Shown in pieces: positions 1 to 64,000 of a stretch of 64,000 nucleotides of DNA. The notes below the pieces were generated by a model that saw only the letters and a list, made by a program, of their open reading frames with translations, had not been told where the DNA came from and did not search any database. The translations under genes were made by a program, and so were the position numbers. The DNA comes from Streptomyces sp. Ncost-T10-10d. Lineage in GTDB: Bacteria > Actinomycetota > Actinomycetes > Streptomycetales > Streptomycetaceae. Within the stretch, counting starts at the first letter, position 1; every line of letters starts with the position of its first letter. The stretch spans positions 62,001 through 126,000 of the forward strand of contig NZ_FMDF01000218.1 in assembly GCF_900091955.1 (NCBI RefSeq). Direction: 5' to 3'.

Positions 1-735
1 GGACGCACTCGCGGGCGCCGAGGGGCTCGGGCTCACCGGGGGAGTGGGCTGCACCGTGGCCGAGTCGGAAGGGCTCGGTGACGCCGGGTCGGACGGTGTC
101 ACCTCGGCGGGCGGTTCCGTGCTGTCGCTCGGCGCGGGCGGCTCGGTCGCGGCCGGGTCCGACGGGTCGGCGGAGGGGTCGGTCGTGGCATCGGCCGCGG
201 GGATGTCGGCGGCGAAGGCCGCCGGGTCCGCGTTCAGGGTGCCGCTCCGGCCCGGGTCCACGGTGTCCAGCCGCAGCCCCGCGGGCAGCTTCGCGGAGAC
301 CTTGCCGCCCGCGTTGATCCGTACCTCGACACCGTTGGAGGGGCCCACCCAGCGAGGCTCGGTGCTCCCTCGTACGCCGGACCGGCCGGCCTCCGTACGC
401 CCGTCGATATCGGTTTCGAGCGGCAGCCAGGACGTCCAGTTCCCGTTGGCGGCGGACCTGGTCCGTACCTCCACGGCTCCGGTGACCTTGGCCGCCGCGT
501 CGGTCCAGGTGATGCCCAGCATGCTGAACGGCTTGGTGTCCCGCTTGCCGAGGGTGGCCGAGGTGCCGTCGCCGTCGACCTTCAGCGCGGTCGCGTGCAC
601 GTCGGCCTTGGTCGGGCCGGACTTGGCGTCGGCGTCCACCGAGGAGTTGCCCGTCACCCCCTCGAAGACCAGGGCACCCGCCACGGCGGACGTGGCCAGG
701 GCAGCCGTGATCCAGATTCTTCGCTTCGATCTCAA
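1..735 (-). CDS. Peptidoglycan-recognition N-acetylmuramoyl-L-alanine amidase, N-terminal part (gene runs off left edge)
   Basis: The reverse strand has an open frame of 245 codons from a TTG at 735 to the window edge. It opens with a basic stretch (RSKRR) and a hydrophobic segment (WITAALATSAVAGALVF), which reads as a Sec signal peptide. A module follows containing MLGITWTDAAAK and EVRTRSAANGNWTSW, the pattern seen N-terminal to the amidase domain in Streptomyces peptidoglycan-recognition amidases. From about residue 185 it becomes a Pro/Ser/Thr/Asp-rich linker. The catalytic amidase domain would lie outside the window, so the function is inferred from the N-terminal module only. No ATG or GTG lies in frame near the signal peptide, which is why TTG was chosen. 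The + strand frame over the same bases is a shadow. Confidence 0.72.
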   Translation of the reverse strand, partial: MRSKRRIWITAALATSAVAGALVFEGVTGNSSVDADAKSGPTKADVHATALKVDGDGTSATLGKRDTKPFSMLGITWTDAAAKVTGAVEVRTRSAANGNWTSWLPLETDIDGRTEAGRSGVRGSTEPRWVGPSNGVEVRINAGGKVSAKLPAGLRLDTVDPGRSGTLNADPAAFAADIPAADATTDPSADPSDPAATEPPAPSDSTEPPAEVTPSDPASPSPSDSATVQPTPPVSPSPSAPASAS

Positions 736-932
736 GTCGTACCCCAGGGATCGTTTTCGGACATTTGGTTCGTCAGGCGCTGCGGCTGGCGACAGCTGGT
801 CGCGAGGGGACCAGTGGGGGGTACGAGTGCTACCGCGCATGCAGCGGAGGCCTAGCTTGCCATGCCGCTCCGACAGCCGGACCCTCCCCCCCTGCTCCTG
901 CCGTCCGCGGATGGCTCAAATTCCACTTGCGT

Positions 933-1901
933 TCACTGCCGGGCAAACCGGTCCAGCGCCGCCAGCACCGCCCGGCTCGTCGCCGGGCCGCCCAGATGCC
1001 CCGCATCGTCGATCACGGTCAGCTCCGCGTCCGGCCATGCCTTCGCCAGCTCCCACGCGGTGATCAGCGGTCCGCCCAGGTCGAACCGTCCGTGCACCAG
1101 CACGCCCGGAATCCCCGTCAGCCGCCCCGCGTCCCGGATCAGCTGCCCCTCCTCCAGCCAGGCGCCGTGGGAGAAGTAGTGCGAGCAGATCCGCACCAGC
1201 GCCAGCCGGTCGCGGCCGGGGCGCCCGCTGTACGGCGGCGGTCCGGCGTACGTCTCCTGGGAGAGCACCGCGTCCTCCCAGGCGCACCAGTCGGCTGTCG
1301 CCTTCTCCCGCACTCCGGCGTCGGGGCTTTCCAGCCGCCGGGCGTACGCGGCGAGGACGTCCGGGGTCGCGTCCCCCTCGGCCTCCGGCACTCCGGCCCG
1401 GAACAGGTCCCATGCCTCGGGGAAGATCTGGCCCGCCCCCCGGTACAGCCAGTCGATCTCCGAGCGCCGGGTCGTCGTGACGGCCGGGATCACGATCTCG
1501 GAGACCCGCTCCGGGTACTGCTCGGCGTACGCGAGGATCAGCGTCGAGCCCCAGGACCCGCCGTACAGGAGCCAGGCGTCGATCCCGAGATGCACGCGCA
1601 GCCGCTCCATGTCGGCGATCAGCCGGTCGGTCGTGTTGTACCGCATGTCGGCGGCCGGATCGCTCGCGTGCGGGGTGGAGCGGCCGCAGCCCCGCTGGTC
1701 GAAGAGGACGACGCGGTAGCGGTCCGGGTCGAAGTACTGCCGGGGCCGCTCCCTGCACCCCGACCCCGGACCGCCGTGCACGACGAGTGCGGGTTTTCCG
1801 TCCGGGTTGCCGCACGCCTCCCAGTACACGAGGTTGCCTTCCCCGACATCGAGCATGCCGTGCTCGTACGGTTCGATGGGCGGGTACTTCTCGTCCGGCA
1901 T
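933..1901 (-). CDS. pip: Proline iminopeptidase (alpha/beta hydrolase, S33)
   Basis: Cytoplasmic serine peptidase that releases N-terminal proline from peptides. The 322-residue product has all family marks: oxyanion motif VHGGPGSG, nucleophile elbow GGSWGS, acid Asp in HGRFDLGG and catalytic His in DDAGHLGG. Length matches the usual ~310-330 residues. ATG at 1901 starts MPDEKYPPIEPYEHGML, typical for the family; an in-frame GTG lies 9 bases upstream. The frame stays open well upstream, but that sequence overlaps the divergent cupin gene and has no family similarity. The 73 bases between this start and the GTG at 1975 must hold both promoters. Confidence 0.93.
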   Translation of the reverse strand: MPDEKYPPIEPYEHGMLDVGEGNLVYWEACGNPDGKPALVVHGGPGSGCRERPRQYFDPDRYRVVLFDQRGCGRSTPHASDPAADMRYNTTDRLIADMERLRVHLGIDAWLLYGGSWGSTLILAYAEQYPERVSEIVIPAVTTTRRSEIDWLYRGAGQIFPEAWDLFRAGVPEAEGDATPDVLAAYARRLESPDAGVREKATADWCAWEDAVLSQETYAGPPPYSGRPGRDRLALVRICSHYFSHGAWLEEGQLIRDAGRLTGIPGVLVHGRFDLGGPLITAWELAKAWPDAELTVIDDAGHLGGPATSRAVLAALDRFARQ

Positions 1902-1974
1902 GCGGTCCACGGCGGTGGCTCCCTGGGCTCGGCGGGCAAAGGGGTCAGCGTATGGCGGGCGTAGCCTGATTGCC

Positions 1975-2475
1975 GTGAATTCCGCACCCCGGGTACTGGC
2001 CGTACTCGACGAACTGCTGACCGCCGCCGCCCACGACGACCGCGGTGCGCTGTGGCAACTGGCCGAGCAGGGCCGGGAGCTGGATGCCAATCTGGTACGT
2101 CTTCCGCCGGGCGCGCAAGTAGGTGAGCACCAGGAGGACGTCCTGGACGTCCTTCTCGTCGTCGTCGCGGGCAGCGGCCGGGTCGTCGCCGGGGGCGACG
2201 ACGCGCTGAACCTGACGCCGACCAGCGTCGTCTGGCTGCCCCGCACCTCGCGCCGTGCGCTCGTCGCGGGACCGGAAGGGCTGGCGTACGTGACGGTCCA
2301 CCGCCGCCGCCCCGGCCTGACCATCAAGCCGTCGGCCACGATGCCCCCGGTGGCGTACGAGGGCGGCGAGGCGCCCTGCATGCTGGACCGGGTCTGCCCC
2401 GGGTGCGGCCGGCTCTCGCAGGACCCGGAGCCGGTGTTCTGCAGCCGGTGCGGGGAGCGATTCGCCGACCGCTGA
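1975..2475 (+). CDS. Cupin-like protein with C-terminal zinc ribbon
   Basis: 166-residue protein starting at a GTG at 1975, divergent from the peptidase gene. Residues ~30-120 look like a single cupin barrel (PPGAQVGEHQEDVLDVLLVVVAGSG, then a second strand run ending in LAYVTVHRR). The C-terminus carries two CxxC knuckles, CPGCGRL and CSRCGERF, spaced like a zinc ribbon. I recognise the fold pattern but not a specific function; a small-molecule-sensing or housekeeping role is open. No strong ribosome site precedes the GTG, so the message may be nearly leaderless. Confidence 0.75.
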   Translation: MNSAPRVLAVLDELLTAAAHDDRGALWQLAEQGRELDANLVRLPPGAQVGEHQEDVLDVLLVVVAGSGRVVAGGDDALNLTPTSVVWLPRTSRRALVAGPEGLAYVTVHRRRPGLTIKPSATMPPVAYEGGEAPCMLDRVCPGCGRLSQDPEPVFCSRCGERFADR

Positions 2476-2620
2476 CCGGGGCGGTACTACGCGTCGCCGC
2501 CCATTTGCCAGTCGGTCTTAGACCTCCGGTCACCCACCCGTTCGTCGCGGCGTGGATGCCGAGCCGGTGCCGTACGTTGCGCACCGTCTGATCGCTGCGC
2601 TGCAAAAACGATGGGGACAT

Positions 2621-2639
2621 TAGCTCTCATACAGAGTTA
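2621..2639. promoter_or_regulatory. Near-perfect palindrome, probable MarR operator
   Basis: TAGCTCT - CATAC - AGAGTTA: 7-base arms with one mismatch around a 5-base spacer, ending about 10 bases before the MarR start. A repressor bound here would block initiation of the MarR-ABC operon, consistent with MarR autoregulation. It is unusually AT-rich for the surroundings. Confidence 0.55.
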
Positions 2640-2649
2640 AAATGGATTG

Positions 2650-3108
2650 GTGGTGGCGGGTGATCTGCCTGATGAGCTCGCCGGGCTTCTTCCCCGCATC
2701 CAGAGGCTCGCCCGGCGGCGGCTGTGGAGCGGCCTGCCGGTGCCCCGGCTGCGCGGGGCGCACGCCGAACTGCTGCGGCTGGTGGCCGACCGACCCGGCA
2801 TCCGGATCTCCACAGCCGCACACAGTCTCTGTCTCGCACCCAACTCGGTCAGCACCCTGGTGAACCACCTCGTCGCCGAAGGACTGCTGCGACGGGAGAA
2901 GGACCCCGGAGACGGGCGGGCCGCGCTGCTGCATCCGACCCCCGCAGGGATCGGGAGGCTGAGCGACTGGCACGCCCGTCGCGAGGCGCTCTTCCGCGAA
3001 CACCTGGCCGGACTCGACGCGGCCGACCGGGCGGCACTCGCCGCCGCACTCCCGGCCCTGCACAGACTCGCCGCCTCACTGCGAAGCGAAGAGGATGAGA
3101 CCGCGTGA
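2650..3108 (+). CDS. MarR-family transcriptional regulator
   Basis: About 152 residues with a winged helix-turn-helix (RGAHAELLRLVADRPGIRIS, then LAPNSVSTLVNHLVAEGLL) and the wing/salt-bridge segment RREKDPGDGRAALLH (DxRxxxx). This is the MarR arrangement: dimerising helices at both ends with the DNA-binding domain in the middle. The start is uncertain: TTG 2647, GTG 2650 and GTG 2653 are consecutive in-frame options and none has a clear ribosome site. It is first in an operon with an ABC exporter, whose GTG overlaps its stop by 4 bases. It probably represses the operon through the palindrome at 2621-2639. Confidence 0.85.
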   Translation: MVAGDLPDELAGLLPRIQRLARRRLWSGLPVPRLRGAHAELLRLVADRPGIRISTAAHSLCLAPNSVSTLVNHLVAEGLLRREKDPGDGRAALLHPTPAGIGRLSDWHARREALFREHLAGLDAADRAALAAALPALHRLAASLRSEEDETA

Positions 3109-3977
3109 CCACGGAAACCGCTCCCGCCCTCAACTGCACCGGTCTGAGCTACAGCTTCGGCGAGGCGAAGGCCGTCGACGGCCTGGACCTGCTGGTCGGC
3201 CAGGGGGAGGTGTTCGGCCTCCTGGGGCCCAACGGTGCGGGAAAGACCACGACGATGCGCGCGATCACCACGCTCCTGCCCGTACCGCCCGGCGTCATCG
3301 AGGTGTTCGGCCATGACGCGGCCCGGCAGAAGATGGCGGTACGGCGCCTGCTCGGCTACGTACCGCAGCAGCTGTCGGCCGATGCGAGCCTCACCGGCCG
3401 GGAGAACGTCCAGCTCTTCGCCCGCGTCTTCGACGTGCCCCGGCGCCAGCGCGCCGCGCGGGTCTCCCAGGCGCTGGACGCGGTCGGCCTCGGCGATGTC
3501 GCGCACCGGCTCGCCGCCACGTACTCCGGCGGCATGGTCCGCCGCCTCGAACTCGCACAGGCCCTGGTCAGCGCGCCCAGGCTGATGATCCTGGACGAGC
3601 CGACCATCGGCCTGGACCCGATCGCACGGGACAGCGTCTGGGACCGCATCACCGAGATACGGGTCGGCACCGGCATGACCGTGCTGGTCACCACCCACTC
3701 CATGGACGAGGCCGACCAGCGCTGCGACCGGCTCGCGCTGATGCACCTCGGCAGACTCCGCGCGCTCGGCACCCCCGCCCAGCTCAAGAGCGAGCTCGTC
3801 GCCCACCGCCGGGAATCGGGCGAGACGGGCCTTCCGTCACCGTCCCTGGAGGACGTCTTCCGCCACCACTCCGGAGCCGGACTGAACGACCCCGGCTCCG
3901 GCTCCGGTTCCGACGAAGGGAAAGGAGCGTTCCGAGATGTCCGCCGTACCCGTCGCACCGCATCCCGCCTCGGCTGA
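3105..3977 (+). CDS. ABC transporter ATP-binding protein (DrrA-type drug exporter)
   Basis: 290-residue ATPase energising the adjacent ABC-2 permease. It shows Walker [10 protein letters not shown] (Lys47), Q-loop VPQQLSAD, signature TYSGGMVRR, Walker B LMILDEPTIGLDP and H-loop TTHSMDEADQ. The C-terminal ~60 residues end in a Gly/Ser/Asp-rich tail rather than a full DrrA regulatory domain. The GTG start overlaps the MarR stop (GTGA), and the permease begins inside this gene 41 bases before its end, so all three genes should be translationally coupled. MarR control and the DrrA-like architecture suggest export of a hydrophobic or toxic compound; the substrate cannot be told from sequence. Confidence 0.93.
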   Translation: MTTETAPALNCTGLSYSFGEAKAVDGLDLLVGQGEVFGLLGPNGAGKTTTMRAITTLLPVPPGVIEVFGHDAARQKMAVRRLLGYVPQQLSADASLTGRENVQLFARVFDVPRRQRAARVSQALDAVGLGDVAHRLAATYSGGMVRRLELAQALVSAPRLMILDEPTIGLDPIARDSVWDRITEIRVGTGMTVLVTTHSMDEADQRCDRLALMHLGRLRALGTPAQLKSELVAHRRESGETGLPSPSLEDVFRHHSGAGLNDPGSGSGSDEGKGAFRDVRRTRRTASRLG

Positions 3978-4800
3978 GTCCGTCCCGCCGGATCAGCGGT
4001 TCGCGTTGCTGCTGACCCCGCCGCCGCCCCGCACCGGCTGGCGCGTCGTCCCCGCGCGCGTCACCGCGATGTGCGTCGTCGAGCTGCAGAAACTGCGCCA
4101 CGACCGGACCGAGATCTACACCCGCGCCGTCCAGCCCGCGCTCTGGCTGCTGATCTTCGGCGTGACGTTCTCCCGTATCCACGCCATCCCGACCGGCGGC
4201 GTCCCCTATCTCGACTTCCTGGCGCCGGGCATCATCGCCCAGTCCGCCATGTTCATCGCGATCTTCTACGGAATCATGATCATCTGGGAGCGGGACTCGG
4301 GAGTCCTCACCAAACTCATGGTCACGCCGACGCCCCGGACCGCCCTGGTGACCGGCAAGGCCTTCGCCGCCGGGGTGAAGGCCGTGATCCAGGCGGCGGT
4401 CGTCATCGTGATCGCCGCGCTGATCGGTGTCGGCATGACCTGGAACCCGTTGCGGCTGCTCGGCGTGGTCGTGGTGGTCCTCCTCGCCTCGGCGTTCTTC
4501 TCCTGCCTGTCGATGTCGATCGCCGGGATCGTCCTGACCCGCGACCGGCTGATGGGCATCGGCCAGGCCATCACGATGCCGCTCTTCTTCGCCTCCAACG
4601 CGCTCTACCCGGTCGCCCTGATGCCCGGCTGGCTCCAGGCCGTCAGCAGGGCAAACCCGCTGAGCTACCAGGTCGACGCCCTGCGCGGACTGCTCATCGG
4701 CACCCAGGCCCACCTGGGCCTGGATCTTGCCGTCCTCGCGTTCGCGGCGCTGGCGGGCATCGTCGCCGCCGGTTCTCTGCTGGGCCGCCTGGCCCGTTGA
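3937..4800 (+). CDS. ABC-2 type permease (DrrB-like)
   Basis: 287-residue membrane subunit partnering the preceding ATPase. A hydrophilic N-terminus (~45 residues) is followed by about six hydrophobic segments, including ALWLLIFGVTFSRI, LAPGIIAQSAMFIAIFYGIM, AAVVIVIAALIGVGM and VVVVLLASAFFSCLSMSIAG. The LAPGI segment after the first membrane span is characteristic of ABC2_membrane exporters. ATG at 3937 is preceded by AAAGGAG at 3921-3927. The start lies within the ATPase gene, a 41-base overlap in a different frame. It ends the MarR-ABC operon and is convergent with the TPR gene. Confidence 0.93.
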   Translation: MSAVPVAPHPASAESVPPDQRFALLLTPPPPRTGWRVVPARVTAMCVVELQKLRHDRTEIYTRAVQPALWLLIFGVTFSRIHAIPTGGVPYLDFLAPGIIAQSAMFIAIFYGIMIIWERDSGVLTKLMVTPTPRTALVTGKAFAAGVKAVIQAAVVIVIAALIGVGMTWNPLRLLGVVVVVLLASAFFSCLSMSIAGIVLTRDRLMGIGQAITMPLFFASNALYPVALMPGWLQAVSRANPLSYQVDALRGLLIGTQAHLGLDLAVLAFAALAGIVAAGSLLGRLAR

Positions 4801-4884
4801 GCACTACGGAGGTGTCCCGGGAGCAGCAGCTGTTCGGTGATCAGCTCGCCTCGTCGGGAGGGAGCAGCGAGGACCGCAGCGTCT

Positions 4885-4923
4885 CGTGACCGGCGACCAC
4901 GTCCTGCTGGGCCTCCGGTCACG
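4885..4923. terminator. Probable bidirectional hairpin terminator
   Basis: CGTGACCGG (4885-4893) pairs with CCGGTCACG (4915-4923), a 9-bp stem between the convergent ABC permease and TPR genes; the right arm overlaps the TPR gene's stop codon. No U-run follows, as is usual in Streptomyces. Confidence 0.5.
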
Positions 4924-5989
4924 CCTGTTGCGTGCGCGGCCGGTCGAACCAGATCGTCAGCAACGTAGGTACGAGACCCACCCAGAACAGCACCTGCGGA
5001 ACACCCCGGTCCGCCCACGGTGCCGCCGCGATGGCCACCGCGCACAACGTCCCCAGCACCGCCTGTACCAGCACCAGCCGCGCCCAGAACATCCGCCGCA
5101 GCAACGACCGCACACTCAGCTGCACGCCCGCGCGCAGCTTCCGGTAGCGCCACCACGCGCCCAACGCCCAGACGACCCCGATCAGCGCCAGTACGTACAC
5201 CCGGATGCCGAGCGGCAGCGGCAGCTCCTTGGCCTCCCCGTCGGACGGGAACAGGTCGATCGCCGCCCCCGCCAGCACCAGGCTCAGTACGGCAAGCCAC
5301 CGGGTGCGGCGCAGCATCTGGAACACGGCCCGGTCCAGCCCCAGGCGCATCCGGTCCGAAGCGGGGTCGGCGGCCAGCGCGGACGCGTACACCTCAGCCC
5401 GCTGCTTCGGTTTCATGCCGGGCGCGGCAAGTTGCTTCTCCGCCTGTTGGCTCAGCGCCCAGGCGTCGTTGGGATCGATACGCAAGGTCTCGCGCACCGC
5501 GAGGTCGACGAGGTCGCTCCTGCCGTTGAGCAGCGCGGCCTTCCACAGCGAGCCGTACGCCCCGGTCTCCTCGGGCCCCAGCCGCACCGCCTCCTGCGCC
5601 GCCGCGAGCACCTCGGGCCAGCGCGGTTGCCAGGCGTTGAGCGCCTCGGCGAGCGCCATGTACGACTGCCAGTCATGCGGCGCGAGCCGTACCGCCTCCC
5701 GTGCCGCCGCCAGCGACTCGTCGGTGCGCCGCAGCCGACGCAACGCGTAGGTCCGGATGATCAGGGCGTTGACGTACTCGGGGTCGATTGCGAGCGCAGC
5801 CCCGGTCGCCTCGACGGCCTGCTCGTACTCCTTCAGCTGCTCATGGCACCGGCCCAGCTGGGACCAGGCGCGGACGTCCTCGGGGTCCTGAGCCAACCGC
5901 TTGGCCAGCATGGCCTTCGCCTCATCGACACGGCCCAGTACGAGCAGCGCGCTCGCCTGCTCGGTCAGCTCGTGCCCCGCCGTGGTCAC
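4919..5989 (-). CDS. TPR-repeat protein with C-terminal membrane segments
   Basis: 356 residues. Residues ~1-235 are tandem tetratricopeptide repeats, with motifs such as AWSQLGRCHEQLKEYEQAVE and ALAIDPEYVNALIIRTYAL at ~34-residue spacing. The last ~120 residues hold three or four hydrophobic spans (WLAVLSLVLAGAAIDLF, YVLALIGVVWALGAWW, VLVQAVLGTLCAVAIAAA, VLFWVGLVPTLLTIWF), so the TPR array should face the cytoplasm from a membrane anchor. ATG at 5989 overlaps the stop of the AAA+ ATPase (ATGA). Together they look like a membrane-tethered adaptor plus an unfoldase/remodelling ATPase. The specific role is unknown. Confidence 0.82.
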   Translation of the reverse strand: MTTAGHELTEQASALLVLGRVDEAKAMLAKRLAQDPEDVRAWSQLGRCHEQLKEYEQAVEATGAALAIDPEYVNALIIRTYALRRLRRTDESLAAAREAVRLAPHDWQSYMALAEALNAWQPRWPEVLAAAQEAVRLGPEETGAYGSLWKAALLNGRSDLVDLAVRETLRIDPNDAWALSQQAEKQLAAPGMKPKQRAEVYASALAADPASDRMRLGLDRAVFQMLRRTRWLAVLSLVLAGAAIDLFPSDGEAKELPLPLGIRVYVLALIGVVWALGAWWRYRKLRAGVQLSVRSLLRRMFWARLVLVQAVLGTLCAVAIAAAPWADRGVPQVLFWVGLVPTLLTIWFDRPRTQQA

Positions 5990-7308
5990 AGCTTGCGCCT
6001 CTTCTTCAGATAGGCGAGCAACTCGTCATACATTCCGCCCTCGTTGGCGAACATCGCCACATTGCGCGCCGAGGCGAACCACGGATCGGTGGACGGCCGC
6101 ACTTCCTTCGCCGCGCCCAGCAGATCCTTCATGTTGATCAACCGGACCACGCCGGTACGGGTCGAGTCGAGCAGTGCCCGCTCGGACGCGGATTCGCAGA
6201 GGTGGGCCAGATCGGCGCCGGACAGATCCTCGGTGACCTTGACCAGCTTGCCCAGGTCGACGGATTCGATCGGCCGGTCGCGCAGGTGGTAACGGAGGAT
6301 CGCCTCGCGCGCGGGTGCGTCCGGCGGCAGCACGAGCAGCGTCCTGTCCAGCCGGCCGGGGCGCCGCAGCGCGATGTCCACGTCCCAGGGGACGTTGGTC
6401 GCGGCGAGCACGAACACCCCCTCGTTGGCCCCGCCGACCCCGTCCAGCTCGGTGAGCAGCTGATTGACGGTGTTACGCATCCCGCCGTGCTGCATACGGC
6501 TGCGCTTGGCGCCCAGCGCGTCCACCTCGTCGAGGAACAGCACGCACGGCGCCTGGCGGCGGGCCGTCTCGAAGACCTCGTGCATATTGCGCTCGGAGTT
6601 GCCCATCCACATGTCGAGCACATCGTTGATCGACACGGACATGAAGCTCGCCCCGAGCTCACCCGCGACGGCCCGCGCGATGAACGTCTTCCCGCACCCG
6701 GGCGGCCCGTACATCAACAGCCCGCCGCGCAGGCTCTTCCCGTACAGCCTGCCCAGTTCGGGGTTGCGCATGGGAGCCAGGAACGCCGCTTCGAGGCGGT
6801 CCTTGATCTCCTGCATGCCACCGACATCGGCGAGCGTCACGGAGCCGGGGGTGTCGACCTCCCAGGCGGTGGCGTCGCCCGGATCACCGCTGCCGTCGGC
6901 GGCGAGGGGCGCCTCGGGGGCGCCGGCCCCCGGGCCGGGAGCGGGGGCGGGGGTCACGAAGCGCGGCGGGACGGCGCCCGCGACCTCGTTCTCGGCGGCG
7001 GCCCAGTCGAATCCGGTGGAGGGGCGGTGTGCGGCGGGCTGCTCCGGCTTTTCGGCCGTCTCGGCCGTCTCGGCCTGCTCTGCCTTCTCATCGGCCGGGG
7101 CGGGCAGCCCCATGGCCCGCATCATGAGCGCCCGAGCACCCGCGTCCCCGGGCGCGTGCTGCAACGCGACGGCGGCCTCGGCGACGGCAGCCTCGCCCAG
7201 GCCCTCACCGAGCAACAACTCGGCGAGGTGCAGGCGCAGCGGTACGTCGGCGGGCGCCGCGGCGACAGCGGTTCGCATGCTCTGGATCAGGGGCGACTCG
7301 TTGGACAT
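5986..7308 (-). CDS. AAA+ ATPase (FtsH/Cdc48-like core) with TPR-like N-terminus
   Basis: 440 residues. The N-terminal ~70 residues form a TPR-like helical hairpin (LRLHLAELLLGEGLGEAAVA). An acidic, Ala/Pro-rich linker follows (~75-150). The single AAA module has Walker A GPPGCGKTF (~residue 200-208), pore-loop region SFMSVSINDVLDMWMGNSE, Walker B CVLFLDEVDALG, sensor-1 VLAATNVPWD and the arginine-finger segment RRPGRLDRTLLVLPP. The start at 7308 is the first in-frame ATG. The downstream gene starts inside its stop codon. There is no protease domain, so it is probably a remodeller or chaperone working with the TPR membrane partner. Confidence 0.88.
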   Translation of the reverse strand: MSNESPLIQSMRTAVAAAPADVPLRLHLAELLLGEGLGEAAVAEAAVALQHAPGDAGARALMMRAMGLPAPADEKAEQAETAETAEKPEQPAAHRPSTGFDWAAAENEVAGAVPPRFVTPAPAPGPGAGAPEAPLAADGSGDPGDATAWEVDTPGSVTLADVGGMQEIKDRLEAAFLAPMRNPELGRLYGKSLRGGLLMYGPPGCGKTFIARAVAGELGASFMSVSINDVLDMWMGNSERNMHEVFETARRQAPCVLFLDEVDALGAKRSRMQHGGMRNTVNQLLTELDGVGGANEGVFVLAATNVPWDVDIALRRPGRLDRTLLVLPPDAPAREAILRYHLRDRPIESVDLGKLVKVTEDLSGADLAHLCESASERALLDSTRTGVVRLINMKDLLGAAKEVRPSTDPWFASARNVAMFANEGGMYDELLAYLKKRRKL

Positions 7309-7351
7309 GCCAACACCCTACGGAGCGCGGCCGACAGCCGGTGACGCGGCC

Positions 7352-7591
7352 TTACTGCGCGACGTACGGGAGGAAGTCCGCCCAGGCAGCGGGGGAGAGG
7401 GCGAGGGCGGGGACGGCGAGGTCCTTGGAGTCGCGGACGTGGACGGACTCGGGGCACGTGGCGACCTCGACGCAGTTGCCGCTGTCGTTGCCGCTGTAGC
7501 TGGATTTGGTCCAGGCGACGGCAACCTCGACGCAGTTGCCGCTGTTCTCGCCGCTGTAGCTGGACTTGAACCAGTTGAGGTCGCTGCTCAT
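7352..7591 (-). CDS. DUF397 protein with duplicated first half
   Basis: 79 residues. DUF397 proteins are small partners of XRE/DUF5753 regulators in Streptomyces (WhiJ/AbaA-type loci). The usual module WFKSSYSG...GNCVEVA...VHVRDSKD...W.DFL is visible, but WxKSSYSGxxSGNCVEVA occurs twice in tandem. The second copy joins the normal C-terminal half (CPESVHVRDSKD, then AAWADFLPYVA). Normal family members are ~60-65 residues, so the extra ~20 residues are the duplication. ATG at 7591 overlaps the XRE stop (ATGA), so it is coupled to the upstream regulator. Confidence 0.9.
   Translation of the reverse strand: MSSDLNWFKSSYSGENSGNCVEVAVAWTKSSYSGNDSGNCVEVATCPESVHVRDSKDLAVPALALSPAAWADFLPYVAQ
7464..7569. 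repeat. 60-bp tandem duplication inside the DUF397 gene
   Basis: Two near-identical copies with period 60: ACCTCGACGCAGTTGCCGCT begins at 7464 and again at 7524, each followed by GCCGCTGTAGCTGGA. The period is a multiple of three, so the reading frame is kept and one KSSYSG unit is gained. Confidence 0.85.
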
Positions 7592-8400
7592 ACTTCCTTT
7601 GCCGCCTCTTCGATCACCTTCACAGACGCTTCCGGGCTGAGCGCCTGCGCCCGCAGAATGCCATATTTACCGAACAGGTTTCCCAGGTCGGGCTGTTCGC
7701 TGATGAAGAAGCTGCCGCCCTGGCCCTCGATGTAGGCGAGCTGGCGTCGTTCTTCCGTCTCCAGCAGGACAAATGGTCCGTCAAGGCCAACGTGGGTCTT
7801 GCGGTCTGGAGACATCACCTGAATCTGTACGTGTCGCAGCTGGGCGATCTCCAAGATGTGGCGGAGTTGCTTTCTGCGCACCTGAGGGCCGCCGATGGGA
7901 CGGGTGAGAGCGCTCAGCTCCAGAACGAAACCGATATCCGGAGCGGGCTTGCGGGTGAAGAGACGTTGGCGTTCCAGGCGGGCCGAGACTCGCCCCTCGA
8001 CCTCTTCGTCGTCGACCGACGGGTATGTATGGCTGAGTACCGTGCGGGCGTAGTCCTCGATCTGAAGCAGACCGGGCACCACGTGTGTTTCGTACTCATG
8101 CCGACTGGAGGCGCGCGACTCCTCCTCGGCGAACTCCGTGAACCACGAGGCCAAATGGCTGACTGGCAGCTTGGCCGCGGCGGCCAGCAGTGCACCTTGT
8201 GCACCCAAAACCTGGTCCGCGCACGGTACGAATTTCCCCTTCGGCGGCCGCTTCCCCCGCTCCACCATCGCCACCTGCGACTTGGAGAAACCAATCTTCA
8301 AGCCCAAGGCCTCCTGCGACAGCCCGACTCGGTCCCGGAAGAAACGCAACAACGCCCCGAACATCTCGGCGTTACCGCCCCCTTGACCACCGGAGTGCAC
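7588..8400 (-). CDS. XRE helix-turn-helix regulator with DUF5753 (WhiJ-like)
   Basis: 270 residues. The N-terminal HTH is FFRDRVGLSQEALGLKIGFS followed by KSQVAMVERGKRPP. The rest is the DUF5753 domain (SWFTEFAEEESRASSRHEYE, VVPGLLQIEDYARTVLSHTY, then QVMSPDRKTHVGLDGPFVLL near the end). Such proteins pair with DUF397 proteins and control development or antibiotic production in Streptomyces. GTG at 8400 was chosen because GGGAGGTG sits 7 bases upstream; the next in-frame start is ATG 8364. The frame is open to 8484 but lacks a better ribosome site. It is co-transcribed with the DUF397 gene and divergent from the 142-residue protein. Confidence 0.88.
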   Translation of the reverse strand: MHSGGQGGGNAEMFGALLRFFRDRVGLSQEALGLKIGFSKSQVAMVERGKRPPKGKFVPCADQVLGAQGALLAAAAKLPVSHLASWFTEFAEEESRASSRHEYETHVVPGLLQIEDYARTVLSHTYPSVDDEEVEGRVSARLERQRLFTRKPAPDIGFVLELSALTRPIGGPQVRRKQLRHILEIAQLRHVQIQVMSPDRKTHVGLDGPFVLLETEERRQLAYIEGQGGSFFISEQPDLGNLFGKYGILRAQALSPEASVKVIEEAAKEV

Positions 8401-8431
8401 AACCCCACCTCCCGAGTACACAACAGTGCAC
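8395..8431. promoter_or_regulatory. Three GTRCAC repeats at helical spacing, candidate XRE operator
   Basis: GTGCAC (8395-8400), GTACAC (8416-8421) and GTGCAC (8426-8431), the first two followed by AAC. Start-to-start distances are 21 and 10 bases, i.e. about two turns and one turn of helix, so all sites face the same side. They overlap the XRE start and ribosome site, fitting autoregulation. Confidence 0.5.
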
Positions 8432-8482
8432 AGACGCCCTGTGTCCCTGGTCACGGTAGGTGTCGGCCGGGACGCTTTCCCC

Positions 8483-8911
8483 ATGGAACGGAAAAGTTCA
8501 CCCGCCCCGGTGCCCTCGTGGGTACCCGCGTCCGGACACGCCCTGCGATACGTCGGTATTCACTTCGACGCGGTACGGATCCCCGGCGTGCTCGGCGAGC
8601 AAGTCGCTTACGAGGTCATGCAGTTCACCGACTTCCAGGCGGGCCCGATCGTGCGGTCGAGGATCGGGGAGCGCAGCATGTACTTCCTGTTGCCACCGCG
8701 AAGCGCCCGCGCACACCGGTGGCCGTCGGGGGCGCAGATGATGGGGTGCTACGGGCAGAACGCGGCGTTCGTCGGGGTGCCTGCGCTGCACGGACTGACC
8801 TGGCCGCTCGACTGGCGCTCACTGCCCACGGCCGAGGCGCCGTTCGTGGATGCCGGCCTACTGCACGAACTGGTCCTGGAGGTGACGGCCAGGGGAGGGA
8901 AGGGGGCGTGA
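8483..8911 (+). CDS. Hypothetical protein divergent from WhiJ-like regulator
   Basis: 142 residues starting at ATG 8483 (MERKSSPAPVPSWVPASG). The body contains RYVGIHFDAVRIPGVLGEQV, IVRSRIGERSMYFLLPPRS and LTWPLDWRSLPTAEAPF. It belongs to a type of small Streptomyces protein that I associate with WhiJ/DUF397 neighbourhoods, but no fold or active site can be assigned with confidence. It occupies the position held by an anti-sigma-like ATPase in the second module of this window (37673). No convincing ribosome site precedes the ATG; in-frame GTGs at 8426 and 8441 are alternatives. Confidence 0.65.
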   Translation: MERKSSPAPVPSWVPASGHALRYVGIHFDAVRIPGVLGEQVAYEVMQFTDFQAGPIVRSRIGERSMYFLLPPRSARAHRWPSGAQMMGCYGQNAAFVGVPALHGLTWPLDWRSLPTAEAPFVDAGLLHELVLEVTARGGKGA

Positions 8912-9074
8912 GGGACGTGAGATCCAGGTGAAAGGGGACAAGGCTCCCGCAGCCTGCGGTACGGTGATCGCGTCATAACGCTCTGTGTCGCACCTGCACC
9001 CAGGGCGGCCCCCGGGGGTGCTACCAACACCGCTCCGAGGGCCTTCACCACGAGTGGACAAGGACTCCACCGGG

Positions 9075-10109
9075 ATGCTTCGGCATGCTATCGCGCCCTC
9101 GCGGCGTTACACGAAGGCTTCGCACGACGTCGTGCGCCATCCGCGTCTGGGCAGTGACGCGAAGGTTCTCCTCCTGCACGTACAGGGGCTTCCCGAAGAC
9201 CAGGCCGGGCAGGCGCTCAGTGAGCATGCGAGGAAGCTCGGGATCACTGGACGGGCGTACCAGAAGGCCAAGAAGCAGCTGGCGGAGAACGGTTTCGTGC
9301 ATGAGCGGCGGCGGCAGGTGGGCCGGGGGCACTGGGCCACCGACCAACTCTGCTCGAACGTCCCGCTCACGGCGGAAGAGGCCCGACGGGTCCTGGACGG
9401 GCTGGTGGTGGCGCCTGCACCCCAGCCGAGTGCGCAGGAACGGACGGTCGGTCAGCCGGGGATTCGGGCGGTCGGTGACTCACTACCGGTAGAAGAAGAA
9501 CGTGAGAAGAACTATCCCCACCCACCCTCCGAAGCCGAAGCCGAAGCCGAAGCCGAAGCCGAAGCCGAAGCCGAAGCCGAAGCCGAACCCGAGTCCGAAG
9601 CCGAGCCCGGTCGCGACAGCACCCCTGACCCCGAACTGAACGTGACAGAACGGCTCCTGCTGTCACTTCGCCACGCGACACCCCAGCTGCACCTGGGAGT
9701 CCGCGAAGCCCGGGGGCTCGCCGAGCTGGCTGCGGAGTGGATTCGGCGCGGCATCACGACCACCGACTTACGCCGGGCCCTGACCAGCGAACTGCCCCCG
9801 GAGGGCGTGCGGTCAGCGGTCGGATTCCTGCGCCACCGCCTCGTACAGAAACTCCCGGAACCCCCGGCGCCCACCGATGCCCGCCCCGCGACACCACCCC
9901 GCGTCAGGGAACTCGTCCCCTGCGCCGGTCCTGGCGAGGATCACGTCTTCCGGGCGGTGGGCGACGAAACACACTGCGCCCCGTGCCGCCAGGAGGAGGC
10001 GCGGGCATCCTGGGCCACCCAAGCAGCCGCGTACGCGCAGCAGCCTCCCCACATCCCCTGGCGCGAACGAGTCGCTTCCCTCGTGGCGAACCCGGCCGAG
10101 ACCGCCTGA
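9075..10109 (+). CDS. Winged-helix protein with Glu-Ala repeat and C-terminal Cys cluster
   Basis: 344 residues. The N-terminal ~110 residues look like a winged helix (VVRHPRLGSDAKVLLLHVQG, then LGITGRAYQKAKKQLAENGF and a basic wing HERRRQVGRGH). The middle is a low-complexity Glu-Ala run encoded by the GAAGCC repeat. The C-terminal third (LAELAAEWIRRGITTTDLRR, VRSAVGFLRHRLVQKLP) and the terminal Cys segment (VPCAGPG ... THCAPCR) match the protein at 35346-36293, so the two are paralogues. ATG 9075 is the first start consistent with the conserved MLRHAIAPSRRYTKAS opening. A 160-base GC-rich leader with inverted repeats precedes it. Role unknown; DNA binding is inferred. Confidence 0.8.
   Translation: MLRHAIAPSRRYTKASHDVVRHPRLGSDAKVLLLHVQGLPEDQAGQALSEHARKLGITGRAYQKAKKQLAENGFVHERRRQVGRGHWATDQLCSNVPLTAEEARRVLDGLVVAPAPQPSAQERTVGQPGIRAVGDSLPVEEEREKNYPHPPSEAEAEAEAEAEAEAEAEAEPESEAEPGRDSTPDPELNVTERLLLSLRHATPQLHLGVREARGLAELAAEWIRRGITTTDLRRALTSELPPEGVRSAVGFLRHRLVQKLPEPPAPTDARPATPPRVRELVPCAGPGEDHVFRAVGDETHCAPCRQEEARASWATQAAAYAQQPPHIPWRERVASLVANPAETA
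9531..9584 (+). repeat. Hexanucleotide repeat (GAAGCC) x 9
   Basis: Nine uninterrupted copies of GAAGCC, followed by degenerate copies to about 9606, encode an alternating Glu-Ala linker. Six-base units keep the frame, so copy-number change alters linker length only. Confidence 0.95.
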
Positions 10110-10237
10110 AGGGCAGTCGGCGGTGCACCAGTATCAGCCGAGCCGGGGAACTGGGCCCTTCCCATCGGCAAGGCGGCCTGGGGACCCGCGGGCCGGTCGA
10201 TGCTCGACCGTGTTCCGGCATCCGGCTGAACGTTCTC

Positions 10238-10272
10238 CCGCTCGCCGCTCGCCGCTCGCCGCTCGCCGCTCG
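10238..10272. repeat. Heptanucleotide repeat (CCGCTCG) x 5
   Basis: Five perfect tandem copies of CCGCTCG in the non-coding gap between the winged-helix gene and the MFS gene, just left of the terminator stem. Confidence 0.9.
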
Positions 10273-10275
10273 GCC

Positions 10276-10314
10276 CGCTGCCCGGCGTCGGCGGAGGGGT
10301 GACGCCGGGCAGCG
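10276..10314. terminator. Strong bidirectional hairpin terminator
   Basis: 14-bp perfect stem: 10276-10289 (CGCTGCCCGGCGTC) pairs with 10301-10314 (GACGCCGGGCAGCG), with an 11-base loop. It lies between the convergent winged-helix and MFS genes. Confidence 0.75.
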
Positions 10315-10376
10315 CGGATCGGCTTCCCCGCCGGGCTCGTGGCCCGGGTGGGGTGCCGCAACGGGTGTCGGGCCGG

Positions 10377-11834
10377 TCAGGCTTCGACAGCGGCCTGTTC
10401 AGGGGCGCGGGCCGCTTCGTCCTTCGCGGTGTCGGACGCACTGTGGCGCACCGCCGGGATGACGAGGGCGATCGCCGCGGCGACCAGGGCGACGCCGCAG
10501 CCGATGATCAGGCCGGTGCGGAAGCCGCTCTCCGAGGTGAAGCTGTGGCCGCCCGCCGTGGTGGTCAGCTGGGACAGGACCACGCCGATCACGGCCGCAC
10601 CGATCGAGGTGCCGAGGGAACGCATCAGCGTGTTGAAGCCGTTGGCCGCGGCAGTCTCGGAGAGCGGCACGGCGCCCATGATCAGGGCCGGCATGGAGCC
10701 GTAGGCGAGACCCACACCGCTGTTGATGACCATGAGGGACAGCATCAGACCCCAGGCGGAGCCCATGAGGACGAGGGAGAGGCCGTACCCGGCGGCCAGG
10801 ACCAGGGCGCCGCAGATCAGGGTGAACTTCGGTCCCCGGGCGTCGGTGAGCTTTCCGCCGAACGGAGAGACGATCATCATCATGACGCCGCCGGGGGCCA
10901 TCCAGAGGCCCGCCGCCAGCATCGACTGGCCGAGACCGTAACCGGTGGCCGCGGGGAACTGGAGCAGCTGAGGCACGATCAGCATGCTGGCGTACATGCC
11001 GAAGCCGACGAAGATCGAGGCGACGTTGGTGATCAGCACGCGGGGGCGGGCCGTGGTGCGCAGGTCGACCAGCGGGTCACGGGTGCGCAGTTCCCACGCG
11101 CCCCAGGCGAGCAGCACGACGACGGCGGCGATGAACAGGCTGAGCGTCGTCCCGGAGGCCCATCCCCACTCGGCGCCCTTGGAGACGGCGAGCAGCAGGC
11201 AGACCAGGCCGACGCCGAGGCCGAGCGCGCCGGGTGCGTCGAAACGCTGCCCCTTGGCGCCGGCCGGGACGTCCGGGATGAGGAACCAGATCAGGGTGGC
11301 GATGGCCACGGCCAGGACGGCGGAGCCCCAGAACAGCACGCGCCAGTTCGCATACTGCGCGACGGCCGAGGCGATCGGCAGGCCGAGGCCGCCGCCGATA
11401 CCCATGGACGCGCTGACCAGGGCGATGGAGGAGCTGAGCTTCTCGGCGGGGACCACGTCGCGGAGCAGGGCGATGCCGAGCGGCACCATGCCCATGCCCA
11501 TGCCCTGCAGACCACGCCCGATGATCATGGGTACGACGGACGACGCGAGGGCGCAGACCACCGATCCCGCGATGAGGGGCACTGAGCAGGCGAGGAGCAT
11601 CCGGCGCTTGCCCAGCAGGTCACCGAGGCGTCCGGTGACGGGCACGCACACCGCCCCCACCAGCAGGGTCACCGTGATCACCCAGGCGGCGTTCGCGGAG
11701 CTGGTGTGCAGGATCTGCGGCAGTTCCGCGATGAGCGGTGTGACCAGGGTCTGCATGATCGCGGCCACGATGCCGGCGAATGCCAGCGTGGCGATCACAC
11801 CGTTCGCGCGGGTCGGTGCTTGGGGGGCTCCCAT
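10377..11834 (-). CDS. MFS drug/H+ antiporter, 14-TM (DHA2) type
   Basis: 485-residue inner-membrane efflux pump. It has the conserved motif A after the second span (GRLGDLLGKRRMLLAC) and motif C-like Gly-rich SASMGIGGGLGLPIASA in the fifth. About 14 hydrophobic spans can be counted, with the longer central loop expected of the DHA2 family. ATG 11834 has GAGGAG 7 bases upstream. It is divergent from a MarR regulator; the palindromes at 11879-11924 lie between them, so MarR probably represses the pump and itself until an inhibitor binds. The C-terminus is Ala/Glu-rich and cytoplasmic. Confidence 0.92.
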   Translation of the reverse strand: MGAPQAPTRANGVIATLAFAGIVAAIMQTLVTPLIAELPQILHTSSANAAWVITVTLLVGAVCVPVTGRLGDLLGKRRMLLACSVPLIAGSVVCALASSVVPMIIGRGLQGMGMGMVPLGIALLRDVVPAEKLSSSIALVSASMGIGGGLGLPIASAVAQYANWRVLFWGSAVLAVAIATLIWFLIPDVPAGAKGQRFDAPGALGLGVGLVCLLLAVSKGAEWGWASGTTLSLFIAAVVVLLAWGAWELRTRDPLVDLRTTARPRVLITNVASIFVGFGMYASMLIVPQLLQFPAATGYGLGQSMLAAGLWMAPGGVMMMIVSPFGGKLTDARGPKFTLICGALVLAAGYGLSLVLMGSAWGLMLSLMVINSGVGLAYGSMPALIMGAVPLSETAAANGFNTLMRSLGTSIGAAVIGVVLSQLTTTAGGHSFTSESGFRTGLIIGCGVALVAAAIALVIPAVRHSASDTAKDEAARAPEQAAVEA

Positions 11835-11878
11835 GTCGGGACTCCTCGGATGGCTGTCGGGTATCGAATTGCATCGTA

Positions 11879-11924
11879 CATGACTTATGCATCATGCACA
11901 TTATGTGCGCGATGCATAGTCATG
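11879..11924. promoter_or_regulatory. Nested palindromes between MFS and MarR genes
   Basis: Outer arms CATGACTTATGCATC (11879-11893) and GATGCATAGTCATG (11911-11924) are complementary apart from one extra base. An inner palindrome GCACATTATGTGC lies at 11896-11908. The stretch is AT-rich and sits 45 bases upstream of the MFS start, where a MarR dimer or pair of dimers would bind. Confidence 0.6.
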
Positions 11925-11999
11925 TGAGAGGATGGAGCGGGGCCGCTCCGAAATGAAACGTGCCGGCGGCCCGGCAAGGAGCGAGAGGCAGCGGTCGCA

Positions 12000-12455
12000 A
12001 TGGTCAGGGCTACGCAAGAGGTCGAGTACGAGCAGATGCTGCTCAGCCGCCATGGACTTCTGCATCACAGGAACGGCCGCCGCGAGGACAGCCGGCTGGA
12101 GCGGAGCGCCTACATCCTGCTCAGCCGCATCCGTGTCCAGGGGCCGATGTCCATCGGTGAACTGAGCGATGCGTTCGGGCTCGACGCCTCGACCCTCAAC
12201 CGGCAGACCGCCGCGGCGAAGCGCGCCGGTCTCGTCGAGCGCATACCCGACCCCGACGGCGGCATGGCCCGTAAGTTCCGCATCACCGACGAGGGTGCGC
12301 GCATGCTCGATGAAGAGCAGGAGCGCAATACGAGCTCGCTGGACCAGATCATGTCCGACTGGTCCGAGGAGGACGTCTCGGCCTTCGCCGCGTACCTCAG
12401 GCGCTTCAACGCCGACATCGAGCGCCTGAGCGGACGCCGGTGGCCGCGCCCCTGA
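12000..12455 (+). CDS. MarR-family regulator of the divergent MFS pump
   Basis: 151 residues with a winged HTH (GPMSIGELSDAFGLDASTLN, RQTAAAKRAGLVERI) and wing DPDGGMARKFRITDEG. This matches MarR length and order. ATG 12000 is preceded by AAGGAGCGAGAGG (GGAG core ~20 bases upstream, GAGAGG closer). Divergent orientation with an efflux pump and a shared palindrome-rich intergenic region is the classic MarR repressor layout. The inducing ligand is unknown. Confidence 0.88.
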   Translation: MVRATQEVEYEQMLLSRHGLLHHRNGRREDSRLERSAYILLSRIRVQGPMSIGELSDAFGLDASTLNRQTAAAKRAGLVERIPDPDGGMARKFRITDEGARMLDEEQERNTSSLDQIMSDWSEEDVSAFAAYLRRFNADIERLSGRRWPRP

Positions 12456-12499
12456 TCCGACCCGTCAGTGGTGGCAACCGCGCGGCAGGTCCTGGAGGC

Positions 12500-12650
12500 G
12501 GCGGCCGCGAGCGACCCCGAGCCCGCCCGCACCCCACCCCGAACCGGACGTGACACAAAGGGCCCCCACTGTCACGTTCCCACGGGCACTCCGGTCTGCC
12601 CGAGCCGTCGCGTACGCGCAACAGCCTTCCCACACGCCGGGCGTCGCCGG
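12500..12650 (+). pseudogene. Decayed fragment of a winged-helix (9075-type) gene tail
   Basis: Two blocks match the gene at 9075-10109. ACCCC..CCCGAAC.G.ACGTGACA then CTGTCAC (12531-12575) matches 9620-9655. GCGTACGCGCA.CAGCCT.CCCACA (12610-12634) matches 10029-10053. About 370 bases between the blocks are missing, frames are broken and there is no start. It fills most of the 260-base gap between the MarR gene and the membrane-protein gene. Confidence 0.6.
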
Positions 12651-12715
12651 TCATACCCAGGTCTGACGCCGTAATCCAGGCCCTGGTCCGATGTCGTGGA
12701 GGGGTCGGCCAGGAC

Positions 12716-13543
12716 ATGGTCGGCGGTATGACCGCCCTGCCACGGAACACCGCCCCCGACTCCTTGCCCGCAGCAACCGCGACGGCTGCCGCTCCCGCAC
12801 ACCCTTCCACCGCCCTCGGTCGCATGCTCCCGGTGGAGGCCATGGAGGCCTTTCCCGGCCGCTGGGTGGGCGGCGTCGCCCTGGTGCTGGGCCCGCTGCT
12901 CATGCTGGCCGGGGCCCTGGCGCGGGTCCGCTCCGACTTCTTCTTTCCCGCTCAACTCGCCGCGTACGAACGGAATCCCGGCCTGATGGCCATCTCGTAC
13001 GCCCTCTTCGGCGTGGGCAATCTGCTGCTCTGGCCCGCCGTGGCCGTGCTTGCCGCCCGGATCGGGACGCGCAGTCCTGGCTGGGGCCTGTGGGGCGGAG
13101 TGCTGGCCATGTCCGGGCTGTTCGCCCGTACCTTTCACGCCGGGGCCGATCACATGGCTTTCCGGCTGACCGACGCCGAGGGCGCCGAGGCCGCCACCCG
13201 GGTTGTCTCCGAAACGTACGGTGTCTTCCAGATCTTCTCCGCGCTGAACCTCGCCATCCTGGCGGGCTGGCTGGTGCTCGCCCTCGGCGCCCGGCGCACC
13301 CGGATACTCGGCCCGGTACGCGCGTTCGCCCTCGCACTGATGGCGGCCCTGCCGTTGGGCGTGCTCAAGGGCACCACCCCGCTGTCACTGGTGGCCCTCG
13401 TGGGGCTGACCGCCGCCCTGTTGCCGATGGGCCTCGGAATGCTGCGGGAGGGCCCGCGGCCCAGCCGGGCCACCGTTCTGCGCTGGGTGCCGCTGACGCT
13501 GGTCACACTGGTGCTGATGGTCTTGCTGGGACAGGCGGGCTGA
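12716..13543 (+). CDS. Polytopic membrane protein of unknown function
   Basis: 275 residues. A ~45-residue polar Ala/Pro N-terminus is followed by about seven hydrophobic spans (GVALVLGPLLMLAGALA, YALFGVGNLLLWPAVAVLAA, GVLAMSGLFA, LNLAILAGWLVLALG, ALALMAALPLGVL, LVALVGLTAALLPMGLG, LTLVTLVLMVLLGQ). A loop contains FARTFHAGADHMAF, with two His that could bind metal. ATG 12716 has GGAGGGG 11 bases upstream; ATG 12728 is an alternative. It ends just before the sensor-kinase gene and could be part of the same operon. I do not recognise the family with certainty. Confidence 0.75.
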   Translation: MVGGMTALPRNTAPDSLPAATATAAAPAHPSTALGRMLPVEAMEAFPGRWVGGVALVLGPLLMLAGALARVRSDFFFPAQLAAYERNPGLMAISYALFGVGNLLLWPAVAVLAARIGTRSPGWGLWGGVLAMSGLFARTFHAGADHMAFRLTDAEGAEAATRVVSETYGVFQIFSALNLAILAGWLVLALGARRTRILGPVRAFALALMAALPLGVLKGTTPLSLVALVGLTAALLPMGLGMLREGPRPSRATVLRWVPLTLVTLVLMVLLGQAG

Positions 13544-13570
13544 GTGGCCGGGGACAGATACGGTCATGTC

Positions 13571-14746
13571 ATGAACCGCACGGTCGGCCGCCATCTCTAC
13601 GCCGTCGACCTTGCGTCGGCTGTCGCCGTGAGCGCGATCTATGCCGGCTTTGCCGGCCTGACCGCAGCCGACGGGCAGCCGGTCTACGACGGCCCGGCCT
13701 GGCTCCTGTGGCTGATCGTCGCTGCCGTCGGTCTGCCCATCGCGTTGCGCCGCCGTTGGCCGCTGCCTGTCATGGGCGTCGTACTGGCGGCCCTCACCGC
13801 CGCTTCCGTTCTGGACCTGACGCGCGAACCGTACGCGGCGGCGGGCCTGGCCGCCTATCCGGTGGGCCTGGCGGAGCCTGCCCGCCGCTCGGTGACGGCG
13901 CTCGCCGTCGCGCTGCCGGTGGCGGCCGGCGGGGTGTATCTGGGCGAGGCGGTGATCACCCCGGCCGGGGACCGGCAGGGAGCCGCGGGCCTGGCCGCCC
14001 TGGTGCTGGTGGTGATCGGCGGCGCCTGGACGGCGGGCTTCGTCGTACGCTCGCGCCGGGCCGAGGCACAGCGGCATGAGCAGCGACGGGCCGAGCGCGC
14101 ACTCGACGAGGAACGGCTGCGCATCGCCCGCGAGTTGCACGACATCGTGTCGCACAACCTCAGCCTGATCGCCGTCAAGGCGGGCGTCGCCGCCCATGTG
14201 GCCCAGGCCGATCCGCAGGAGGCCCGCGCCGCGCTCAAGGTCATAGAGGAGACCAGCAGGGCCGCACTGACGGAGATGCGCCGCACTCTTGGCGTACTGC
14301 GCACGGAAGGTGCCCCGTTGAGGCCGGCGCAGGGCCTCGGTGACCTGGCCCGACTGGCCCAGGACGCGTGCCGGGCGGGCGTCGACGCGGACCTGACGGT
14401 CCGCGGGGCGGAATCCCTCGCGGAGGGTGCACAGCTGACGGTGTACCGGATCGTGCAGGAGGGGCTGACCAATGTGGTCAGGCACGCTTCGCCGACTCGC
14501 TGCCTGGTCACGGTCGAGGTCGAGGTCGCGGCGGACGGCGGAGAGGCCGTCCGTATCGATGTGGTCGACGACGGGCCTTCGGACGGCACCCGCCCACCGG
14601 CCCGGGAACTGCCGGGCGGGCATGGCCTGATGGGCATGCGGGAGCGTGCACTCATGTACGGCGGGAGCTTCGAGGCCGGTCCGCGGACCGAGGGCGGCTT
14701 CGCCGTGTCCGTACGGCTTCCGATCGACGGAGGGAGCCCGTCATGA
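13571..14746 (+). CDS. NarL-type sensor histidine kinase
   Basis: 391 residues. Four or five N-terminal membrane spans (AVDLASAVAVSAIYAGFAG, LLWLIVAAVGLPIAL, LAALVLVVIGGAWTAGFVV) are followed by the HisKA_3 dimerisation/phosphoacceptor motif RIARELHDIVSHNLSLI and a HATPase domain (N-box EGLTNVVRHA, G-box DDGP and GGHGLMGMRERA). Architecture and length fit the HPK7/NarX-DesK class. A GTG at 13544 directly follows the upstream stop and is an alternative start; ATG 13571 was preferred because it gives a compact hydrophobic N-terminus. Its stop overlaps the response-regulator ATG. Confidence 0.9.
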   Translation: MNRTVGRHLYAVDLASAVAVSAIYAGFAGLTAADGQPVYDGPAWLLWLIVAAVGLPIALRRRWPLPVMGVVLAALTAASVLDLTREPYAAAGLAAYPVGLAEPARRSVTALAVALPVAAGGVYLGEAVITPAGDRQGAAGLAALVLVVIGGAWTAGFVVRSRRAEAQRHEQRRAERALDEERLRIARELHDIVSHNLSLIAVKAGVAAHVAQADPQEARAALKVIEETSRAALTEMRRTLGVLRTEGAPLRPAQGLGDLARLAQDACRAGVDADLTVRGAESLAEGAQLTVYRIVQEGLTNVVRHASPTRCLVTVEVEVAADGGEAVRIDVVDDGPSDGTRPPARELPGGHGLMGMRERALMYGGSFEAGPRTEGGFAVSVRLPIDGGSPS

Positions 14747-15474
14747 CCGGGCCGACAGTTCCCGGGCAGGCCGGACCGGCCTCCGCGGGCCCGGATCCGG
14801 GCCCCATCCGCGTCCTCATCGCCGACGACCAGGCCATGGTCCGCGGCAGCTTCCGCGTCCTCGTCGACCACACCCCCGGCCTGACCGCCGTCGGCGAGGC
14901 GGCGACGGGCGCCGAAGCCGTCGAACTCGTCCGTCGCGCACAGCCGGACGTCGTCCTCATGGACATCCGTATGCCCGGCCTGGACGGCATCGAGGCCACC
15001 CGCCGCATCTGCGCCGATCCGTCCACGGCCGGAGCCCGCGTCCTCATCCTCACCACTTTCGACCTGGACGAGTACGTCTATGCCGCCCTGCGCGCGGGCG
15101 CTGCGGGCTTCCTCCTGAAGGACACACCGCCGTCGGAGGTTCTGAACGCCATCACCGTCATCGCCGCCGGAGACTCCCTCCTCGCCCCCTCGGTCACCCG
15201 CCGCCTGATCGCCGACTTCGCCCGCCGCCCCGAGCCGGGCCGCCCCCCGGCCCGCACCCTCGACGGCGTCACGGACCGTGAGCTGGAGGTCCTGAGCCTG
15301 ATCGCCCGCGGCCTGTCCAACACGGAACTGGCGGAGCACCTGCACCTGAGCCTCGCCACGGTCAAGACCCACATCGGACGCCTGCTGTCCAAGCTCCGGG
15401 CGCGCGACCGCGCACAGTTGGTGATCGTCGCCTACGAGACGGGCTTGGTGGCCTCGGGCCGGCCCGGCCTGTGA
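14743..15474 (+). CDS. NarL/LuxR-family response regulator
   Basis: 243 residues. The receiver domain has acidic pair VLIADDQAMVR, phospho-acceptor VVLMDIRMPG (about Asp74), LILTTFDLDEY and the switch Lys in FLLKDTPP. The output domain is a LuxR-type HTH (TDRELEVLSLIARGLSNTEL, LSLATVKTHIGRLLSKL). ATG 14743 overlaps the kinase stop (ATGA), so kinase and regulator are made together. A Gly/Pro N-terminal extension of ~20 residues precedes the receiver. Confidence 0.95.
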   Translation: MTGPTVPGQAGPASAGPDPGPIRVLIADDQAMVRGSFRVLVDHTPGLTAVGEAATGAEAVELVRRAQPDVVLMDIRMPGLDGIEATRRICADPSTAGARVLILTTFDLDEYVYAALRAGAAGFLLKDTPPSEVLNAITVIAAGDSLLAPSVTRRLIADFARRPEPGRPPARTLDGVTDRELEVLSLIARGLSNTELAEHLHLSLATVKTHIGRLLSKLRARDRAQLVIVAYETGLVASGRPGL

Positions 15475-15599
15475 CGTTGTCGTCGGCGTGGCCCGTGGGA
15501 ATGGTGTCGCCCACTCCGCCGCAGGGGAGGCGGCGACCTCGCTTGCCACCGGGTCGAAAACACGTAGAGGTGCACGGCGTCGGCGGACATGATGACGGC

Positions 15600-16232
15600 A
15601 TGGACAATCGTGCGCTTCCCGTAGAGGCCCTGCTCGTTGTGGACGTTCAGAAGGCGGCCGTCTGCGGTGACAGGGCAGTACCCGGGACGGCCCGGCTCCT
15701 GGACCGGACGGCGGACCTGATCGCACGGGCGCGAAGGAGCGGGGCGCTCGTCGTCCACATCCAGAACGACGGGCCGGCCGGAGCGGGCGACGAGCCGCAC
15801 ACGCCCGGTTGGGAACTCCACCATCCTGTCGAGCCCGGCCCCACCGAGGTCGTGATCCGCAAGACCGAGGACAACGGGTTCGACGGGACTTCGCTGGGCG
15901 GTCTCCTGACCGAATCGCAGGTGCAGGCGCTCGCCATCTGCGGTGTGATGTCGGAGATGTGTGTCCAGGCGACGGCCCGCGCAGCCCTGGCGCTGGGATA
16001 TCGGGTCGTCATGCCGCACGACGCCCACGCGACGCAGGACATTCCGGCGGCCCCCGGAATCAGCGACCGCATCCCGGCCGCCACGGTCTCGCGGGTCGCC
16101 GAATGGGCTCTCGGTGACGAGCTCGAAGTCACCGCTCACGCCGCAGACGTCATGTTCACGGCCCAGTCGGTAGCGCGCCCGGGGCGGGGCGCAGACGCAG
16201 CGGCAGCGGCAGCGGCATGCACACCTCAGTAG
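15600..16232 (+). CDS. Isochorismatase-family cysteine hydrolase
   Basis: 210 residues. The catalytic triad positions are visible: Asp in ALLVVDVQKA, Lys in EVVIRKTEDNGFDGTSL, and nucleophile Cys in ICGVMSEMCVQATARAAL, followed by VVMPHDAHAT. This is the nicotinamidase/isochorismatase/amidohydrolase superfamily; substrate is not determined by these motifs. The C-terminal ~25 residues are an Ala/Pro/Arg tail. ATG 15600 starts MDNRALPVEALLVVDVQ, the usual position for the first strand. It is monocistronic, followed by a ~150-base gap. Confidence 0.88.
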   Translation: MDNRALPVEALLVVDVQKAAVCGDRAVPGTARLLDRTADLIARARRSGALVVHIQNDGPAGAGDEPHTPGWELHHPVEPGPTEVVIRKTEDNGFDGTSLGGLLTESQVQALAICGVMSEMCVQATARAALALGYRVVMPHDAHATQDIPAAPGISDRIPAATVSRVAEWALGDELEVTAHAADVMFTAQSVARPGRGADAAAAAAACTPQ

Positions 16233-16386
16233 ATCCAAAATTCAGACGGTAGCAGCAACGATTCGATGGGCAATCGGACTTGACCGAAGCACCGCCCTAC
16301 GCGCGGCCGAGCGCGTGGCGGTGACACCACCGGCGGGGCAGAGCGTGGAGAGTGGGGGCAGCGGTACGGACGACGAAGGAGGACCG

Positions 16387-17025
16387 ATGGTGGGTGTCGT
16401 GGCGAACCAGCGGAACAGGGCGGTGGGACAGGCCGTGGAGGGTCCGGGAGCACGGGACCGACTCCTGTGGGCCGGACGCCAGTTGTTCGCCGCGTACGGG
16501 TACGCGCACACGAGCGTCGAGGCTCTGTGCGAGCAGGCGAAGGTGCCCGTCCACATCTTCCAGCAGGAGTTCGTCTCGCGGGAGGTGCTCCTGATGGCGA
16601 TCTATGACGAGGTGGCGACTTACGGGCTGCGCGCCGCCGAGAACGCGCTGATGGCCGAGGGCATGGAGGACTGCCCGACGGCGGAACGGGTCCGGCTGCT
16701 CTTCGACGCCTATGTGAAGGCGGTCACCGAGGACCCGCGCGCGGCCCGGGTGGCGTTCGTCGAGGTGCTGGGGGTGAGCCGGGAGGTGGACAAGCACCTC
16801 GCGACATGGCGGGCGATGTGGATCGACTTCCTGACCTCCGAGGCCGAGCGTGCCGTGCGACGCGGTGAGGCGGTGGCGAGCGACCACACCGTGACCGTCA
16901 CCGTGCTGAACCACTCGGTGGACGAGCTCATGGCTCATCACGGCCGCCGCCCCAGGCAGGTCGACGCCGAGTGGCTGACCGATGAGCTGACGCGTCTCTC
17001 ACTGGCGATGATCCTGCCGTCCTGA
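16387..17025 (+). CDS. TetR-family transcriptional regulator
   Basis: 212 residues. The HTH is RDRLLWAGRQLFAAYGYAHT SVEALCEQAKVP, with recognition-helix region VHIFQQEFVSREVLLMAIYD in the place of the usual YxxFxxKexLL. The ligand-binding domain follows. ATG 16387 has a very good ribosome site (AAGGAGG, 6 bases upstream); the frame is open farther up but unsupported. No obvious partner gene, so its target is unclear; neighbours are an isochorismatase and an XRE-cupin regulator. Confidence 0.87.
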   Translation: MVGVVANQRNRAVGQAVEGPGARDRLLWAGRQLFAAYGYAHTSVEALCEQAKVPVHIFQQEFVSREVLLMAIYDEVATYGLRAAENALMAEGMEDCPTAERVRLLFDAYVKAVTEDPRAARVAFVEVLGVSREVDKHLATWRAMWIDFLTSEAERAVRRGEAVASDHTVTVTVLNHSVDELMAHHGRRPRQVDAEWLTDELTRLSLAMILPS

Positions 17026-17060
17026 CACACCTCGTTGCCGGTGCGGCAAATAATGGGGGG

Positions 17061-17687
17061 ATGGATGAACAAGACGGAGAGCGCGGAGAGCGTACGGACG
17101 ACGAGATCTCGTCCGTCCTGACAGGCGTCGGGCCGCGGCTGCGCGCACTGCGCCAGGAACGCGGCACGACCCTGGCGCAGCTCAGCGAGACGACCGGGAT
17201 CTCCCTCAGCACCCTCTCGCGCCTGGAATCGGGCGGCCGCAAACCCACGCTCGAACTGTTGCTGCCCCTGGCCAAGGCGTACGGGGTGCAGTTGGACGAA
17301 CTCGTCGGCGCACCCGCCACCGGTGATCCACGCATCCATTTCCGCCCCTTCACCCGGGACGGCATGACCTTCGTGCCGCTCACCCGGCACCTGGGCGGGC
17401 TGCACGCGTACAAGCAGATCCTGCCCGGCGGTCGCGGGGCGACGGGTCCGCTGGAGCAGCGGGTGCACGAGGGGTACGAGTGGGTGTACGTACTGGCGGG
17501 GCGGTTGCGGCTGGTGCTGGGCGAGCACGATCTGGTGCTCACGGCCGGCGAGGTCGCCGAGTTCGACACGCGTACGCCGCATGCGTGGGCCAGTGCCGGG
17601 CCCGATCCGGTCGAATTCCTCAGCCTGTTCGGGCAGCAGGGGGAGCGGATGCATGTGAGGGCCCGGCCCACGGGGTCGGAGCGCTGA
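17061..17687 (+). CDS. XRE-cupin transcriptional regulator
   Basis: 208 residues. The N-terminal HTH is GPRLRALRQERGTTLAQLSE TTGISLSTLSRLESGGRKP. The C-terminal cupin has barrel motifs HEGYEWVYVLAGRLRLVLG and GEVAEFDTRTPHAWASAG. The HTH-cupin fusion is a common class of small-molecule-responsive repressor (PuuR/SutR-like). It starts at ATG 17061, 35 bases after the TetR stop, and may be co-transcribed. It is convergent with the histidine-phosphatase gene. Confidence 0.92.
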   Translation: MDEQDGERGERTDDEISSVLTGVGPRLRALRQERGTTLAQLSETTGISLSTLSRLESGGRKPTLELLLPLAKAYGVQLDELVGAPATGDPRIHFRPFTRDGMTFVPLTRHLGGLHAYKQILPGGRGATGPLEQRVHEGYEWVYVLAGRLRLVLGEHDLVLTAGEVAEFDTRTPHAWASAGPDPVEFLSLFGQQGERMHVRARPTGSER

Positions 17688-17717
17688 CGTGCCGGGAACC
17701 CGGTGACGGGCGGGTTC

Positions 17718-18347
17718 TCAGAGGCGGGGGCCGGGCGGGAAGCCCGTCCAGCGCAGCTCGTCGGGCAGGTGCCGCATGTCGTTGCAGACCAGGACCGACA
17801 CCGGGCGGTCCGGGCTGTAACGGATGACCGTCAGTGACGCATTGCCGTGGTTCAGACCGAGCCAGCGCCATTGCGGTGCGGCCATCGCGTGCCGCACCAG
17901 CCACGCCACCAGGAAGTTGTGGGTGACGACCAGTTCGTGGACGTCCTCGTCGCCCGCCACCGGGCCGGTGTACGCCTCAAGGGCCCGGCGCGCCAACTCC
18001 GGTCCCTGGAGGCGCTCTTCGGCCGTGCACGGTTCGAGGAAGCGGAGGAGGGCGTCGGCGCAGTTCGTCGGCAGTTCGGCCCGGTCCGGGAAGTGCGGGA
18101 CGTAGTCCCCGGCGGTCTCCGCCATCTGGAGGGGAACGTCGCCGAGCTGTTCGCCCATCAGCCGCGCGGTCTCGACGGCCCGGGGCAGCGGGCCGTGATG
18201 CACCGCCGAAATGGGGTGCTCGCGGAGCCGTCGGCCGAGCAGGTACGCCTGGCGGCGGCCGTTCTCCGTCAGCCCGCCGCTGTCCGTCTCCGCCTCCGCC
18301 TCGCCGTGCCGCGCGAGATAGAGATAGCGGGTGGCCATTCCTGTCAT
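17718..18347 (-). CDS. Histidine phosphatase (phosphoglycerate-mutase-like)
   Basis: 209 residues. Catalytic motif YLARHGEAEAE gives the phospho-His (RHG). GPLPRAVETARLMGE supplies the second Arg and VVTHNFLVAWLVRHAM the second catalytic His. This is the branch-1 histidine-phosphatase layout, but the substrate is not defined by the visible residues. ATG 18347 has AAAGGA about 8 bases upstream; an in-frame ATG at 18338 also has a plausible site. It is separated by ~56 bases from the SGNH gene upstream on the same strand. Confidence 0.9.
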   Translation of the reverse strand: MTGMATRYLYLARHGEAEAETDSGGLTENGRRQAYLLGRRLREHPISAVHHGPLPRAVETARLMGEQLGDVPLQMAETAGDYVPHFPDRAELPTNCADALLRFLEPCTAEERLQGPELARRALEAYTGPVAGDEDVHELVVTHNFLVAWLVRHAMAAPQWRWLGLNHGNASLTVIRYSPDRPVSVLVCNDMRHLPDELRWTGFPPGPRL

Positions 18348-18403
18348 GTCCCGGGTCCTTTGGTTTCTGCGCAGCGGCTACGCGTGCCGACTACGGAGGC
18401 CGG

Positions 18404-19090
18404 CTACGGACGGGCCGCGTACGGGCCGCCCAGGCCCCACGCCTGGTGCATCGCGTCGGCGAACGCGGCCGCCAGCTTGTGTTCGCCGGTGGGGCCGGGA
18501 TGCGTTCCGTCGTACGTGTCCTTGTGGATGTCGTACCCCGGCGGGCGGGAGGCCAGCAGGATCGGGGACATCGGGTGGTCGAGGTCGGCGACGGCCTTCG
18601 CCAGGAGATCGTTGAAACGGTCGCACTCGGCGGCGAACGGGGCGTCCGACTCGGCTCGTATGTTCGGTATCACGGGCAGGAGCACCATCTTGACGTGCGG
18701 GTTCGCGGTGCGGGCCGCCGTGATGAACGCCCTTGCGTTCAGGGCGGTCTGACCGCTGTCCGTATAGAACCCGAGGTCTATCAGGCCGAGCGAGACGAGC
18801 AGGACGTCCGTGCGGTGCTCGGTGACCGTGTCGGCGACAGCCGGGGCCATGTGCAGCCAGCCCTCACCCCAGCCGGCCAGATGGGTGCGGGCCTCGGCGG
18901 GAAAGTCCGGTGCGCCGTACTCGTGCGAGACAGGGGTGTTCGTACCGGTGTCGTACAGCTCGCTGCGCGGGCCGACGATCGCGAACGGGGCACCGAAAGC
19001 GGAAGCGAGGTGCTGCCACATCCGGTAGCGCCAGGTGAAGTCGCCGGCGCGGCCGATCGTCATGGAATCGCCGACAAACGTGAAACGCAT
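18404..19090 (-). CDS. SGNH/GDSL hydrolase
   Basis: 228 residues. Block I FVGDSMTIG holds the nucleophile Ser near residue 7; block V DGTHPGPTGEHKLA carries the catalytic Asp/His close to the C-terminus. The region VLLVSLGLIDLGFY corresponds to the block III strand. There is no signal peptide, so a cytoplasmic esterase/lipase is expected. ATG 19090 opens directly on the block I strand; an in-frame ATG at 19111 would add seven acidic residues. It is divergent from the secreted protein gene at 19149, leaving 58 bases for two promoters. Confidence 0.85.
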   Translation of the reverse strand: MRFTFVGDSMTIGRAGDFTWRYRMWQHLASAFGAPFAIVGPRSELYDTGTNTPVSHEYGAPDFPAEARTHLAGWGEGWLHMAPAVADTVTEHRTDVLLVSLGLIDLGFYTDSGQTALNARAFITAARTANPHVKMVLLPVIPNIRAESDAPFAAECDRFNDLLAKAVADLDHPMSPILLASRPPGYDIHKDTYDGTHPGPTGEHKLAAAFADAMHQAWGLGGPYAARP

Positions 19091-19148
19091 GGCGTCATCA
19101 TCGCGGATCATTCATCCGACCTGCGACGTGACGATGGACACTTGTGTC

Positions 19149-20138
19149 ATGCGTTCGTACCTGACTGTGTCCGGAGCCGCCGCGTTCCTCCTCCTCGCCG
19201 GGGCGGCTCCCGCCGTCGCGGCCGGAGACGGAGCCGATCGGAGCTTCACGATCGAGGACCCCCGGATCACCGAGTCCAGCGGCCTCGCCGCCAGCCGCGC
19301 CCACCCCGGCGTCTACTGGACGCACAACGACAGCGACGACGGGCCGTACGTCTACGCCGTCGACTCCCGCACCGGGAAGACCGTCGCGACGATCACCCTG
19401 CGGGGGGTGGGGCAGCCGCGCGACGTGGAGGCCATCTCGCTCGGACCCGACGGCAATCTGTACGTCGGTGACATCGGCGACAACCTGAACGGCAGCTGGG
19501 ACCACGTCTGGATCTACCGCTTCCCGGAGCCGAAGCAGCTGAAGGACGCGACGGTCCGTGCCACACAGTTCGATGTGAAGTACGCGGACGGACCGCGCAA
19601 CGCCGAGGCGCTGATGGTCCACCCCACGACCGGGCGCGTCTACATCGCGTCGAAGAACGAGGACGGCGGCGGACTGTACGAGGGCCCGGCCGAGCTCACC
19701 ACCGGCGCCACCAATGTCTTCCGACGGGTGGGTGAGGTGCCGTGGGTGACGGACGGGGCGTTCTCGCCGGACGGCAAGGAGCTGGTGCTGCGCTCGTACT
19801 TCAGCGCCCGTGGTTACGCCTTCAAGGACGGCAGGCTCGGCACCGACCACGCGGTCCAGGCACCGCTGCAGCGGCAGGCCGAGTCGGTGACCTACACGGC
19901 GGACGGCTCAGCGCTGATGTTCGGCACGGAGGGGGAGCGGAGCGATGTGGTGCGGGTGGACATCACCGGCGGCAGCGGCGGTGGTGTCAGCAAGTCGCCG
20001 TCGAAGGACGGAGGTGGTGCGTCGTCCTTCGACGGTGACGGGAACGGCGAGATGAAGGGCACCACTCTGGTCGGGGTATTGGTGCTCGCCGCCGTGGGCG
20101 CACTCGTCCTCAGGAACCGGCGTCGTCACCGCGGCTGA
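19149..20138 (+). CDS. Secreted, membrane-anchored beta-propeller-like protein
   Basis: 329 residues. A signal peptide (~1-25, LTVSGAAAFLLLAGAAPAVA) is followed by a repetitive beta-rich domain with VYWTHNDSDDGPYVYAVDSR, LGPDGNLYVGDIGDNLNG and FSPDGKELVLRS, which read as propeller blades. A Ser/Gly/Lys/Asp linker then leads to one C-terminal span (LVGVLVLAAVGALVL) and a basic tail. No LPxTG or LAxTG sorting motif is present, so it is a tail-anchored extracellular protein. The HNDSDD and GDIGDN acidic clusters could bind calcium. Function unknown. Confidence 0.82.
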   Translation: MRSYLTVSGAAAFLLLAGAAPAVAAGDGADRSFTIEDPRITESSGLAASRAHPGVYWTHNDSDDGPYVYAVDSRTGKTVATITLRGVGQPRDVEAISLGPDGNLYVGDIGDNLNGSWDHVWIYRFPEPKQLKDATVRATQFDVKYADGPRNAEALMVHPTTGRVYIASKNEDGGGLYEGPAELTTGATNVFRRVGEVPWVTDGAFSPDGKELVLRSYFSARGYAFKDGRLGTDHAVQAPLQRQAESVTYTADGSALMFGTEGERSDVVRVDITGGSGGGVSKSPSKDGGGASSFDGDGNGEMKGTTLVGVLVLAAVGALVLRNRRRHRG

Positions 20139-20179
20139 CCGTCGGCCGGCCTCCACCGGTGCACGGCCCGGGCCCCGCG

Positions 20180-20974
20180 TCACCCCTTGGCGCGCCGCTC
20201 GACGAGCACTTCGAAGCCGTCGATCAGTCGTTGCAGGCCGAACGCGAAGTGGTCGATGTCGTAGCTGAACGCGTCCTCGGAGAGCGCCGCCATCAGCGGA
20301 TAGTCGCCGCTCCTCATGGCCCGCTCCAGATAAGGGCGCTGATCCTCCCAGAAGGCGTCATTGCTCAACCCGGTCTGCTGCACGGCCTCGGTGGCCTGGA
20401 GCCGGGTGCGGGCGATGCCCTCCACGAAGCTGTTGACCGTGATGATCGTCGAGATCAGCTCCGGGTCGGTCAGACCCATGCCCCTGATACCGGCGAGGGC
20501 CCGTTCGAGACCCCGCAGGGCGCTGGGGCCGAGGACCGTACGCGCCTGGTTGATCTTGAGCAGCCAGGGGTGGCGGCTCAGCTGCTCCAGGTAGGTGCGG
20601 GCCATGGCGTCGAGGGCGGCGCGCCAGTCCGCCGGCCCGTCGGCCGGGGCGTCGGCCGGGGCGGCGTCCAGGGGTTCGCCCAGGACGTGGTCGAGCATCA
20701 GGTCGAGCAGCTCGGCCTTGCCGGGGACGTACCGGTAGAGCGACATCGTGCCGGTGCCCAGATCGGCGGAGAGCCGGCGCATCGAGAGGGCGGCCAGGCC
20801 CTCCGAATCGGCGATCGCCACGGCGGTGGTGACGATCCGGCCGAGTGTGAGAGCCGGTTTGGGGCCGCGGCTGGGGCGGTCGCCGGTGCCCCAGAGGAGC
20901 TCCAGGCTGCGCGCGATATCGCCGCTGCCGGCCGTCGTCCCGTCCGCCCCGCCCGCTGAATCGCTCTTCGTCAT
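20180..20974 (-). CDS. TetR-family repressor (TetR_C class)
   Basis: 264 residues. The HTH region IVTTAVAIADSEGLAALSMR RLSADLGTGTMSLYRYVPGK is the TetR/AcrR pattern with the LYRYV recognition helix. The C-terminal domain resembles the tetracycline-repressor C-terminal class (ELLDLMLDHVLGE, WRAALDAMARTYLEQLSRHP). The gene is divergent from a DrrAB-type ABC exporter, and the 44-base palindrome at 21001-21044 lies between. This is the standard layout for drug-inducible derepression of efflux. Confidence 0.93.
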   Translation of the reverse strand: MTKSDSAGGADGTTAGSGDIARSLELLWGTGDRPSRGPKPALTLGRIVTTAVAIADSEGLAALSMRRLSADLGTGTMSLYRYVPGKAELLDLMLDHVLGEPLDAAPADAPADGPADWRAALDAMARTYLEQLSRHPWLLKINQARTVLGPSALRGLERALAGIRGMGLTDPELISTIITVNSFVEGIARTRLQATEAVQQTGLSNDAFWEDQRPYLERAMRSGDYPLMAALSEDAFSYDIDHFAFGLQRLIDGFEVLVERRAKG

Positions 20975-21000
20975 GGGTTCAGCGTAAGCCTCTGGACAAG

Positions 21001-21044
21001 AATTGAGTACGATGTACTCTCATCTGGGTACAGCGTACTCAATT
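21001..21044. promoter_or_regulatory. Long inverted repeat, probable TetR operator
   Basis: AATTGAGTACGATGTAC (21001-21017) and GTACAGCGTACTCAATT (21028-21044) are complementary in 16 of 17 positions around a 10-base spacer. Each half contains its own small palindrome of GAGTAC/GTACTC type. It lies between the TetR gene and the exporter operon, and its centre is well placed to cover both promoters. Confidence 0.72.
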
Positions 21045-21067
21045 CATTGGGTGAAGGGGGTTCCGTC

Positions 21068-22075
21068 ATGGGTGTGAGCGGATATGCCGTACGTGCCGAA
21101 GGGGTCATGAAGCGGTACGGAGGCAAGCGCGGCGGGAAGCGGGGCAGCGAGGAGAGGAGGGCTCTCGACGGATTCGATCTGGCCGTCCGGCCCGGCACCG
21201 TGCATGGGCTGCTCGGACCCAACGGGGCCGGCAAGACCACCGCTGTACGCGCCCTGTCGACGCTGCTGCGGTTCGACGGCGGGCGGGCCGAGGTCGCCGG
21301 GCTGGACGTGGCGCGCGAACCTCGTCGCGTACGCACGAGGATCGGGCTCACCGGGCAGTACGCCGCCGTCGACGAGATCCTGACCGGGCGGCAGAACCTG
21401 GAGATGTTCGGGCGCCTCTTCCGCCTGGGCGGCGCGCACGCCCGGCGACGGGCCGCGGAACTGCTGGAACAGTTCGACCTGCGCGACGCCGCCGACAAGG
21501 GGGTCAAGGGATACAGCGGCGGCATGCGGCGCCGCCTCGACCTGGCGGCATCGGTGATCCTCGCTCCTCAGGTGCTGTTCCTGGACGAGCCGACGACAGG
21601 GCTCGATCCGCGGGGGCGGGGTGAAGTCTGGGGCAGCGTAAGGGCGTTGGTGGCGGACGGTACGACGGTGCTGCTCACCACCCAGTATCTGGAGGAGGCC
21701 GACCGGCTCGCCTCGCGCATCACCGTCATCGACCGGGGCCGGGCCATCGCCGACGACACCCCGGACGGGCTGAAGAACCGGGTGGGGGGCGACCGGATCG
21801 AGGTCGTCGCGGGCGAGACGGCCGACCTGCCCGCAGTCGTCAAGGCCGTGGAACGGGTCGCGGGCACCGGCCCTGTCGTCTCCGACGAGGTGGCCCGCCG
21901 CGTCCACGCCCAGGTCGCCGACCGGGTCGCCGCGCTCACCGAGGTCGCGCGCACCCTCCAGGACGAACGCATCGGGGTCGAGGACATCGGACTGCGCAGA
22001 CCGAGCCTCGACGACGTGTTCCTGAGCCTGACCGGACACCGTACAGAGGCGCTCGAAGAGGAGGTGACGGTGTGA
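21068..22075 (+). CDS. Daunorubicin-resistance-type ABC ATPase (DrrA family)
   Basis: 335 residues. Walker [11 protein letters not shown]-loop [10 protein letters not shown] (with the DrrA-typical TGQ), signature [13 protein letters not shown], Walker [17 protein letters not shown]-loop [12 protein letters not shown] and the C-terminal [12 protein letters not shown] motif of the DrrA family are all present. ATG 21068 has GAAGGGGG 7 bases upstream. A basic insert ([14 protein letters not shown]) near residue 30 is unusual. Its stop overlaps the GTG of the permease (GTGA). It energises export of a lipophilic compound, under TetR control. Confidence 0.95.
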
Positions 22076-22899
22076 CCGCCGTCGAACTGCACACGGCCGG
22101 CCCCGCACGCGGCCGACTTCACTGGGCGCTCGCCGACAGCTGGAACGTCACCCGGCGCAGCCTCACCCACTACCAGCGCCAACCAGCGGCCATCATCTGG
22201 CAGTTGGGATTCCCGATCCTCTCCGTGCTGCTGTACGGGTATGTCTTCGGCAGTGCCATGAAGGTGCCCGGAGGCGGCGACTACCGGGCGTTCCTGATGC
22301 CGGGCATGTTCGCCACGACCATGGCCATGGGCTTCATGAACACTGCGATGGCCATGGTGACCGACGTCGGCAAGGGCGTCGTCGACCGGTTCCGCTCCAT
22401 GCCGATGGCGCCGTCCGCGGTCTCCGCCGGACGCGGCCTCGCCGATCTGCTGGTCGCCGTCGCCGAGCTGACGATCCTCGCGGCGACGGCCCTCGCGATC
22501 GGCTGGCGCGCGGACGGCGGCCCGGCTGCCGCCGTCGGCGCGTTCGGACTGCTTCTGCTGCTCCGGTTCAGCCTGATCTGGGTCGGCGTCTGGCTGGGAC
22601 TCCTGGTCCCGAACGCGGAGTCGGCGGGCGGTCTGTACGCGATCGCGTTCCCGGTCATGATGATCTCCAGCGCCCTGGTCGCACCCTCCCTGATGCCGGG
22701 CTGGCTGGGCACCGTAGCCGCCTGGAACCCGATCTCGTCGACGGTCACGGCAACCCGCGGACTCTTCGGCAACCCGGTGGCGGGCGGCGGCACCTGGGTG
22801 GAGGAACACGCCCTGTTGATGGCGGTGGTGTGGCCGCTGGTACTGACCGCGGTGTTCCTGCCCCTGGCGGTGCGGCGGTTCCGGCGCCTGAGCCGCTGA
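22072..22899 (+). CDS. ABC-2 permease (DrrB family)
   Basis: 275 residues, partner of the preceding ATPase. Six hydrophobic spans are visible ([99 protein letters not shown] and a terminal [19 protein letters not shown]). The FLMPGMF segment and the [15 protein letters not shown] loop are DrrB hallmarks. GTG 22072 overlaps the ATPase stop by 4 bases. Confidence 0.94.
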
Positions 22900-22941
22900 A
22901 CCGGGGGCGGGACGGCGCGGCGCGCGTAGGGTCGGGCACCT

Positions 22942-23469
22942 ATGACGAACCATCGGCCCGAGGCCTTTTCCACCGAGCGGCTCGACGCACTGCCGCTGCG
23001 CGCCGCGCACGCCGAGGAGATGGCGACGGTCCTCGCCGACCCGGCCCTGCACACCTGCGCGGGCGGCGCCCCGGAGGACCTGGACGCTCTCCGGGCCCGC
23101 TACACCCGCTGGGAGTCCGGTTCCCCCGGCCCTGCCGAACACTGGTGGAACTGGGTACTCCGGGTCCGCGCCGACAGCTGCCTGGCAGGCTGGATCCAGG
23201 CCACGGTGACGGGCCCGCAGGCCGAGATCGCCTGGGTCATCGGTACCGAGCGGCAGGGCCTGGGCTATGCCAAGGAGGCGGCGACGGGCCTGGTGACGCA
23301 CCTGCTGGACGGGGGCACGATCCGTACGGTCGTCGCGCACATCCACCCCGACCACACCGCATCCGCCGCGGTGGCCGCGGCTGCGGGACTCGTGCCCACC
23401 GACGAGTGGGAGGACGGGGAGCGGCGGTGGCGCCGCGCGGACGTCACTTCCGGTGCTGCCCGGCCTTGA
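22942..23469 (+). CDS. GNAT-family N-acetyltransferase
   Basis: 175 residues. The core is AEIAWVIGTERQGLGYAKEA (acetyl-CoA loop QGLGYA, a RimJ/RimL-type R/QxxGxA) followed by VVAHIHPDHTASAAVAAAAG. N-terminal STERLDALPLRAAHAEEM fits the RimJ/RimL subgroup, which acetylates N-termini or small molecules; the acceptor is unknown. The 3' end overlaps the convergent Uma2 gene by 26 bases, with no terminator between. Confidence 0.85.
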   Translation: MTNHRPEAFSTERLDALPLRAAHAEEMATVLADPALHTCAGGAPEDLDALRARYTRWESGSPGPAEHWWNWVLRVRADSCLAGWIQATVTGPQAEIAWVIGTERQGLGYAKEAATGLVTHLLDGGTIRTVVAHIHPDHTASAAVAAAAGLVPTDEWEDGERRWRRADVTSGAARP

Positions 23470-24055
23470 GCAGGTCCGCGACATCGAGAGTGACCTCGGC
23501 GCCGATGGACGCAGGGAGCGTGACCTGCTGGCCCGGGGCGTACACCTGGTGGCTGTCGTACCCGTCGGCGAGGGGCTCGGTCAGGACGTGGACCCGGCCG
23601 TGCTTGCGGTCGACGATCACATAGACCGGGATCTTGGCCTCGGCGTACGCGGTGACCTTGGCGCGCAGATCGTTGTTGTAATTGCTCGACGTGACTTCCA
23701 CGACGAGACGGAAGACCGCAGGGTCGTAGCAGTTGTTCTCCAGCATATGGTCGTCGAAGTCGGCGTCGACGAGGGACAGGTCGGGGATCACGTAGTCCTC
23801 GGGCCCGCCAGGCAGCCACAGGCCGATCCCCTGGAGGACCTCCGTCTCGCCGTCATCGAGCCCTGCCGCGATGAACGGCCGCATGAGCTTGGTCAGCGCA
23901 CGGGCATGGGGGCCATCCGGGGGTGGGGCCACGGTGATAACGCCTCCGATGATCTCGACGCGGTAACCCGGATGCTGCTCCATGAGCCTGTTGGCCACGT
24001 CGAGCTGCGATTCCGGCTCACCGTCACAGGGGTGCTCGACTGCTGCTGCAGACAT
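23444..24055 (-). CDS. Uma2-family (DUF820) PD-(D/E)XK-like protein
   Basis: 203 residues. Uma2 proteins are restriction-endonuclease-fold proteins abundant in actinobacteria, of mostly unknown role. Visible motifs are YRVEIIGGVITVAPPPDGPH, DYVIPDLSLVDADF (PD), LVVEVTSSNYNNDLRAKVTA (EVxS...D..K) and PVYVIVDRKHGRVHVLTEP, which together make a complete PD-ExK core. ATG 24055 has AGGAGG 7 bases upstream; longer in-frame starts are not supported. Tail-to-tail 26-base overlap with the GNAT gene. Confidence 0.88.
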   Translation of the reverse strand: MSAAAVEHPCDGEPESQLDVANRLMEQHPGYRVEIIGGVITVAPPPDGPHARALTKLMRPFIAAGLDDGETEVLQGIGLWLPGGPEDYVIPDLSLVDADFDDHMLENNCYDPAVFRLVVEVTSSNYNNDLRAKVTAYAEAKIPVYVIVDRKHGRVHVLTEPLADGYDSHQVYAPGQQVTLPASIGAEVTLDVADLLKAGQHRK

Positions 24056-24164
24056 TGCGGGCCTCCTGGTGGGTGGTGTCGAGAGCATCATCGTAGGACG
24101 GTGTGCCTCCACGTGTCCCGTTGGTGATCGTCCACTCGGCCGAGTGAACGAGGCGTGCCAGGCC

Positions 24165-24668
24165 CTATGCGGATGCGCTCTGCGGGTGCGTGCCCGTCGC
24201 CCCGTCGATCAGCTCGCGGACGATGTCCATGTGCCCGGCGTGTCGTACGACGTCCTCCAGCATGTGGATGAGCACCCAGCGCATCGACACCTTCCGCCCG
24301 TCCCACGCCGTACCGATCGCGTCGAGGGGGATCTCCTCTATCGCCCGGTCGGCGGCGGTGCGGGCGCGGGCGTAGAACGCCAGGATGTCGGCGGTCGTCT
24401 CGTCCGGGGCGACCGTCATGTCCTGCGTGTACGCGTCGAACCAGAGCTTCTCCGTCTCGCGGCCGAACGGCGTGCAGAACCAGCCGTACTCGACCGTCGC
24501 CAGATGCTTGACCAGGCCCAGCAGATTCGTGCCCGTCGGGGTCATCGGGCGGCGCAGCTGCTCGTCGTCGAGGCCGTCGAGTTTCCACAGCACCGCGTCG
24601 CGGTGCCGGTCGAGGGCGATGTGCAGGGACTCCTTCTCGCCGCCGGTGCACGGCACGGTCTTCGTCAT
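24165..24668 (-). CDS. DinB-family (DUF664) protein
   Basis: 167 residues. Four-helix-bundle DinB features are seen: LHIALDRHRDAVLWKLDGLD, RRPMTPTGTNLLGLVKHLAT VEYGWF (first metal His), and VLIHMLEDVVRHAGHMDIVR (second and third metal His), then RELIDG. This subgroup is usually a metal-binding thiol-dependent enzyme of unknown substrate. ATG 24668 is the conserved start (MTKTVPCTGGEKESL). The divergent DUF4259 gene starts 84 bases away. Confidence 0.9.
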   Translation of the reverse strand: MTKTVPCTGGEKESLHIALDRHRDAVLWKLDGLDDEQLRRPMTPTGTNLLGLVKHLATVEYGWFCTPFGRETEKLWFDAYTQDMTVAPDETTADILAFYARARTAADRAIEEIPLDAIGTAWDGRKVSMRWVLIHMLEDVVRHAGHMDIVRELIDGATGTHPQSASA

Positions 24669-24752
24669 GCGAGGACCGTAACAACGGGCACTGACAGGCC
24701 CGTTGTCAGTGGTGGTTGCGAGGATGGCCGGACCATCGAAGAAGGGGGCGCC

Positions 24753-25163
24753 ATGGGCACCTGGGACATCGGCCATTTCGACAACGACACCGCAGCGGAT
24801 TTCTCGGGGGACCTGGACGACGCCCCGCAGGGCAAACGTGCGGAGCTGATCCGGGACGCTCTGACGGATGTCGTCCGGACCGAGGACTACCTCGATTCCG
24901 ACGAGGCCGTCGTGGCCGTGGCGGCGGCCGCTCTGGTGGCCGCGCAGTGCCCGGGCGGGGAGCCCGTGACGACCGCGTACGGTCCGGACAAGCCGCTTCC
25001 GGAGCTGCCCGTGGAGCTGCGAGGCCTCGCCGTTCAGGCCCTCGACCGGGTGGTGGCCGAGCCGTCCGAGCTGCTGGAGCTGTGGACCGAGGGCGGGGAC
25101 GGGGAGCAGTGGAAGGACGGAATCGGCCGGCTCCGGGCGGTCCTCGCGCAGGCGGCGGGGTGA
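24753..25163 (+). CDS. DUF4259 protein
   Basis: 136 residues beginning MGTWDIGHFDNDTAADFSGD, the conserved opening of DUF4259, with AVVAVAAAALVAAQCPGG in the middle. Function is not known; the family is small, soluble and widespread in actinobacteria. ATG 24753 has GAAGGGGG about 8 bases upstream. Convergent with serC, with a hairpin terminator between. Confidence 0.88.
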   Translation: MGTWDIGHFDNDTAADFSGDLDDAPQGKRAELIRDALTDVVRTEDYLDSDEAVVAVAAAALVAAQCPGGEPVTTAYGPDKPLPELPVELRGLAVQALDRVVAEPSELLELWTEGGDGEQWKDGIGRLRAVLAQAAG

Positions 25164-25171
25164 GGAACGGC

Positions 25172-25211
25172 GAGGGACCCCTGGTACGGATCCGTGTACC
25201 GGGGGCCCCTC
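25172..25211. terminator. Hairpin terminator between DUF4259 and serC
   Basis: GAGGGACCCCTGGTAC and GTGTACCGGGGGCCCCTC form a long, slightly bulged stem around GGATCC. It serves convergent genes on both strands. Confidence 0.65.
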
Positions 25212-25230
25212 GGAGATGTACGGCTGCTCG

Positions 25231-26367
<1,137 letters not shown>

Positions 26368-26370
26368 TCA

Positions 26371-26395
26371 CGGACACGGTCGAGGACCGTGTCCG
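26371..26395. terminator. Perfect 11-bp hairpin downstream of the conservon
   Basis: CGGACACGGTC (26371-26381), loop GAG, GACCGTGTCCG (26385-26395). It lies about 75 bases past the stop of the last conservon gene and upstream of serC; likely the conservon terminator. Confidence 0.65.
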
Positions 26396-26415
26396 TCGGA
26401 TGAGACACCTGCTCC

Positions 26416-26450
26416 GGTCCGTGGACCGCGTGCGTTCCGGTCCGCGGACC
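26416..26450. repeat. Twin palindromes GGTCCGYGGACC
   Basis: GGTCCGTGGACC (26416-26427, one mismatch at centre) and GGTCCGCGGACC (26439-26450, perfect) start 23 bases apart in the gap between the P450 stop and the serC promoter. They may be extra terminator stems or a protein-binding pair. Confidence 0.5.
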
Positions 26451-26467
26451 GGGTGCGAGAGGCCGGG

Positions 26468-27676
26468 TCAGCCCAGTTCGACCGGCAGGTCGTACAGGTC
26501 GTTCTGGGTGACGATCGGCTTGTTCCGCAGCTCGGACGCCGGGACGGCGAGCTCCAGTTCCGGGAACCGCTCGTACAGCGCGGGCAGCGCCACCCCCGCC
26601 TCCAGCCGGGACAGTGCCGCACCCGGGCAGACGTGCGGGCCGTGGCCGAACGCGATGTGGCGGTTGGGGGAGCGGGTGATGTCGAAGTCACCGGCCGTCG
26701 GCCCGTGCTGCGCCTCGTCGCGGCCCAGGGCACCGAAGGAGACGATCAGCGCCTCGCCCTTCGGCAGGACCTTGTCGCCCACCTCGATGTCCTCCGTGGC
26801 GAACCGGATCAGGACATGGGACGTGGGGGTGTTCCAGCGCAGGGTCTCCTCGATCACGTTCTCCCACGGCACCTGTCCGTTCAGCACCTGCTTGCGCTGC
26901 TCGGGGTGCGTCTGGAGCGCGACGACCGCGTTCACGATCAGGCTGATCGTGGTCTCGTGACCGGCCGCGATGATCAGCTGGAGGGTGTTGACGATCTCCT
27001 CGTCGGTGAGGTGGTCACCGTCTTCGGAGGCCGCGATCAACGCGCTGGTGAGGTCGTCGCCCGGGTTCTCCCGCTTGGAGTCGACGATCTTCGTGAAGAG
27101 CGCGCCGAGGTCCGCCATCATCTGCGGGACCTCCTCCGGAGGCGTCTGCGTCGAGAAGAACTTCTCGAACAGCTCCTTCAGCCGCGGGTGGTCCGCGCTG
27201 TCCACGCCCATCAGCTCGCTGATGACGTTCATCGGCAGCGGGTACGCGAACTCCGCCTTCAGGTCGACCTTCTCGCCCCGGGGCAGCGCGGCCAGCCGGT
27301 CCAGGCTCGCCGTGGTCAGCGCCTCGATGCCGGCCCGCAGCCGCTCCACCCGCTTCACGGTCAGCGCCTGCGCGACCAGCGTGCGCAGCCGGCGGTGGTC
27401 GGCGCCGTCGACCGTGAGCATGGAGCGCCCCGGGTTGGCGAGGCCGATCAGCGGCCAGTCCATCGGTATCTCGCCGCGCTGCCAGGCACTCCAGACGTTG
27501 ATGTCCTTCACGATCCGGCTGTCGGTGAGCAGCTGGCGGGCCTCCGCGTGGCGGGTGACCGCGTAGCAGTGCACCCCGCCCGGCAGTTCCACCTCGGCGA
27601 GCGGGCCCGCCGCCCGCAGCCGGGCACTCTCGCCGTCCAGGTCGGCGACGAAGGGGTCGAGGGCGATCCGGGTCAT
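26468..27676 (-). CDS. Cytochrome P450 of the conservon (CYP154-like)
   Basis: 402 residues, a class I bacterial P450. I-helix IIAAGHETTISL, K-helix ExxR in ENVIEETLRWNTP, and heme-ligand loop IAFGHGPHVCPGAALSRLEA (Cys about 350) are all canonical, so this enzyme should be catalytically competent. ATG 27676 overlaps the stop of the other P450 (ATGA). In Streptomyces conservons a CYP157-CYP154 pair at the end of the operon is a known arrangement, which this matches. It needs a ferredoxin and reductase from elsewhere; none is encoded nearby. Substrate unknown. Confidence 0.92.
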   Translation of the reverse strand: MTRIALDPFVADLDGESARLRAAGPLAEVELPGGVHCYAVTRHAEARQLLTDSRIVKDINVWSAWQRGEIPMDWPLIGLANPGRSMLTVDGADHRRLRTLVAQALTVKRVERLRAGIEALTTASLDRLAALPRGEKVDLKAEFAYPLPMNVISELMGVDSADHPRLKELFEKFFSTQTPPEEVPQMMADLGALFTKIVDSKRENPGDDLTSALIAASEDGDHLTDEEIVNTLQLIIAAGHETTISLIVNAVVALQTHPEQRKQVLNGQVPWENVIEETLRWNTPTSHVLIRFATEDIEVGDKVLPKGEALIVSFGALGRDEAQHGPTAGDFDITRSPNRHIAFGHGPHVCPGAALSRLEAGVALPALYERFPELELAVPASELRNKPIVTQNDLYDLPVELG

Positions 27677-28953
27677 CTCTGGCCTCCGATGGCGGTGGTG
27701 ACGGTGGTTCCGACGGCAGGGGTGGGCGTGAAGGTCACCGGCAGGTCCGTCAGGCCCCGCAACCACGGGGACGGGCGCCGGGTGAGCTGTTCGGCGGGGA
27801 CGGCGAGGTCGATGTCCGGGAGCCGGTCCAGCAGCACCTCGATGCCGGTACGGGCGATGACCTCGGCGGTCTCCTGGGCCGGGAACGGACAGCGGTGCTC
27901 ACCGTGGCCGAAGGAGAGGAACGCGTTGTTGCCGCCGGTCAGCGCGGAACCGTCGGTGCGGACCTGCGGGTCCGCGTTGGCGGCGGCGATGCCCAGCAGC
28001 AGCAGGTCGCCGGCCTGGATGTGGCGCCCGCCGAGATGGGTGTCGCGCGACGCCCAGCGGCCCGCGACGTTCTGCGTCGGGGTGTCCTCCCAGAGCACTT
28101 CGTTCATGGCCTCGGCGACGCTGTGCCTGCCGCCCGAGAGGGAGGCGGCGAACCGGTCGTCGGTGAGCATCAGCCGCAGCGAGTTGCCGATCCAGTCGGC
28201 GGTCGGCTGGTGGCCCGCGGCCATCATGACCATCAGGTCCTGGGCGATCTCCTCGTCGGTGAAGTGGCCGCGGTCGGCGATCATCCGCGAGACGACGTCG
28301 TCGCCGGGCTCGGCGTGCTTGTCGGCCAGCAGCTGGAACATGGACGAGGCGAGGTGCTGCTGACCGGCCAGCGCCCGCTCCCGGCCGTCGATCATGTCGT
28401 TGAGCGAGCCGACGAGCGCGTGGCCGATGGTGTCGCTGAAGCCGTAGATCTTCGCCAGGACGAGGGCGGGCAGCAGCATCGTGTACTCGGCGATGATCTC
28501 CGTCCCGCCCGTGGAGCAGAACCGGTCGACGAGACCGTCGGCGAACTCCTCCGCGTACCGCTTCAGCGCGAACGGGTCGACGGCCTCCAGCGCGCTGCTG
28601 ATCATTCCGGCGCGCTCGGTGTGCCGCGGGCCGACCGTGTAGAGGATCGACGGCTGCTTGCGGCCGATCATCGGCAGCAGCGGCCAGTCGTCGGGGATGC
28701 GGTCCCACTGGTTCCACAGGTCGGAGTCGCGGCTGAACAGCACCGGGTCGCTGGTCAGCTGGTGCAGTTCGCGGTAGCCGAGCACGAGCCAGGCGGGGAT
28801 GTCGCCGTCGAGGACGACGGGTGCCACGGCCCCGTGGTCACGGCGCATCTCCCGGTACAGCCGGGTCGGTTCGGTCTGGAACCGGGGGCCGGAGAGCGGG
28901 GCGCGGCCCTGGGACGCGGGGCAGCCGGGGGCCGGCGCCGGGGGCTGGGTCAC
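27673..28953 (-). CDS. Cytochrome P450 lacking ExxR (CYP157-like)
   Basis: 426 residues. The P450 fold is clear: I-helix MMAAGHQPTADWIG and heme loop LSFGHGEHRCPFPAQE with Cys about 355. The K-helix, however, reads AMNEVLWEDTPTQN: the near-universal ExxR is ExxW (around residue 285). The CYP157 family from Streptomyces is known for just this loss. The heme-loop also has PFPAQE after the Cys instead of PG.xLAR. GTG 28953 overlaps the GTPase stop (GTGA). The pairing with a canonical P450 immediately downstream suggests a joint step, perhaps with this one as a partner or a specialised catalyst. Confidence 0.9.
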   Translation of the reverse strand: MTQPPAPAPGCPASQGRAPLSGPRFQTEPTRLYREMRRDHGAVAPVVLDGDIPAWLVLGYRELHQLTSDPVLFSRDSDLWNQWDRIPDDWPLLPMIGRKQPSILYTVGPRHTERAGMISSALEAVDPFALKRYAEEFADGLVDRFCSTGGTEIIAEYTMLLPALVLAKIYGFSDTIGHALVGSLNDMIDGRERALAGQQHLASSMFQLLADKHAEPGDDVVSRMIADRGHFTDEEIAQDLMVMMAAGHQPTADWIGNSLRLMLTDDRFAASLSGGRHSVAEAMNEVLWEDTPTQNVAGRWASRDTHLGGRHIQAGDLLLLGIAAANADPQVRTDGSALTGGNNAFLSFGHGEHRCPFPAQETAEVIARTGIEVLLDRLPDIDLAVPAEQLTRRPSPWLRGLTDLPVTFTPTPAVGTTVTTAIGGQR

Positions 28954-29600
28954 GAGGTGGGCTCCGGGGTCTTCTCCGGCGTGATCTCCGGACGGGCGGC
29001 GGACGTGGCGGAGGCATGGCCCTGGGACAGGGCATGCAGGTACTCGACCAGCGTGATCAGTACGTACTTGCTGGACGAACGGTCCCGGGCGTCGCACTCC
29101 ACCAGCGGTACGTCGTCCGAGAGGTCGAGCGCTTCCCGTATCTGCTGTTCGGTGTGGAGCGGGCCGCCGAAGTCGTTGCACGCCACGATGAACGGCGTGC
29201 CGTGGTGCTCCAGGCGGTCGATCGCGTACCAGGAGTCGGCGAGCCTGCGGGTGTCGACGAGGACGACGGCACCGAGCGTGCCCGAGAACAGCCGGTCCCA
29301 CAGGAACCAGAACCGTTCCTGACCGGGGGCGCCGAAGAGGTACAACACCGAGCGCTCGTCGAGCGAGATCCGGCCGAAGTCGAAGGCGACGGTCGTGGAC
29401 GTCTTCGACTGCACACCGTCGAGATGGTCGACGGCCTCGCCCGCGCGGGTCATGGTCTCTTCCGTGTTCAGCGGACGGATCTCGCTGACGGAGCGGACCA
29501 TGGTGGTCTTGCCGACACCGAAGCCGCCGACGACGACGATCTTCAGTCCGTTGTCGGCCGTCGCCTGCAGGGCGGCACGGTCAGAGGTTGCGGAGTCCAA
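28950..29600 (-). CDS. cvnD: Conservon GTPase, CvnD type
   Basis: 216-residue small Ras-like GTPase. It has the P-loop VVGGFGVGKTT, switch/G3 region YLFGAPGQERFWF (in place of DTAGQ) and G4-like VACNDFGG. MGLx-type proteins of this kind act with a sensor kinase (CvnA), a roadblock protein (CvnB) and CvnC as a bacterial counterpart of G-protein signalling at the membrane. TTG 29600 gives the usual short opening (DSATSDRAALQATADNGLKI) and overlaps cvnC by 20 bases; an upstream frame to 29648 exists but lies wholly inside cvnC. Confidence 0.92.
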   Translation of the reverse strand: MDSATSDRAALQATADNGLKIVVVGGFGVGKTTMVRSVSEIRPLNTEETMTRAGEAVDHLDGVQSKTSTTVAFDFGRISLDERSVLYLFGAPGQERFWFLWDRLFSGTLGAVVLVDTRRLADSWYAIDRLEHHGTPFIVACNDFGGPLHTEQQIREALDLSDDVPLVECDARDRSSSKYVLITLVEYLHALSQGHASATSAARPEITPEKTPEPTS

Positions 29601-29943
29601 CGAGCACCTGTTCCAGGATGTCGGGGTCGGGGAGCCGGTCCGCGACACGGGCGGTACGGGGGTGACGGGCGCTGATCCGGCCGGTGTCCAGCAGATCGGA
29701 CAGCATGATCCGGACGATGCTGACCGGCAGGCCGAGGCCCGCCGCGATCTCCACGACCGCGGTGGGCCGCGTGCACATCCGCAGGATCGTGACGTGCTCC
29801 GACTGCATGCCGGGGGTCGGCTCGCACTCGGAGACGATCAGCGTCACCAGGTCGAAAGCATCCGAATCGGACCGGCTGCGGCCACCGGTGAGGGTGTACA
29901 GCCGGTCCGGGTCGTCGTCCCGGCCGGGACGGGGGCGGGTCAT
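29581..29943 (-). CDS. cvnC: Conservon protein CvnC (DUF742)
   Basis: 120 residues. DUF742 motif order is present: RLYTLTGGRSRS, DAFDLVTLIVSECEPTPGMQ, SEHVTILRMCTRPTAVVEIA, LPVSIVRIMLSDLLDTGRI. It resembles a winged-helix domain and accompanies CvnB and CvnD in every conservon. ATG 29943 overlaps the cvnB stop (ATGA). Confidence 0.94.
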   Translation of the reverse strand: MTRPRPGRDDDPDRLYTLTGGRSRSDSDAFDLVTLIVSECEPTPGMQSEHVTILRMCTRPTAVVEIAAGLGLPVSIVRIMLSDLLDTGRISARHPRTARVADRLPDPDILEQVLVGLRNL

Positions 29944-30386
29944 ACGTTCGCTGTCGCGTCGACGACCGCGGCGGCCTCGGGGGCCGAGGGGGAACGCGGC
30001 GGGGCGCTCAGGTGCTCGCCGAGCTGCTCGACGAGTTCGCTCATGTTGTGGCCGATGAGGCCGACGTCGGCGTCCTCCGAGGCGACGACCGCGAGATGGG
30101 CGCCCGCGCCGGCCTCGACGATGAACAGCACACCGCCGTAGAACTCGGCCATCGCGGACCGTACGCCGCCGGTGCCGTCACCGAACTCGACGGACGCGCC
30201 GTGCGACAGGCTCTGGATACCGGCTGAGATCGCGGCCAGTTGGTCGGCCTGGTCGACGGAGAGCTCGGGGGTACGGCACAGCTTGAGTCCGTCCCTGGAC
30301 AGGACAAGGGCGTGGCGGGTGCCGGGGGTGCGCTCCAGGAGCCCCTCCAGCAGCCAGTTGAGCTTCTCGTCGGTGGTCGCGGTCAT
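29940..30386 (-). CDS. cvnB: Conservon protein CvnB (roadblock/LC7)
   Basis: 148 residues with roadblock/LC7 features: LNWLLEGLLERTPGTRHALV LSRDGL, QADQLAAISAGIQSLSHGA, GGVLFIVEAGAGAHLAVVAS and GLIGHNMSELVEQLGEHL. In eukaryotes and Myxococcus such proteins regulate small GTPases, and here the partner is CvnD. ATG 30386 overlaps the cvnA stop (ATGA). Confidence 0.95.
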   Translation of the reverse strand: MTATTDEKLNWLLEGLLERTPGTRHALVLSRDGLKLCRTPELSVDQADQLAAISAGIQSLSHGASVEFGDGTGGVRSAMAEFYGGVLFIVEAGAGAHLAVVASEDADVGLIGHNMSELVEQLGEHLSAPPRSPSAPEAAAVVDATANV

Positions 30387-31828
30387 CGGGTGTTGCCTTC
30401 TTCCGGGTGCGGGGAGTTGGCCCGAACAGCCTGGCGGAAGCTGCTGAAGCGGGCTGCCTGTTCCTTGGGGTCGGCGGTACGGGGCCGGGGAGTTGCGGTG
30501 GCACCGCCCGTGTGGGTACGGGCCTCGGCGGCGGCGAGGGTGCGGCCGCGGGGGCGCTTGGGGAGTCCGCTCTCGCCGAACCGGGGGAGGTTGCCGGTGG
30601 TCTCGGACGCGGGGGAGTCCGAGGAGCCGGGGACGGCTTCCGTTGCCGTCGCGGCAGCCGTTTCGTGCGTGGGCTCCGGCTCGGGCCTCGACTCGGACGT
30701 CGGCTCGGATGCCGGCCGGGACGCCGGCTCAGGGACCGGGGCCCGGGTGAGGAGCTCCTGCGGAAGCATCAACAGGGCGCCCGTGCCGCCGCGCGCGGAC
30801 GGCCGGAACGACACGGTCAGACCGTGCTTACGGGCCAGCCGGCCGACGACGGCGAGGCCGAGCCGGGTGCCGGAAAGACCCGTCAGATCCTGGTCGGTGG
30901 CCGACACCGCGCGCTCGGCGCGGCGCAGCTGGACCTCGCTCATGACCAGGCCGCTGTCCTCGACGGTCAGGACGATGCCGGCCGGCACCTCCTCGACGTA
31001 CACATGGACCTCCGCCGTGGGCGGCGAGAAGTTGGCGGCGTTGTCGAGGAGTTCGGCGAGCGCGTGCATGACGCCCTCGGCGGCGTGGCCGGCGACCGCG
31101 ACATCGCTCGTCGAGTGGAGACGTACCCGCTGATAGCCGCTGATCCGGCCCATCGCGCCGCGCAGGATCGACTCCATCACGATCGGCTTCGCCCAGCGCC
31201 GTCCGGAGCGGGCGCCGGTCAGCACGGCGATGGAGTCGGCGAGCCGGCCCGCCTGGGCGGTGCGGTGGTCCAGATGGAGCAGATCGCCGAGCACGTCCTC
31301 GGCGGCGTGCCGGTGCTCCATCTCGCGCAGGTCGGCGAGCATGCTGGTGGCCAGGGCCTGCATCCGGCCCGCGGCGTTGGCGCAGGCGGCGACCGCGGCG
31401 GAACGCTCGGTGTCGCTGCGGGCGGCGCGGGCGCCGAGCCGCTGGACATCGGCGGTGAGCCGTTCGGTATCGGCGGCGGCCTGCGAGGCGATCCGCGCCG
31501 TCTCGGCCTCGGCGGCGGCCTTGATCCGGGCGGTCTCGGCGGTGAACCGCTGGCCCTCGACCGCGGAGGCGGAGACGAGCCGGCTGATCTCGCCGGTGAA
31601 CCGCTGGGTCTCCGCCGCGAGACGGGCGCGCAGCCGGTTCGCGGTGGCGCGGGCATGGACGGCGGCGGCCACTGCGGTGGACAGCACCACGGCGGCGGCG
31701 CCCGCCCCCCAGGCCAGCGTGGTCCGTACCGAGTCGGGGGAGGCGACGACCGCCCACAGGCACAGGGAACCGGTGACGGCCAGTGAGATCAGCAGGGCCG
31801 GTGCGGTCGGCCGGGATGAGGGGCTCAA
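30383..31828 (-). CDS. cvnA: Conservon sensor histidine-kinase-like protein CvnA
   Basis: 481 residues. Two N-terminal membrane spans (ALLISLAVTGSLCLWAVVAS, GAGAAAVVLSTAVAAAVHA) are followed by an Ala/Glu/Arg coiled coil with repeated RFTxExxRL units. A DHp-like region (LREMEHRHAAEDVLGDLLHL DHRTAQ) and a HATPase domain (N-box ELLDNAANFSPP, VEDSGLVMS, GLAVVGRLARKHGL) follow. The C-terminal ~130 residues are a disordered Pro/Ser/Glu/Thr tail. TTG 31828 was chosen because AAGGA lies 6 bases upstream and the first span follows at once. It heads a six-gene operon coupled by short overlaps. Confidence 0.93.
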   Translation of the reverse strand: MSPSSRPTAPALLISLAVTGSLCLWAVVASPDSVRTTLAWGAGAAAVVLSTAVAAAVHARATANRLRARLAAETQRFTGEISRLVSASAVEGQRFTAETARIKAAAEAETARIASQAAADTERLTADVQRLGARAARSDTERSAAVAACANAAGRMQALATSMLADLREMEHRHAAEDVLGDLLHLDHRTAQAGRLADSIAVLTGARSGRRWAKPIVMESILRGAMGRISGYQRVRLHSTSDVAVAGHAAEGVMHALAELLDNAANFSPPTAEVHVYVEEVPAGIVLTVEDSGLVMSEVQLRRAERAVSATDQDLTGLSGTRLGLAVVGRLARKHGLTVSFRPSARGGTGALLMLPQELLTRAPVPEPASRPASEPTSESRPEPEPTHETAAATATEAVPGSSDSPASETTGNLPRFGESGLPKRPRGRTLAAAEARTHTGGATATPRPRTADPKEQAARFSSFRQAVRANSPHPEEGNTR

Positions 31829-32035
31829 GTGCAGTCCTTGGGGGCGGACGGGGTAAACGGGACGGGCAGGGCAGGAGGGATCAACAGGCCTGATCGGGGC
31901 AGTTCGGTACGGCACGGACGAAAACGGCAACTGGAGCTGATAATTCCAGGGCAAGTCGTGGTCACTATATGAGAATTGACGCTCTATTTGGGAAGCTCTT
32001 GTGGCGTTCTCTGTCACGTATGTGACTACGCGTCC

Positions 32036-32061
32036 GACGTATTCCGACGTATTGACGTATT
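32036..32061 (+). promoter_or_regulatory. Three direct repeats of GACGTATT
   Basis: GACGTATT at 32036, 32046 and 32054 (spacings 10 and 8), 60-85 bases upstream of the FAD/Fe-S oxidoreductase. The 292-base gap between cvnA and this gene is otherwise without a gene; these repeats are a candidate activator or repressor site. Confidence 0.45.
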
Positions 32062-32120
32062 CGGGGGAATCGCGCGGGCGCGGGGCCGCCGAGTGACCGG
32101 ATCAACGGCATCCTGGGCCC

Positions 32121-34976
32121 ATGGCCGCACATCGCAAGCCGTCGGAATCCGCCGCACTCGCGCAGGCGCTGAGCGCCGCGGTCCGAGGAGAGGTCGACTT
32201 CGGCCCCACGGCGAGGGCGTTGACGACGATGGACGCCTCCAACTACCGCCGCGTACCGCTCGCCGTCGTCACCCCGCGCGATGCCGACGACGTGGCCGCC
32301 GCGCTCGCCGTCTGCCGTTCACACGCCGTGCCCGTGGTCCCACGCGGCGGCGGCACCTCCATCGCCGGTCAGGCCACCGGCACCGGCGTCGTCCTCGACC
32401 TCACCCGCCATATGCGGAAGATCGTCGAGCTGGACGCCGAATCCCGTACAGCGGTCGTCCAGCCGGGAGTGATCCTGGACGACCTGCGCACCGCCGCCGC
32501 CCCGCACGGCCTCACCTTCGGTCCCGACCCCTCCACGCACAGCCGCTGCACGCTGGGCGGCATGATCGGCAACAACTCCTGCGGCGCGCACTCGGTCGCG
32601 TGGGGCACCACGGCCGACCATGTGCGCGCCCTGACCGTGGCCCGCTACGGCGGCGACACGCTGCGTCCGGGCCGGGCAGGGGAGGGGAAGGCCGAACCGC
32701 CCGCCGGGCTCGCGGGACTCATCGGACTCCCCGAACTCATCGGCGAGAACCTCGCCCTCCTGCGCACCGGATTCCCCGAACTCCCGCGCCGTATCTCCGG
32801 ATACGCCCTGGACGCACTCCTGCCCGAGCGCGGAACCGATCTGGTCCGTGCCTTCTGCGGCAGCGAGGGCACGCTCGGTGTGGTGACGGAGGCGACCGTA
32901 GGGCTGGTCGAGGCACCGGCGGCCCGCGCGCTCGCCGTACTCGCCTACGCCGACGAGTCCGCGGCCGCCGAAGCCGCCTGCGGCCTGCTCCCGTTCCACC
33001 CCCTGACCGTGGAGGGCATGGCCGCCGATCTCGTGCGGGAACCGGCCGGGCTGCCGCGCGGAGGTGCCTGGCTCTTCGTCGAGACCGGCGGCGCCACCCC
33101 GGCCGAGGCGCGGGCGCACGCCGGGCGCATCCTCCGTGCGGCCGACGCGTCGGCCGGCAGGGTCGTCACCGACCCTGCCGGACAGCGGGCCCTGTGGCGC
33201 ATCCGCGAGGACGCCGCCGGCACCGCCACGCGGATGCCGGACGGCACGGAGGCCTGGCCCGGCTGGGAGGACTGCGCCGTACCACCCGCCCGGCTCGGCC
33301 CGTACCTCCGCGACTTCCGTGCCCTGCTCGCCGCCCACGGGCTGCGCGGCGCCCCGTACGGGCACTTCGGCGAAGGCTGCGTCCACGTGCGGATCGACTT
33401 CGACCTGCTGGCCCCCGAGGGAGTGGTCCGCTTCCGCCGCTTCTCCGAGGAACTCGCGGACCTGGTCGTCGCGCACGGCGGATCACTGAGCGGGGAACAC
33501 GGCGACGGCCAGGCCCGGGCCGAACTGCTCCCCCGCATGTACGGAGACGAACTGGTCGCCCTCTTCGCCCGGTTCAAGAACATCTGGGACCCGTACGGCG
33601 GCATGAACCCCGGCATCCTCACCCACCCCGCCCGGCTCGACGAGAACCTCCGCTTCGAGGTGCTGCCGAAGCGCCCGGTGGACGTCACGTTCGGCTACCC
33701 GCGCGACGGTGGCGACTTCTCCGCGGCGGTACGCAGATGTGTGGGCGTCGCCAAATGCCGCACGGCGGAGCCGGCGGGCGCGGGCGTGATGTGCCCGTCG
33801 TTCCGGGCGACCGGCGAGGAGGCCCACTCCACCCGCGGCCGGGCCCGCCTGCTGCACGAGATGCTCGCGGGCGAGGTGATCACGGACGGCTGGCGGTCGA
33901 CGGAGGTGCGCGACGCGCTCGACCTCTGCCTGTCCTGCAAGGGCTGCCGCAGCGATTGCCCGGTGGGTGTCGACATGGCCACGTACAAGGCGGAGTTCCT
34001 GCACCACCACTACCGGGGGCGGCTGCGCCCGGCCGCCCACTACTCGATGGGACGGCTGCCGGCCTGGCTGCGTGCGGCGGCCCCGTTCGCACCTGCCCTG
34101 AACGCCCTGGCCCGGGTCCGCCCGCTGGCGGCCCTGGCCAAACGGCTGGCGGGCATCGCTCCGGAGCGGACGCTCCCGGTACTGGCACGGGAGACGTTCA
34201 CCCGGTGGGTCCGGCGGCACCGGGGCAGGGGGGCGGTGATCCCGCCGGGCAACCGGGCGGTCGGTCTCTGGCCCGACACCTTCACCAACCACCTCTCGCC
34301 CGAGGTCGGGCGGGCGGCGGTCCGGGTCCTGGGGTCGGCGGGCCGGACCGCCCTGCTGCCGGGCCGAGGGCTGTGCTGCGGCCTCACCTACGTATCCACG
34401 GGCCAACTGAACAAGGCCCGCAAGGTCATGCGCCGCACCCTGGACCGGATGGGCCCCTCCCTGGGCGACCCACTGGTCGTCCTGGAACCGAGCTGCGCCG
34501 CCACCCTCCGCACCGAACTGCCCGAACTCCTCCCCGACGACCCGAGAGCCGCCGAACTGGCCGCTTCGGTAAGAACATTGGCCCAGTACCTGGAGGAGTA
34601 CGCCCCCGACTGGCAGCCACCCCGCCTGAACCGCCCGGTCACCGGGCAGACCCACTGCCACCAGCACGCGGTCCTGGGCGACGCGGCGGAACGCCGACTG
34701 CGCGAACGGGCCGGACTGACCGGTGAGTTGAGCGGCGGCTGCTGCGGACTGGCCGGAAACTTCGGCTTCGAGCGGGGCCACTGGGCGGTGTCGGCGGCCT
34801 GTGCGGAGGAGGCCCTGTTGCCATCGGTGCGGGCCGCGGAGCCCGGTACGGAGTTTCTGGCGGACGGCTTCTCCTGCCGTACGCAGCTGGAGCAACTGGG
34901 CGGTGTGCGGGCCCGGCACCTGGCGGAGGTGCTGGCGGAGGGACTGCCTCCCGAATCGGGCACTTCCTGCGGCTGA
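32121..34976 (+). CDS. FAD-linked oxidase fused to Fe-S (GlpC-like) domains, D-lactate/2-hydroxyacid dehydrogenase type
   Basis: 951 residues. Residues ~40-270 are the PCMH FAD-binding domain (VPRGGGTSIAGQ; GGMIGNNSCGAHS). A FAD-oxidase C domain follows (YGHFGEGCVHVRIDFD; GSLSGEHGDGQARAELLP; NPG). Then come two [4Fe-4S] sites (CVGVAKC...CPS; CLSCKGCRSDCPVG) and two CCG modules (GLCCGLTY; GGCCGLAG). This is the layout of membrane-associated D-lactate or D-2-hydroxyacid dehydrogenases that pass electrons to quinone. Length is typical for the fusion (~950-1000). ATG 32121 starts MAAHRKPSESAAL. The exact substrate is not fixed by these motifs. Confidence 0.93.
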   Translation: MAAHRKPSESAALAQALSAAVRGEVDFGPTARALTTMDASNYRRVPLAVVTPRDADDVAAALAVCRSHAVPVVPRGGGTSIAGQATGTGVVLDLTRHMRKIVELDAESRTAVVQPGVILDDLRTAAAPHGLTFGPDPSTHSRCTLGGMIGNNSCGAHSVAWGTTADHVRALTVARYGGDTLRPGRAGEGKAEPPAGLAGLIGLPELIGENLALLRTGFPELPRRISGYALDALLPERGTDLVRAFCGSEGTLGVVTEATVGLVEAPAARALAVLAYADESAAAEAACGLLPFHPLTVEGMAADLVREPAGLPRGGAWLFVETGGATPAEARAHAGRILRAADASAGRVVTDPAGQRALWRIREDAAGTATRMPDGTEAWPGWEDCAVPPARLGPYLRDFRALLAAHGLRGAPYGHFGEGCVHVRIDFDLLAPEGVVRFRRFSEELADLVVAHGGSLSGEHGDGQARAELLPRMYGDELVALFARFKNIWDPYGGMNPGILTHPARLDENLRFEVLPKRPVDVTFGYPRDGGDFSAAVRRCVGVAKCRTAEPAGAGVMCPSFRATGEEAHSTRGRARLLHEMLAGEVITDGWRSTEVRDALDLCLSCKGCRSDCPVGVDMATYKAEFLHHHYRGRLRPAAHYSMGRLPAWLRAAAPFAPALNALARVRPLAALAKRLAGIAPERTLPVLARETFTRWVRRHRGRGAVIPPGNRAVGLWPDTFTNHLSPEVGRAAVRVLGSAGRTALLPGRGLCCGLTYVSTGQLNKARKVMRRTLDRMGPSLGDPLVVLEPSCAATLRTELPELLPDDPRAAELAASVRTLAQYLEEYAPDWQPPRLNRPVTGQTHCHQHAVLGDAAERRLRERAGLTGELSGGCCGLAGNFGFERGHWAVSAACAEEALLPSVRAAEPGTEFLADGFSCRTQLEQLGGVRARHLAEVLAEGLPPESGTSCG

Positions 34977-35345
34977 GGCGCGGGGCGACCGGAGCCCGAG
35001 CTTCGGGAGCCGGGAGCCGGGAGCCGGGTTTCGAGCCTCGGGGAGGGCTTGTTCACTCTTTCGTGGGTGTGGGGAGGGGCTCGGGGCCGGGTCTTGAGCT
35101 TCGGGCTTCGGGGGCCGGGGGCCGGGCGTCGGGATTCGAGCGGTGTCGTACAACCGGTGGGTGAAAGAAGGGGGTTGGGGAAACCTCCCCGCCCTCCCCG
35201 ACCTGTCACGGCCAGCAAGTATGACTAATCGTGACCGACTTGCGGCGCGGATTCGCGGCTGCTTACGGTGCCCAACGTAACGACCCCGACGCGGTGTTCT
35301 CACCACCGGCCGGGGTCTGACCCCAAGATCGAAAGAGGCGATCCC
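34977..35345. other. Non-coding gap with CGGGAGC repeats and a leader hairpin
   Basis: Immediately after the oxidoreductase lie three tandem CGGGAGC units (35004-35024) and related GGGGCCG runs near 35111-35125, with CTTCGGG spaced through the region. An AT-richer stretch follows (about 35215-35240), likely promoter. GACCCCG (35282-35288) pairs with CGGGGTC (35311-35317), and an inner GCGGTG/CACC pairs between them, giving a stable hairpin ~30 bases before the winged-helix GTG. I see no gene. Confidence 0.6.
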
Positions 35346-36293
35346 GTGGCTGTTTCAGACCTTAGCCCTACCCCGCGCGCCTCCGCATCCTCGCGCTCCC
35401 ATCCGAAGGCCAAGCCCGGTTACGGAAAACGATCCGTGCCGGATCAACGCCCGCCCCACGAAGGTGATTTCGCGATGCTGCCCGAGCGTGAGCGGCACAT
35501 CGCCGGTTACGTGGACGCGCTGCCCGAGGGTGCGGCGATGGATATCAAGTCGCTGGCCCGGAGTCAGCCGTTGTACGGGCAGATGGCCGTCGGCAGCGCG
35601 TTGCGGGCCCTGGGCGTGGCCGGTCATCTGCGGCATGTCCGGTGCCTGAGCGGCGAGGGCGGCCAGGTCCGCTGGGTCACCCGCACCTTCTGGTCCCGGG
35701 CCGCCCGTGACAACGAGTGGTGGGACGCCTTCCTCGCCGCCGAGGAGCGACGCTCCGCGCCGCAGGAGGCCGCCGCGCCACCGCCCCCGTGGGTTCATGC
35801 CGTCCCCGCCGCGTCCGAAGCGCCCGCATCCGTACCGGCGCAGCCGCCCATCGCGGCAGTGCCGCAGCAGCGCACCGCAGAGCCCGAGCCGCAGCCGGAG
35901 CCGGAGCCGGAGGCGACCGTGGACCGGCCCTCTCCCGCTTTCCTCGTTCTGGCCCGTCTCGGCCGTACCGACTCCCGCCTGGCCCTCTCGGCGGCGGACT
36001 GTGCGGCACTGGAGCAGGCGGCTGCCGAGTGGTTCGCGCGCGGTGTGGACGCCGACTACCTGACGCGCGTCCTCACCGCCGGGCTTCCCGCGTCTGTCGA
36101 CTCGCCCTTCGGCTTCGTCCGCCGCCGTCTCCGCGACAAGCTCCCGCCCCGTCTGCCCGCCGCAGCCCCGGCCGTGCCGGGAACTCCCGTACGCCGTCTG
36201 ATCATCGAGTGCACCGAGTGCGGCGTCCCAGGGAGGCCCGAAGCGTTCCGCGACGGCCTGTGCAGGCCCTGCCGCCAACTCGACCCGGCCTGA
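35346..36293 (+). CDS. Winged-helix/zinc-knuckle protein, paralogue of the 9075 gene
   Basis: 315 residues. The N-terminal half carries an HTH-like region (MLPERERHIAGYVDALPEGA; LYGQMAVGSALRALGVAGHL RH) with a basic wing. A Pro/Glu linker (EPEPQPEPEPE) follows. The C-terminal part (CAALEQAAAEWFARGVDADY LTRVL; SPFGFVRRRLRDKLPPRLP) matches the corresponding part of the protein at 9075-10109. The end has a complete CxxC...CxxC knuckle (CTECGVPG ... LCRPC). GTG 35346 has AAAGAGG 8 bases upstream. Like its paralogue it sits beside a WhiJ/DUF397 pair. Function unknown. Confidence 0.8.
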   Translation: MAVSDLSPTPRASASSRSHPKAKPGYGKRSVPDQRPPHEGDFAMLPERERHIAGYVDALPEGAAMDIKSLARSQPLYGQMAVGSALRALGVAGHLRHVRCLSGEGGQVRWVTRTFWSRAARDNEWWDAFLAAEERRSAPQEAAAPPPPWVHAVPAASEAPASVPAQPPIAAVPQQRTAEPEPQPEPEPEATVDRPSPAFLVLARLGRTDSRLALSAADCAALEQAAAEWFARGVDADYLTRVLTAGLPASVDSPFGFVRRRLRDKLPPRLPAAAPAVPGTPVRRLIIECTECGVPGRPEAFRDGLCRPCRQLDPA

Positions 36294-36400
36294 CCGGCCC
36301 GACCGGCCGGGCCGCGCGAACTGCTCGCGAACTTCGGACCCAAGGAGTCCGGCGCCCTGCCCCAGCTCATCGTGGACGCCGCCTGCCCGGTGAACGGCAG

Positions 36401-36432
36401 CGCCCCGCGCCGGACGGGTCCGGCGCGGGGCG
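36401..36432. terminator. Perfect 13-bp hairpin terminator
   Basis: CGCCCCGCGCCGG (36401-36413), loop ACGGGT, CCGGCGCGGGGCG (36420-36432), between the convergent winged-helix and DUF397 genes. Confidence 0.8.
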
Positions 36433-36438
36433 TGAGGG

Positions 36439-36624
36439 TCAGCCCTGGGCGGCGTAGGAGACGAAGTCGTCCCATGCGGTGGCAGAGAGGGCGAGCTCGG
36501 GGCTCAGTTGGTCCTTGGAGTCCCGGACGTGGATCGCCTGCGTCCCCTTCGCCACCTCGACGCAGGCGTCACCCTGCGAGCCGCTGTAGCTGCTCTTGAA
36601 CCAGGCCAGTTCGGACGTGCTCAT
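36439..36624 (-). CDS. DUF397 protein
   Basis: 61 residues, standard-length DUF397: LAWFKSSYSGSQGDACVEVA, AIHVRDSKDQLSP, AWDDFVSYAAQ. ATG 36624 overlaps the stop of the XRE regulator (ATGA), so it is co-translated with it. It is a single-copy version of the duplicated protein at 7352-7591. Confidence 0.94.
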   Translation of the reverse strand: MSTSELAWFKSSYSGSQGDACVEVAKGTQAIHVRDSKDQLSPELALSATAWDDFVSYAAQG

Positions 36625-37508
36625 AGCGCTCCTCGCAATCGCTTCAGCAGGCCCAGGGAGTCCTCTGCGGTCAGGGCCTGCGAGCGCAGTTTCGCATAGC
36701 GGTGCTGGAGGAGACTGATCTCTTTCGCGTTGGCGATCAGCCGTCCGTTCTGCTGGCCCTCCGAGTAAGCGAACCACCGGTTCTCGGGAGTCTCGGCCAG
36801 CATGATCGGCCCGTCCAAGCCCGCGTGCGTCGGCCTCCGCGTCGGCATCACCTGAAACTCCACGTTCCAGTTCCGCGCGATCAACTCCACCAAGTGGTCG
36901 AAGAGTTCCCGCGTCACCGCCTCCCCGCCCGTCCACCGCTCCAGCACCGCCTGCTCCACGATGAAGCTGAATGCCGTCGGCGGCTTCCGTGTCACCGCCA
37001 GCAGCTCCTGTCGTGCCAGTCGCGCCGCGATCCGCTGCTCCAGTTCCTCCGGGTCGGGCAGCGGCGGCACGTTCAGCGACACCGCCCGCGCGTACGCCTC
37101 CGTCTGCAACAGGCCCGGCAAGACCCGGCACTCGTACGTGTACAGGCTGATCGCCGTCGTCTCCACCCGTGCCCATTGCCGGAACCAACTCGCCAGTCCC
37201 GCCTGCCGTGTCAGATGTGGCGCCGCCTTCCGTAGCGCGCCGGTGTTTCCGAGCGCCGACTCCGCTCGCTCCACGAAGTCGCGGTCCGGCATCCGGCGGC
37301 CCTGCTCGATCGAGGCGACGGTGTGCTTGGAGAAGCGCACCAGGTCGCCGAATTCCTCGCGACTGAAGCCCGCGTGCTCCCGTAAAGCCTGGACGAACGC
37401 GCCGAACGTGCGCAGACTGTCCGACACCCCCGGCTCGGCGCCGGCTCCCGCGCCCGTTCCTCCTGCCGTCGTTCCCGCAGCGCCGTCGTCCGTGTTCTCG
37501 TAGGCCAC
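36621..37508 (-). CDS. XRE helix-turn-helix regulator with DUF5753 (WhiJ-like)
   Basis: 295 residues. After a ~30-residue Gly/Ala N-terminus the HTH is FVQALREHAGFSREEFGDLV RFSKHTVASIEQGRRMP. The DUF5753 domain follows (ASWFRQWARVETTAISLYTY, VLPGLLQTEAYARAV, QVMPTRRPTHAGLDGPIML). GTG 37508 was chosen for its ribosome site (AAAGGTGG, 6 bases upstream); ATG 37565 is an alternative. Paralogous to the protein at 7588-8400 and, like it, paired with DUF397. It is divergent from an ATPase gene, with a 21-bp palindrome between. Confidence 0.9.
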   Translation of the reverse strand: MAYENTDDGAAGTTAGGTGAGAGAEPGVSDSLRTFGAFVQALREHAGFSREEFGDLVRFSKHTVASIEQGRRMPDRDFVERAESALGNTGALRKAAPHLTRQAGLASWFRQWARVETTAISLYTYECRVLPGLLQTEAYARAVSLNVPPLPDPEELEQRIAARLARQELLAVTRKPPTAFSFIVEQAVLERWTGGEAVTRELFDHLVELIARNWNVEFQVMPTRRPTHAGLDGPIMLAETPENRWFAYSEGQQNGRLIANAKEISLLQHRYAKLRSQALTAEDSLGLLKRLRGAL

Positions 37509-37604
37509 AGTCGGCCACCTTTCGCGCGCACCCGCCCCGCCGTACCGCTTCTGACTCGGCTCCATCGTCACGCCGGGTGATGCGTACTGTCCACTGATTG
37601 TGTG

Positions 37605-37625
37605 CGTACGCTGACTCAGCGTACG
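37605..37625. promoter_or_regulatory. 21-bp palindrome, candidate WhiJ-like operator
   Basis: CGTACGCTGA - C - TCAGCGTACG: perfect 10-base arms around one central base, in the 164-base space between the XRE gene and the divergent ATPase gene. A palindrome this long is unlikely by chance. Confidence 0.65.
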
Positions 37626-37672
37626 TGCGTCGGTCCTGGTGAACCCCTTTGCGCGCCCTGTGTATTGGGCGC

Positions 37673-38130
37673 ATGAATCCACCGTCCACCCCCGCGACCG
37701 GTCAAGCGCCCCTCACCGTAGGTGTGTTCGTCCAGCGCTTCAGCTCCACCCCGCGCGGCGCACGCCTCGCTCGCCGGCTCGTGCTGCACCAGCTCGACGC
37801 CTGGGGTGTACCGCACGGCAGCGGGGCGTCCGACACCGCCGCCGTGCTGGTCGCAGAGCTCGCCGCCAACGCCGTCACGCACGGCCGCGTCCCCGGCCGG
37901 GACTTCGAGGTCACCGCCAAGCTCCTTGGCCGGACCCTGCGCATTGAGGTCTCCGACGCCCGGGGCGAGCTCCGGCCCCCCGCCCCGGCGCGCCACGCCC
38001 CGCGATGCCGCCGCTGGCGGAGACCGGCCGGGGCATGCTCCTGGTGGAGGCGCTCGCCGACCGGTGGGACGTCCTCGACCGCGTGCCCGTCGGCAAGACG
38101 GTGGTGGCCGAGCTGGACCTGCCGCACTGA
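37673..38130 (+). pseudogene. Anti-sigma-like ATP-binding protein (HATPase), frameshifted
   Basis: From ATG 37673 the frame reads a HATPase_c2-type protein: VQRFSSTPRGARLARRLV, N-box AVLVAELAANAVTHGRV, RIEVSDARGELRP. After about 37980 this frame turns to nonsense. The expected continuation, TGRGMLLVEALADRWDVLDR ... VVAELDLPH and stop at 38130, is in the -1 frame. The shift lies at or after a run of six C (37976-37981). With one more C the gene would be an ordinary ~152-residue protein of the kind found beside WhiJ/DUF397 genes. It may be a true mutation, a sequencing slip or programmed slippage. Confidence 0.8.
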
Positions 38131-38259
38131 CGGCCCCGGATGCCGCACCGGCGGCCCCGCACGTCGCGCTGACAGGCGCCTGTGACGTCCGGTGGTCGAG
38201 GAGTGAGCCGGGGCGGGCGGGGGCGCTCCCCCGGCCGTCCGGTCCCGTGCGGGAGTTCC

Positions 38260-39189
38260 TCAGTCGTCGGTGGCGTCCCGCCCCACGATCTCGCGGGCGA
38301 GCGCGGCGAGCTTCGGCAGCGCGGGGTGGCCGGGGGCGTCGCGCCGGGCGAGCAGCACCGGGACGGTCGGGGCGTCGACGAGCGGGCGGTAGGCGACCCC
38401 CGGGTGCGGGTGCATTTCGGCGGTGGACGCGGCGGAGACCCCGGCGCCGCGCCCCGCCGCGATGGCGGTCAGCCAGTCGTCGGTGTTGGCGACGGTGAGG
38501 GTCGCTGCGGGCCTGGAGTCCGGCGGCCACAGATCCACGGTGGTGGTGCCGGAGACGGTGTTGAGGACGACGGTGCCGCCCGCCAGATCGGCGAGACGGA
38601 GCGTGGCGCGGGCGGCGAGCGGCCCGTCCGCGGCGACCGCCGCCACCCGGTCCTCCTCGAACAGCACCTCGGTGACGAGCCCCGGCGCCTCGACGGGGCC
38701 CCGCAGCAACGCCGCATCGACTTCGCCGCGGGTGAGCCCGGCGGTGCGGTCGTCGATCCGCAGCAGTTCGAGCGGGGTCTGCGGATACCGCTCCTGCCAA
38801 CGCCGGAGCAGGGGTGTGGTGTACGGGCCGAACGCGGACCAGGCGTGCCCGAGCCGCAGCGGCCAGTGGCGCAGTCCGCCGGAGTCGAGCGCCTCGTCGA
38901 ACGCGGCGACCGCGGCGGCGGCCCTGTCCCGGAAGGCGACGCCTTCGGGGGTGAGGACGAGATGGTGGGTGGACCGGTCGACGAGCCGGATGCCGAGGTG
39001 CTGCTCCAGGGCGGCGAGGGTGCGGGAGACCGCGGGCTGGGTGAGGCGGAGGCGGGCGGCGGCGCGGGTGACGTTGCCCTCGTCGGCGATCGCGAGGAAG
39101 GCGCGCAGATGGCGGACCTCGATACCGCGGCCGGAACTCCGGCCCGCAGCGTTCCCGGTACGGCCGTCACCGCTGCGTCCAAGGCTCAT
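38260..39189 (-). CDS. LysR-family transcriptional regulator
   Basis: 309 residues. The winged HTH is RHLRAFLAIADEGNVTRAAA RLRLTQPAVSRTLAALEQHL, followed by a LysR substrate-binding domain. ATG 39189 gives ~25 residues before the HTH. It is divergent from an EamA exporter, the usual arrangement for a LysR regulating the neighbouring transporter. The 150-base intergenic region holds inverted repeats at 39241-39263 and 39298-39313. Confidence 0.92.
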   Translation of the reverse strand: MSLGRSGDGRTGNAAGRSSGRGIEVRHLRAFLAIADEGNVTRAAARLRLTQPAVSRTLAALEQHLGIRLVDRSTHHLVLTPEGVAFRDRAAAAVAAFDEALDSGGLRHWPLRLGHAWSAFGPYTTPLLRRWQERYPQTPLELLRIDDRTAGLTRGEVDAALLRGPVEAPGLVTEVLFEEDRVAAVAADGPLAARATLRLADLAGGTVVLNTVSGTTTVDLWPPDSRPAATLTVANTDDWLTAIAAGRGAGVSAASTAEMHPHPGVAYRPLVDAPTVPVLLARRDAPGHPALPKLAALAREIVGRDATDD

Positions 39190-39297
39190 GCGCGGGAAGC
39201 ATAACGGGAGCCCAACGGGCATTTCACGTGCCACGCGGAGGTACCTACCGTAAGGGGAGGTACCGCACGGCGAAAGTGCAGTATATTCAATCAGCTA

Positions 39298-39313
39298 GTG
39301 CATTGAAATGCAC
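39298..39313. promoter_or_regulatory. Inverted repeat between LysR and EamA genes
   Basis: GTGCAT - TGAA - ATGCAC, a perfect 6-base-arm palindrome ~27 bases upstream of the EamA start. Arms carry a T-N-A LysR-box-like pattern; a second repeat, GTACCT/AGGTAC, lies at 39241-39263. Confidence 0.5.
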
Positions 39314-39339
39314 TGCCGGATTCGGGAGGAACACCGCAG

Positions 39340-40317
39340 GTGAACGACCAGCGCAGTGCAGCAGGGGCAGCGGCCGCGGAACAGGCCGCGGCCGTCGCCG
39401 TGCCGGAGGCGGTGTCCGCCCTGGGCGGGGCGGCAGGTCCTGCACGCCCCAAGGGCCGAAGGGCGGCACTCGCCCCGGTCGCGCTGGTGGTCGCGGGCGG
39501 GCTCTCCGTCCAGTTCGGCTCCGCGGTCGCGGTCCTGCTGATGCCGCGGGCCGGCGCGCTCGGGGTTGTCAGCCTGCGCCTGGCCGTCGCCGCGCTCGTC
39601 ATGCTGATCGTCTGCCGCCCGAAGCTGCGCGGCTACTCGCGCGCCGACTGGGGCACGGTCCTCGCGTTCGGGGTGGCCATGGGCGGCATGAACACACTCT
39701 TCTACCAGGCCGCCGACCGCATCCCGCTGGGCGCGGCCGTCACCCTGGAGGTGCTGGGCCCGCTGGCCCTCTCGGTGATCGCCTCCCGCCGCCTGGTCAA
39801 CGTGGTGTGGGCGGGCCTCGCGCTGGGCGGTGTCGTGCTGCTGAGCGGGGGTGGCTTCGACCGCCTCGATCCGGTGGGCGCCGCGTACGCACTGGGCGCG
39901 GGCGCCTTGTGGGCCACGTACATCGTCTTCAGTGCCCGCACCGGCCGCCGCTTCCCCCAAGCGGACGGCCTCGCCCTGGCCCTGGTGGTCGCCGCGCTCC
40001 TCTCCCTGCCCCTCGGCATCCTGGAGTCGGGCTCGAAACTGCTGGTCCCGTCCACGCTGGGACTGGGTGCGGCGGTGGCGCTGCTGAGCTCGGTCCTTCC
40101 GTACACCCTCGAACTCATGGCGCTGCGCCGCCTGCCCGCGCCCACCTTCGCGATCCTGATGAGCCTGGAACCCGCGATCGCGGCCACGGCCGGCTTCCTC
40201 ATCCTCGACCAGGCCCTCTCCACGACGGACGCCCTGGCCATAGCCCTGGTCATCGGGGCGAGCATGGGCGCGGTGCGAAGCCAGGTGCGGGTCGGGAAGC
40301 GCCGCGACCACGCCTGA
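39340..40317 (+). CDS. EamA-family (DMT) transporter
   Basis: 325 residues with ten hydrophobic spans in two five-span halves, as in EamA/RhtA exporters (VALVVAGGLSVQFGSAVAVLL, LGVVSLRLAVAALVMLIVC, VLAFGVAMGGMNTLFYQAA, LEVLGPLALSVIA, AGLALGGVVLLSG; then YALGAGALWATYIVFSA and ALLSSVLPYTLELMALRR with EPAIAATAGFLIL). The RIPLGAAVTLEVLGPL region resembles threonine/homoserine exporter RhtA. GTG 39340 has GGAGGAA ~9 bases upstream. It is probably under control of the divergent LysR. Confidence 0.92.
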   Translation: MNDQRSAAGAAAAEQAAAVAVPEAVSALGGAAGPARPKGRRAALAPVALVVAGGLSVQFGSAVAVLLMPRAGALGVVSLRLAVAALVMLIVCRPKLRGYSRADWGTVLAFGVAMGGMNTLFYQAADRIPLGAAVTLEVLGPLALSVIASRRLVNVVWAGLALGGVVLLSGGGFDRLDPVGAAYALGAGALWATYIVFSARTGRRFPQADGLALALVVAALLSLPLGILESGSKLLVPSTLGLGAAVALLSSVLPYTLELMALRRLPAPTFAILMSLEPAIAATAGFLILDQALSTTDALAIALVIGASMGAVRSQVRVGKRRDHA

Positions 40318-40685
40318 GGGCCCGCCCGCGCCCCGCCCGCACTCCGCTACCAGCTGCCCCGGACACTCGACGCGTCGACCCGTTTCCGTCGCCCGGAACG
40401 AGCCGCACGCCCTCCGCTGCGTGCGGCCGGTCCACCGGCCCGCCGCGCCTCCTGGGCTTGCTCCTGATCCGAACGGGAAGTGAGTTGTGACGTCGATCGA
40501 GTGCGCGGCGACGGCCCCGGCGCGTGGGCAGCTTGTGCGGCGCCAGCGGTCGGGCGTAGCCGCAGCCGGGCAGCCGCGCGACTCGGAGGCCCTCCCGGAC
40601 CAGGGAGCCGTTGCTGCCCTCGGGGTACGCGCAGTCGCGTGCCGGGTCGATCCGCTTGTCGACCTCGATGTGCCGGCGGCCGCGC
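40318..40685. other. Non-coding gap between convergent genes
   Basis: 368 bases at the tail ends of the EamA and HAAS genes. The reverse strand is open for most of it (HIEVDKRIDPARD then YPEGSNGSLVREGLRVARL) but has no credible start, ribosome site or recognisable domain. I see nothing I can assign. Confidence 0.4.
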
Positions 40686-41282
40686 TCAGGCGCGGCGGAC
40701 CCGCCAGAGCCATGCTGCCGTGCCAGCCATCAGGGCGAGCATCGCCAGGTTGGCCAGGAGGGCCGGGGTGCCGGCCTCCGGGCCGCCACTGGACAGGTTC
40801 CAGGTGGCGATGATGACAGTCGGCAGGACGGCGGCGAGCAGTACGCCGGTGGTCTTCTGGGCGGCGGTCCAGTGCACCGAGGTGCACAGGAGTACCGCGC
40901 CGACGACGCGGAACAGGACGCCGAACAGCGGGCCGGGGAGGTCGGGGAAGACCATCATGAACGGCATCGAGAGGGTGAGCATCAGGAGCGGGACCAGGGG
41001 GTGCACCTTGCCGCGCCGGGCGGGTGCACCGACACCGCCCCGGGTCGAGGCCCCGGCGGCCCCGTTCCCCGCCTCGGACAGCGCCGTCGCCGCGATCGTG
41101 CGAGGGTCCCCCAGCTCCGCCAGGACCTCGCCGATCGCGGCATCGGGGCGTTCGGCGCGCGTCACCTCGATGTGTTCGGCGAGGTCGGCGAGGAGTTCCT
41201 GGCGACGGTCGGCGGGGAGCGCGGAGGCCTCGCGCTCGACTGCGGAGAGGTAGTCGCGTACAAGGTCGGTGGCGGTCTTCAT
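40686..41282 (-). CDS. HAAS/DUF1700-type membrane protein paired with PadR
   Basis: 198 residues. The N-terminal ~65 residues form the helical HAAS segment (LVRDYLSAVEREASALPADR RQELLADLAEHIE; IGEVLAELGDPRTIAA). Three or four membrane spans follow (LVPLLMLTLSMPFMMVF, LFRVVGAVLLCTSVHW, VLLAAVLPTVIIA, LANLAMLALMAGTAAWLW). PadR-HAAS pairs are frequent in Gram-positive bacteria and often sense envelope stress. ATG 41282 overlaps the PadR stop (ATGA). Confidence 0.85.
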   Translation of the reverse strand: MKTATDLVRDYLSAVEREASALPADRRQELLADLAEHIEVTRAERPDAAIGEVLAELGDPRTIAATALSEAGNGAAGASTRGGVGAPARRGKVHPLVPLLMLTLSMPFMMVFPDLPGPLFGVLFRVVGAVLLCTSVHWTAAQKTTGVLLAAVLPTVIIATWNLSSGGPEAGTPALLANLAMLALMAGTAAWLWRVRRA

Positions 41283-41653
41283 GCGAGGTCTCCGGTGGAG
41301 GGGTGCGGGGTGGTCAGGAAGGCGTCGACGGCGTTGCGGAAGCCGGGCCAGACGCGGGTGAACTCGTCGAGTGCGGCCCGGCCGCTGTCGGTGAGCGCGT
41401 AGTAGCGACGGGGTGGTCCGGAGGCGGACTCCTGCCAGGTGGTGGTGACCAGGTCGTCGCGGCGGAGCCGGGAGAGCAGCGGGTAGACCGTGCCCTGGCT
41501 GGTGGCCAGGGCACCGGAGTCCTCCAAGGCATGGAGGAGTTCCACGCCGTAGCGGGGGCGGTCCCGCATCAGGGCGAGTACGCAGTACTCCAGGACACCC
41601 TTGCGCAGCTGGGTGGCTGCCCGGGCCTGCTTGGTCGAATCACCTGGTTCCAT
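41279..41653 (-). CDS. PadR-family transcriptional regulator
   Basis: 124 residues. The PadR winged helix is complete: LRKGVLEYCVLALMRDRPRY GVELLHALEDSG, GTVYPLLSRLRRDDLVTTTW, GPPRRYYALTDSGRAAL. ATG 41653 starts MEPGDSTKQ; another ATG lies 9 bases upstream. Its stop overlaps the start of the membrane protein it probably regulates. Confidence 0.92.
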   Translation of the reverse strand: MEPGDSTKQARAATQLRKGVLEYCVLALMRDRPRYGVELLHALEDSGALATSQGTVYPLLSRLRRDDLVTTTWQESASGPPRRYYALTDSGRAALDEFTRVWPGFRNAVDAFLTTPHPSTGDLA

Positions 41654-41782
41654 GCGATGCAAGATACCTGGTGGGGCAAGGGGATCGGAAGGGGGGATGC
41701 CCTTGCTCCATCGGTCTGGCGGTGTTGACGCTTGCGAAGGCCCGGCCCTGCCTGAACGCGGAGCCCTTCACCCCGGAACCGT

Positions 41783-42045
41783 GAACCCCTCGCCCTGGGT
41801 GAGGCCGGGATCGAGGGCCCGGTCATGTTCGAGGAGGGCGCGGGCGCCTCCAGCCGCCTCCACCCGCTCGAGCGCCCGAAGTTCGGCAAGCTGCTCGTCT
41901 ACGCGCGGCCGGGTGGCACCGTGCACATCTCCGAGACGTTCCGCCTCGTGCGCGGCACCCAGCACATCCTCGACGTGCTCGACGTCCTGCACGGGGCCGC
42001 CTCGCCCTGCGCGCCCACGACGGCGCGTTCGGGCGCACGGCCTGC
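41783..42045 (+). pseudogene. Relic of a serine recombinase/resolvase
   Basis: The frame reads EPLALGEAGIEGPVMFEEG, then HPLERPKFGKLLVYARPGGT VHISETFRLVRGTQHILDVLDVLH. This matches the middle of Streptomyces resolvase-type recombinases. The following LALRAHDGAF is in another frame, so there is a shift near 41993. The catalytic N-terminus and the DNA-binding C-terminus are missing. It lies in the gap before the catabolic operon. Confidence 0.75.
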
Positions 42046-42150
42046 CGACGCCCCGGTGGCGGGACAGAAAATAATGCAAGCATGCTTGCTTGTTTATGGG
42101 TCCGCTGCCATGCTCCTGGGCACACCGCCTTGCCCCGAGGGGAGTGCACT

Positions 42151-42963
42151 GTGCCCGATGTCGCCGCCCTGCTCGACGATCTGCGTGAAGAGAGCCAGGA
42201 ACTCGACGTACTCGTACGGGAGTTGAGCACCGGTAAGTGGGTCGCGCCGACCCCTTCCCCCGGCTGGAGCATCGCGCATCAGATCGCCCATCTCACCTGG
42301 ACCGACGAAGTCGCGCTGCTGGCCGCCACCGATGCCGACGCCTTCGCCCGGGAGGTCACCAAGGCGATGGAGGCCCCCGAATCCTTCGTCGACCGGGGTG
42401 CCGAGGAACTGGCCGTGCTCGCCCCGGACGCGCTCCTCGCGCGGTGGCGGGACGGGAGGGGGCGGCTCGACGCGGTGCTGCGGGCCGCTCCGGCCGGTGT
42501 TCGTATCCCCTGGTACGGGCCGCCGATGAGCGTCGCCTCGATGGCGACCGCCCGGATCATGGAGACCTGGGCACACGGCCATGACATCGCCGACACCCTC
42601 GGCGTCACCAGGACCCCCACCGCCCGGCTGCGGCACGTCGCCCGGATCGGTGTGCGGGCCAGGGACTACGCCTACCTGGCGCGGAGGATCGCGGCGCCAG
42701 AGGAGGAGTTCCGGGTCGAACTGACAGCACCCGACGGCGAGTTGATCACGTTCGGCGCGCAGGACGCGCCGCAGCGCGTCACCGGGCCGCTGGTCGACTT
42801 CTGCCTCCTCGTCACCCAGCGCGCCCACCGCGACGACCTCGCCGTCATGGCCGTCGGGCCTGACGCCGACCGGTGGCTCGACATCGCCCAGGCGTTCGCC
42901 GGGCCCGCCGGACCCGGCCGCGCACCCCGGGGAGGCGGTGCACCGAAGGGAGACGACGAGTGA
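42151..42963 (+). CDS. TIGR03084-family protein (DinB/maleylpyruvate-isomerase-like)
   Basis: 270 residues. VAALLDDLREESQELDVLVR, PTPSPGWSIAHQIAHLTWTD and MATARIMETWAHGHDIADTL give the DinB-type metal-binding bundle of TIGR03084, a family regularly found with AtuA and acyl-CoA carboxylase genes. GTG 42151 is preceded by GAGGGGAG (7 bases). Its stop overlaps the GTG of atuA-like (GTGA), so it is the first gene of the catabolic operon. A role in the pathway is inferred from context only. Confidence 0.9.
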   Translation: MPDVAALLDDLREESQELDVLVRELSTGKWVAPTPSPGWSIAHQIAHLTWTDEVALLAATDADAFAREVTKAMEAPESFVDRGAEELAVLAPDALLARWRDGRGRLDAVLRAAPAGVRIPWYGPPMSVASMATARIMETWAHGHDIADTLGVTRTPTARLRHVARIGVRARDYAYLARRIAAPEEEFRVELTAPDGELITFGAQDAPQRVTGPLVDFCLLVTQRAHRDDLAVMAVGPDADRWLDIAQAFAGPAGPGRAPRGGGAPKGDDE

Positions 42964-44732
42964 CTGGACCGCGTACCCCGGCCGACCCGTCGCAGACGAC
43001 CGAGAAGCCGCCGCGGACGACCGGACCGCTGCGGATCGGCAACGCCTCCGGGTTCTACGGCGACCGCTTCGACGCCGTACGCGAGATGCTCACCGGCGGC
43101 CCCCTCGACGTCCTCACCGGGGACTATCTCGCCGAGCTGACCATGCTCATCCTCGGCCGGAGCCGGCTCAAGGACCCCGCACACGGGTACGCCACCACCT
43201 TCCTGCGCCAGCTCGAAGAGGGCCTCGGGCTCGCCCACGAGCGCGGCGTGAAGATCGTCACCAATGCCGGAGGGCTCAATCCGGCAGGACTGGCCGACGC
43301 CGTGCGGGAGTTGGCACAGAAGGTGGGAGTGCCCGTACGGGTCGCCCATGTGGAGGGCGACAGCCTCCCCGTACCCGAGGGCTTCCTCACCGCCAACGCC
43401 TACCTCGGCGGCGCGGGGATCGCCGCCTGCCTCACCGCGGGCGCCGATGTCGTCGTCACCGGACGGGTCACCGACGCCGCCCTCGTCACCGGGCCCGCCG
43501 CCGCGCACTTCGGCTGGGGACCCGACGACCACGACGCCCTCGCCGGGGCCGTCGTCGCCGGACACGTACTGGAGTGCGGAACCCAGGCCACCGGGGGGAA
43601 TTACTCGTTCTTCCGGGGCCATGACCTGCGCCGGCCCGGCTTTCCCGTAGCCGAGCTCCATGCCGACGGGTCGTCCGTCATCACCAAGCACGACGGCACA
43701 GGCGGTGTCGTCGACATCGGCACCGTCACCGCCCAGTTGCTGTACGAGACCGGCGGCCCCCGGTACGCCGGACCGGACGTCACCGCCCGGCTCGACACCG
43801 TACGGCTGACCCAGGAAGGCCCCGACCGGGTACGGATCTCCGGCGTGCGCGGCGAGGCCCCGCCGCCCACACTCAAAGTCGGCCTCAACCGGCTCGGCGG
43901 CTGGCGCAACGAAGTCGTCTTCGTACTCACCGGGCTCGACATCGAGGCCAAGGCGCAGCTCGTCAAGGACCAGTTCGCACAGGCGCTCGACCGGTCCCGT
44001 ACCCGCCCCGCAGAGGTTCGCTGGGAGTTGGCCCGGACCGACCGGGCCGACGCCGACACCGAGGAGAGGGCCTGCGCCCTGCTCCGGCTCGTCGTCCGCG
44101 ACCAGGACCCGGAGGCCGTCGGACGCGCGGTCTCCGGCGCGGCGATCGAGCTCGCCCTCGGCAGCTACCCGGGCTTCCATGTCACCGCCCCGCCCGGAAA
44201 GGGCGCACCGTACGGGGTGTTCGAGGCAACGTACATACCGGCCGGCGAGGTCCCGCACGTCGCCGTCCTGCCGGACGGGCGGCGGGAGAGTCAGGAACAT
44301 CCCGCGCGGACGCAGCCGCTCCGGGAAGCCGCGGAGCCGTCGCTGCCCGAGCCCCTGCCGTCCGCCGGACCCACCCGGACCGCCCCGCTCGGCCGGGTCG
44401 CGGGTGCCCGCAGCGGTGACAAGGGCGGGGACGCCAACGTGGGAGTGTGGGCCGTCGGCGACGGCGCCTGGCGGTGGCTGGCCCATGAGCTGACCGTCGA
44501 ACGGTTCCGGGAGCTGCTTCCGGAGACCGCCGGTCTCACCGTCGTACGCCATGTCCTGCCGAACCTGCGTGCCCTGAACTTCGTCGTGCAGGGGCTGCTC
44601 GGCGAGGGCGTCGCCGCCCAGCACCGGTTCGACCCCCAGGCCAAGGCGGTGGGGGAGTGGCTGCGCTCCCGGCACCTCCCCATTCCCGTATCGCTGCTGG
44701 AAGCCGCCCACGCACCGGAGGTGAACGCATGA
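42960..44732 (+). CDS. AtuA-family protein (DUF1446, acyclic terpene utilisation)
   Basis: 590 residues. RIGNASGFYGDRFDAVREML, DVLTGDYLAELTMLILGR, TNAGGLNPAGLADAV, GADVVVTGRVTDAALVTGPA and GRVAGARSGDKGGDANVG are AtuA/DUF1446 hallmarks; the C-terminal AtuA-associated domain (SGDKGGDANVGVW) is fused. AtuA is required for citronellol/geraniol catabolism in Pseudomonas, but in actinobacteria homologues occur in branched acyl-CoA clusters. GTG 42960 overlaps the upstream stop, and its own stop overlaps the carboxyltransferase ATG. Confidence 0.92.
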   Translation: MTGPRTPADPSQTTEKPPRTTGPLRIGNASGFYGDRFDAVREMLTGGPLDVLTGDYLAELTMLILGRSRLKDPAHGYATTFLRQLEEGLGLAHERGVKIVTNAGGLNPAGLADAVRELAQKVGVPVRVAHVEGDSLPVPEGFLTANAYLGGAGIAACLTAGADVVVTGRVTDAALVTGPAAAHFGWGPDDHDALAGAVVAGHVLECGTQATGGNYSFFRGHDLRRPGFPVAELHADGSSVITKHDGTGGVVDIGTVTAQLLYETGGPRYAGPDVTARLDTVRLTQEGPDRVRISGVRGEAPPPTLKVGLNRLGGWRNEVVFVLTGLDIEAKAQLVKDQFAQALDRSRTRPAEVRWELARTDRADADTEERACALLRLVVRDQDPEAVGRAVSGAAIELALGSYPGFHVTAPPGKGAPYGVFEATYIPAGEVPHVAVLPDGRRESQEHPARTQPLREAAEPSLPEPLPSAGPTRTAPLGRVAGARSGDKGGDANVGVWAVGDGAWRWLAHELTVERFRELLPETAGLTVVRHVLPNLRALNFVVQGLLGEGVAAQHRFDPQAKAVGEWLRSRHLPIPVSLLEAAHAPEVNA

Positions 44733-46336
44733 CCGTCCTGCCCACCGGGCTCGACACCGCGAGCCCCGAATACGCCGCGAACCGCGCGGCCATGCTGGCC
44801 AAACTCGACGAGCTGGCCGGTGAGCACACCAAGGCGCGGGCGGGCGGCGGTGAGAAGTACGTCGAGCGGCACCGCTCGCGCGGAAAGCTCCTGGCCAGGG
44901 AGCGGATCGAGCTGCTGATCGACGAGGACACCCCGTTCCTCGAACTGTCGCCGCTCGCCGCTTGGGGCAGCGACTACGCGATCGGCGCCTCGCTCGTCAC
45001 CGGAATCGGGGTGGTGTCGGGCGTGGAGTGCCTGATCACCGCCAACGACCCGACCGTACGCGGCGGCGCCTCCAACCCCTGGACCCTGAAGAAGGCCCTG
45101 CGGGCTAACGAGATCGCCTTCGCCAACCGGCTGCCCTGCATCAGCCTCGTCGAGTCCGGGGGTGCCGATCTTCCGTCGCAGAAGGAGATCTTCATCCCGG
45201 GCGGGGCGCTGTTCCGCGACCTCACCCGGCTGTCGGCGGCCGGCATCCCGACCGTGGCCGTCGTCTTCGGGAACTCGACCGCCGGTGGGGCGTACGTCCC
45301 CGGCATGTCCGACCACACCGTCATGATCAAGGAACGGTCCAAGGTGTTCCTCGGCGGGCCGCCGCTGGTGAAGATGGCGACCGGCGAGGAGAGCGACGAC
45401 GAATCGCTCGGCGGCGCCGAGATGCACGCCCGCACCTCCGGGCTCGCCGACCACTTCGCCGTCGACGAGCAGGACGCGCTGCGCCAGGCCCGCCGGATCG
45501 TCGCCCGCCTCAACTGGCGCAAGGCACACCCGGATCCGGGACCGGCCGAACCGCCGAAGTACGACGAGGACGAGCTGATCGGCATCGTGCCCGGCGATCT
45601 GAAGGTGCCCTTCGACCCGCGCGAGGTCATCGCCCGGCTCGTCGACGGCTCCGACTTCGACGCGTTCAAGCCGCTGTACGGGACCAGCCTGGTGACCGGA
45701 TGGGCCACGCTTCACGGCTATCCCGTCGGCATCCTCGCCAATGCGCAAGGCGTGCTGTTCAGCGAGGAGTCGCAGAAGGCCGCCCAGTTCATCCAGCTCG
45801 CCAACCAGCGCGACATCCCCCTGCTCTTCCTGCACAACACCACCGGCTACATGGTCGGCAAGGAGTACGAGCAGGGCGGCATCATCAAGCACGGCGCGAT
45901 GATGATCAACGCGGTGTCGAACTCCGGGGTCCCGCATCTGTCCGTGCTGATGGGCGCCTCGTACGGGGCCGGGCACTACGGCATGTGCGGACGGGCGTAC
46001 GACCCGCGCTTCCTCTTCGCCTGGCCCAGCAGCAAGTCCGCCGTCATGGGGCCGCAACAGCTCGCCGGGGTGCTGTCCATCGTCGCCCGCGCCTCCGCCG
46101 CCGCCAAGGGACTGCCGTACGACGACAAGGCTGCCGAGGCCGACGCCGGGCTGCGCGCCATGGTCGAGCAGCAGATCGAGTCCGAGTCGCTGCCGATGTT
46201 CCTGTCCGGGCGGCTGTACGACGACGGGGTCATCGACCCGCGCGACACCAGGACCGTCCTCGGGATGTGCCTGTCCGCGATCCACACCGCCCCGGTCGAA
46301 GGCGCCCGCGGCGGCTTCGGAATCTTCCGGATGTGA
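44729..46336 (+). CDS. Acyl-CoA carboxylase, carboxyltransferase (beta) subunit
   Basis: 535 residues. It belongs to the MccB/AtuC type of biotin-dependent carboxyltransferase. Oxyanion-hole motifs are GNSTAGGAYVPGMSDH and MGASYGAGHYGMCGRAYDP; LVESGGADLPSQKEIF and LHNTTGYMVGKEYEQGGIIK are typical of methylcrotonyl/geranyl-CoA carboxylases. ATG 44729 overlaps the AtuA stop (ATGA). The substrate (3-methylcrotonyl-, geranyl- or a similar branched enoyl-CoA) cannot be decided here. Its alpha subunit, next in the operon, is frameshifted. Confidence 0.94.
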   Translation: MTVLPTGLDTASPEYAANRAAMLAKLDELAGEHTKARAGGGEKYVERHRSRGKLLARERIELLIDEDTPFLELSPLAAWGSDYAIGASLVTGIGVVSGVECLITANDPTVRGGASNPWTLKKALRANEIAFANRLPCISLVESGGADLPSQKEIFIPGGALFRDLTRLSAAGIPTVAVVFGNSTAGGAYVPGMSDHTVMIKERSKVFLGGPPLVKMATGEESDDESLGGAEMHARTSGLADHFAVDEQDALRQARRIVARLNWRKAHPDPGPAEPPKYDEDELIGIVPGDLKVPFDPREVIARLVDGSDFDAFKPLYGTSLVTGWATLHGYPVGILANAQGVLFSEESQKAAQFIQLANQRDIPLLFLHNTTGYMVGKEYEQGGIIKHGAMMINAVSNSGVPHLSVLMGASYGAGHYGMCGRAYDPRFLFAWPSSKSAVMGPQQLAGVLSIVARASAAAKGLPYDDKAAEADAGLRAMVEQQIESESLPMFLSGRLYDDGVIDPRDTRTVLGMCLSAIHTAPVEGARGGFGIFRM

Positions 46337-46344
46337 GGCCACAG

Positions 46345-48299
46345 ATGATCTCCACACTGCTCGTCGCCAACCGGGGCGAGATCGCCTGCCGGATCTTCCG
46401 CACGTGCCGTGCGCTGGGCATCGCCACCGTCGCCGTGTACTCCGACGCGGACGCCGGCGCATTGCACGTACGGGAGGCGGACACCGCCGTACGGCTGCCG
46501 GGCGCCGCCCCGTCCGACACCTATCTGCGCGGCGACCTCGTCGTACGCGCCGCGCTCGCGGCGGGCGCCGACGCCGTCCATCCCGGGTACGGCTTCCTCT
46601 CCGAGAACGCCGGATTCGCCCGTGCCGTGCAGGACGCCGGTCTCGTCTGGGTGGGGCCGCCGGTCAAGGCCATCGAGCTGATGGCGTCCAAGACCCGCGC
46701 CAAGGAGCTGATGGCCGCCGCCGGGGTGCCGCTGCTCGCGCCCGTCGACACGGAGAAGGCCACCGCCGACGACCTTCCGCTGCTGCTGAAGGCGGCGGCG
46801 GGCGGCGGCGGACGCGGCATGCGGATCGTACGGGAACGCGCAGATCTGTCGGGCGAGTTGATAGCCGCCTCCGCCGAGGCCGCTGCCGCCTTCGGGGACG
46901 GCGAGGTCTTCGCGGAGCCGTACGTGGAGCACGGCCGGCACGTCGAGGTCCAGGTCATGGCCGACGAGCACGGCGGGGTCTGGGCGCTCGGCACCCGCGA
47001 CTGCTCGCTCCAGCGCCGCCACCAGAAGGTCATCGAGGAGGCCCCCGCACCCGGCCTCGACGACGCGCTGCGGACCCGGCTGCACGATGCCGCCGTGGCT
47101 GCGGCCCGCGCCGTCGGCTACCGGGGCGCGGGCACCGTCGAGTTCCTCCTCGCCGCCGACGGACGGCCGTACTTCCTGGAGATGAACACCCGCCTCCAGG
47201 TCGAACACCCCGTCACCGAAGCCGTCTTCGGGCTCGACCTCGTCGCCCTGCAACTGCGCATCGCGGAAGGCGAACCGCTGCCCGCCACCGCACCCCCCGA
47301 GCCGCACGGCCACGCCGTCGAGGCCCGGCTCTACGCCGAGGACCCCGCCCGCGACTGGCAGCCGCAGACCGGAGCACTGCACACGCTGGAAATGCCGGAC
47401 GAACCCGGACTGCGCCTCGACACCGGATACACCGGCGGCGACACCATCGGCGTGCACTACGACCCGATGCTCGCCAAGGTCATCGCCCACGCCCCCACCC
47501 GGGGCGAAGCCGTACGCCTCCTCGCCCGCGCCCTGGAACGCGCCCGCATCCACGGACCGGTCACCAACCGCGACCTGCTCGTACGGTCCCTGCGCCACCC
47601 CGACTTCCGCGCCGCCCGCCTCGACACCGGCTTCTACGACCGCCACCTGAACACCCTCACCCCCGCCCCGGACGAAGCGGACCACCGCACCGCCGCCCTG
47701 GCCGCCGCCCTCGCCGACGCCGCCACCCGGCACCACGGCCCCGGCCCGCCCGCTTCGGCGCCTGGCGCAACATCTCCTCGCAACCCCAGGTCAAGCGCTA
47801 CCGCACCGAACCCGACGGCACCGAACACCAGGCCGCCTACCGCACCACACGCACCGGCCCCGTCCCCGAAACGGGAGAACGGGTCATCGCCGCCCGCCCC
47901 GGTCACGTCACTCTCGAAGTCGGCTCCGTCACCCGCCACTTCGCCATCACCTTCCACCGGGACCAGGTGTACGTGGACACCGCCACCGGCTCGTACACCT
48001 TCACCGCCCTGCCCCGCTTCACCGACCCCACCGACCGGACCGCGCCCGGTTCCCTGCTCGCCCCCATGCCCGGCACCGTCGTCCGCATCGCGGACGGGCT
48101 CGGGGCCGGGGCGGCGGTCGAAGCCGGGCAGCCACTGATCTGGCTGGAGGCGATGAAGATGGAACACCGCATCCTCGCCCCCGCCTCCGGCACCCTCACC
48201 GCACTGCACGCCGCCCCCGGCCTCCAGGTGGAGGTCGGCGCCCTGCTCGCCGTCGTCGCCGAACCCGCAGACCCTGAGGAGGTGGGATCTAGTGTCTGA
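46345..48299 (+). pseudogene. Acyl-CoA carboxylase alpha subunit (biotin carboxylase + BCCP), frameshifted
   Basis: From ATG 46345 the frame is a full biotin carboxylase: LLVANRGEIACRIFRTCRAL, the ATP-grasp loop KAAAGGGGRGMRIV, HVEVQVMADEHG, LEMNTRLQVEHPVTE. At about 47740-47755 the frame breaks: RFGAWRNISSQPQVKRY and the biotin attachment site LEAMKMEH are in the -1 frame, ending at 48299. The unshifted frame ends at 48138 without a biotin domain. The net change is one missing (or two extra) base in a GC run. Unless this is a sequencing slip, the enzyme cannot carry biotin. Confidence 0.85.
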
Positions 48300-48306
48300 T
48301 TCTTGC

Positions 48307-48324
48307 CTACTCATGCGCAGAGTT
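48307..48324. repeat. Left end inverted motif of the IS607-type element
   Basis: CTACTCATGCGCAGAGTT, the near-complement of the right-end motif (50344-50362), differing in the central 3-4 bases. Confidence 0.75.
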
Positions 48325-48340
48325 GGGTACGGTGATCAGC

Positions 48341-48940
48341 ATGTACCGGATCAGCGAGTTCGCACAGCGTGTTGGTCGCTCCGCTTCCACTGTTCGAAGG
48401 TGGGAGCGCGAGGGCCGTATTGCGCCGCAACGCATATCCGGACAGCGGTACTTCACCGACGCCGACGTGCGGCAGGTGCTCCAGCCCGGATTCGACGAGT
48501 CAGCGCGTCAGACCATCGTGTACTGCCGGGTGTCCTCGCCTGGACAGAAGGACGACCTCGCCTCGCAGGTACAGGCGATGGAGGAGTTCTGCCGGGGTCG
48601 CGGTCTCGCTGTCGATCAGTGGATTCGCGAAATCGGCGGCGGCATGGACCTCCAGCGGAAGAAATTCCTCGCTCTGATGGATGCGATCGAGCGGGGCGAG
48701 GTCGGCACGTTGGTGATAGCGCACGAGGACCGGCTCGCCCGGTTCGGGTTCGACTACCTCGAACACGTCGCGCGGAAGAACGGCTGCACCATCGTGGTGG
48801 CGAACCAGGAATCGCTGTCCCCGCAAGAGGAGATGGTGCAGGACCTACTGACTGTCGTGCACACCTTCTCTCGTCGCCTGGGCGGGCTTCGACGCCACGA
48901 GATGACGCTCAAGGACGAGCTGGCCAGCGGTGGCCGGTGA
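48341..48940 (+). CDS. tnpA: IS607-family serine recombinase TnpA
   Basis: 199 residues. The N-terminal MerR-like HTH is RISEFAQRVGRSASTVRRWE REGRI...ISGQRYFTDADV. The serine-recombinase core follows, with TIVYCRVSSPGQKDDLASQ (catalytic Ser about 65), IREIGGGMDLQRKKFLALMD and LVIAHEDRLARFGFDYLEHV. This small, HTH-first form is the IS607 transposase, which makes the covalent DNA intermediate for transposition. ATG 48341 is the family start. Appears intact. Its stop overlaps the tnpB GTG (GTGA). Confidence 0.93.
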   Translation: MYRISEFAQRVGRSASTVRRWEREGRIAPQRISGQRYFTDADVRQVLQPGFDESARQTIVYCRVSSPGQKDDLASQVQAMEEFCRGRGLAVDQWIREIGGGMDLQRKKFLALMDAIERGEVGTLVIAHEDRLARFGFDYLEHVARKNGCTIVVANQESLSPQEEMVQDLLTVVHTFSRRLGGLRRHEMTLKDELASGGR

Positions 48941-50358
48941 AAGTCACCCGTATCGCTTACTCGAAGAACCTCAACCAGGGCAAGTACGCCCAGCTCGACG
49001 AGCAGGCGCGACGTCTCGGCGCGGTCCGCTCGCTCGTGTGGCGTCTGTACGGGTCGGTCAGCGGCCTCGCCTGGTCGGACCGGCAGATCCGCGATGTGTG
49101 GATCGCCGACGGCACCGCACAGACCTTCGACGTCCTGGCGAACGCGTGGAAAGAGACCGTGCGGGATACGGTCGCCGACATCACCGCGAACCGAGAGGCG
49201 GCCAAGGTCAAAGTCCGCAGGGCGATCAACCAGCGCACCAAGGACGAGGGCGAGCGGAAGCGCCTGTTCACCTCACTCAAGCGCGAGACGTGGGCCGACG
49301 ACCCATTCCTGGCTCGGCAGATGCGCCGGCACTGGAAGCACGGCCGGAACCGAACCCACAACCAGATCGTGGTCCGCGCCGACCAGTACAAGACCTTCAC
49401 CCTCACCGCGGGCGGAAACATCTGGCTCGCGGTACCCGGACTGGAGCGTCGGCAGCTTGTCCGTATCCCGCTGAACACCACGGTCGCTCCGACCGGCACC
49501 CTGCGGCTGGTCCTGCGCTCGGGCAGGGTCGAGGTGCACTACGCCATCGACGCGGAAGACATGAAGTCCTCCCAACGTCCCGTCGGCACCCGCACGATCG
49601 GCGTGGACAAGGGATATTCGGAAGTCCTCACCGATTCCGACGGCCGGCACCACGGCACGCAGCTGGGCGACCTGCTGACCTCCGAGTCCGATCACCGAAA
49701 GGTCAAGAACGCCCGGCGGGCCAAGATCCGTAGCGTCGCGGAGAAGGCTGAACAGCGCGGCGACCACGCCAAAGCTCGGCGTATCCGAGACAACAACCTC
49801 GGTGCCATCAAGCGTGACCGGCGCTCCGATTCTTGGCGTTGTCGCGTCCGTGATCTGACCTTCAAGGCCGTTCACGCTGTCGCCGACAAGGCGAGCCTGA
49901 TCGTGGCCGAAGATCTCACCAAGACTTTCGCCAGTGGCAAGAAGCTGGGGAAGAACACCAACCGGCGACTCGCCGCGTGGACCAAGGGTGTCACTGCGGA
50001 AGCGCTGGAAGCCGTGTCGGACCGCAGAGGTTCTGCGGTGCGGCTGGTCAATGCTGCCTACACGTCACAAGTCGTCCCCTTTACGAACATCCCTGGTGTC
50101 CGCAAAGGAGACCGGCTTCACTGCACCGAGTGCGGGGCCGTGTGGCAAGCCGACCATGCCGGAGCGGTCAACATCCTGCACAGAGAAGGTGATCCCGACA
50201 TCACCCTGTTCACCCCGCACACACGGGTCAAGCAGCTCTTGCAGGAACGTACCGACCGCCAACGGCCCCGACTGCCGATGGGCCAGGACTCCAGCACCAG
50301 GCATCTGTGCCGGTGCGGAGAGCGAAATATCCGACTGATGCTCAACTCTGAGCAATGA
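48937..50358 (+). CDS. tnpB: TnpB RNA-guided nuclease homologue of the IS607-type element
   Basis: 473 residues. RuvC catalytic residues are present: Asp in TIGVDKGYSEVL (~223), Glu in LIVAEDLTKTF (~325) and Asp in WQADHAGAVNI (~406). The zinc finger shows only one CxxC (HCTECGAVW); the first pair expected upstream is replaced by SQVVPFTNIPGVRKGDR. TnpB proteins are ancestors of Cas12 and use an RNA from the element's right end to cut DNA. The gene runs to the right end of the element, so that RNA would overlap its 3' part. GTG 48937 overlaps the tnpA stop. Confidence 0.9.
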   Translation: MKVTRIAYSKNLNQGKYAQLDEQARRLGAVRSLVWRLYGSVSGLAWSDRQIRDVWIADGTAQTFDVLANAWKETVRDTVADITANREAAKVKVRRAINQRTKDEGERKRLFTSLKRETWADDPFLARQMRRHWKHGRNRTHNQIVVRADQYKTFTLTAGGNIWLAVPGLERRQLVRIPLNTTVAPTGTLRLVLRSGRVEVHYAIDAEDMKSSQRPVGTRTIGVDKGYSEVLTDSDGRHHGTQLGDLLTSESDHRKVKNARRAKIRSVAEKAEQRGDHAKARRIRDNNLGAIKRDRRSDSWRCRVRDLTFKAVHAVADKASLIVAEDLTKTFASGKKLGKNTNRRLAAWTKGVTAEALEAVSDRRGSAVRLVNAAYTSQVVPFTNIPGVRKGDRLHCTECGAVWQADHAGAVNILHREGDPDITLFTPHTRVKQLLQERTDRQRPRLPMGQDSSTRHLCRCGERNIRLMLNSEQ

Positions 50359-50362
50359 GTAG
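50344..50362. repeat. Right end inverted motif of the IS607-type element
   Basis: AACTCTGAGCAATGAGTAG; overlaps the last codons and stop of tnpB and lies 12 bases before the acyl-CoA dehydrogenase ATG. Confidence 0.75.
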
Positions 50363-50374
50363 GAAGCAGAACGC

Positions 50375-51535
50375 ATGAGCACCGTCCTCGAAACCGAAGA
50401 GCACCAGGCCCTGCGCGCAGCCGTCGCCGCCCTCGGAAAGCGCTACGGGCGGGACTACATGACCTCCGTCGTACGCGACGGAGCCCACCCGCGCGAGCTG
50501 TGGAACGAAGCCGCCAAGCTCGGCTATCTCGGCGTGAACCTTCCCGAGGAGTACGGCGGCGGAGGCGGCGGAATGGCTGAACTCTCGATCGTCCTGGAGG
50601 AGTTGGGTGCGGCCGGCAGTCCGTTGCTGTTGATGGTCGTCTCCCCGGCCATCTGCGGCACCGTCATTGCCCGCTTCGGCACCGAAACCCAGAAGCGGCA
50701 GTGGCTCCCCGGCCTCGCCGACGGCAGCCTCACCATGGCCTTCGGCATCACCGAACCCGACGCGGGCTCCAACTCCCACCGCATCACCACCACCGCCCGC
50801 AAGGACGGCGAGGACTGGCTGCTCACCGGGCGCAAGGTCTTCGTCTCCGGCGTCGACATCGCCGACGCCACCCTCATCGTCGGCCGCACCGAGGACGCCA
50901 GGTCCGGCAGGCTCAAGCCATGCCTCTTCATCGTCCCGCGCGACGCACCCGGCTTCCGGCGCTCGCAGATCGACATGGAACTCCACGCCCCGGAGAAGCA
51001 GTTCGAGCTGGTCCTCGACGACGTGCGGCTGCCCGCCGACGCCCTCGTGGGCGATGAGGACGCCGGACTGCTCCAGCTCTTCGCCGGGCTCAACCCCGAA
51101 CGCATCATGACCGCCGCATTCGGCATAGGCATGGGCCGCTACGCACTCGCCCGCGCCGTCGAGTACGCGAAGACCCGCCAGGTGTGGAAGGAACCCATCG
51201 GCTCCCACCAGGCCATCGCCCACCCCCTCGCCCAGGCCCACATCGAACTGGAACTGGCCCGGCTGATGATGCAGAAGGCCGCCCGGCTGTATGACGACGG
51301 CGACGACATCGGTGCCGGTGAGGCCGCCAACATGGCGAAGTACGCGGCCGGCGAAGCCTGCGTCAAAGCCGTCGACCAGGCCGTGCACACCCTCGGCGGC
51401 AACGGCCTCACCCGCGAATACGGCCTCGCGTCCCTGATCACGGCGGCCCGCGTCGCCCGGATCGCACCCGTCAGCAGGGAAATGATCCTGAACTACGTGT
51501 CCCACCAGTCCCTGGGCCTCCCCAAGTCGTACTGA
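50375..51535 (+). CDS. Acyl-CoA dehydrogenase
   Basis: 386 residues, soluble FAD enzyme. FGITEPDAGSNSHRITTTAR is the flavin/substrate loop; GLNPERIMTAAFGIGMGRYA and the C-terminal VDQAVHTLGGNGLTREYGL are typical. It introduces the alpha-beta double bond before the carboxylase step in branched-chain or terpenoid acyl-CoA degradation. ATG 50375 lies only 12 bases right of the IS607-type end; the only upstream purine run is GGAAGC. The strong AGGAGGTG that probably served this gene is now 2 kb away (48277-48285). Confidence 0.93.
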   Translation: MSTVLETEEHQALRAAVAALGKRYGRDYMTSVVRDGAHPRELWNEAAKLGYLGVNLPEEYGGGGGGMAELSIVLEELGAAGSPLLLMVVSPAICGTVIARFGTETQKRQWLPGLADGSLTMAFGITEPDAGSNSHRITTTARKDGEDWLLTGRKVFVSGVDIADATLIVGRTEDARSGRLKPCLFIVPRDAPGFRRSQIDMELHAPEKQFELVLDDVRLPADALVGDEDAGLLQLFAGLNPERIMTAAFGIGMGRYALARAVEYAKTRQVWKEPIGSHQAIAHPLAQAHIELELARLMMQKAARLYDDGDDIGAGEAANMAKYAAGEACVKAVDQAVHTLGGNGLTREYGLASLITAARVARIAPVSREMILNYVSHQSLGLPKSY

Positions 51536-51621
51536 CGCAGAACATTCCGTCTCTCCACGCCGCAGCTGCCCACCGCGGCTCCCGCCGCGTCCGGGAAGTC
51601 CCGCGAGAAGGAGACCGACAC

Positions 51622-52368
51622 ATGACGCCGCTCGCCGAACCCACCCACGACCGGGGCATCACCACCCTCACCCTCGACTCACCGGCCAACCGCAACGCAC
51701 TCTCCGCGCAGCTGGTCGGCGAGCTCTCCACCGCCCTGGACGCGTGCGCGGCCGACGACACCGTACGAGCCGTCGTCCTCACCCACACCGGCAACACGTT
51801 CTGCGCGGGCGCCGACCTCACCGGACCGCCCGATCCGGCAGCCTTCGTCGCCCTGATGCGGCAGATCGTCGCACTGCCCAAGCCCGTCGTCGCCCGGGTC
51901 ACGGGACACGTCCGGGCGGGCGGCCTCGGACTGCTCAGCGCCTGCGACATCTCCGTGGCCGGCCCCGGCGCCTCGTTCGCCCTCACCGAATCCCGGCTCG
52001 GCCTCGCCCCCGCCGTCATCTCCCTGCCCCTGCTGCCCCGCACCGACCCACGCGCCGCCGCCCGCTACTACCTCACCGGCGAACGCTTCGACGCGACCGA
52101 AGCGGCCCGCATCTCCCTGATCACGATCGCCGTCGGGTCCGCCGAGGACATCGACAAGGCACTCGTACCCGTACTGGACGGACTGCGAAAGGCCTCACCA
52201 CAGGGGCTGGCAGCATCGAAGGAGCTGGTCACAGCTACTGTGCGGAAGAGTTTCGACCAGTACGCCGAAGACCTCATCGCCCGCTCGGCAGCACTCTTCG
52301 CCTCCGCCGAGGCAGGGGAAGGGATGACGGCCTTCCTCGAACGACGGGACCCAGCATGGGTGTTGTGA
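51622..52368 (+). CDS. Enoyl-CoA hydratase/isomerase family protein
   Basis: 248 residues, crotonase fold. ANRNALSAQLVGEL, the oxyanion loop NTFCAGADLTGPP, and GHVRAGGLGLLSACDISVAG are characteristic. The second catalytic Glu region reads FALTESRLGLAPAVISLPLL, with Glu in TESRLGLAP. ATG 51622 has AAGGAGA ~9 bases upstream. It would hydrate the enoyl-CoA made by the neighbouring enzymes. Its 3' end overlaps the TetR gene by 13 bases. Confidence 0.92.
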   Translation: MTPLAEPTHDRGITTLTLDSPANRNALSAQLVGELSTALDACAADDTVRAVVLTHTGNTFCAGADLTGPPDPAAFVALMRQIVALPKPVVARVTGHVRAGGLGLLSACDISVAGPGASFALTESRLGLAPAVISLPLLPRTDPRAAARYYLTGERFDATEAARISLITIAVGSAEDIDKALVPVLDGLRKASPQGLAASKELVTATVRKSFDQYAEDLIARSAALFASAEAGEGMTAFLERRDPAWVL

Positions 52369-52949
52369 CGCCCTCCACCGACAGGACCCCCAAGCAGGAC
52401 CGCAGCCGTGCCACCCGCCGACGACTCCTCGAAGCCGCGGTCGCCTGCCTCGCCGAACACGGCTGGGCAGGCTCCACCGTCTCCGTCGTCGCCGAACGCG
52501 CAGGCGTCTCGCGCGGCGCCGCCCAGCACCACTTCCCGACCCGCGAGGACCTGTTCACCGCAGCCGTCGAATACGTCGCCGAGGAACGCTCCGCCGCCCT
52601 GCGCGCCCTGCCCGTCCAGGGCCGCACAGCCGTCGTCGCCGCCCTCGTCGACCTCTACACGGGCCCGCTCTTCCGCGCCGCACTCCAGCTCTGGGTCGCC
52701 GCGTCCAACGAGGAACAGCTCCGCCCCCGCGTCACCGAACTCGAAGCCCGCGTCGGCCGCGAGACCCACCGCATCGCCGTCGAACTCCTCACCGCCGACG
52801 AAACCAGGCCCGGCGTACGCGAAACCGTCCAGGGCCTCCTCGACATGGCCCGCGGTCTGGGTCTGGCCAACGTACTCACCGACGACACCGCCCGGCGTCA
52901 GAGGGTCGTGGCACAGTGGGCGGCGCTGCTGGACGACGCACTCAACTGA
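52356..52949 (+). CDS. TetR-family regulator of the catabolic operon
   Basis: 197 residues. The HTH is RRRLLEAAVACLAEHGWAGS TVSVVAERAGVSRGAAQHHF PTREDLF, a textbook TetR recognition region; the C-terminal domain is the ligand pocket. ATG 52356 lies within the end of the enoyl-CoA hydratase gene (GTG 52365 is an alternative). Placement as the last gene of the operon suggests it represses the pathway and responds to an acyl-CoA, but no operator was recognised. Confidence 0.9.
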   Translation: MGVVTPSTDRTPKQDRSRATRRRLLEAAVACLAEHGWAGSTVSVVAERAGVSRGAAQHHFPTREDLFTAAVEYVAEERSAALRALPVQGRTAVVAALVDLYTGPLFRAALQLWVAASNEEQLRPRVTELEARVGRETHRIAVELLTADETRPGVRETVQGLLDMARGLGLANVLTDDTARRQRVVAQWAALLDDALN

Positions 52950-52962
52950 CCCCGGGGGACCT

Positions 52963-53547
52963 GTGGGCGACCACTTCCAGACGATCGTCGACCTCGACGC
53001 CACCGAGCAGGACGCCGCACGACTCGGCACCGGGCTCCTCGACTGGCTGATCGCCGACGGAATCGTCAGCGCCGAGCGCACCGACTGCGTCCTCGACAAC
53101 GACGGCTACGGCAACGCACCCGGTCCGAACTACGCCGAGGCCGTCGACGACCCGGAACCGGTCGAGCTGTGGAGCAACGGCCTCCACGTTGCGACCGGAC
53201 GCACCGTCTTCGACAGCGGCCAGGGCGACGCGGGAGCCGCCACCTGCCCGCTCTGCGCCACCGAGATCCGCCTCGTCGACGACACCTGGTGCCCCGTCGA
53301 CAGCGCCTGGGCCCCGTTCGCGGGCCGGCTCGGCGACTGGGCGAACGGCGGCGAAGGCATCGTGGAGTGCCCCTCCTGCCACAGGCCCTCCGGCATCGAC
53401 CGATGGAGCTGGGAGGACGACTACTACGCCTGTGGGCAGCTCGGCCTCACCTTCTGGAACTGGGCGGAGCTGACCCACGGCTTCGAACAGCAGGTGCGGC
53501 GGCGCCTCGGCGGACACCGCACCGTCACGCTCCGCGGCAAGCTCTAG
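52963..53547 (+). CDS. Hypothetical protein with two CxxC knuckles
   Basis: 194 residues. An N-terminal alpha/beta stretch (FQTIVDLDATEQDAARLGTG LLDWLIADGIV) is followed by ATCPLCATEIRL and IVECPSCHRPSGIDRW, probably one zinc site. The C-terminal part is Trp-rich (WSWEDDYYACGQLGLTFWNW). GTG 52963 follows the TetR stop by 13 bases and has GGGGGA upstream. The type is known from Streptomyces genomes as hypothetical; I cannot assign a function. Confidence 0.8.
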   Translation: MGDHFQTIVDLDATEQDAARLGTGLLDWLIADGIVSAERTDCVLDNDGYGNAPGPNYAEAVDDPEPVELWSNGLHVATGRTVFDSGQGDAGAATCPLCATEIRLVDDTWCPVDSAWAPFAGRLGDWANGGEGIVECPSCHRPSGIDRWSWEDDYYACGQLGLTFWNWAELTHGFEQQVRRRLGGHRTVTLRGKL

Positions 53548-53629
53548 ACGAGCAGGCCGGGCGAGACCCCGCGGACCTGTCCGGGGCCCCGCATCCGGAT
53601 CACGCCGGGCTCGCGGGGCACCGGGACCG

Positions 53630-54739
53630 TCAGTTCCCCAGATCCGTGATCTGCGCGTACCCCTCGATCTCCCGGGGATCACGCGGCCCCGGCCCGACGT
53701 ACCTCGCCGACGGCCGCACCAGCCGCCCCGTCCGCTTCTGCTCCAGGATGTGCGCCGACCAGCCCGCCGTACGCGCACACGTGAACATCGACGTGAACAT
53801 GTGCGCCGGAACCTCCGCGAAGTCCAGCATGATCGCCGCCCAGAACTCCACGTTCGTCGCCAGCACCCGGTCCGGGCGACGCGCGTGCAACTCCTCCAAC
53901 GCGGCCTTCTCCAGCGCCTCCGCCACCTCGAACCGCGGCGCGCCCAGCTCCTTCGCCGTACGTCGCAGGACCCGCGCCCGCGGGTCCTCCGCCCGGTAGA
54001 CCCGGTGGCCGAAGCCCATCAGCCGCTCGCCCTTGTCCAGGGCCTTCCTCACATACGCGGTGGCATCCCCGGTCCGCTCGATCTCCTCGATCATGCCGAG
54101 GACCCGGGACGGCGCACCACCGTGCAGCGGCCCCGACATCGCACCCACCGCACCCGAGAGCGCCGCTGCCACATCGGCGCCGGTCGACGCGATGACCCGG
54201 GCGGTGAACGTGGAGGCGTTCATGCCGTGCTCGGCGGCCGACGTCCAGTACGCGTCGACCGCCTTGACGTGCTTGGGGTCCGGCTCACCGCGCCAGCGGA
54301 TCATGAACCGCTCGACCACGGACTGCGCCTTGTCGATCTCGCTCTGCGGAACCATCGGCAGGCCCTGCCCACGCGCCGACTGGGCGACGTACGACAACGC
54401 CATCACCGCGGCCCGCGCCAGATCGTTGCGCGCCGTCTCCTCGTCGATGTCGAGCAGCGGCTTCAGACCCCACACGGGAGCAAGCATCGCCAGCGCGGAC
54501 TGCACATCGACCCGGATGTCCCCGGAGTGCACCGGGATAGGGAACGGCTCGGCCGGGGGCAGCCCCGGGTTGAACGCCCCGTCGACCAGCAGGCCCCAGA
54601 CATTTCCGAACGACACATGGCCGACGAGATCCTCGATGTCGACACCGCGGTAACGGAGCGAACCGCCTTCCTTGTCCGGTTCGGCGATCTCCGTCTCGAA
54701 CGCGATGACTCCCTCTAGTCCCGGTACGAAGTCGGACAT
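53630..54739 (-). CDS. Citrate synthase 2 / citrate synthase-like protein
   Basis: 369 residues. The fold is clear: [34 protein letters not shown] at the N-terminus, catalytic His regions [16 protein letters not shown] and [19 protein letters not shown], and the C-terminal [18 protein letters not shown]. The third catalytic residue, normally Asp in the NVDFYS motif, is Glu here (ATNVEFWAA). ATG 54739 has GAGGGAG upstream. Divergent from pdxH, a common actinobacterial pairing. Whether it makes citrate or 2-methylcitrate, or has drifted, cannot be told from sequence. Confidence 0.9.
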
Positions 54740-54912
54740 GGCGGCTCCCTCGGTCGGCGGCTGTACGGAGGCCACAGTGGCCTGCCCCAAGATATTGGCG
54801 GGTTCCCACGACGCGGGGAAGCGTGACATCCGGCACAGCTTCCCGTTTCACCGGTGACGGATTGATGCCCCTCCTTGCCGGGCAGACTCGGCCGCTACGG
54901 CAGGATGACCCC

Positions 54913-55587
54913 GTGCCCACCGCAGACTCCCCCTCCGATTCCACCACCGATCCGGCCGCGATGCGCGAGCAGTACCGCTCCAAGGCCTTCACCGAGGACA
55001 CGCTGGCCGCCGACCCCATGCAGCAGTTCGCCCAGTGGTTCCGGCAGGTGGCCGTGGGCGGGTTGCTCCACGAGCCCAACGCCATGGTGGTCTCCACCGC
55101 CACCCCCGAGGGCCGGCCGTCCTCACGCACGGTGCTGTTGAAGAAGTACGACGAACGCGGCTTCGTCTTCTTCACCAACTACGAATCCCGCAAGGGCCGC
55201 GAACTGACCGCCAACCCGTACGTCTCGCTGCTCTTCCCCTGGCACCCGATGGCCCGCCAGGTCGTCGTCACCGGCACGGCGGCCCGTGTCGGCCGCGAAG
55301 AGACGGTCGCCTACTTCCGCACCCGCCCGCACGGCTCCCAGCTGGGCGCCTGGGCCAGTGCCCAGTCGACGGTGATCGGCTCCCGCGACGAGCTGATCGA
55401 ACGCTACGAGGAACTGGCTGCCCGCTACCCGGAGGGCGAGCATGTCCCCGCGCCCCCTCAGTGGGGCGGCTTCCGCGTGGTCCCCGACACGATCGAGTTC
55501 TGGCAGGGCCACGAGAACCGGCTGCACGACCGGCTGAGGTACGTACGCGAGGGCCAGAAGTGGCGCGTCGAGCGCCTGTGCCCGTAG
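54913..55587 (+). CDS. pdxH: Pyridoxamine/pyridoxine 5'-phosphate oxidase
   Basis: 224-residue FMN enzyme making pyridoxal 5'-phosphate. Family motifs: [71 protein letters not shown], and the C-terminal PLP-binding [16 protein letters not shown]...[11 protein letters not shown] 54913 ([10 protein letters not shown]) was chosen as the start nearest the conserved [10 protein letters not shown]; an upstream ATG frame to 54823 is less likely. The 173 bases to the divergent citrate synthase gene hold both promoters. Confidence 0.96.
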
Positions 55588-55610
55588 AAAACCCCTCCGG
55601 ACACGCAGAA

Positions 55611-55673
55611 ACCCGCAGGCTCTGGTCCCTCCTTGCGGAGGAGCCGGCCGGACTTACCGGCGAGCCTGCGGGT
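55611..55673. terminator. Three-way-junction stem-loop downstream of pdxH
   Basis: Outer perfect 12-bp stem ACCCGCAGGCTC (55611-55622) / GAGCCTGCGGGT (55662-55673). Inside are two hairpins: CCTCC/GGAGG (55628-55641) and GCCGG/CCGGC (55643-55661). It probably terminates pdxH and possibly transcripts from the other side. The branched form is more elaborate than an ordinary terminator, so a structured small RNA is an alternative. Confidence 0.6.
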
Positions 55674-55735
55674 CGGTGACTGCTTGGGTTTCGGCAGACA
55701 GCCTGCCGAGGTGCACTGTGTGCGACGACGGGCTG

Positions 55736-55774
55736 TCAGCCCGCAGCCACCTCACGAATCCGATAAGACTGCAC
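55736..55774 (-). pseudogene. Relic start of a MerR/TOBE-type regulator with complete ribosome site
   Basis: On the reverse strand AAAGGAGGTGATCC (55793-55780) precedes GTG 55774, which encodes MQSYRIREVAAG and then stops. The peptide looks like the opening of the MerR-like HTH in molybdate (TOBE) regulators (MQSY-I--AA-). In a shifted frame the sequence continues LTARRR...SAG, suggesting decay. It could instead be a short leader peptide. Confidence 0.45.
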
Positions 55775-55793
55775 TTTTCGGATCACCTCCTTT

Positions 55794-56151
55794 CATTCGC
55801 TGGCAGCAGCCTAAGAACCCTCGGAGAATGTCTCAACCTATTTATTCGGTGGCTTCTTGCTGGTAGCTGTACGCGTATCCGTCGGCACGCTGCAGCAGCC
55901 GCGATGGGTTGCCACCGGGGCCCGGGTGCTGCGGCTGCCGGAGCCGCTGGATCTCTCGTAGCGTCCCGGCGACTCGCGCGGTCCCGGACATGCCCCTTGA
56001 GCTGGGGTTGGTGCAATCCAACGCCTTTTCCTGGAACCGAAGTTGCTGAGACAGAACCAGGACACTCACAGGATCATTTCAGGATCGACCCGGCCCTAGT
56101 GTCATCGGTGTCAGCAGGAAACACCGCAACCGACAGCCGCTGGAGATCATG
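55794..56151. other. Remaining gap before the lipoprotein gene
   Basis: Apart from the reverse promoter at 55808-55836 I see no gene, strong hairpin or repeat here. The promoter of the lipoprotein gene must lie in its right part. Confidence 0.4.
55808..55836 (-). promoter_or_regulatory. Predicted promoter for the reverse-strand relic
   Basis: Reverse strand TTGAGA (55836-55831), 17-base spacer, TAGGCT (55813-55808): a good Streptomyces vegetative promoter, ending ~15 bases upstream of the ribosome site at 55793-55780. Confidence 0.5.
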
Positions 56152-56865
56152 ATGCGTTCGCGTCTCGCCGCCCGTTCCGCCCGTCTCGTCCTGGCCGCCG
56201 TGGCCGTGACGGCCCTCGCCGCCACCACCACCGCCTGCGACGCCGACGACGCCGCGGACGCCGGCAGCTCCACGGCCCCCTCCGCCGTCGCCTCCGCCGA
56301 CAGCGGCGGGAGCGACAGCTCCTCCAGCGACAGCCCCTCCACCGGCGGCTCCGGCACCGGCGGCTCCGGTTCCGGCGGCTCCACCACCGGCGGCTCCGGT
56401 TCCAGCGGCTCCACCGACAAGGCCGGCGACTCCGGCGGCGGCAAGAAGGGCGGCTACGGGCAGTCCTGCGGCACCAACGACCTGGACTTCAAGGTCACCT
56501 CGGAGTCCCAGGCCGGCGGCTACTACCTCGTCACCGCCAAGGCCAAGTCCGGCATCACCTGCTACCTGGACATCAACACTCCCAGCGTGTCCTTCGGCTC
56601 CGGCGCCGACGGCGTCGCCTCCCCCGTCGGACAGGGCGGCGAAGACCCCATCAAGCTCACCGGCTCCGCCGTCGCATACACCGGTATCAGCCCCAAGACC
56701 ACCAACAGCAATGCCGGCAAGGAGTTCGAGCACGTCATCATCGCCACCACCGACGACGATCCCAACCCCGCCGAACTCAAGCTCCCCGACACCGCCAATG
56801 TCGACAAGCCCATCGTCACCAACTGGGCCACCAACCGCGCCGAGGCCATCCCCGTCATCGTCTGA
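56152..56865 (+). CDS. DUF4232-type secreted lipoprotein
   Basis: 237 residues. The signal peptide LVLAAVAVTALAATTTAC ends in a lipobox-like TTAC, so Cys ~29 should be lipidated. A ~65-residue Gly/Ser/Thr linker with GGSG repeats tethers a C-terminal beta domain (LDFKVTSESQAGGYYLVTAK, GITCYLDINTPSVSFGS) of the DUF4232 type. The two Cys (SCGTND and ITCYLD) may form a disulfide. ATG 56152 has GGAG 6 bases upstream, preferred over ATG 56149. Monocistronic; outer-face role unknown. Confidence 0.87.
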   Translation: MRSRLAARSARLVLAAVAVTALAATTTACDADDAADAGSSTAPSAVASADSGGSDSSSSDSPSTGGSGTGGSGSGGSTTGGSGSSGSTDKAGDSGGGKKGGYGQSCGTNDLDFKVTSESQAGGYYLVTAKAKSGITCYLDINTPSVSFGSGADGVASPVGQGGEDPIKLTGSAVAYTGISPKTTNSNAGKEFEHVIIATTDDDPNPAELKLPDTANVDKPIVTNWATNRAEAIPVIV

Positions 56866-57156
56866 CACCTCCGCGCCGGGCAACCACCCCACTCCACTCC
56901 ACGCTCGTCCCGGACCCCGACGTGCCGTCCCGGCAATCGCAGCGCCCCCTCGCCTTCACGGATCCGCAGTCGTCGCCCGATCACGCCCCGAACGTCCTGG
57001 GCGCCGTCAGTGCTCGTGCACATCTGCGGAGGCTCGAGCGGCCGGATTCCGCGCCGGAGGGGAGCGGATTTCAGAGAAGTCGGTGTGCGCTGGGTCACGT
57101 TCGAGTTCAATGGTCTGACGTGCGGTAATGCCGGATACGTCCTGCGGGGGTACGGG

Positions 57157-58512
57157 ATGAGTGCGTCCACAGGCAGCGGGACGACCGACGCGCTCGAACC
57201 CGAAGAGGGGCCGAGGGCAGGGCCCGGGACCGAGCTGCTTGCGGCGCTGCTCGACGGGATGGACGCGGCGCTCTGCGCGTTCGACGCGGACGGCACCATC
57301 ACCCACTGGAACCGTGAGGCCGAGCGGATTCTGGGCTGGTCCGCCGAGGAGGCCGTGGGCCGGCCCGGGTTTGCCGGGTGGGCGGTGCGGCGGGCGGACG
57401 CGGGGGAGGTGCAGGGGCGGCTGATGGCGGCCATGGAGGGTGCCGGTCGCCGGGTGCATGAGTTCGCGCTGCTGCGCAAGGACGGCGGGCGGGTGCTCGT
57501 GCGGACGCAGTCGGCGGGAGTCCGGGGCGCGGACGGGAAGCCGGCCGGGGTGTACTGCGCGTTCGGGGAGGTGCAGGCGCAGATCGACCTGGAGCGGTCG
57601 ATCGCGCTGAGCGAGGCGCTGTTGGAGGACGCGTCGTGGGGTGTGGTGCTCGTCGACGCCGATCTGCGCCCGACGGTCGTCAACGCGCACGCGGCACGGG
57701 CACTGGGCGGTGGGCGTACGACCCTGCTGGGGCGCCCGCTGGGGGAGCTGATCGTGCAGGGCGTCGAGGATCTGGAGGGCGCCCTGCAGCACGTACTCGC
57801 CGAGGGCGCGCCGACGGCGCTCGCCGAGCTGTGGGTGACGTTGCGGACGGCGGAGGGGGATCGGCGGCGTTGCTGGCGCAGCGGCTTTCTGCGGCTGGCG
57901 TCGCCGCTCGCGGAGGAGCCGGTCCCGTTGGGGACCGGCTGGCTGTTCCAGGACGTGACCACGGAGAAGCTGGCAGCGCAGGAGGCGGACCGGGTGCGGT
58001 TCCGCTCGAACCAGCTGCACCGGGCTTCGCGGTCGGCGTCCGAGTGCGAGGACCCGATGGAGGCGGCGACGTCCTGCCTGGACTATGCGCTCGCGGGCTT
58101 CGCCGACCATGCGCTGGTCGATCTGGTGGCGGGGGAACGGCTGGTACGGGTGGCGGCGACCCCGTCCGGTGAGCCCGGTCCGTGCCTGCCGGTGGCCGAC
58201 GGCGGTATTCCGCTGCGGTACGCGGCGGGGCACCCGGCTCTTCAGGCGGTGGACCGTACGGGTTCGGTACGGGCCAGTGCGGGGGCGGGGCCCGGGGCCG
58301 GGATGTGGGCGGCCGAACGGCAGTGGCCGGAGGATTCGGTGCACGCACTGTGCGCGGTGCTGCGGAGCAGGGGGCGGACGCTGGGCGTGGTGACGTTTCT
58401 GCGCTCCGCCCATCGCATGGCCTTCGAACGCCCCGACGCGGCGTACGCGGAGACGGTGGCGGCCCGGGTCGCGGGGGCGGTCGACCTGGCGCAGGTGACG
58501 AAGCGGCCGTAG
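57157..58512 (+). CDS. PAS/GAF-domain sensory protein
   Basis: 451 residues. Two PAS domains: LLDGMDAALCAFDADGTITH WNREAERILGWSAEEAVGRP (~25-140), and ASWGVVLVDADLRPTVVNAH AA...LLGRPLGEL (~150-275). A GAF-like domain fills the C-terminal third (DPMEAATSCLDYALAGFADH, VLRSRGRTLGVVTFLRSAHR). No kinase, phosphatase or HTH output follows, so it is a stand-alone sensor or the sensory part of a larger Streptomyces PP2C-type family. ATG 57157 has a G-rich site 6 bases upstream. The 291-base gap upstream shows no other gene. Confidence 0.83.
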   Translation: MSASTGSGTTDALEPEEGPRAGPGTELLAALLDGMDAALCAFDADGTITHWNREAERILGWSAEEAVGRPGFAGWAVRRADAGEVQGRLMAAMEGAGRRVHEFALLRKDGGRVLVRTQSAGVRGADGKPAGVYCAFGEVQAQIDLERSIALSEALLEDASWGVVLVDADLRPTVVNAHAARALGGGRTTLLGRPLGELIVQGVEDLEGALQHVLAEGAPTALAELWVTLRTAEGDRRRCWRSGFLRLASPLAEEPVPLGTGWLFQDVTTEKLAAQEADRVRFRSNQLHRASRSASECEDPMEAATSCLDYALAGFADHALVDLVAGERLVRVAATPSGEPGPCLPVADGGIPLRYAAGHPALQAVDRTGSVRASAGAGPGAGMWAAERQWPEDSVHALCAVLRSRGRTLGVVTFLRSAHRMAFERPDAAYAETVAARVAGAVDLAQVTKRP

Positions 58513-58534
58513 GCGACGCGGTCCGGCCAGGGGT

Positions 58535-58563
58535 GTGCCGGGCCCCGTCGCGGAGCCCGGCAC
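58535..58563. terminator. Hairpin terminator between convergent genes
   Basis: GTGCCGGGC (58535-58543), 11-base loop, GCCCGGCAC (58555-58563): perfect 9-bp stem between the PAS gene and the ABC permease gene. Confidence 0.7.
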
Positions 58564-58585
58564 CGCCCCCGGCCGGAGCCCGTCC

Positions 58586-59815
58586 TCACGCCGCGTGCAG
58601 CGCCAGCGTCGGTGAGAGACGGGACGCCCGCACCGCCGGGTAGAGGCCCGCGATCGTGCCGATCACCAGCGTCGCGCCGAAGCCGCCGCCGACCGCCCAC
58701 GGCGGCACCACCCAGGGCAGCCCGCCGGAGTACGCGTACACCCCGGTCGCCGCCGCGCCGAGCGCCACGCCCGCCAGGCCGCCCAGGCCGGAGAGCATCA
58801 GCGACTCCGTGACGAACTGGATGCGGATCTGGCCCCGGGTCGCGCCGAGCGAGCGGCGCAGCCCGATCTCGTACCGCCGCTCCAGCACCGAGATGATCAT
58901 GGTGTTGGCGACCCCGACGCCCCCGACGAGCAGCGCGATGCCGCCCAGGCCCAGCAGCATGCTGCTGAACGCCCCTTCGGTCGCCGCCTTGGCCTGGAGC
59001 GCCGACGACGGGTCGGTGACCTTCACGTTCTGCGGGTTCTGCGGGTCGACCGTCGCCGCCATGACCTTGCGCACGTCCTGCACCGCCGCGTCGGCCGAGC
59101 GCTCGTACACCGATGTCGGGTGGCCCTCGAAGCCCAGCAGGCGCTTCGCGCCCTCCCAGCCGACCAGTGCGGAGCGTTCGATCTCCGGGGCGAGCGGCAG
59201 CGGGGCGAGGATGCCGACCACGGTGAAGTACCGGTTCCCGATCCACACCTGCTGGCCCGGAGCGGTGATGCCGAGACGCTCCGCGGAGACATGGCCGAGC
59301 ACGACGGAGGGGTAGCGTCCGGTCGCGTTGTTGAGCCAGCTGCCGCTGTGGACCTCGCCGCGCAGTACCCGCAGCAGGTCGCCGGTGGTCGCCTTGACGA
59401 TGATCCCGCCCGTGTCGTCCTTGTCGATCTTCTCGTTGCGGCGTGCGGTCGTGTCGAGGTCGGCGGTCGCGCCCACCTCCTGGACGCCCTTGATGCGGCC
59501 CACCATCCCGACGGCGTCCTCGGGCAGCTTGACGTCCTGCCCGGCGAACATCGAATCGCCGGGGGAGGCCACGAGCAGGTTGGTGCCCAGCTTGTCGAGT
59601 TCCCGGAGCAGCTGGGCCTGGCTGGAGGCGGAGATGCCCACCACCGAGATCATCGTCGCGATACCGATGGCGATGCCCAGGGCGGAGAGCACGACCCGCA
59701 TCGGCCGGCTGCGCAGCCCCGCCGAGCCGACGTGCAGCACGTCGCGGGGGCCGAGCCGGGCCGCTTTCAGCCGCCCCCGGCCGCCGGCGTCGCGGTCCGC
59801 GCGCCGCGCCCTCAC
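58586..59815 (-). CDS. MacB-like ABC permease (FtsX fold)
   Basis: 409 residues. One N-terminal span (VLSALGIAIGIATMISVVG) is followed by a large extracellular MacB periplasmic-core-like domain, then three C-terminal spans (MLLGLGGIALLVGGVGVANT, GGLAGVALGAAATGVYAY, GGFGATLVIGTIAGLYPAV). The ERRYEIGLRRSLGATRGQI segment is the coupling helix of the FtsX/MacB family. GTG 59815 overlaps the ATPase stop (GTGA). It is last in an operon of lipoprotein, adaptor, ATPase and permease. Confidence 0.93.
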   Translation of the reverse strand: MRARRADRDAGGRGRLKAARLGPRDVLHVGSAGLRSRPMRVVLSALGIAIGIATMISVVGISASSQAQLLRELDKLGTNLLVASPGDSMFAGQDVKLPEDAVGMVGRIKGVQEVGATADLDTTARRNEKIDKDDTGGIIVKATTGDLLRVLRGEVHSGSWLNNATGRYPSVVLGHVSAERLGITAPGQQVWIGNRYFTVVGILAPLPLAPEIERSALVGWEGAKRLLGFEGHPTSVYERSADAAVQDVRKVMAATVDPQNPQNVKVTDPSSALQAKAATEGAFSSMLLGLGGIALLVGGVGVANTMIISVLERRYEIGLRRSLGATRGQIRIQFVTESLMLSGLGGLAGVALGAAATGVYAYSGGLPWVVPPWAVGGGFGATLVIGTIAGLYPAVRASRLSPTLALHAA

Positions 59816-60594
59816 TGGTCCGCTCCCGTCGCGGCGGCGGAGCGGTGGTTTCCGGAGCCGTCGCGCACATCCGTGGATGGAGCGCGCATGCCTGTGGACG
59901 GATCGTGTCCGTCCACGGACGGATTGCGTACGTCCGCGACCACCTGGCCGTCCCGGATGCGCACCTCGCGCGGCAGGTCCCGGGCGATCTCGGTGTCGTG
60001 CGTGATGACCGCGATGGTGGCGCCCTCCCGGTTGAGATCGCGCAGCAGCTTCATCACCGCTTCCCCGGACGCCGAGTCGAGCGCCCCGGTCGGTTCGTCG
60101 GCCAGCAGCAGCGCGGGTTCCCCCACGACGGCCCGCGCGATGGCGACCCGCTGCTTCTGTCCGCCGGAGAGCTGGTGCGGCTTGTGGTCGAGGCGGTCGG
60201 CGAGCCCGACCCGCTCCAGCGCTTCGGCGGCCCTGCGGCGGCGTACGGCACGGGACAGGCCCGAGTACAGCAGGCCCTCCGCGACGTTGTCGCGGGCGCT
60301 GACGCCCGGCACCAGGTGGAACGCCTGGAAGACGAAGCCGACGTGCTGGGCACGCAGCGCGGAGAGCCTGCGGTCGGAGAGCGCCGCCACGTCGTGCCCC
60401 GCGATGTGGACGGACCCGGCGGTGGGGCGGTCCAGGGTGCCGATGATGTGCAGCAGCGTGGACTTGCCGGAGCCGGACGGGCCGACGATGCCGAGGAGTT
60501 CGCCCTCCTCGACGGTGAGGTCCACCCCGCGCAGGGCGGCGACCGGGCCCGGGTACTCCTTGGTGACGCCCCTGAGGCCGACGACCGTGTTCAT
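59812..60594 (-). CDS. MacB/LolD-like ABC ATPase
   Basis: 260 residues. Walker A GPSGSGKSTLL, Q-loop FVFQAFHLVPG, signature QLSGGQKQRVAIARAV, Walker B LLLADEPTGALDSASG and H-loop VITHDTEIA are typical of the LolD/MacB/FtsE group. A ~45-residue C-terminal tail with repeated DPSTG/NPSVDG-like units extends past the usual end. ATG 60594 overlaps the adaptor stop (ATGA). Confidence 0.95.
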   Translation of the reverse strand: MNTVVGLRGVTKEYPGPVAALRGVDLTVEEGELLGIVGPSGSGKSTLLHIIGTLDRPTAGSVHIAGHDVAALSDRRLSALRAQHVGFVFQAFHLVPGVSARDNVAEGLLYSGLSRAVRRRRAAEALERVGLADRLDHKPHQLSGGQKQRVAIARAVVGEPALLLADEPTGALDSASGEAVMKLLRDLNREGATIAVITHDTEIARDLPREVRIRDGQVVADVRNPSVDGHDPSTGMRAPSTDVRDGSGNHRSAAATGADQ

Positions 60595-61649
60595 ATCTTC
60601 GGCACCCCGACCTTCATGCCCTCGCGCAGCCCGCCGCCGGACACCTCGACCCGGCCCTCGGCGAACATGCCGAGCTCGACCTTCACGTCGCGGACCCTGC
60701 CGCCCTGGACGACCTGGAGGCCGAAGCCGCCGCCGGGCAGCGCGAGCAGCGCGTTCACCGGGACGCTGAGGACGTCCTTGTGCAGCTCGCCGGTCAGGTT
60801 CACCGTGACCGGCGCCTGGTCGAAGCCGCCGACCTTGTCCGGCTTGTCGAAGGAGACGGTCAGCGTGACCTTGGGGCTGTTGTCCTGCGGGTCCTTGCCG
60901 GGCTTCGCCGTCCGGCCGACCGAGGAGACCGACCCGGCCGCGCTGCTGCCGTCCGGCAGATCCACGGTGACCTTGGTGCCCGCCTTGGCGAGCCGGCTCT
61001 CGGTGACGTCGAGCTCGAACGTCACGATGCGCTCGGAGCCGGTCGTGGTGAGGACCGGAGCGCCGGGCTGGGCCAGTTCGCCGACGGCTGCCTCGACGCT
61101 ATTGATCCGGACCTCCGCCGGGGAGAAGGCGATGTCCTGCGGCCCCACCGTTCCGGTCCGCTCGCTGTCGTGGGACTTCTGCCAGCGCTTGACGGCGGCC
61201 GCGGTCAGCTCGGTGTACTCGTCGTCCGGGGTGAAGCCGGTGTAGCCGAGTTCCGCGAGATTGCGCTCCAGCTGCTCCACGTCCCGGCCCCGGTCGCCGG
61301 GCTTCAGAGTCCGGTACATCGGTCCCGAGCCGTACATCAGCCACACCGCCCGGCCGTCGACCTCGTACAGCCGCTCGTTCCGCTTGACGGTCGAGCCGGT
61401 GCGCGGGGTCCAGGTCGTGGTGCCCGCCGCGCCCGCGTTGACCTTGCGCTGCTTGTCGTAGCCGAGCGTGCCGTCCGCCTGGGCGCTGTCGCGCAGGTCG
61501 CGGCGCTCGACCGCGGCGGTGGCCGGGGGCAGCCCGGTGTTCCTCGGGCCGCCCGTCTCCCCGGCGGAGCCGAACTGGGTGAGAGCCAGTGACCCGGCCG
61601 CCACGGCGAGTACCGCCGCGGCGGCCACCATGACGCGCCCGCGCCTCAC
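60591..61649 (-). CDS. HlyD/MFP-like adaptor with peptidoglycan-binding domain
   Basis: 352 residues. An N-terminal span (MVAAAAVLAVAAGSLALTQF) is followed by RDLRDSAQADGTLGYDKQRK and a peptidoglycan-binding-like module (GDRGRDVEQLERNLAELGYT, AVKRWQKSHD). The C-terminal barrel and membrane-proximal regions of membrane-fusion proteins come next (VTVDLPDGSSAAGSVSSV; VPVNALLALPGGGFGLQVVQ). It would link the MacB-like pump to the cell wall. GTG 61649 overlaps the lipoprotein stop (GTGA). Confidence 0.88.
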   Translation of the reverse strand: MRRGRVMVAAAAVLAVAAGSLALTQFGSAGETGGPRNTGLPPATAAVERRDLRDSAQADGTLGYDKQRKVNAGAAGTTTWTPRTGSTVKRNERLYEVDGRAVWLMYGSGPMYRTLKPGDRGRDVEQLERNLAELGYTGFTPDDEYTELTAAAVKRWQKSHDSERTGTVGPQDIAFSPAEVRINSVEAAVGELAQPGAPVLTTTGSERIVTFELDVTESRLAKAGTKVTVDLPDGSSAAGSVSSVGRTAKPGKDPQDNSPKVTLTVSFDKPDKVGGFDQAPVTVNLTGELHKDVLSVPVNALLALPGGGFGLQVVQGGRVRDVKVELGMFAEGRVEVSGGGLREGMKVGVPKI

Positions 61650-62179
61650 CGCCCGGCGCTTTCGCACGCCGCGTTGGCCTTCTCGAACTTCTTCATGTCC
61701 TTCTGCTGCACCGACGGCGCCTGTGCCATCCCGCCGTCGAACTTCGGGTCGGGCATGTCGATGCCGTTCTTGCGCATGCACCGGGCGAAGGCGAGCATCT
61801 TGTCCTTCTGGGCCTGGGTGATCTCCTTGGCCCCGCCGCCGACCGCCTTGTCCTGGCAGGCCTTGAACGCCTTCTCCATCTCTGTCTTGCTCTTGCCGCC
61901 GCCCTTGATGGTTATTCCGCGGCTGTCCTCGCCCGGCTTCGGCTCCGGGATGTCCAGGCCCTGCTCCCGCAGGCACTTGCGGTGCTCCAGGGCCTGGTCC
62001 TCGTTCGTCTTCTTGGTGCCCGAAGCGGATCCGCCGCTCTTGGTTCCGCTTCCGCTTCCGCCGCCGTCGCCCGAGCAGGCGGTGGCCGACAGGACGACGG
62101 CGGCGGCGATCAGGCAGGCGGCGACGACGCCGCGGCTTTGTGTGCGGGAGGTGGTCCGGCGGGAAATGGTCGGGTTCAT
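61646..62179 (-). CDS. Secreted lipoprotein with two CxRxNGxDxPDP-type repeats
   Basis: 177 residues. The signal peptide ends in LSATACSG (lipidation Cys ~35), followed by a Gly/Ser linker. The rest is two related ~45-residue units: HRKCLREQGLDIPEPKPG...FKACQ, and FARCMRKNGIDMPDPKFDG...NAACE, each with a pair of Cys. It is the first gene of the efflux operon and diverges from an OmpR-type two-component system, so it may sense or trap the exported compound. ATG 62179 (MNPTISRR). Confidence 0.87.
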   Translation of the reverse strand: MNPTISRRTTSRTQSRGVVAACLIAAAVVLSATACSGDGGGSGSGTKSGGSASGTKKTNEDQALEHRKCLREQGLDIPEPKPGEDSRGITIKGGGKSKTEMEKAFKACQDKAVGGGAKEITQAQKDKMLAFARCMRKNGIDMPDPKFDGGMAQAPSVQQKDMKKFEKANAACESAGR

Positions 62180-62306
62180 GAGGGCTCCTCGTCCGTTGCT
62201 GACAGGCCAGGTATGAACGGCTTGAGCGTGCGTGAGGACCCGGTTTCGTTTCTCTCAGCCCGGATGCTTACACCGACGAAACATCGCTTTGGGTTACACA
62301 GGACTC

Positions 62307-63071
62307 ATGCGTGTGCTGGTGGTGGAGGACGAGGAATTCCTGGCAGGGATGATCGCCGAGGGGCTGCGCCGCGACGCCGTCGCGGTGGACATCGCCCCCG
62401 ACGGCCGGGCGGCGCTGGACCGGCTTCGGTTCGGCGCGTACGACGTGATGATCCTCGACCGCGATCTGCCGGGGCTGCACGGCGACGAGGTGTGCCGGCG
62501 GGTCGTCGGCATGCGCCTGCTGACCCGGATCCTGATGCTCACCGCGTCCGGGACGGTACGGGACCGGGTGGCCGGCCTCGGGCTCGGCGCCGACGACTAC
62601 CTGACCAAGCCGTTCGCGTACGACGAACTCCTCGCCCGGGTCCTGGCGCTCGGCCGCCGTGCCCGCCCCGCTCTCCCGCCGGTCCTTGAGCGGGCCGGGC
62701 TGACGCTCGACACCGCACGCCGCCAGGTCTGCCGCGACGGCCGCTACCTCTCGCTCTCCCGCAAGGAGTTCGCCGTGCTGGAGACCCTGCTGCGGGCCGA
62801 GGGCGCGGTCGTCAGCGGCGACGACCTGATCGAGGAGGTGTGGGAGGAGGACACCAGCTACCGCACCAACGCGGTCCGGGTCACCCTGTCCAAGCTCCGC
62901 GCCAAACTGGGCGCGCCCCCGGTGATCGAGACGGTCCCGGGGGCCGGCTACCGCATCGGGGACGGCCTCGCCGACGGGCCGGGGGACCACGGCCCCGCGA
63001 CCGGACCGGTGAACGGGCCGGCGGACCAGCCGGACGACGGCTCCGCGAACCGGCCGGGGGAGAGCCGGTGA
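62307..63071 (+). CDS. OmpR-family response regulator
   Basis: 254 residues. Receiver domain: VLVVEDEEFLAGMIAEGL, phospho-Asp in YDVMILDRDLPGLHGDEV, LMLTASG and switch Lys in DDYLTKPFAYDEL. The C-terminal winged helix has LSLSRKEFAVLETLLRAEGA VVSGDDLIEEVW and VRVTLSKLRAKLG. A Gly/Asp/Pro tail of ~30 residues follows. ATG 62307 has AGGA 4-5 bases upstream. It probably controls the divergent lipoprotein-efflux operon. Its stop overlaps the kinase GTG (GTGA). Confidence 0.95.
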   Translation: MRVLVVEDEEFLAGMIAEGLRRDAVAVDIAPDGRAALDRLRFGAYDVMILDRDLPGLHGDEVCRRVVGMRLLTRILMLTASGTVRDRVAGLGLGADDYLTKPFAYDELLARVLALGRRARPALPPVLERAGLTLDTARRQVCRDGRYLSLSRKEFAVLETLLRAEGAVVSGDDLIEEVWEEDTSYRTNAVRVTLSKLRAKLGAPPVIETVPGAGYRIGDGLADGPGDHGPATGPVNGPADQPDDGSANRPGESR

Positions 63072-64000
63072 GGAGCGAGCGCGCCCGGCTCACCGCGCTG
63101 TACGGCGGGCTGCTGGTGCTGGCCGGCGCCCTGCTGATGGGGCTGGTCTACCTGCTGGTCAGCGAGCGCCTCTATGCCAGTGTGCTGACCGCGGTGGCCC
63201 CGGCGGTCCCCGACGGGGCCACCGCCTCCGCCGTCCGGTCGGGCGTGGCCTCCACGCCCGAGCCGCCGTCGTCGGACTGGGCGCAGACCGTGGTCATGGA
63301 ACCCGGGCAGTACGCGGTGGCGAAGAGGGTCACCACCGCGGCCGGGGACGCCGCGCTCAACCAGCTGCTGACGGTCTCCGGGGTCTCCCTCGCCGTCTAC
63401 TCGGCGCTCTCCGTCGCGCTCGCCTGGTGGATGGCGGGCCGGGTGCTGCGGCCGGTCGGCGTCATCACCGCCCGCGCCCGCCGGCTCTCCGGCAGCAACC
63501 TGCACGAACGCCTCGCGCTGAAGGCCCCGCCCGGCGAGCTCAAGGAACTGGCCGACACCTTCGACGGGATGCTCGACCGGATCGAGGAGCTGGTCGCCGC
63601 CCGGCAGCGGTTCGCCGCCAACGCCGCCCACGAGCTGCGCACCCCGCTCGCCGTGCAGCGGGCCGCAGCCGAGATCGGCCTCGCCGACGACCCGCCGCCC
63701 GAGAAGGTCGCCTGGATCCGGGACAAGCTCATCGACACCGCCGCCGGCAGCGAGCAGCTCATCGAGGGACTGCTGCTCCTCGCGGTCTGTGACGAGGGCC
63801 TGCGACGGCGCGAGCGGGTCGGCCTCGACGCGACCGCGGCCACGGTGACCGAGGCGCTGGAGGCGGAGGCGAAGGCGCGGTCCATCACCGTCGAGGCGGA
63901 GGCCCGGCCGGTGTCGGTCGAGGGCGACCCGGTCCTGCTGGACCACCTCGTGCACAACCTGGTCGCCAACGCGCTGCGCCACAACCACCCCGGCGGGTCG
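63068..64000 (+). CDS. EnvZ-type sensor histidine kinase (partial, runs off right edge)
   Basis: 311 codons are visible. Span 1 is LTALYGGLLVLAGALLMGLVYLLV (as two runs), an extracellular loop of ~80 residues follows, then span 2 (LTVSGVSLAVYSALSVALAW). A HAMP domain (GRVLRPVGVITARARRLSG) and the HisKA motif AANAAHELRTPLAVQRAAAE with phospho-His follow, and the N-box begins at LVHNLVANALRHNHPGGS where the window ends. GTG 63068 overlaps the response-regulator stop. Partner of the regulator just upstream. Confidence 0.94.
   Translation, partial: MRSERARLTALYGGLLVLAGALLMGLVYLLVSERLYASVLTAVAPAVPDGATASAVRSGVASTPEPPSSDWAQTVVMEPGQYAVAKRVTTAAGDAALNQLLTVSGVSLAVYSALSVALAWWMAGRVLRPVGVITARARRLSGSNLHERLALKAPPGELKELADTFDGMLDRIEELVAARQRFAANAAHELRTPLAVQRAAAEIGLADDPPPEKVAWIRDKLIDTAAGSEQLIEGLLLLAVCDEGLRRRERVGLDATAATVTEALEAEAKARSITVEAEARPVSVEGDPVLLDHLVHNLVANALRHNHPGGS

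Follow-up and report, generated by a model that had tools for sequence, protein, structure and literature searches.

The closest described relative of the RNA analysed here is Ms_IGR-5 (Rfam RF02471), an actinobacterial sRNA whose model name and alignment carry no ORF annotation. In the structure line of RF02471 the 5' end, the GAGGUG of the Shine-Dalgarno (SD) element termed SD2 below and a CACC strand are all unpaired, there is no pseudoknot, and the GCUGCC that follows SD2 is paired with the element SD1, unlike in the model put forward here. The dual-function sRNAs SgrS, RNAIII and SR1 also possess a short ORF, with the ORF and the pairing region largely separate, while in the trp leader and rnTrpL it is the position of the ribosome on a short ORF that decides RNA pairing. 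The AUU starts of the infC type are known as near-cognate starts.

In the portions of the published reports that were available, S. lividans SLIV_16488 is described as validated by RNA-seq (PMC8079986), the Ms_IGR-5 homologue of S. avermitilis as a separate sRNA unit (PMC8780764) and M. smegmatis ncMSMEG15794c as overlapping IGR-5 (PMC10454040). Ribosome-protected reads on Ms_IGR-5 homologues have been reported for M. abscessus and M. smegmatis, and the available text of the same Ribo-seq study records reads on 6C and F6 as well and warns of footprints on non-coding RNAs (PMC4974804). Profiling of S. coelicolor found 31 of 230 candidate sRNAs to be ribosome-occupied, the names not being in the text consulted (PMC4895711); scr4389, named in a published list available in part, may or may not be this RNA. 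In the accessible parts of the literature searched, the original Ms_IGR-5 description aside, no report of an Ms_IGR-5 ORF or pseudoknot was found. Nor did these parts yield a function for Ms_IGR-5, or a functional report on the flanking M. tuberculosis genes, CC2171 or the S. coelicolor neighbours.

The RNA of the window (the window being the whole 64,000-nucleotide stretch of DNA that was analysed) resembles Ms_IGR-5 in its full-length match over the gathering score and in having the same strand, size and terminator-like stem. What the comparison with relatives suggests to be new relative to the Rfam structure is an SD-headed ORF, together with contacts of the ORF codons termed P1, P2 and the pseudoknot. 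Like SgrS, RNAIII and SR1 it would be a regulatory-type RNA carrying a short ORF, but here the putative long-range contacts are made by the ORF bases themselves, and the peptide is not retained. It resembles the infC type in that its deep lineages have near-cognate starts preceded by a strong SD, but the ORF is short and lies in an sRNA, and the starts are canonical in the 145 main-set loci among the matches listed. The Caulobacter sRNA CC2171 (RF01867) has GAAAGGAGGUGAUCC at its consensus 5' end, as has the window; with a score of 19.3 bits against a cut-off of 75 the RNA is not a member of that family by this test, and CC2171 may be an analogue or a relative from another phylum.

Strand and layout of the Ms_IGR-5 RNA

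The match to RF02471 lies at 55603-55800 on the minus strand, spans model positions 1-184 of 184 and scores 83.1 bits (cut-off 45). It is the sole gathering-level Rfam match within the 64-kb window, and the genome to which the window belongs holds one copy. With our own covariance model, R1, the sRNA was found at 55589-55801 (minus strand) with 145.9 bits, a score obtained with the window sequence among the 55 used to build R1. The RNA appears to be free-standing. A putative -10 hexamer, TAGGCT, occurs at 55808-55813 on the minus strand, and a -35-like hexamer, TTGAGA, occurs 17 nt from it at 55831-55836; the latter is a reading by eye, as the sigma-70 scan did not report it. Transcription is predicted to start near 55801.

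From its predicted 5' end the RNA (all coordinates minus strand) begins with GCGAAT (55795-55800), the 5' strand of P1, which is complementary to 55754-55759 and covaries in relatives. This is followed by SD1, GAAAGGAGGTGATCC (55780-55794), the complement of the 16S 3' tail, and by the short ORF VQSYRIREVAAG (55736-55774), running from GTG to TGA, whose start, frame and stop are conserved in relatives; the window reads GTG CAG TCT TAT CGG ATT CGT GAG GTG GCT GCG GGC TGA 3' of SD1. Codons 5-6 hold GGATT (55757-55761), the 5' strand of the pseudoknot, which in relatives covaries with the loop at 55650-55654, and codons 6-7 hold ATTCGT (55754-55759), assigned from the sequence and from relatives as the 3' strand of P1. 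SD2, GAGGTGGC, lies at 55746-55753, most of it within the 5' strand of P2, GGTGGCTGC (55743-55751), the 3' strand of which is GCAGTCACC (55675-55683). The terminator-like stem P4 has its 5' strand at 55662-55673 and its 3' strand at 55611-55622, followed by TTCTGCGTG, and would act as the terminator. Within it lie the P4a hairpin (55643-55661), whose loop TAAGTCCGG (55648-55656) contains the 3' strand of the pseudoknot, AGTCC (55650-55654), and a second hairpin, CTCCTCC/GGAGG (55625-55646), which was found by folding and is variable among relatives.

An earlier note, made from the sequence alone, had described a dense run of stem-loops here, and these are present at the positions it gave, including the hairpins at 55691-55709 and 55729-55743. 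The three-way junction that it placed at 55611-55673 is P4 (55611-55622 with 55662-55673) enclosing two hairpins, and its imperfect palindrome at 55758-55783 is the SD/ORF hairpin. It had also taken GGATCACCTCCTTTC, at 55780-55794 on the plus strand, to be identical to the end of 16S rRNA; a same-genus genome agrees with this, having an rRNA gene, matched by the Rfam 16S model, that ends in the sequence concerned, the complement of its tail being AGAAAGGAGGTGATCC. No 16S rRNA gene was detectable in the draft assembly of the window's own genome (99.99% complete), so the single occurrence of the 15-mer GAAAGGAGGTGATCC in this 9.36-Mb draft says little.

Two readings of this sequence had been offered, an RNA mimicking the anti-SD on the plus strand or a maximal ribosome site on the minus strand. 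On the minus strand the stretch 55590-55803 has a folding energy of -107.8 kcal/mol (z -4.9), which none of 200 shuffles matched, and the high score of the plus strand (z -4.1, 1 of 200 shuffles as good) is to be expected of the complement of a well-folding strand. The plus-strand mimic was rejected, with the family match, the promoter-like site, the terminator-like stem and the conserved ORF all lying on the minus strand. Given the RF02471 match on that strand, the plus-strand GGATCACCTCCTTTC is the complement of a maximal SD near the 5' end of the sRNA. The minus-strand half of the interpretation stood, while the Rfam sRNA, the ORF behind the SD and the use of ORF bases as strands of long-range helices had been missed.

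The short ORF and its distribution

Relatives were collected as 30 loci found with the Rfam model (L001-L030), 40 weaker or "deep" loci identified by place (L031-L070) and at least 120 loci (L079-L198) found with a search pattern in which SD1, SD2 and the CACC strand are fixed and the start, stop, P1 and loop are left free. Named records in the last set include Streptomyces, Mycobacterium, Nocardia, Nocardioides, Rhodococcus, Lentzea, Saccharothrix, Pseudonocardia and Aeromicrobium. The ORF was parsed in 183 of 190 loci, leaving out L055, L067, L113, L136, L149, L161 and L197, of which L113, L136 and L197 show the ORF nevertheless. The first and third sets (the main sets) comprise 150 loci among the matches listed, 145 of them parsed, and are not all independent, as they include duplicates and close kin (L015 and L108 have the same ORF, and there are two M. 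gordonae and two N. brasiliensis).

Among the matches listed, all 145 parsed main-set loci have an ATG (68), TTG (53) or GTG (24) positioned 9-12 nt after GGAGG and a stop codon five codons past the GAG of SD2 (TAG 107, TGA 24, TAA 14, TGG never), although a stop was not required for parsing. The maximal ribosome site of the earlier note is in this way followed by a start codon and an ORF closed at one place throughout. The GAGGTG of SD2 is likewise found in 145 of 145, as the parsing rule demanded. Among these listed matches the ORF has 12 codons in 138 loci, 13 in five and 11 in two. Under a rule placing the start 8-14 nt after GGAGG and the stop within 24 nt of SD2, neither of the other frames gave an ORF in any of the 145 loci; longer ORFs in other frames do exist in some main-set loci. 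When the spacer was shuffled, the ORF was kept in 12% on average and 21% at most.

Of the 40 deep loci 38 could be parsed, and a closed frame was present in all 38. The start is canonical in 19 and near-cognate in the other 19 (CTG 9, ATC 4, ATT 4, ATA 1, ACG 1), namely L031, L033, L034, L036, L039, L041, L042, L045, L046, L048, L050, L052, L053, L054, L056-L059 and L066. These near-cognate codons stand behind a very strong SD. With near-cognates allowed, the mean for shuffled sequences is 21% and the maximum 42%, and the rule allows several positions, so the deep-locus ORFs are to be read as support and not as proof.

A set of 147 loci (among the matches listed), the selection of which required a stop codon, was thinned to the 55 loci of alignment A1, and R1 was built from A1 with P1, P2, P4 and P4a; its E-values are rough. 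R1 gave one match each in 117 of 396 actinomycetotal genomes, some of which had given sequences to R1, and the Rfam model one match each in 70 of the 396, with 35 over the cut-off; R1 thereby provides a more sensitive model for detecting Ms_IGR-5 RNAs. The Armatimonadetes record L161 first looked like a chance match, yet it matches R1, and in its phylum R1 matches five of 201 genomes, the starting genome included and two of the five being weak (near E 3e-4). By eye, all five have SD1, SD2 and the short ORF (starts ATG 2, TTG 1, ATT 2), P2 is paired at nine of nine positions in each, which the model favours, and P1 has five pairs in three and three pairs in two. In the phylum of a Clostridia record R1 matched none of 299 genomes. 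The Clostridia record itself, L149 of the pattern scan, is considered a chance match because it has no ORF and no R1 match.

The ORF is in another frame than SD2 in four actinomycetotal deep loci (L056, L061, L062 and L065) and also in the five loci of the phylum of L161. These frame-changed loci keep a start and a stop, the start being only ATT in L056, L203 and L205, and encode peptides such as IIDLETSGGGCG, LLQTSGGDCS, LIETSGGGCS and LQQDCGGGSS. In some lineages, then, the start and stop stay while the peptide and frame change. Taken together, the comparisons support a layout in which a near-maximal SD is followed by a start 7-13 nt beyond GGAGG and by a stop-terminated ORF of 10-15 codons, and give a strong comparative signal for this short ORF, which may be translated.

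Proposed pairing of the ORF codons

In A1, P1 (the 5' end with the codons before SD2) was paired in 95.7% of cells, with double changes in three of its four pairs, P2 (SD2 with GCAGYCACC) in 99.6% and P4 in 96.7%, both with covariation, the P4a stem reaching only 58.5%. Covariation over the whole structure scored 0.277 against 0.148 for shuffled alignments (0 of 500 as high), with versions of the structure slid along the alignment at 0.103 or less; these shuffles do not correct for kinship. Covariance with related species, the check that the earlier note had itself proposed, is thus found.

For the pseudoknot, the loop was compared with the ORF segment in 176 parsed loci of 188, with two rows misplaced (L029 and L126). 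An unsupervised covariation scan of 144 aligned sequences, among the matches listed, ranked ORF GGA[C/U] with loop [G/A]UCC fifth among the scored column pairs, ranks 1-4 being taken by pairs of P4. The variable pair in these 144 listed sequences is C-G in 116, U-A in 24, U-G in three and a mismatch in one; the window and its near relatives L098 and L128 have GGAU facing GUCC, a U-G pair. In A1 99.5% of cells were paired for four pairs and 74.1% for the fifth. The covariation score was 0.213 against 0.093 shuffled (0 of 500 as high), while two coarser measures for the pseudoknot alone were unremarkable, with 283 of 500 shuffles as high for double-change pairs and 125 of 500 for pair types.

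On a rough tree built from the same RNA without the tested columns, six of the eight ORF-side changes at the variable pair share a branch with a loop change. The corresponding figures are 3 of 10, 1 of 4 and 5 of 19 for pairs of P1. The fifth pseudoknot pair gives 0-8 of 20-21, the value varying with the column chosen.

Pairing of SD1 with the GGAY of the ORF was considered as the main contact. It is paired in 96.8% of cells, yet seven of 55 sequences are unpaired at the variable pair, as against none of 54 for the pseudoknot, and it is kept only as an alternative contact. In the window P1 overlaps the pseudoknot, with at most three P1 pairs (one of them G-U) fitting beside it; the contacts there must therefore be weaker or alternate.

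The deep loci lie outside the 144-sequence alignment, and a P1 helix of at least four pairs was found in 38 of 38 (mean 5.00), against a mean of 3.68 and a highest value of 4.13 with partners swapped, the sequences having been inspected before this test. In the 30 Rfam-model loci P2 was paired at nine of nine positions in 26, at eight in one and at seven in three; its 3' strand belonged to the search pattern of the third set. Across the two Rfam-model sets (68 parsed loci), gapless pairing covered nine positions in 33 loci, eight in 20, seven in 14 and six in one, where shuffled segments average 7.6 of 9. A gapless nine-base P2 helix is well supported by these comparisons in the main sets, and P2 of the deep loci may need a bulge.

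Eleven atypical loci were folded. In L030, L040, L043 and L069 the loop can pair with 5-6 bases of the ORF segment, in L028 and L064 the complement is ambiguous, and in the folds of L112 and four frame-shifted loci no fitting loop complement was present at the terminator-like hairpin. The ORFs of L040 and L043 have CGACC in place of GGAC, complementary over five bases to the hairpin loop CTGGTCGA, which by its sequence is a putative exchange of the whole pseudoknot. Overall, the comparative data support long-range contacts for which the ORF supplies one of the two strands: P1, P2 and, for the majority of loci examined, the pseudoknot.

A further stretch, GAAUCCMA (A1 columns about 148-156), just before the 3' strand of P2, is found repeatedly among relatives, and the counted structure leaves it unpaired. 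Its counterpart in the window is GAAACCCAA at 55684-55694, and it resembles the 3' half of a tRNA T-arm. ARAGORN identified no tmRNA (tRNA-like domain with tag ORF) within the window.

Candidate functions and genomic context

We put at about even the chance that this is a free-standing Ms_IGR-5 small RNA that doubles as a very small mRNA and is opened by ribosomes. The competing reading that comes nearest, which we nevertheless regard as unlikely, is that of a ribosome decoy, in which the extreme SD binds 30S or 70S at the fold and buffers free ribosomes, with the ORF incidental to an SD and a start. This agrees with the 15-nt match of the window's SD1 to the complement of 16S and with the invariance of GGAGGTG.T in A1. 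The edge of an initiation complex lies near base 14 from the start codon, and the pseudoknot begins at about that base. However, a decoy has no need of a stop conserved at one position or of a frame that is maintained, and in relatives the extended SD1 match is frequently interrupted (GGTGG, GGTGT).

Somewhat less credible again is a plain trans-acting sRNA, in which the ORF would be a by-product of constraints on the RNA. Pairing alone could demand the near invariance of the second half of the ORF as RNA. Against this reading stand a stop position held only by TAG, TGA or TAA, and start codons that vary only among starts, in the 145 main-set loci among the matches listed. ORF lengths, moreover, differ by whole codons (L112, L114, L127 and L189).

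Leader-peptide attenuators include a short ORF, alternative pairing and a terminator-like stem, yet we consider it very improbable that the RNA controls a downstream gene through its terminator. The likeness to the trp leader and rnTrpL is that here too RNA pairing would depend on where the ribosome stands on a short ORF; the difference is that no antiterminator sharing a strand with the terminator was noticed in the folds and that no conserved downstream gene, of the kind an attenuator would regulate, was common to 12 loci by Pfam on selected ORFs (10 gave a family). The available text on the S. avermitilis homologue also describes a separate sRNA unit (PMC8780764). That the peptide of 10-15 residues is itself the product is about as improbable, for although EV[AT] is encoded in 145 of 145 and a preceding [RC] in 130 of 145 parsed main-set loci among the matches listed, those bases are also constrained by RNA pairing and, in other lineages, belong to another reading frame.

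For the small RNA doubling as an mRNA, the following order of events is proposed. A 30S subunit would load in the loop closed by P1, which would display SD1 and the start codon, and the elongating ribosome would then strip first the pseudoknot, next P1 and finally P2, halting just past SD2. The RNA would be folded when untranslated and open when translated, and with two such states it would respond to initiation. The peptide would be a by-product, because lineages differ both in its sequence and in the frame it takes relative to SD2, and as it is not kept, translation itself would be the likely event that matters. As a guess, the two states could be read through the freed CACC strand and the conserved stretch preceding it, by base-pairing or protein binding.

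More tentatively, and with less confidence than in the mRNA role, we suggest a two-phylum class of RNAs whose fold rests on the codons of an ORF, 10-15 codons long and behind an extreme SD, and which are switched by translation and not by the peptide, acting in trans as sensors of ribosome occupancy. If so, the near-cognate starts of deep lineages would make such a sensor sensitive to start-codon discrimination (IF3). If the ORF is translated, a widespread "non-coding" RNA of Streptomyces, Nocardia and mycobacteria would be one in which fold and translation are mutually exclusive, and stop-codon and compensatory mutants would give a testable handle on what the RNA senses.

In the window the RNA is oriented towards the 3' end of a convergent pdxH-like pyridoxamine phosphate oxidase gene outside it (54823-55587, plus strand; PF01243, PF10590), with citrate synthase beyond. 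Among the 12 loci a convergent pdxH-like gene is downstream in L001, L018 and L027, a convergent THAP4 heme-binding gene in L007, L010, L011 and L014, DUF4232 and an aldolase in L025, an acetyltransferase in L016 and a convergent phosphoglycerate dehydrogenase in L030, with no downstream family identified by Pfam on selected ORFs in L022 and L028. The first-pass calls of neighbouring ORFs were crude, many being in wrong frames. Elsewhere in the window, a long ORF at 48292-50358 (plus strand) possesses a C-terminal Cas12f1-like TNB domain (PF07282, 2.9e-9, residues 570-628) and is probably a TnpB-type transposon gene whose start has been called too far upstream.
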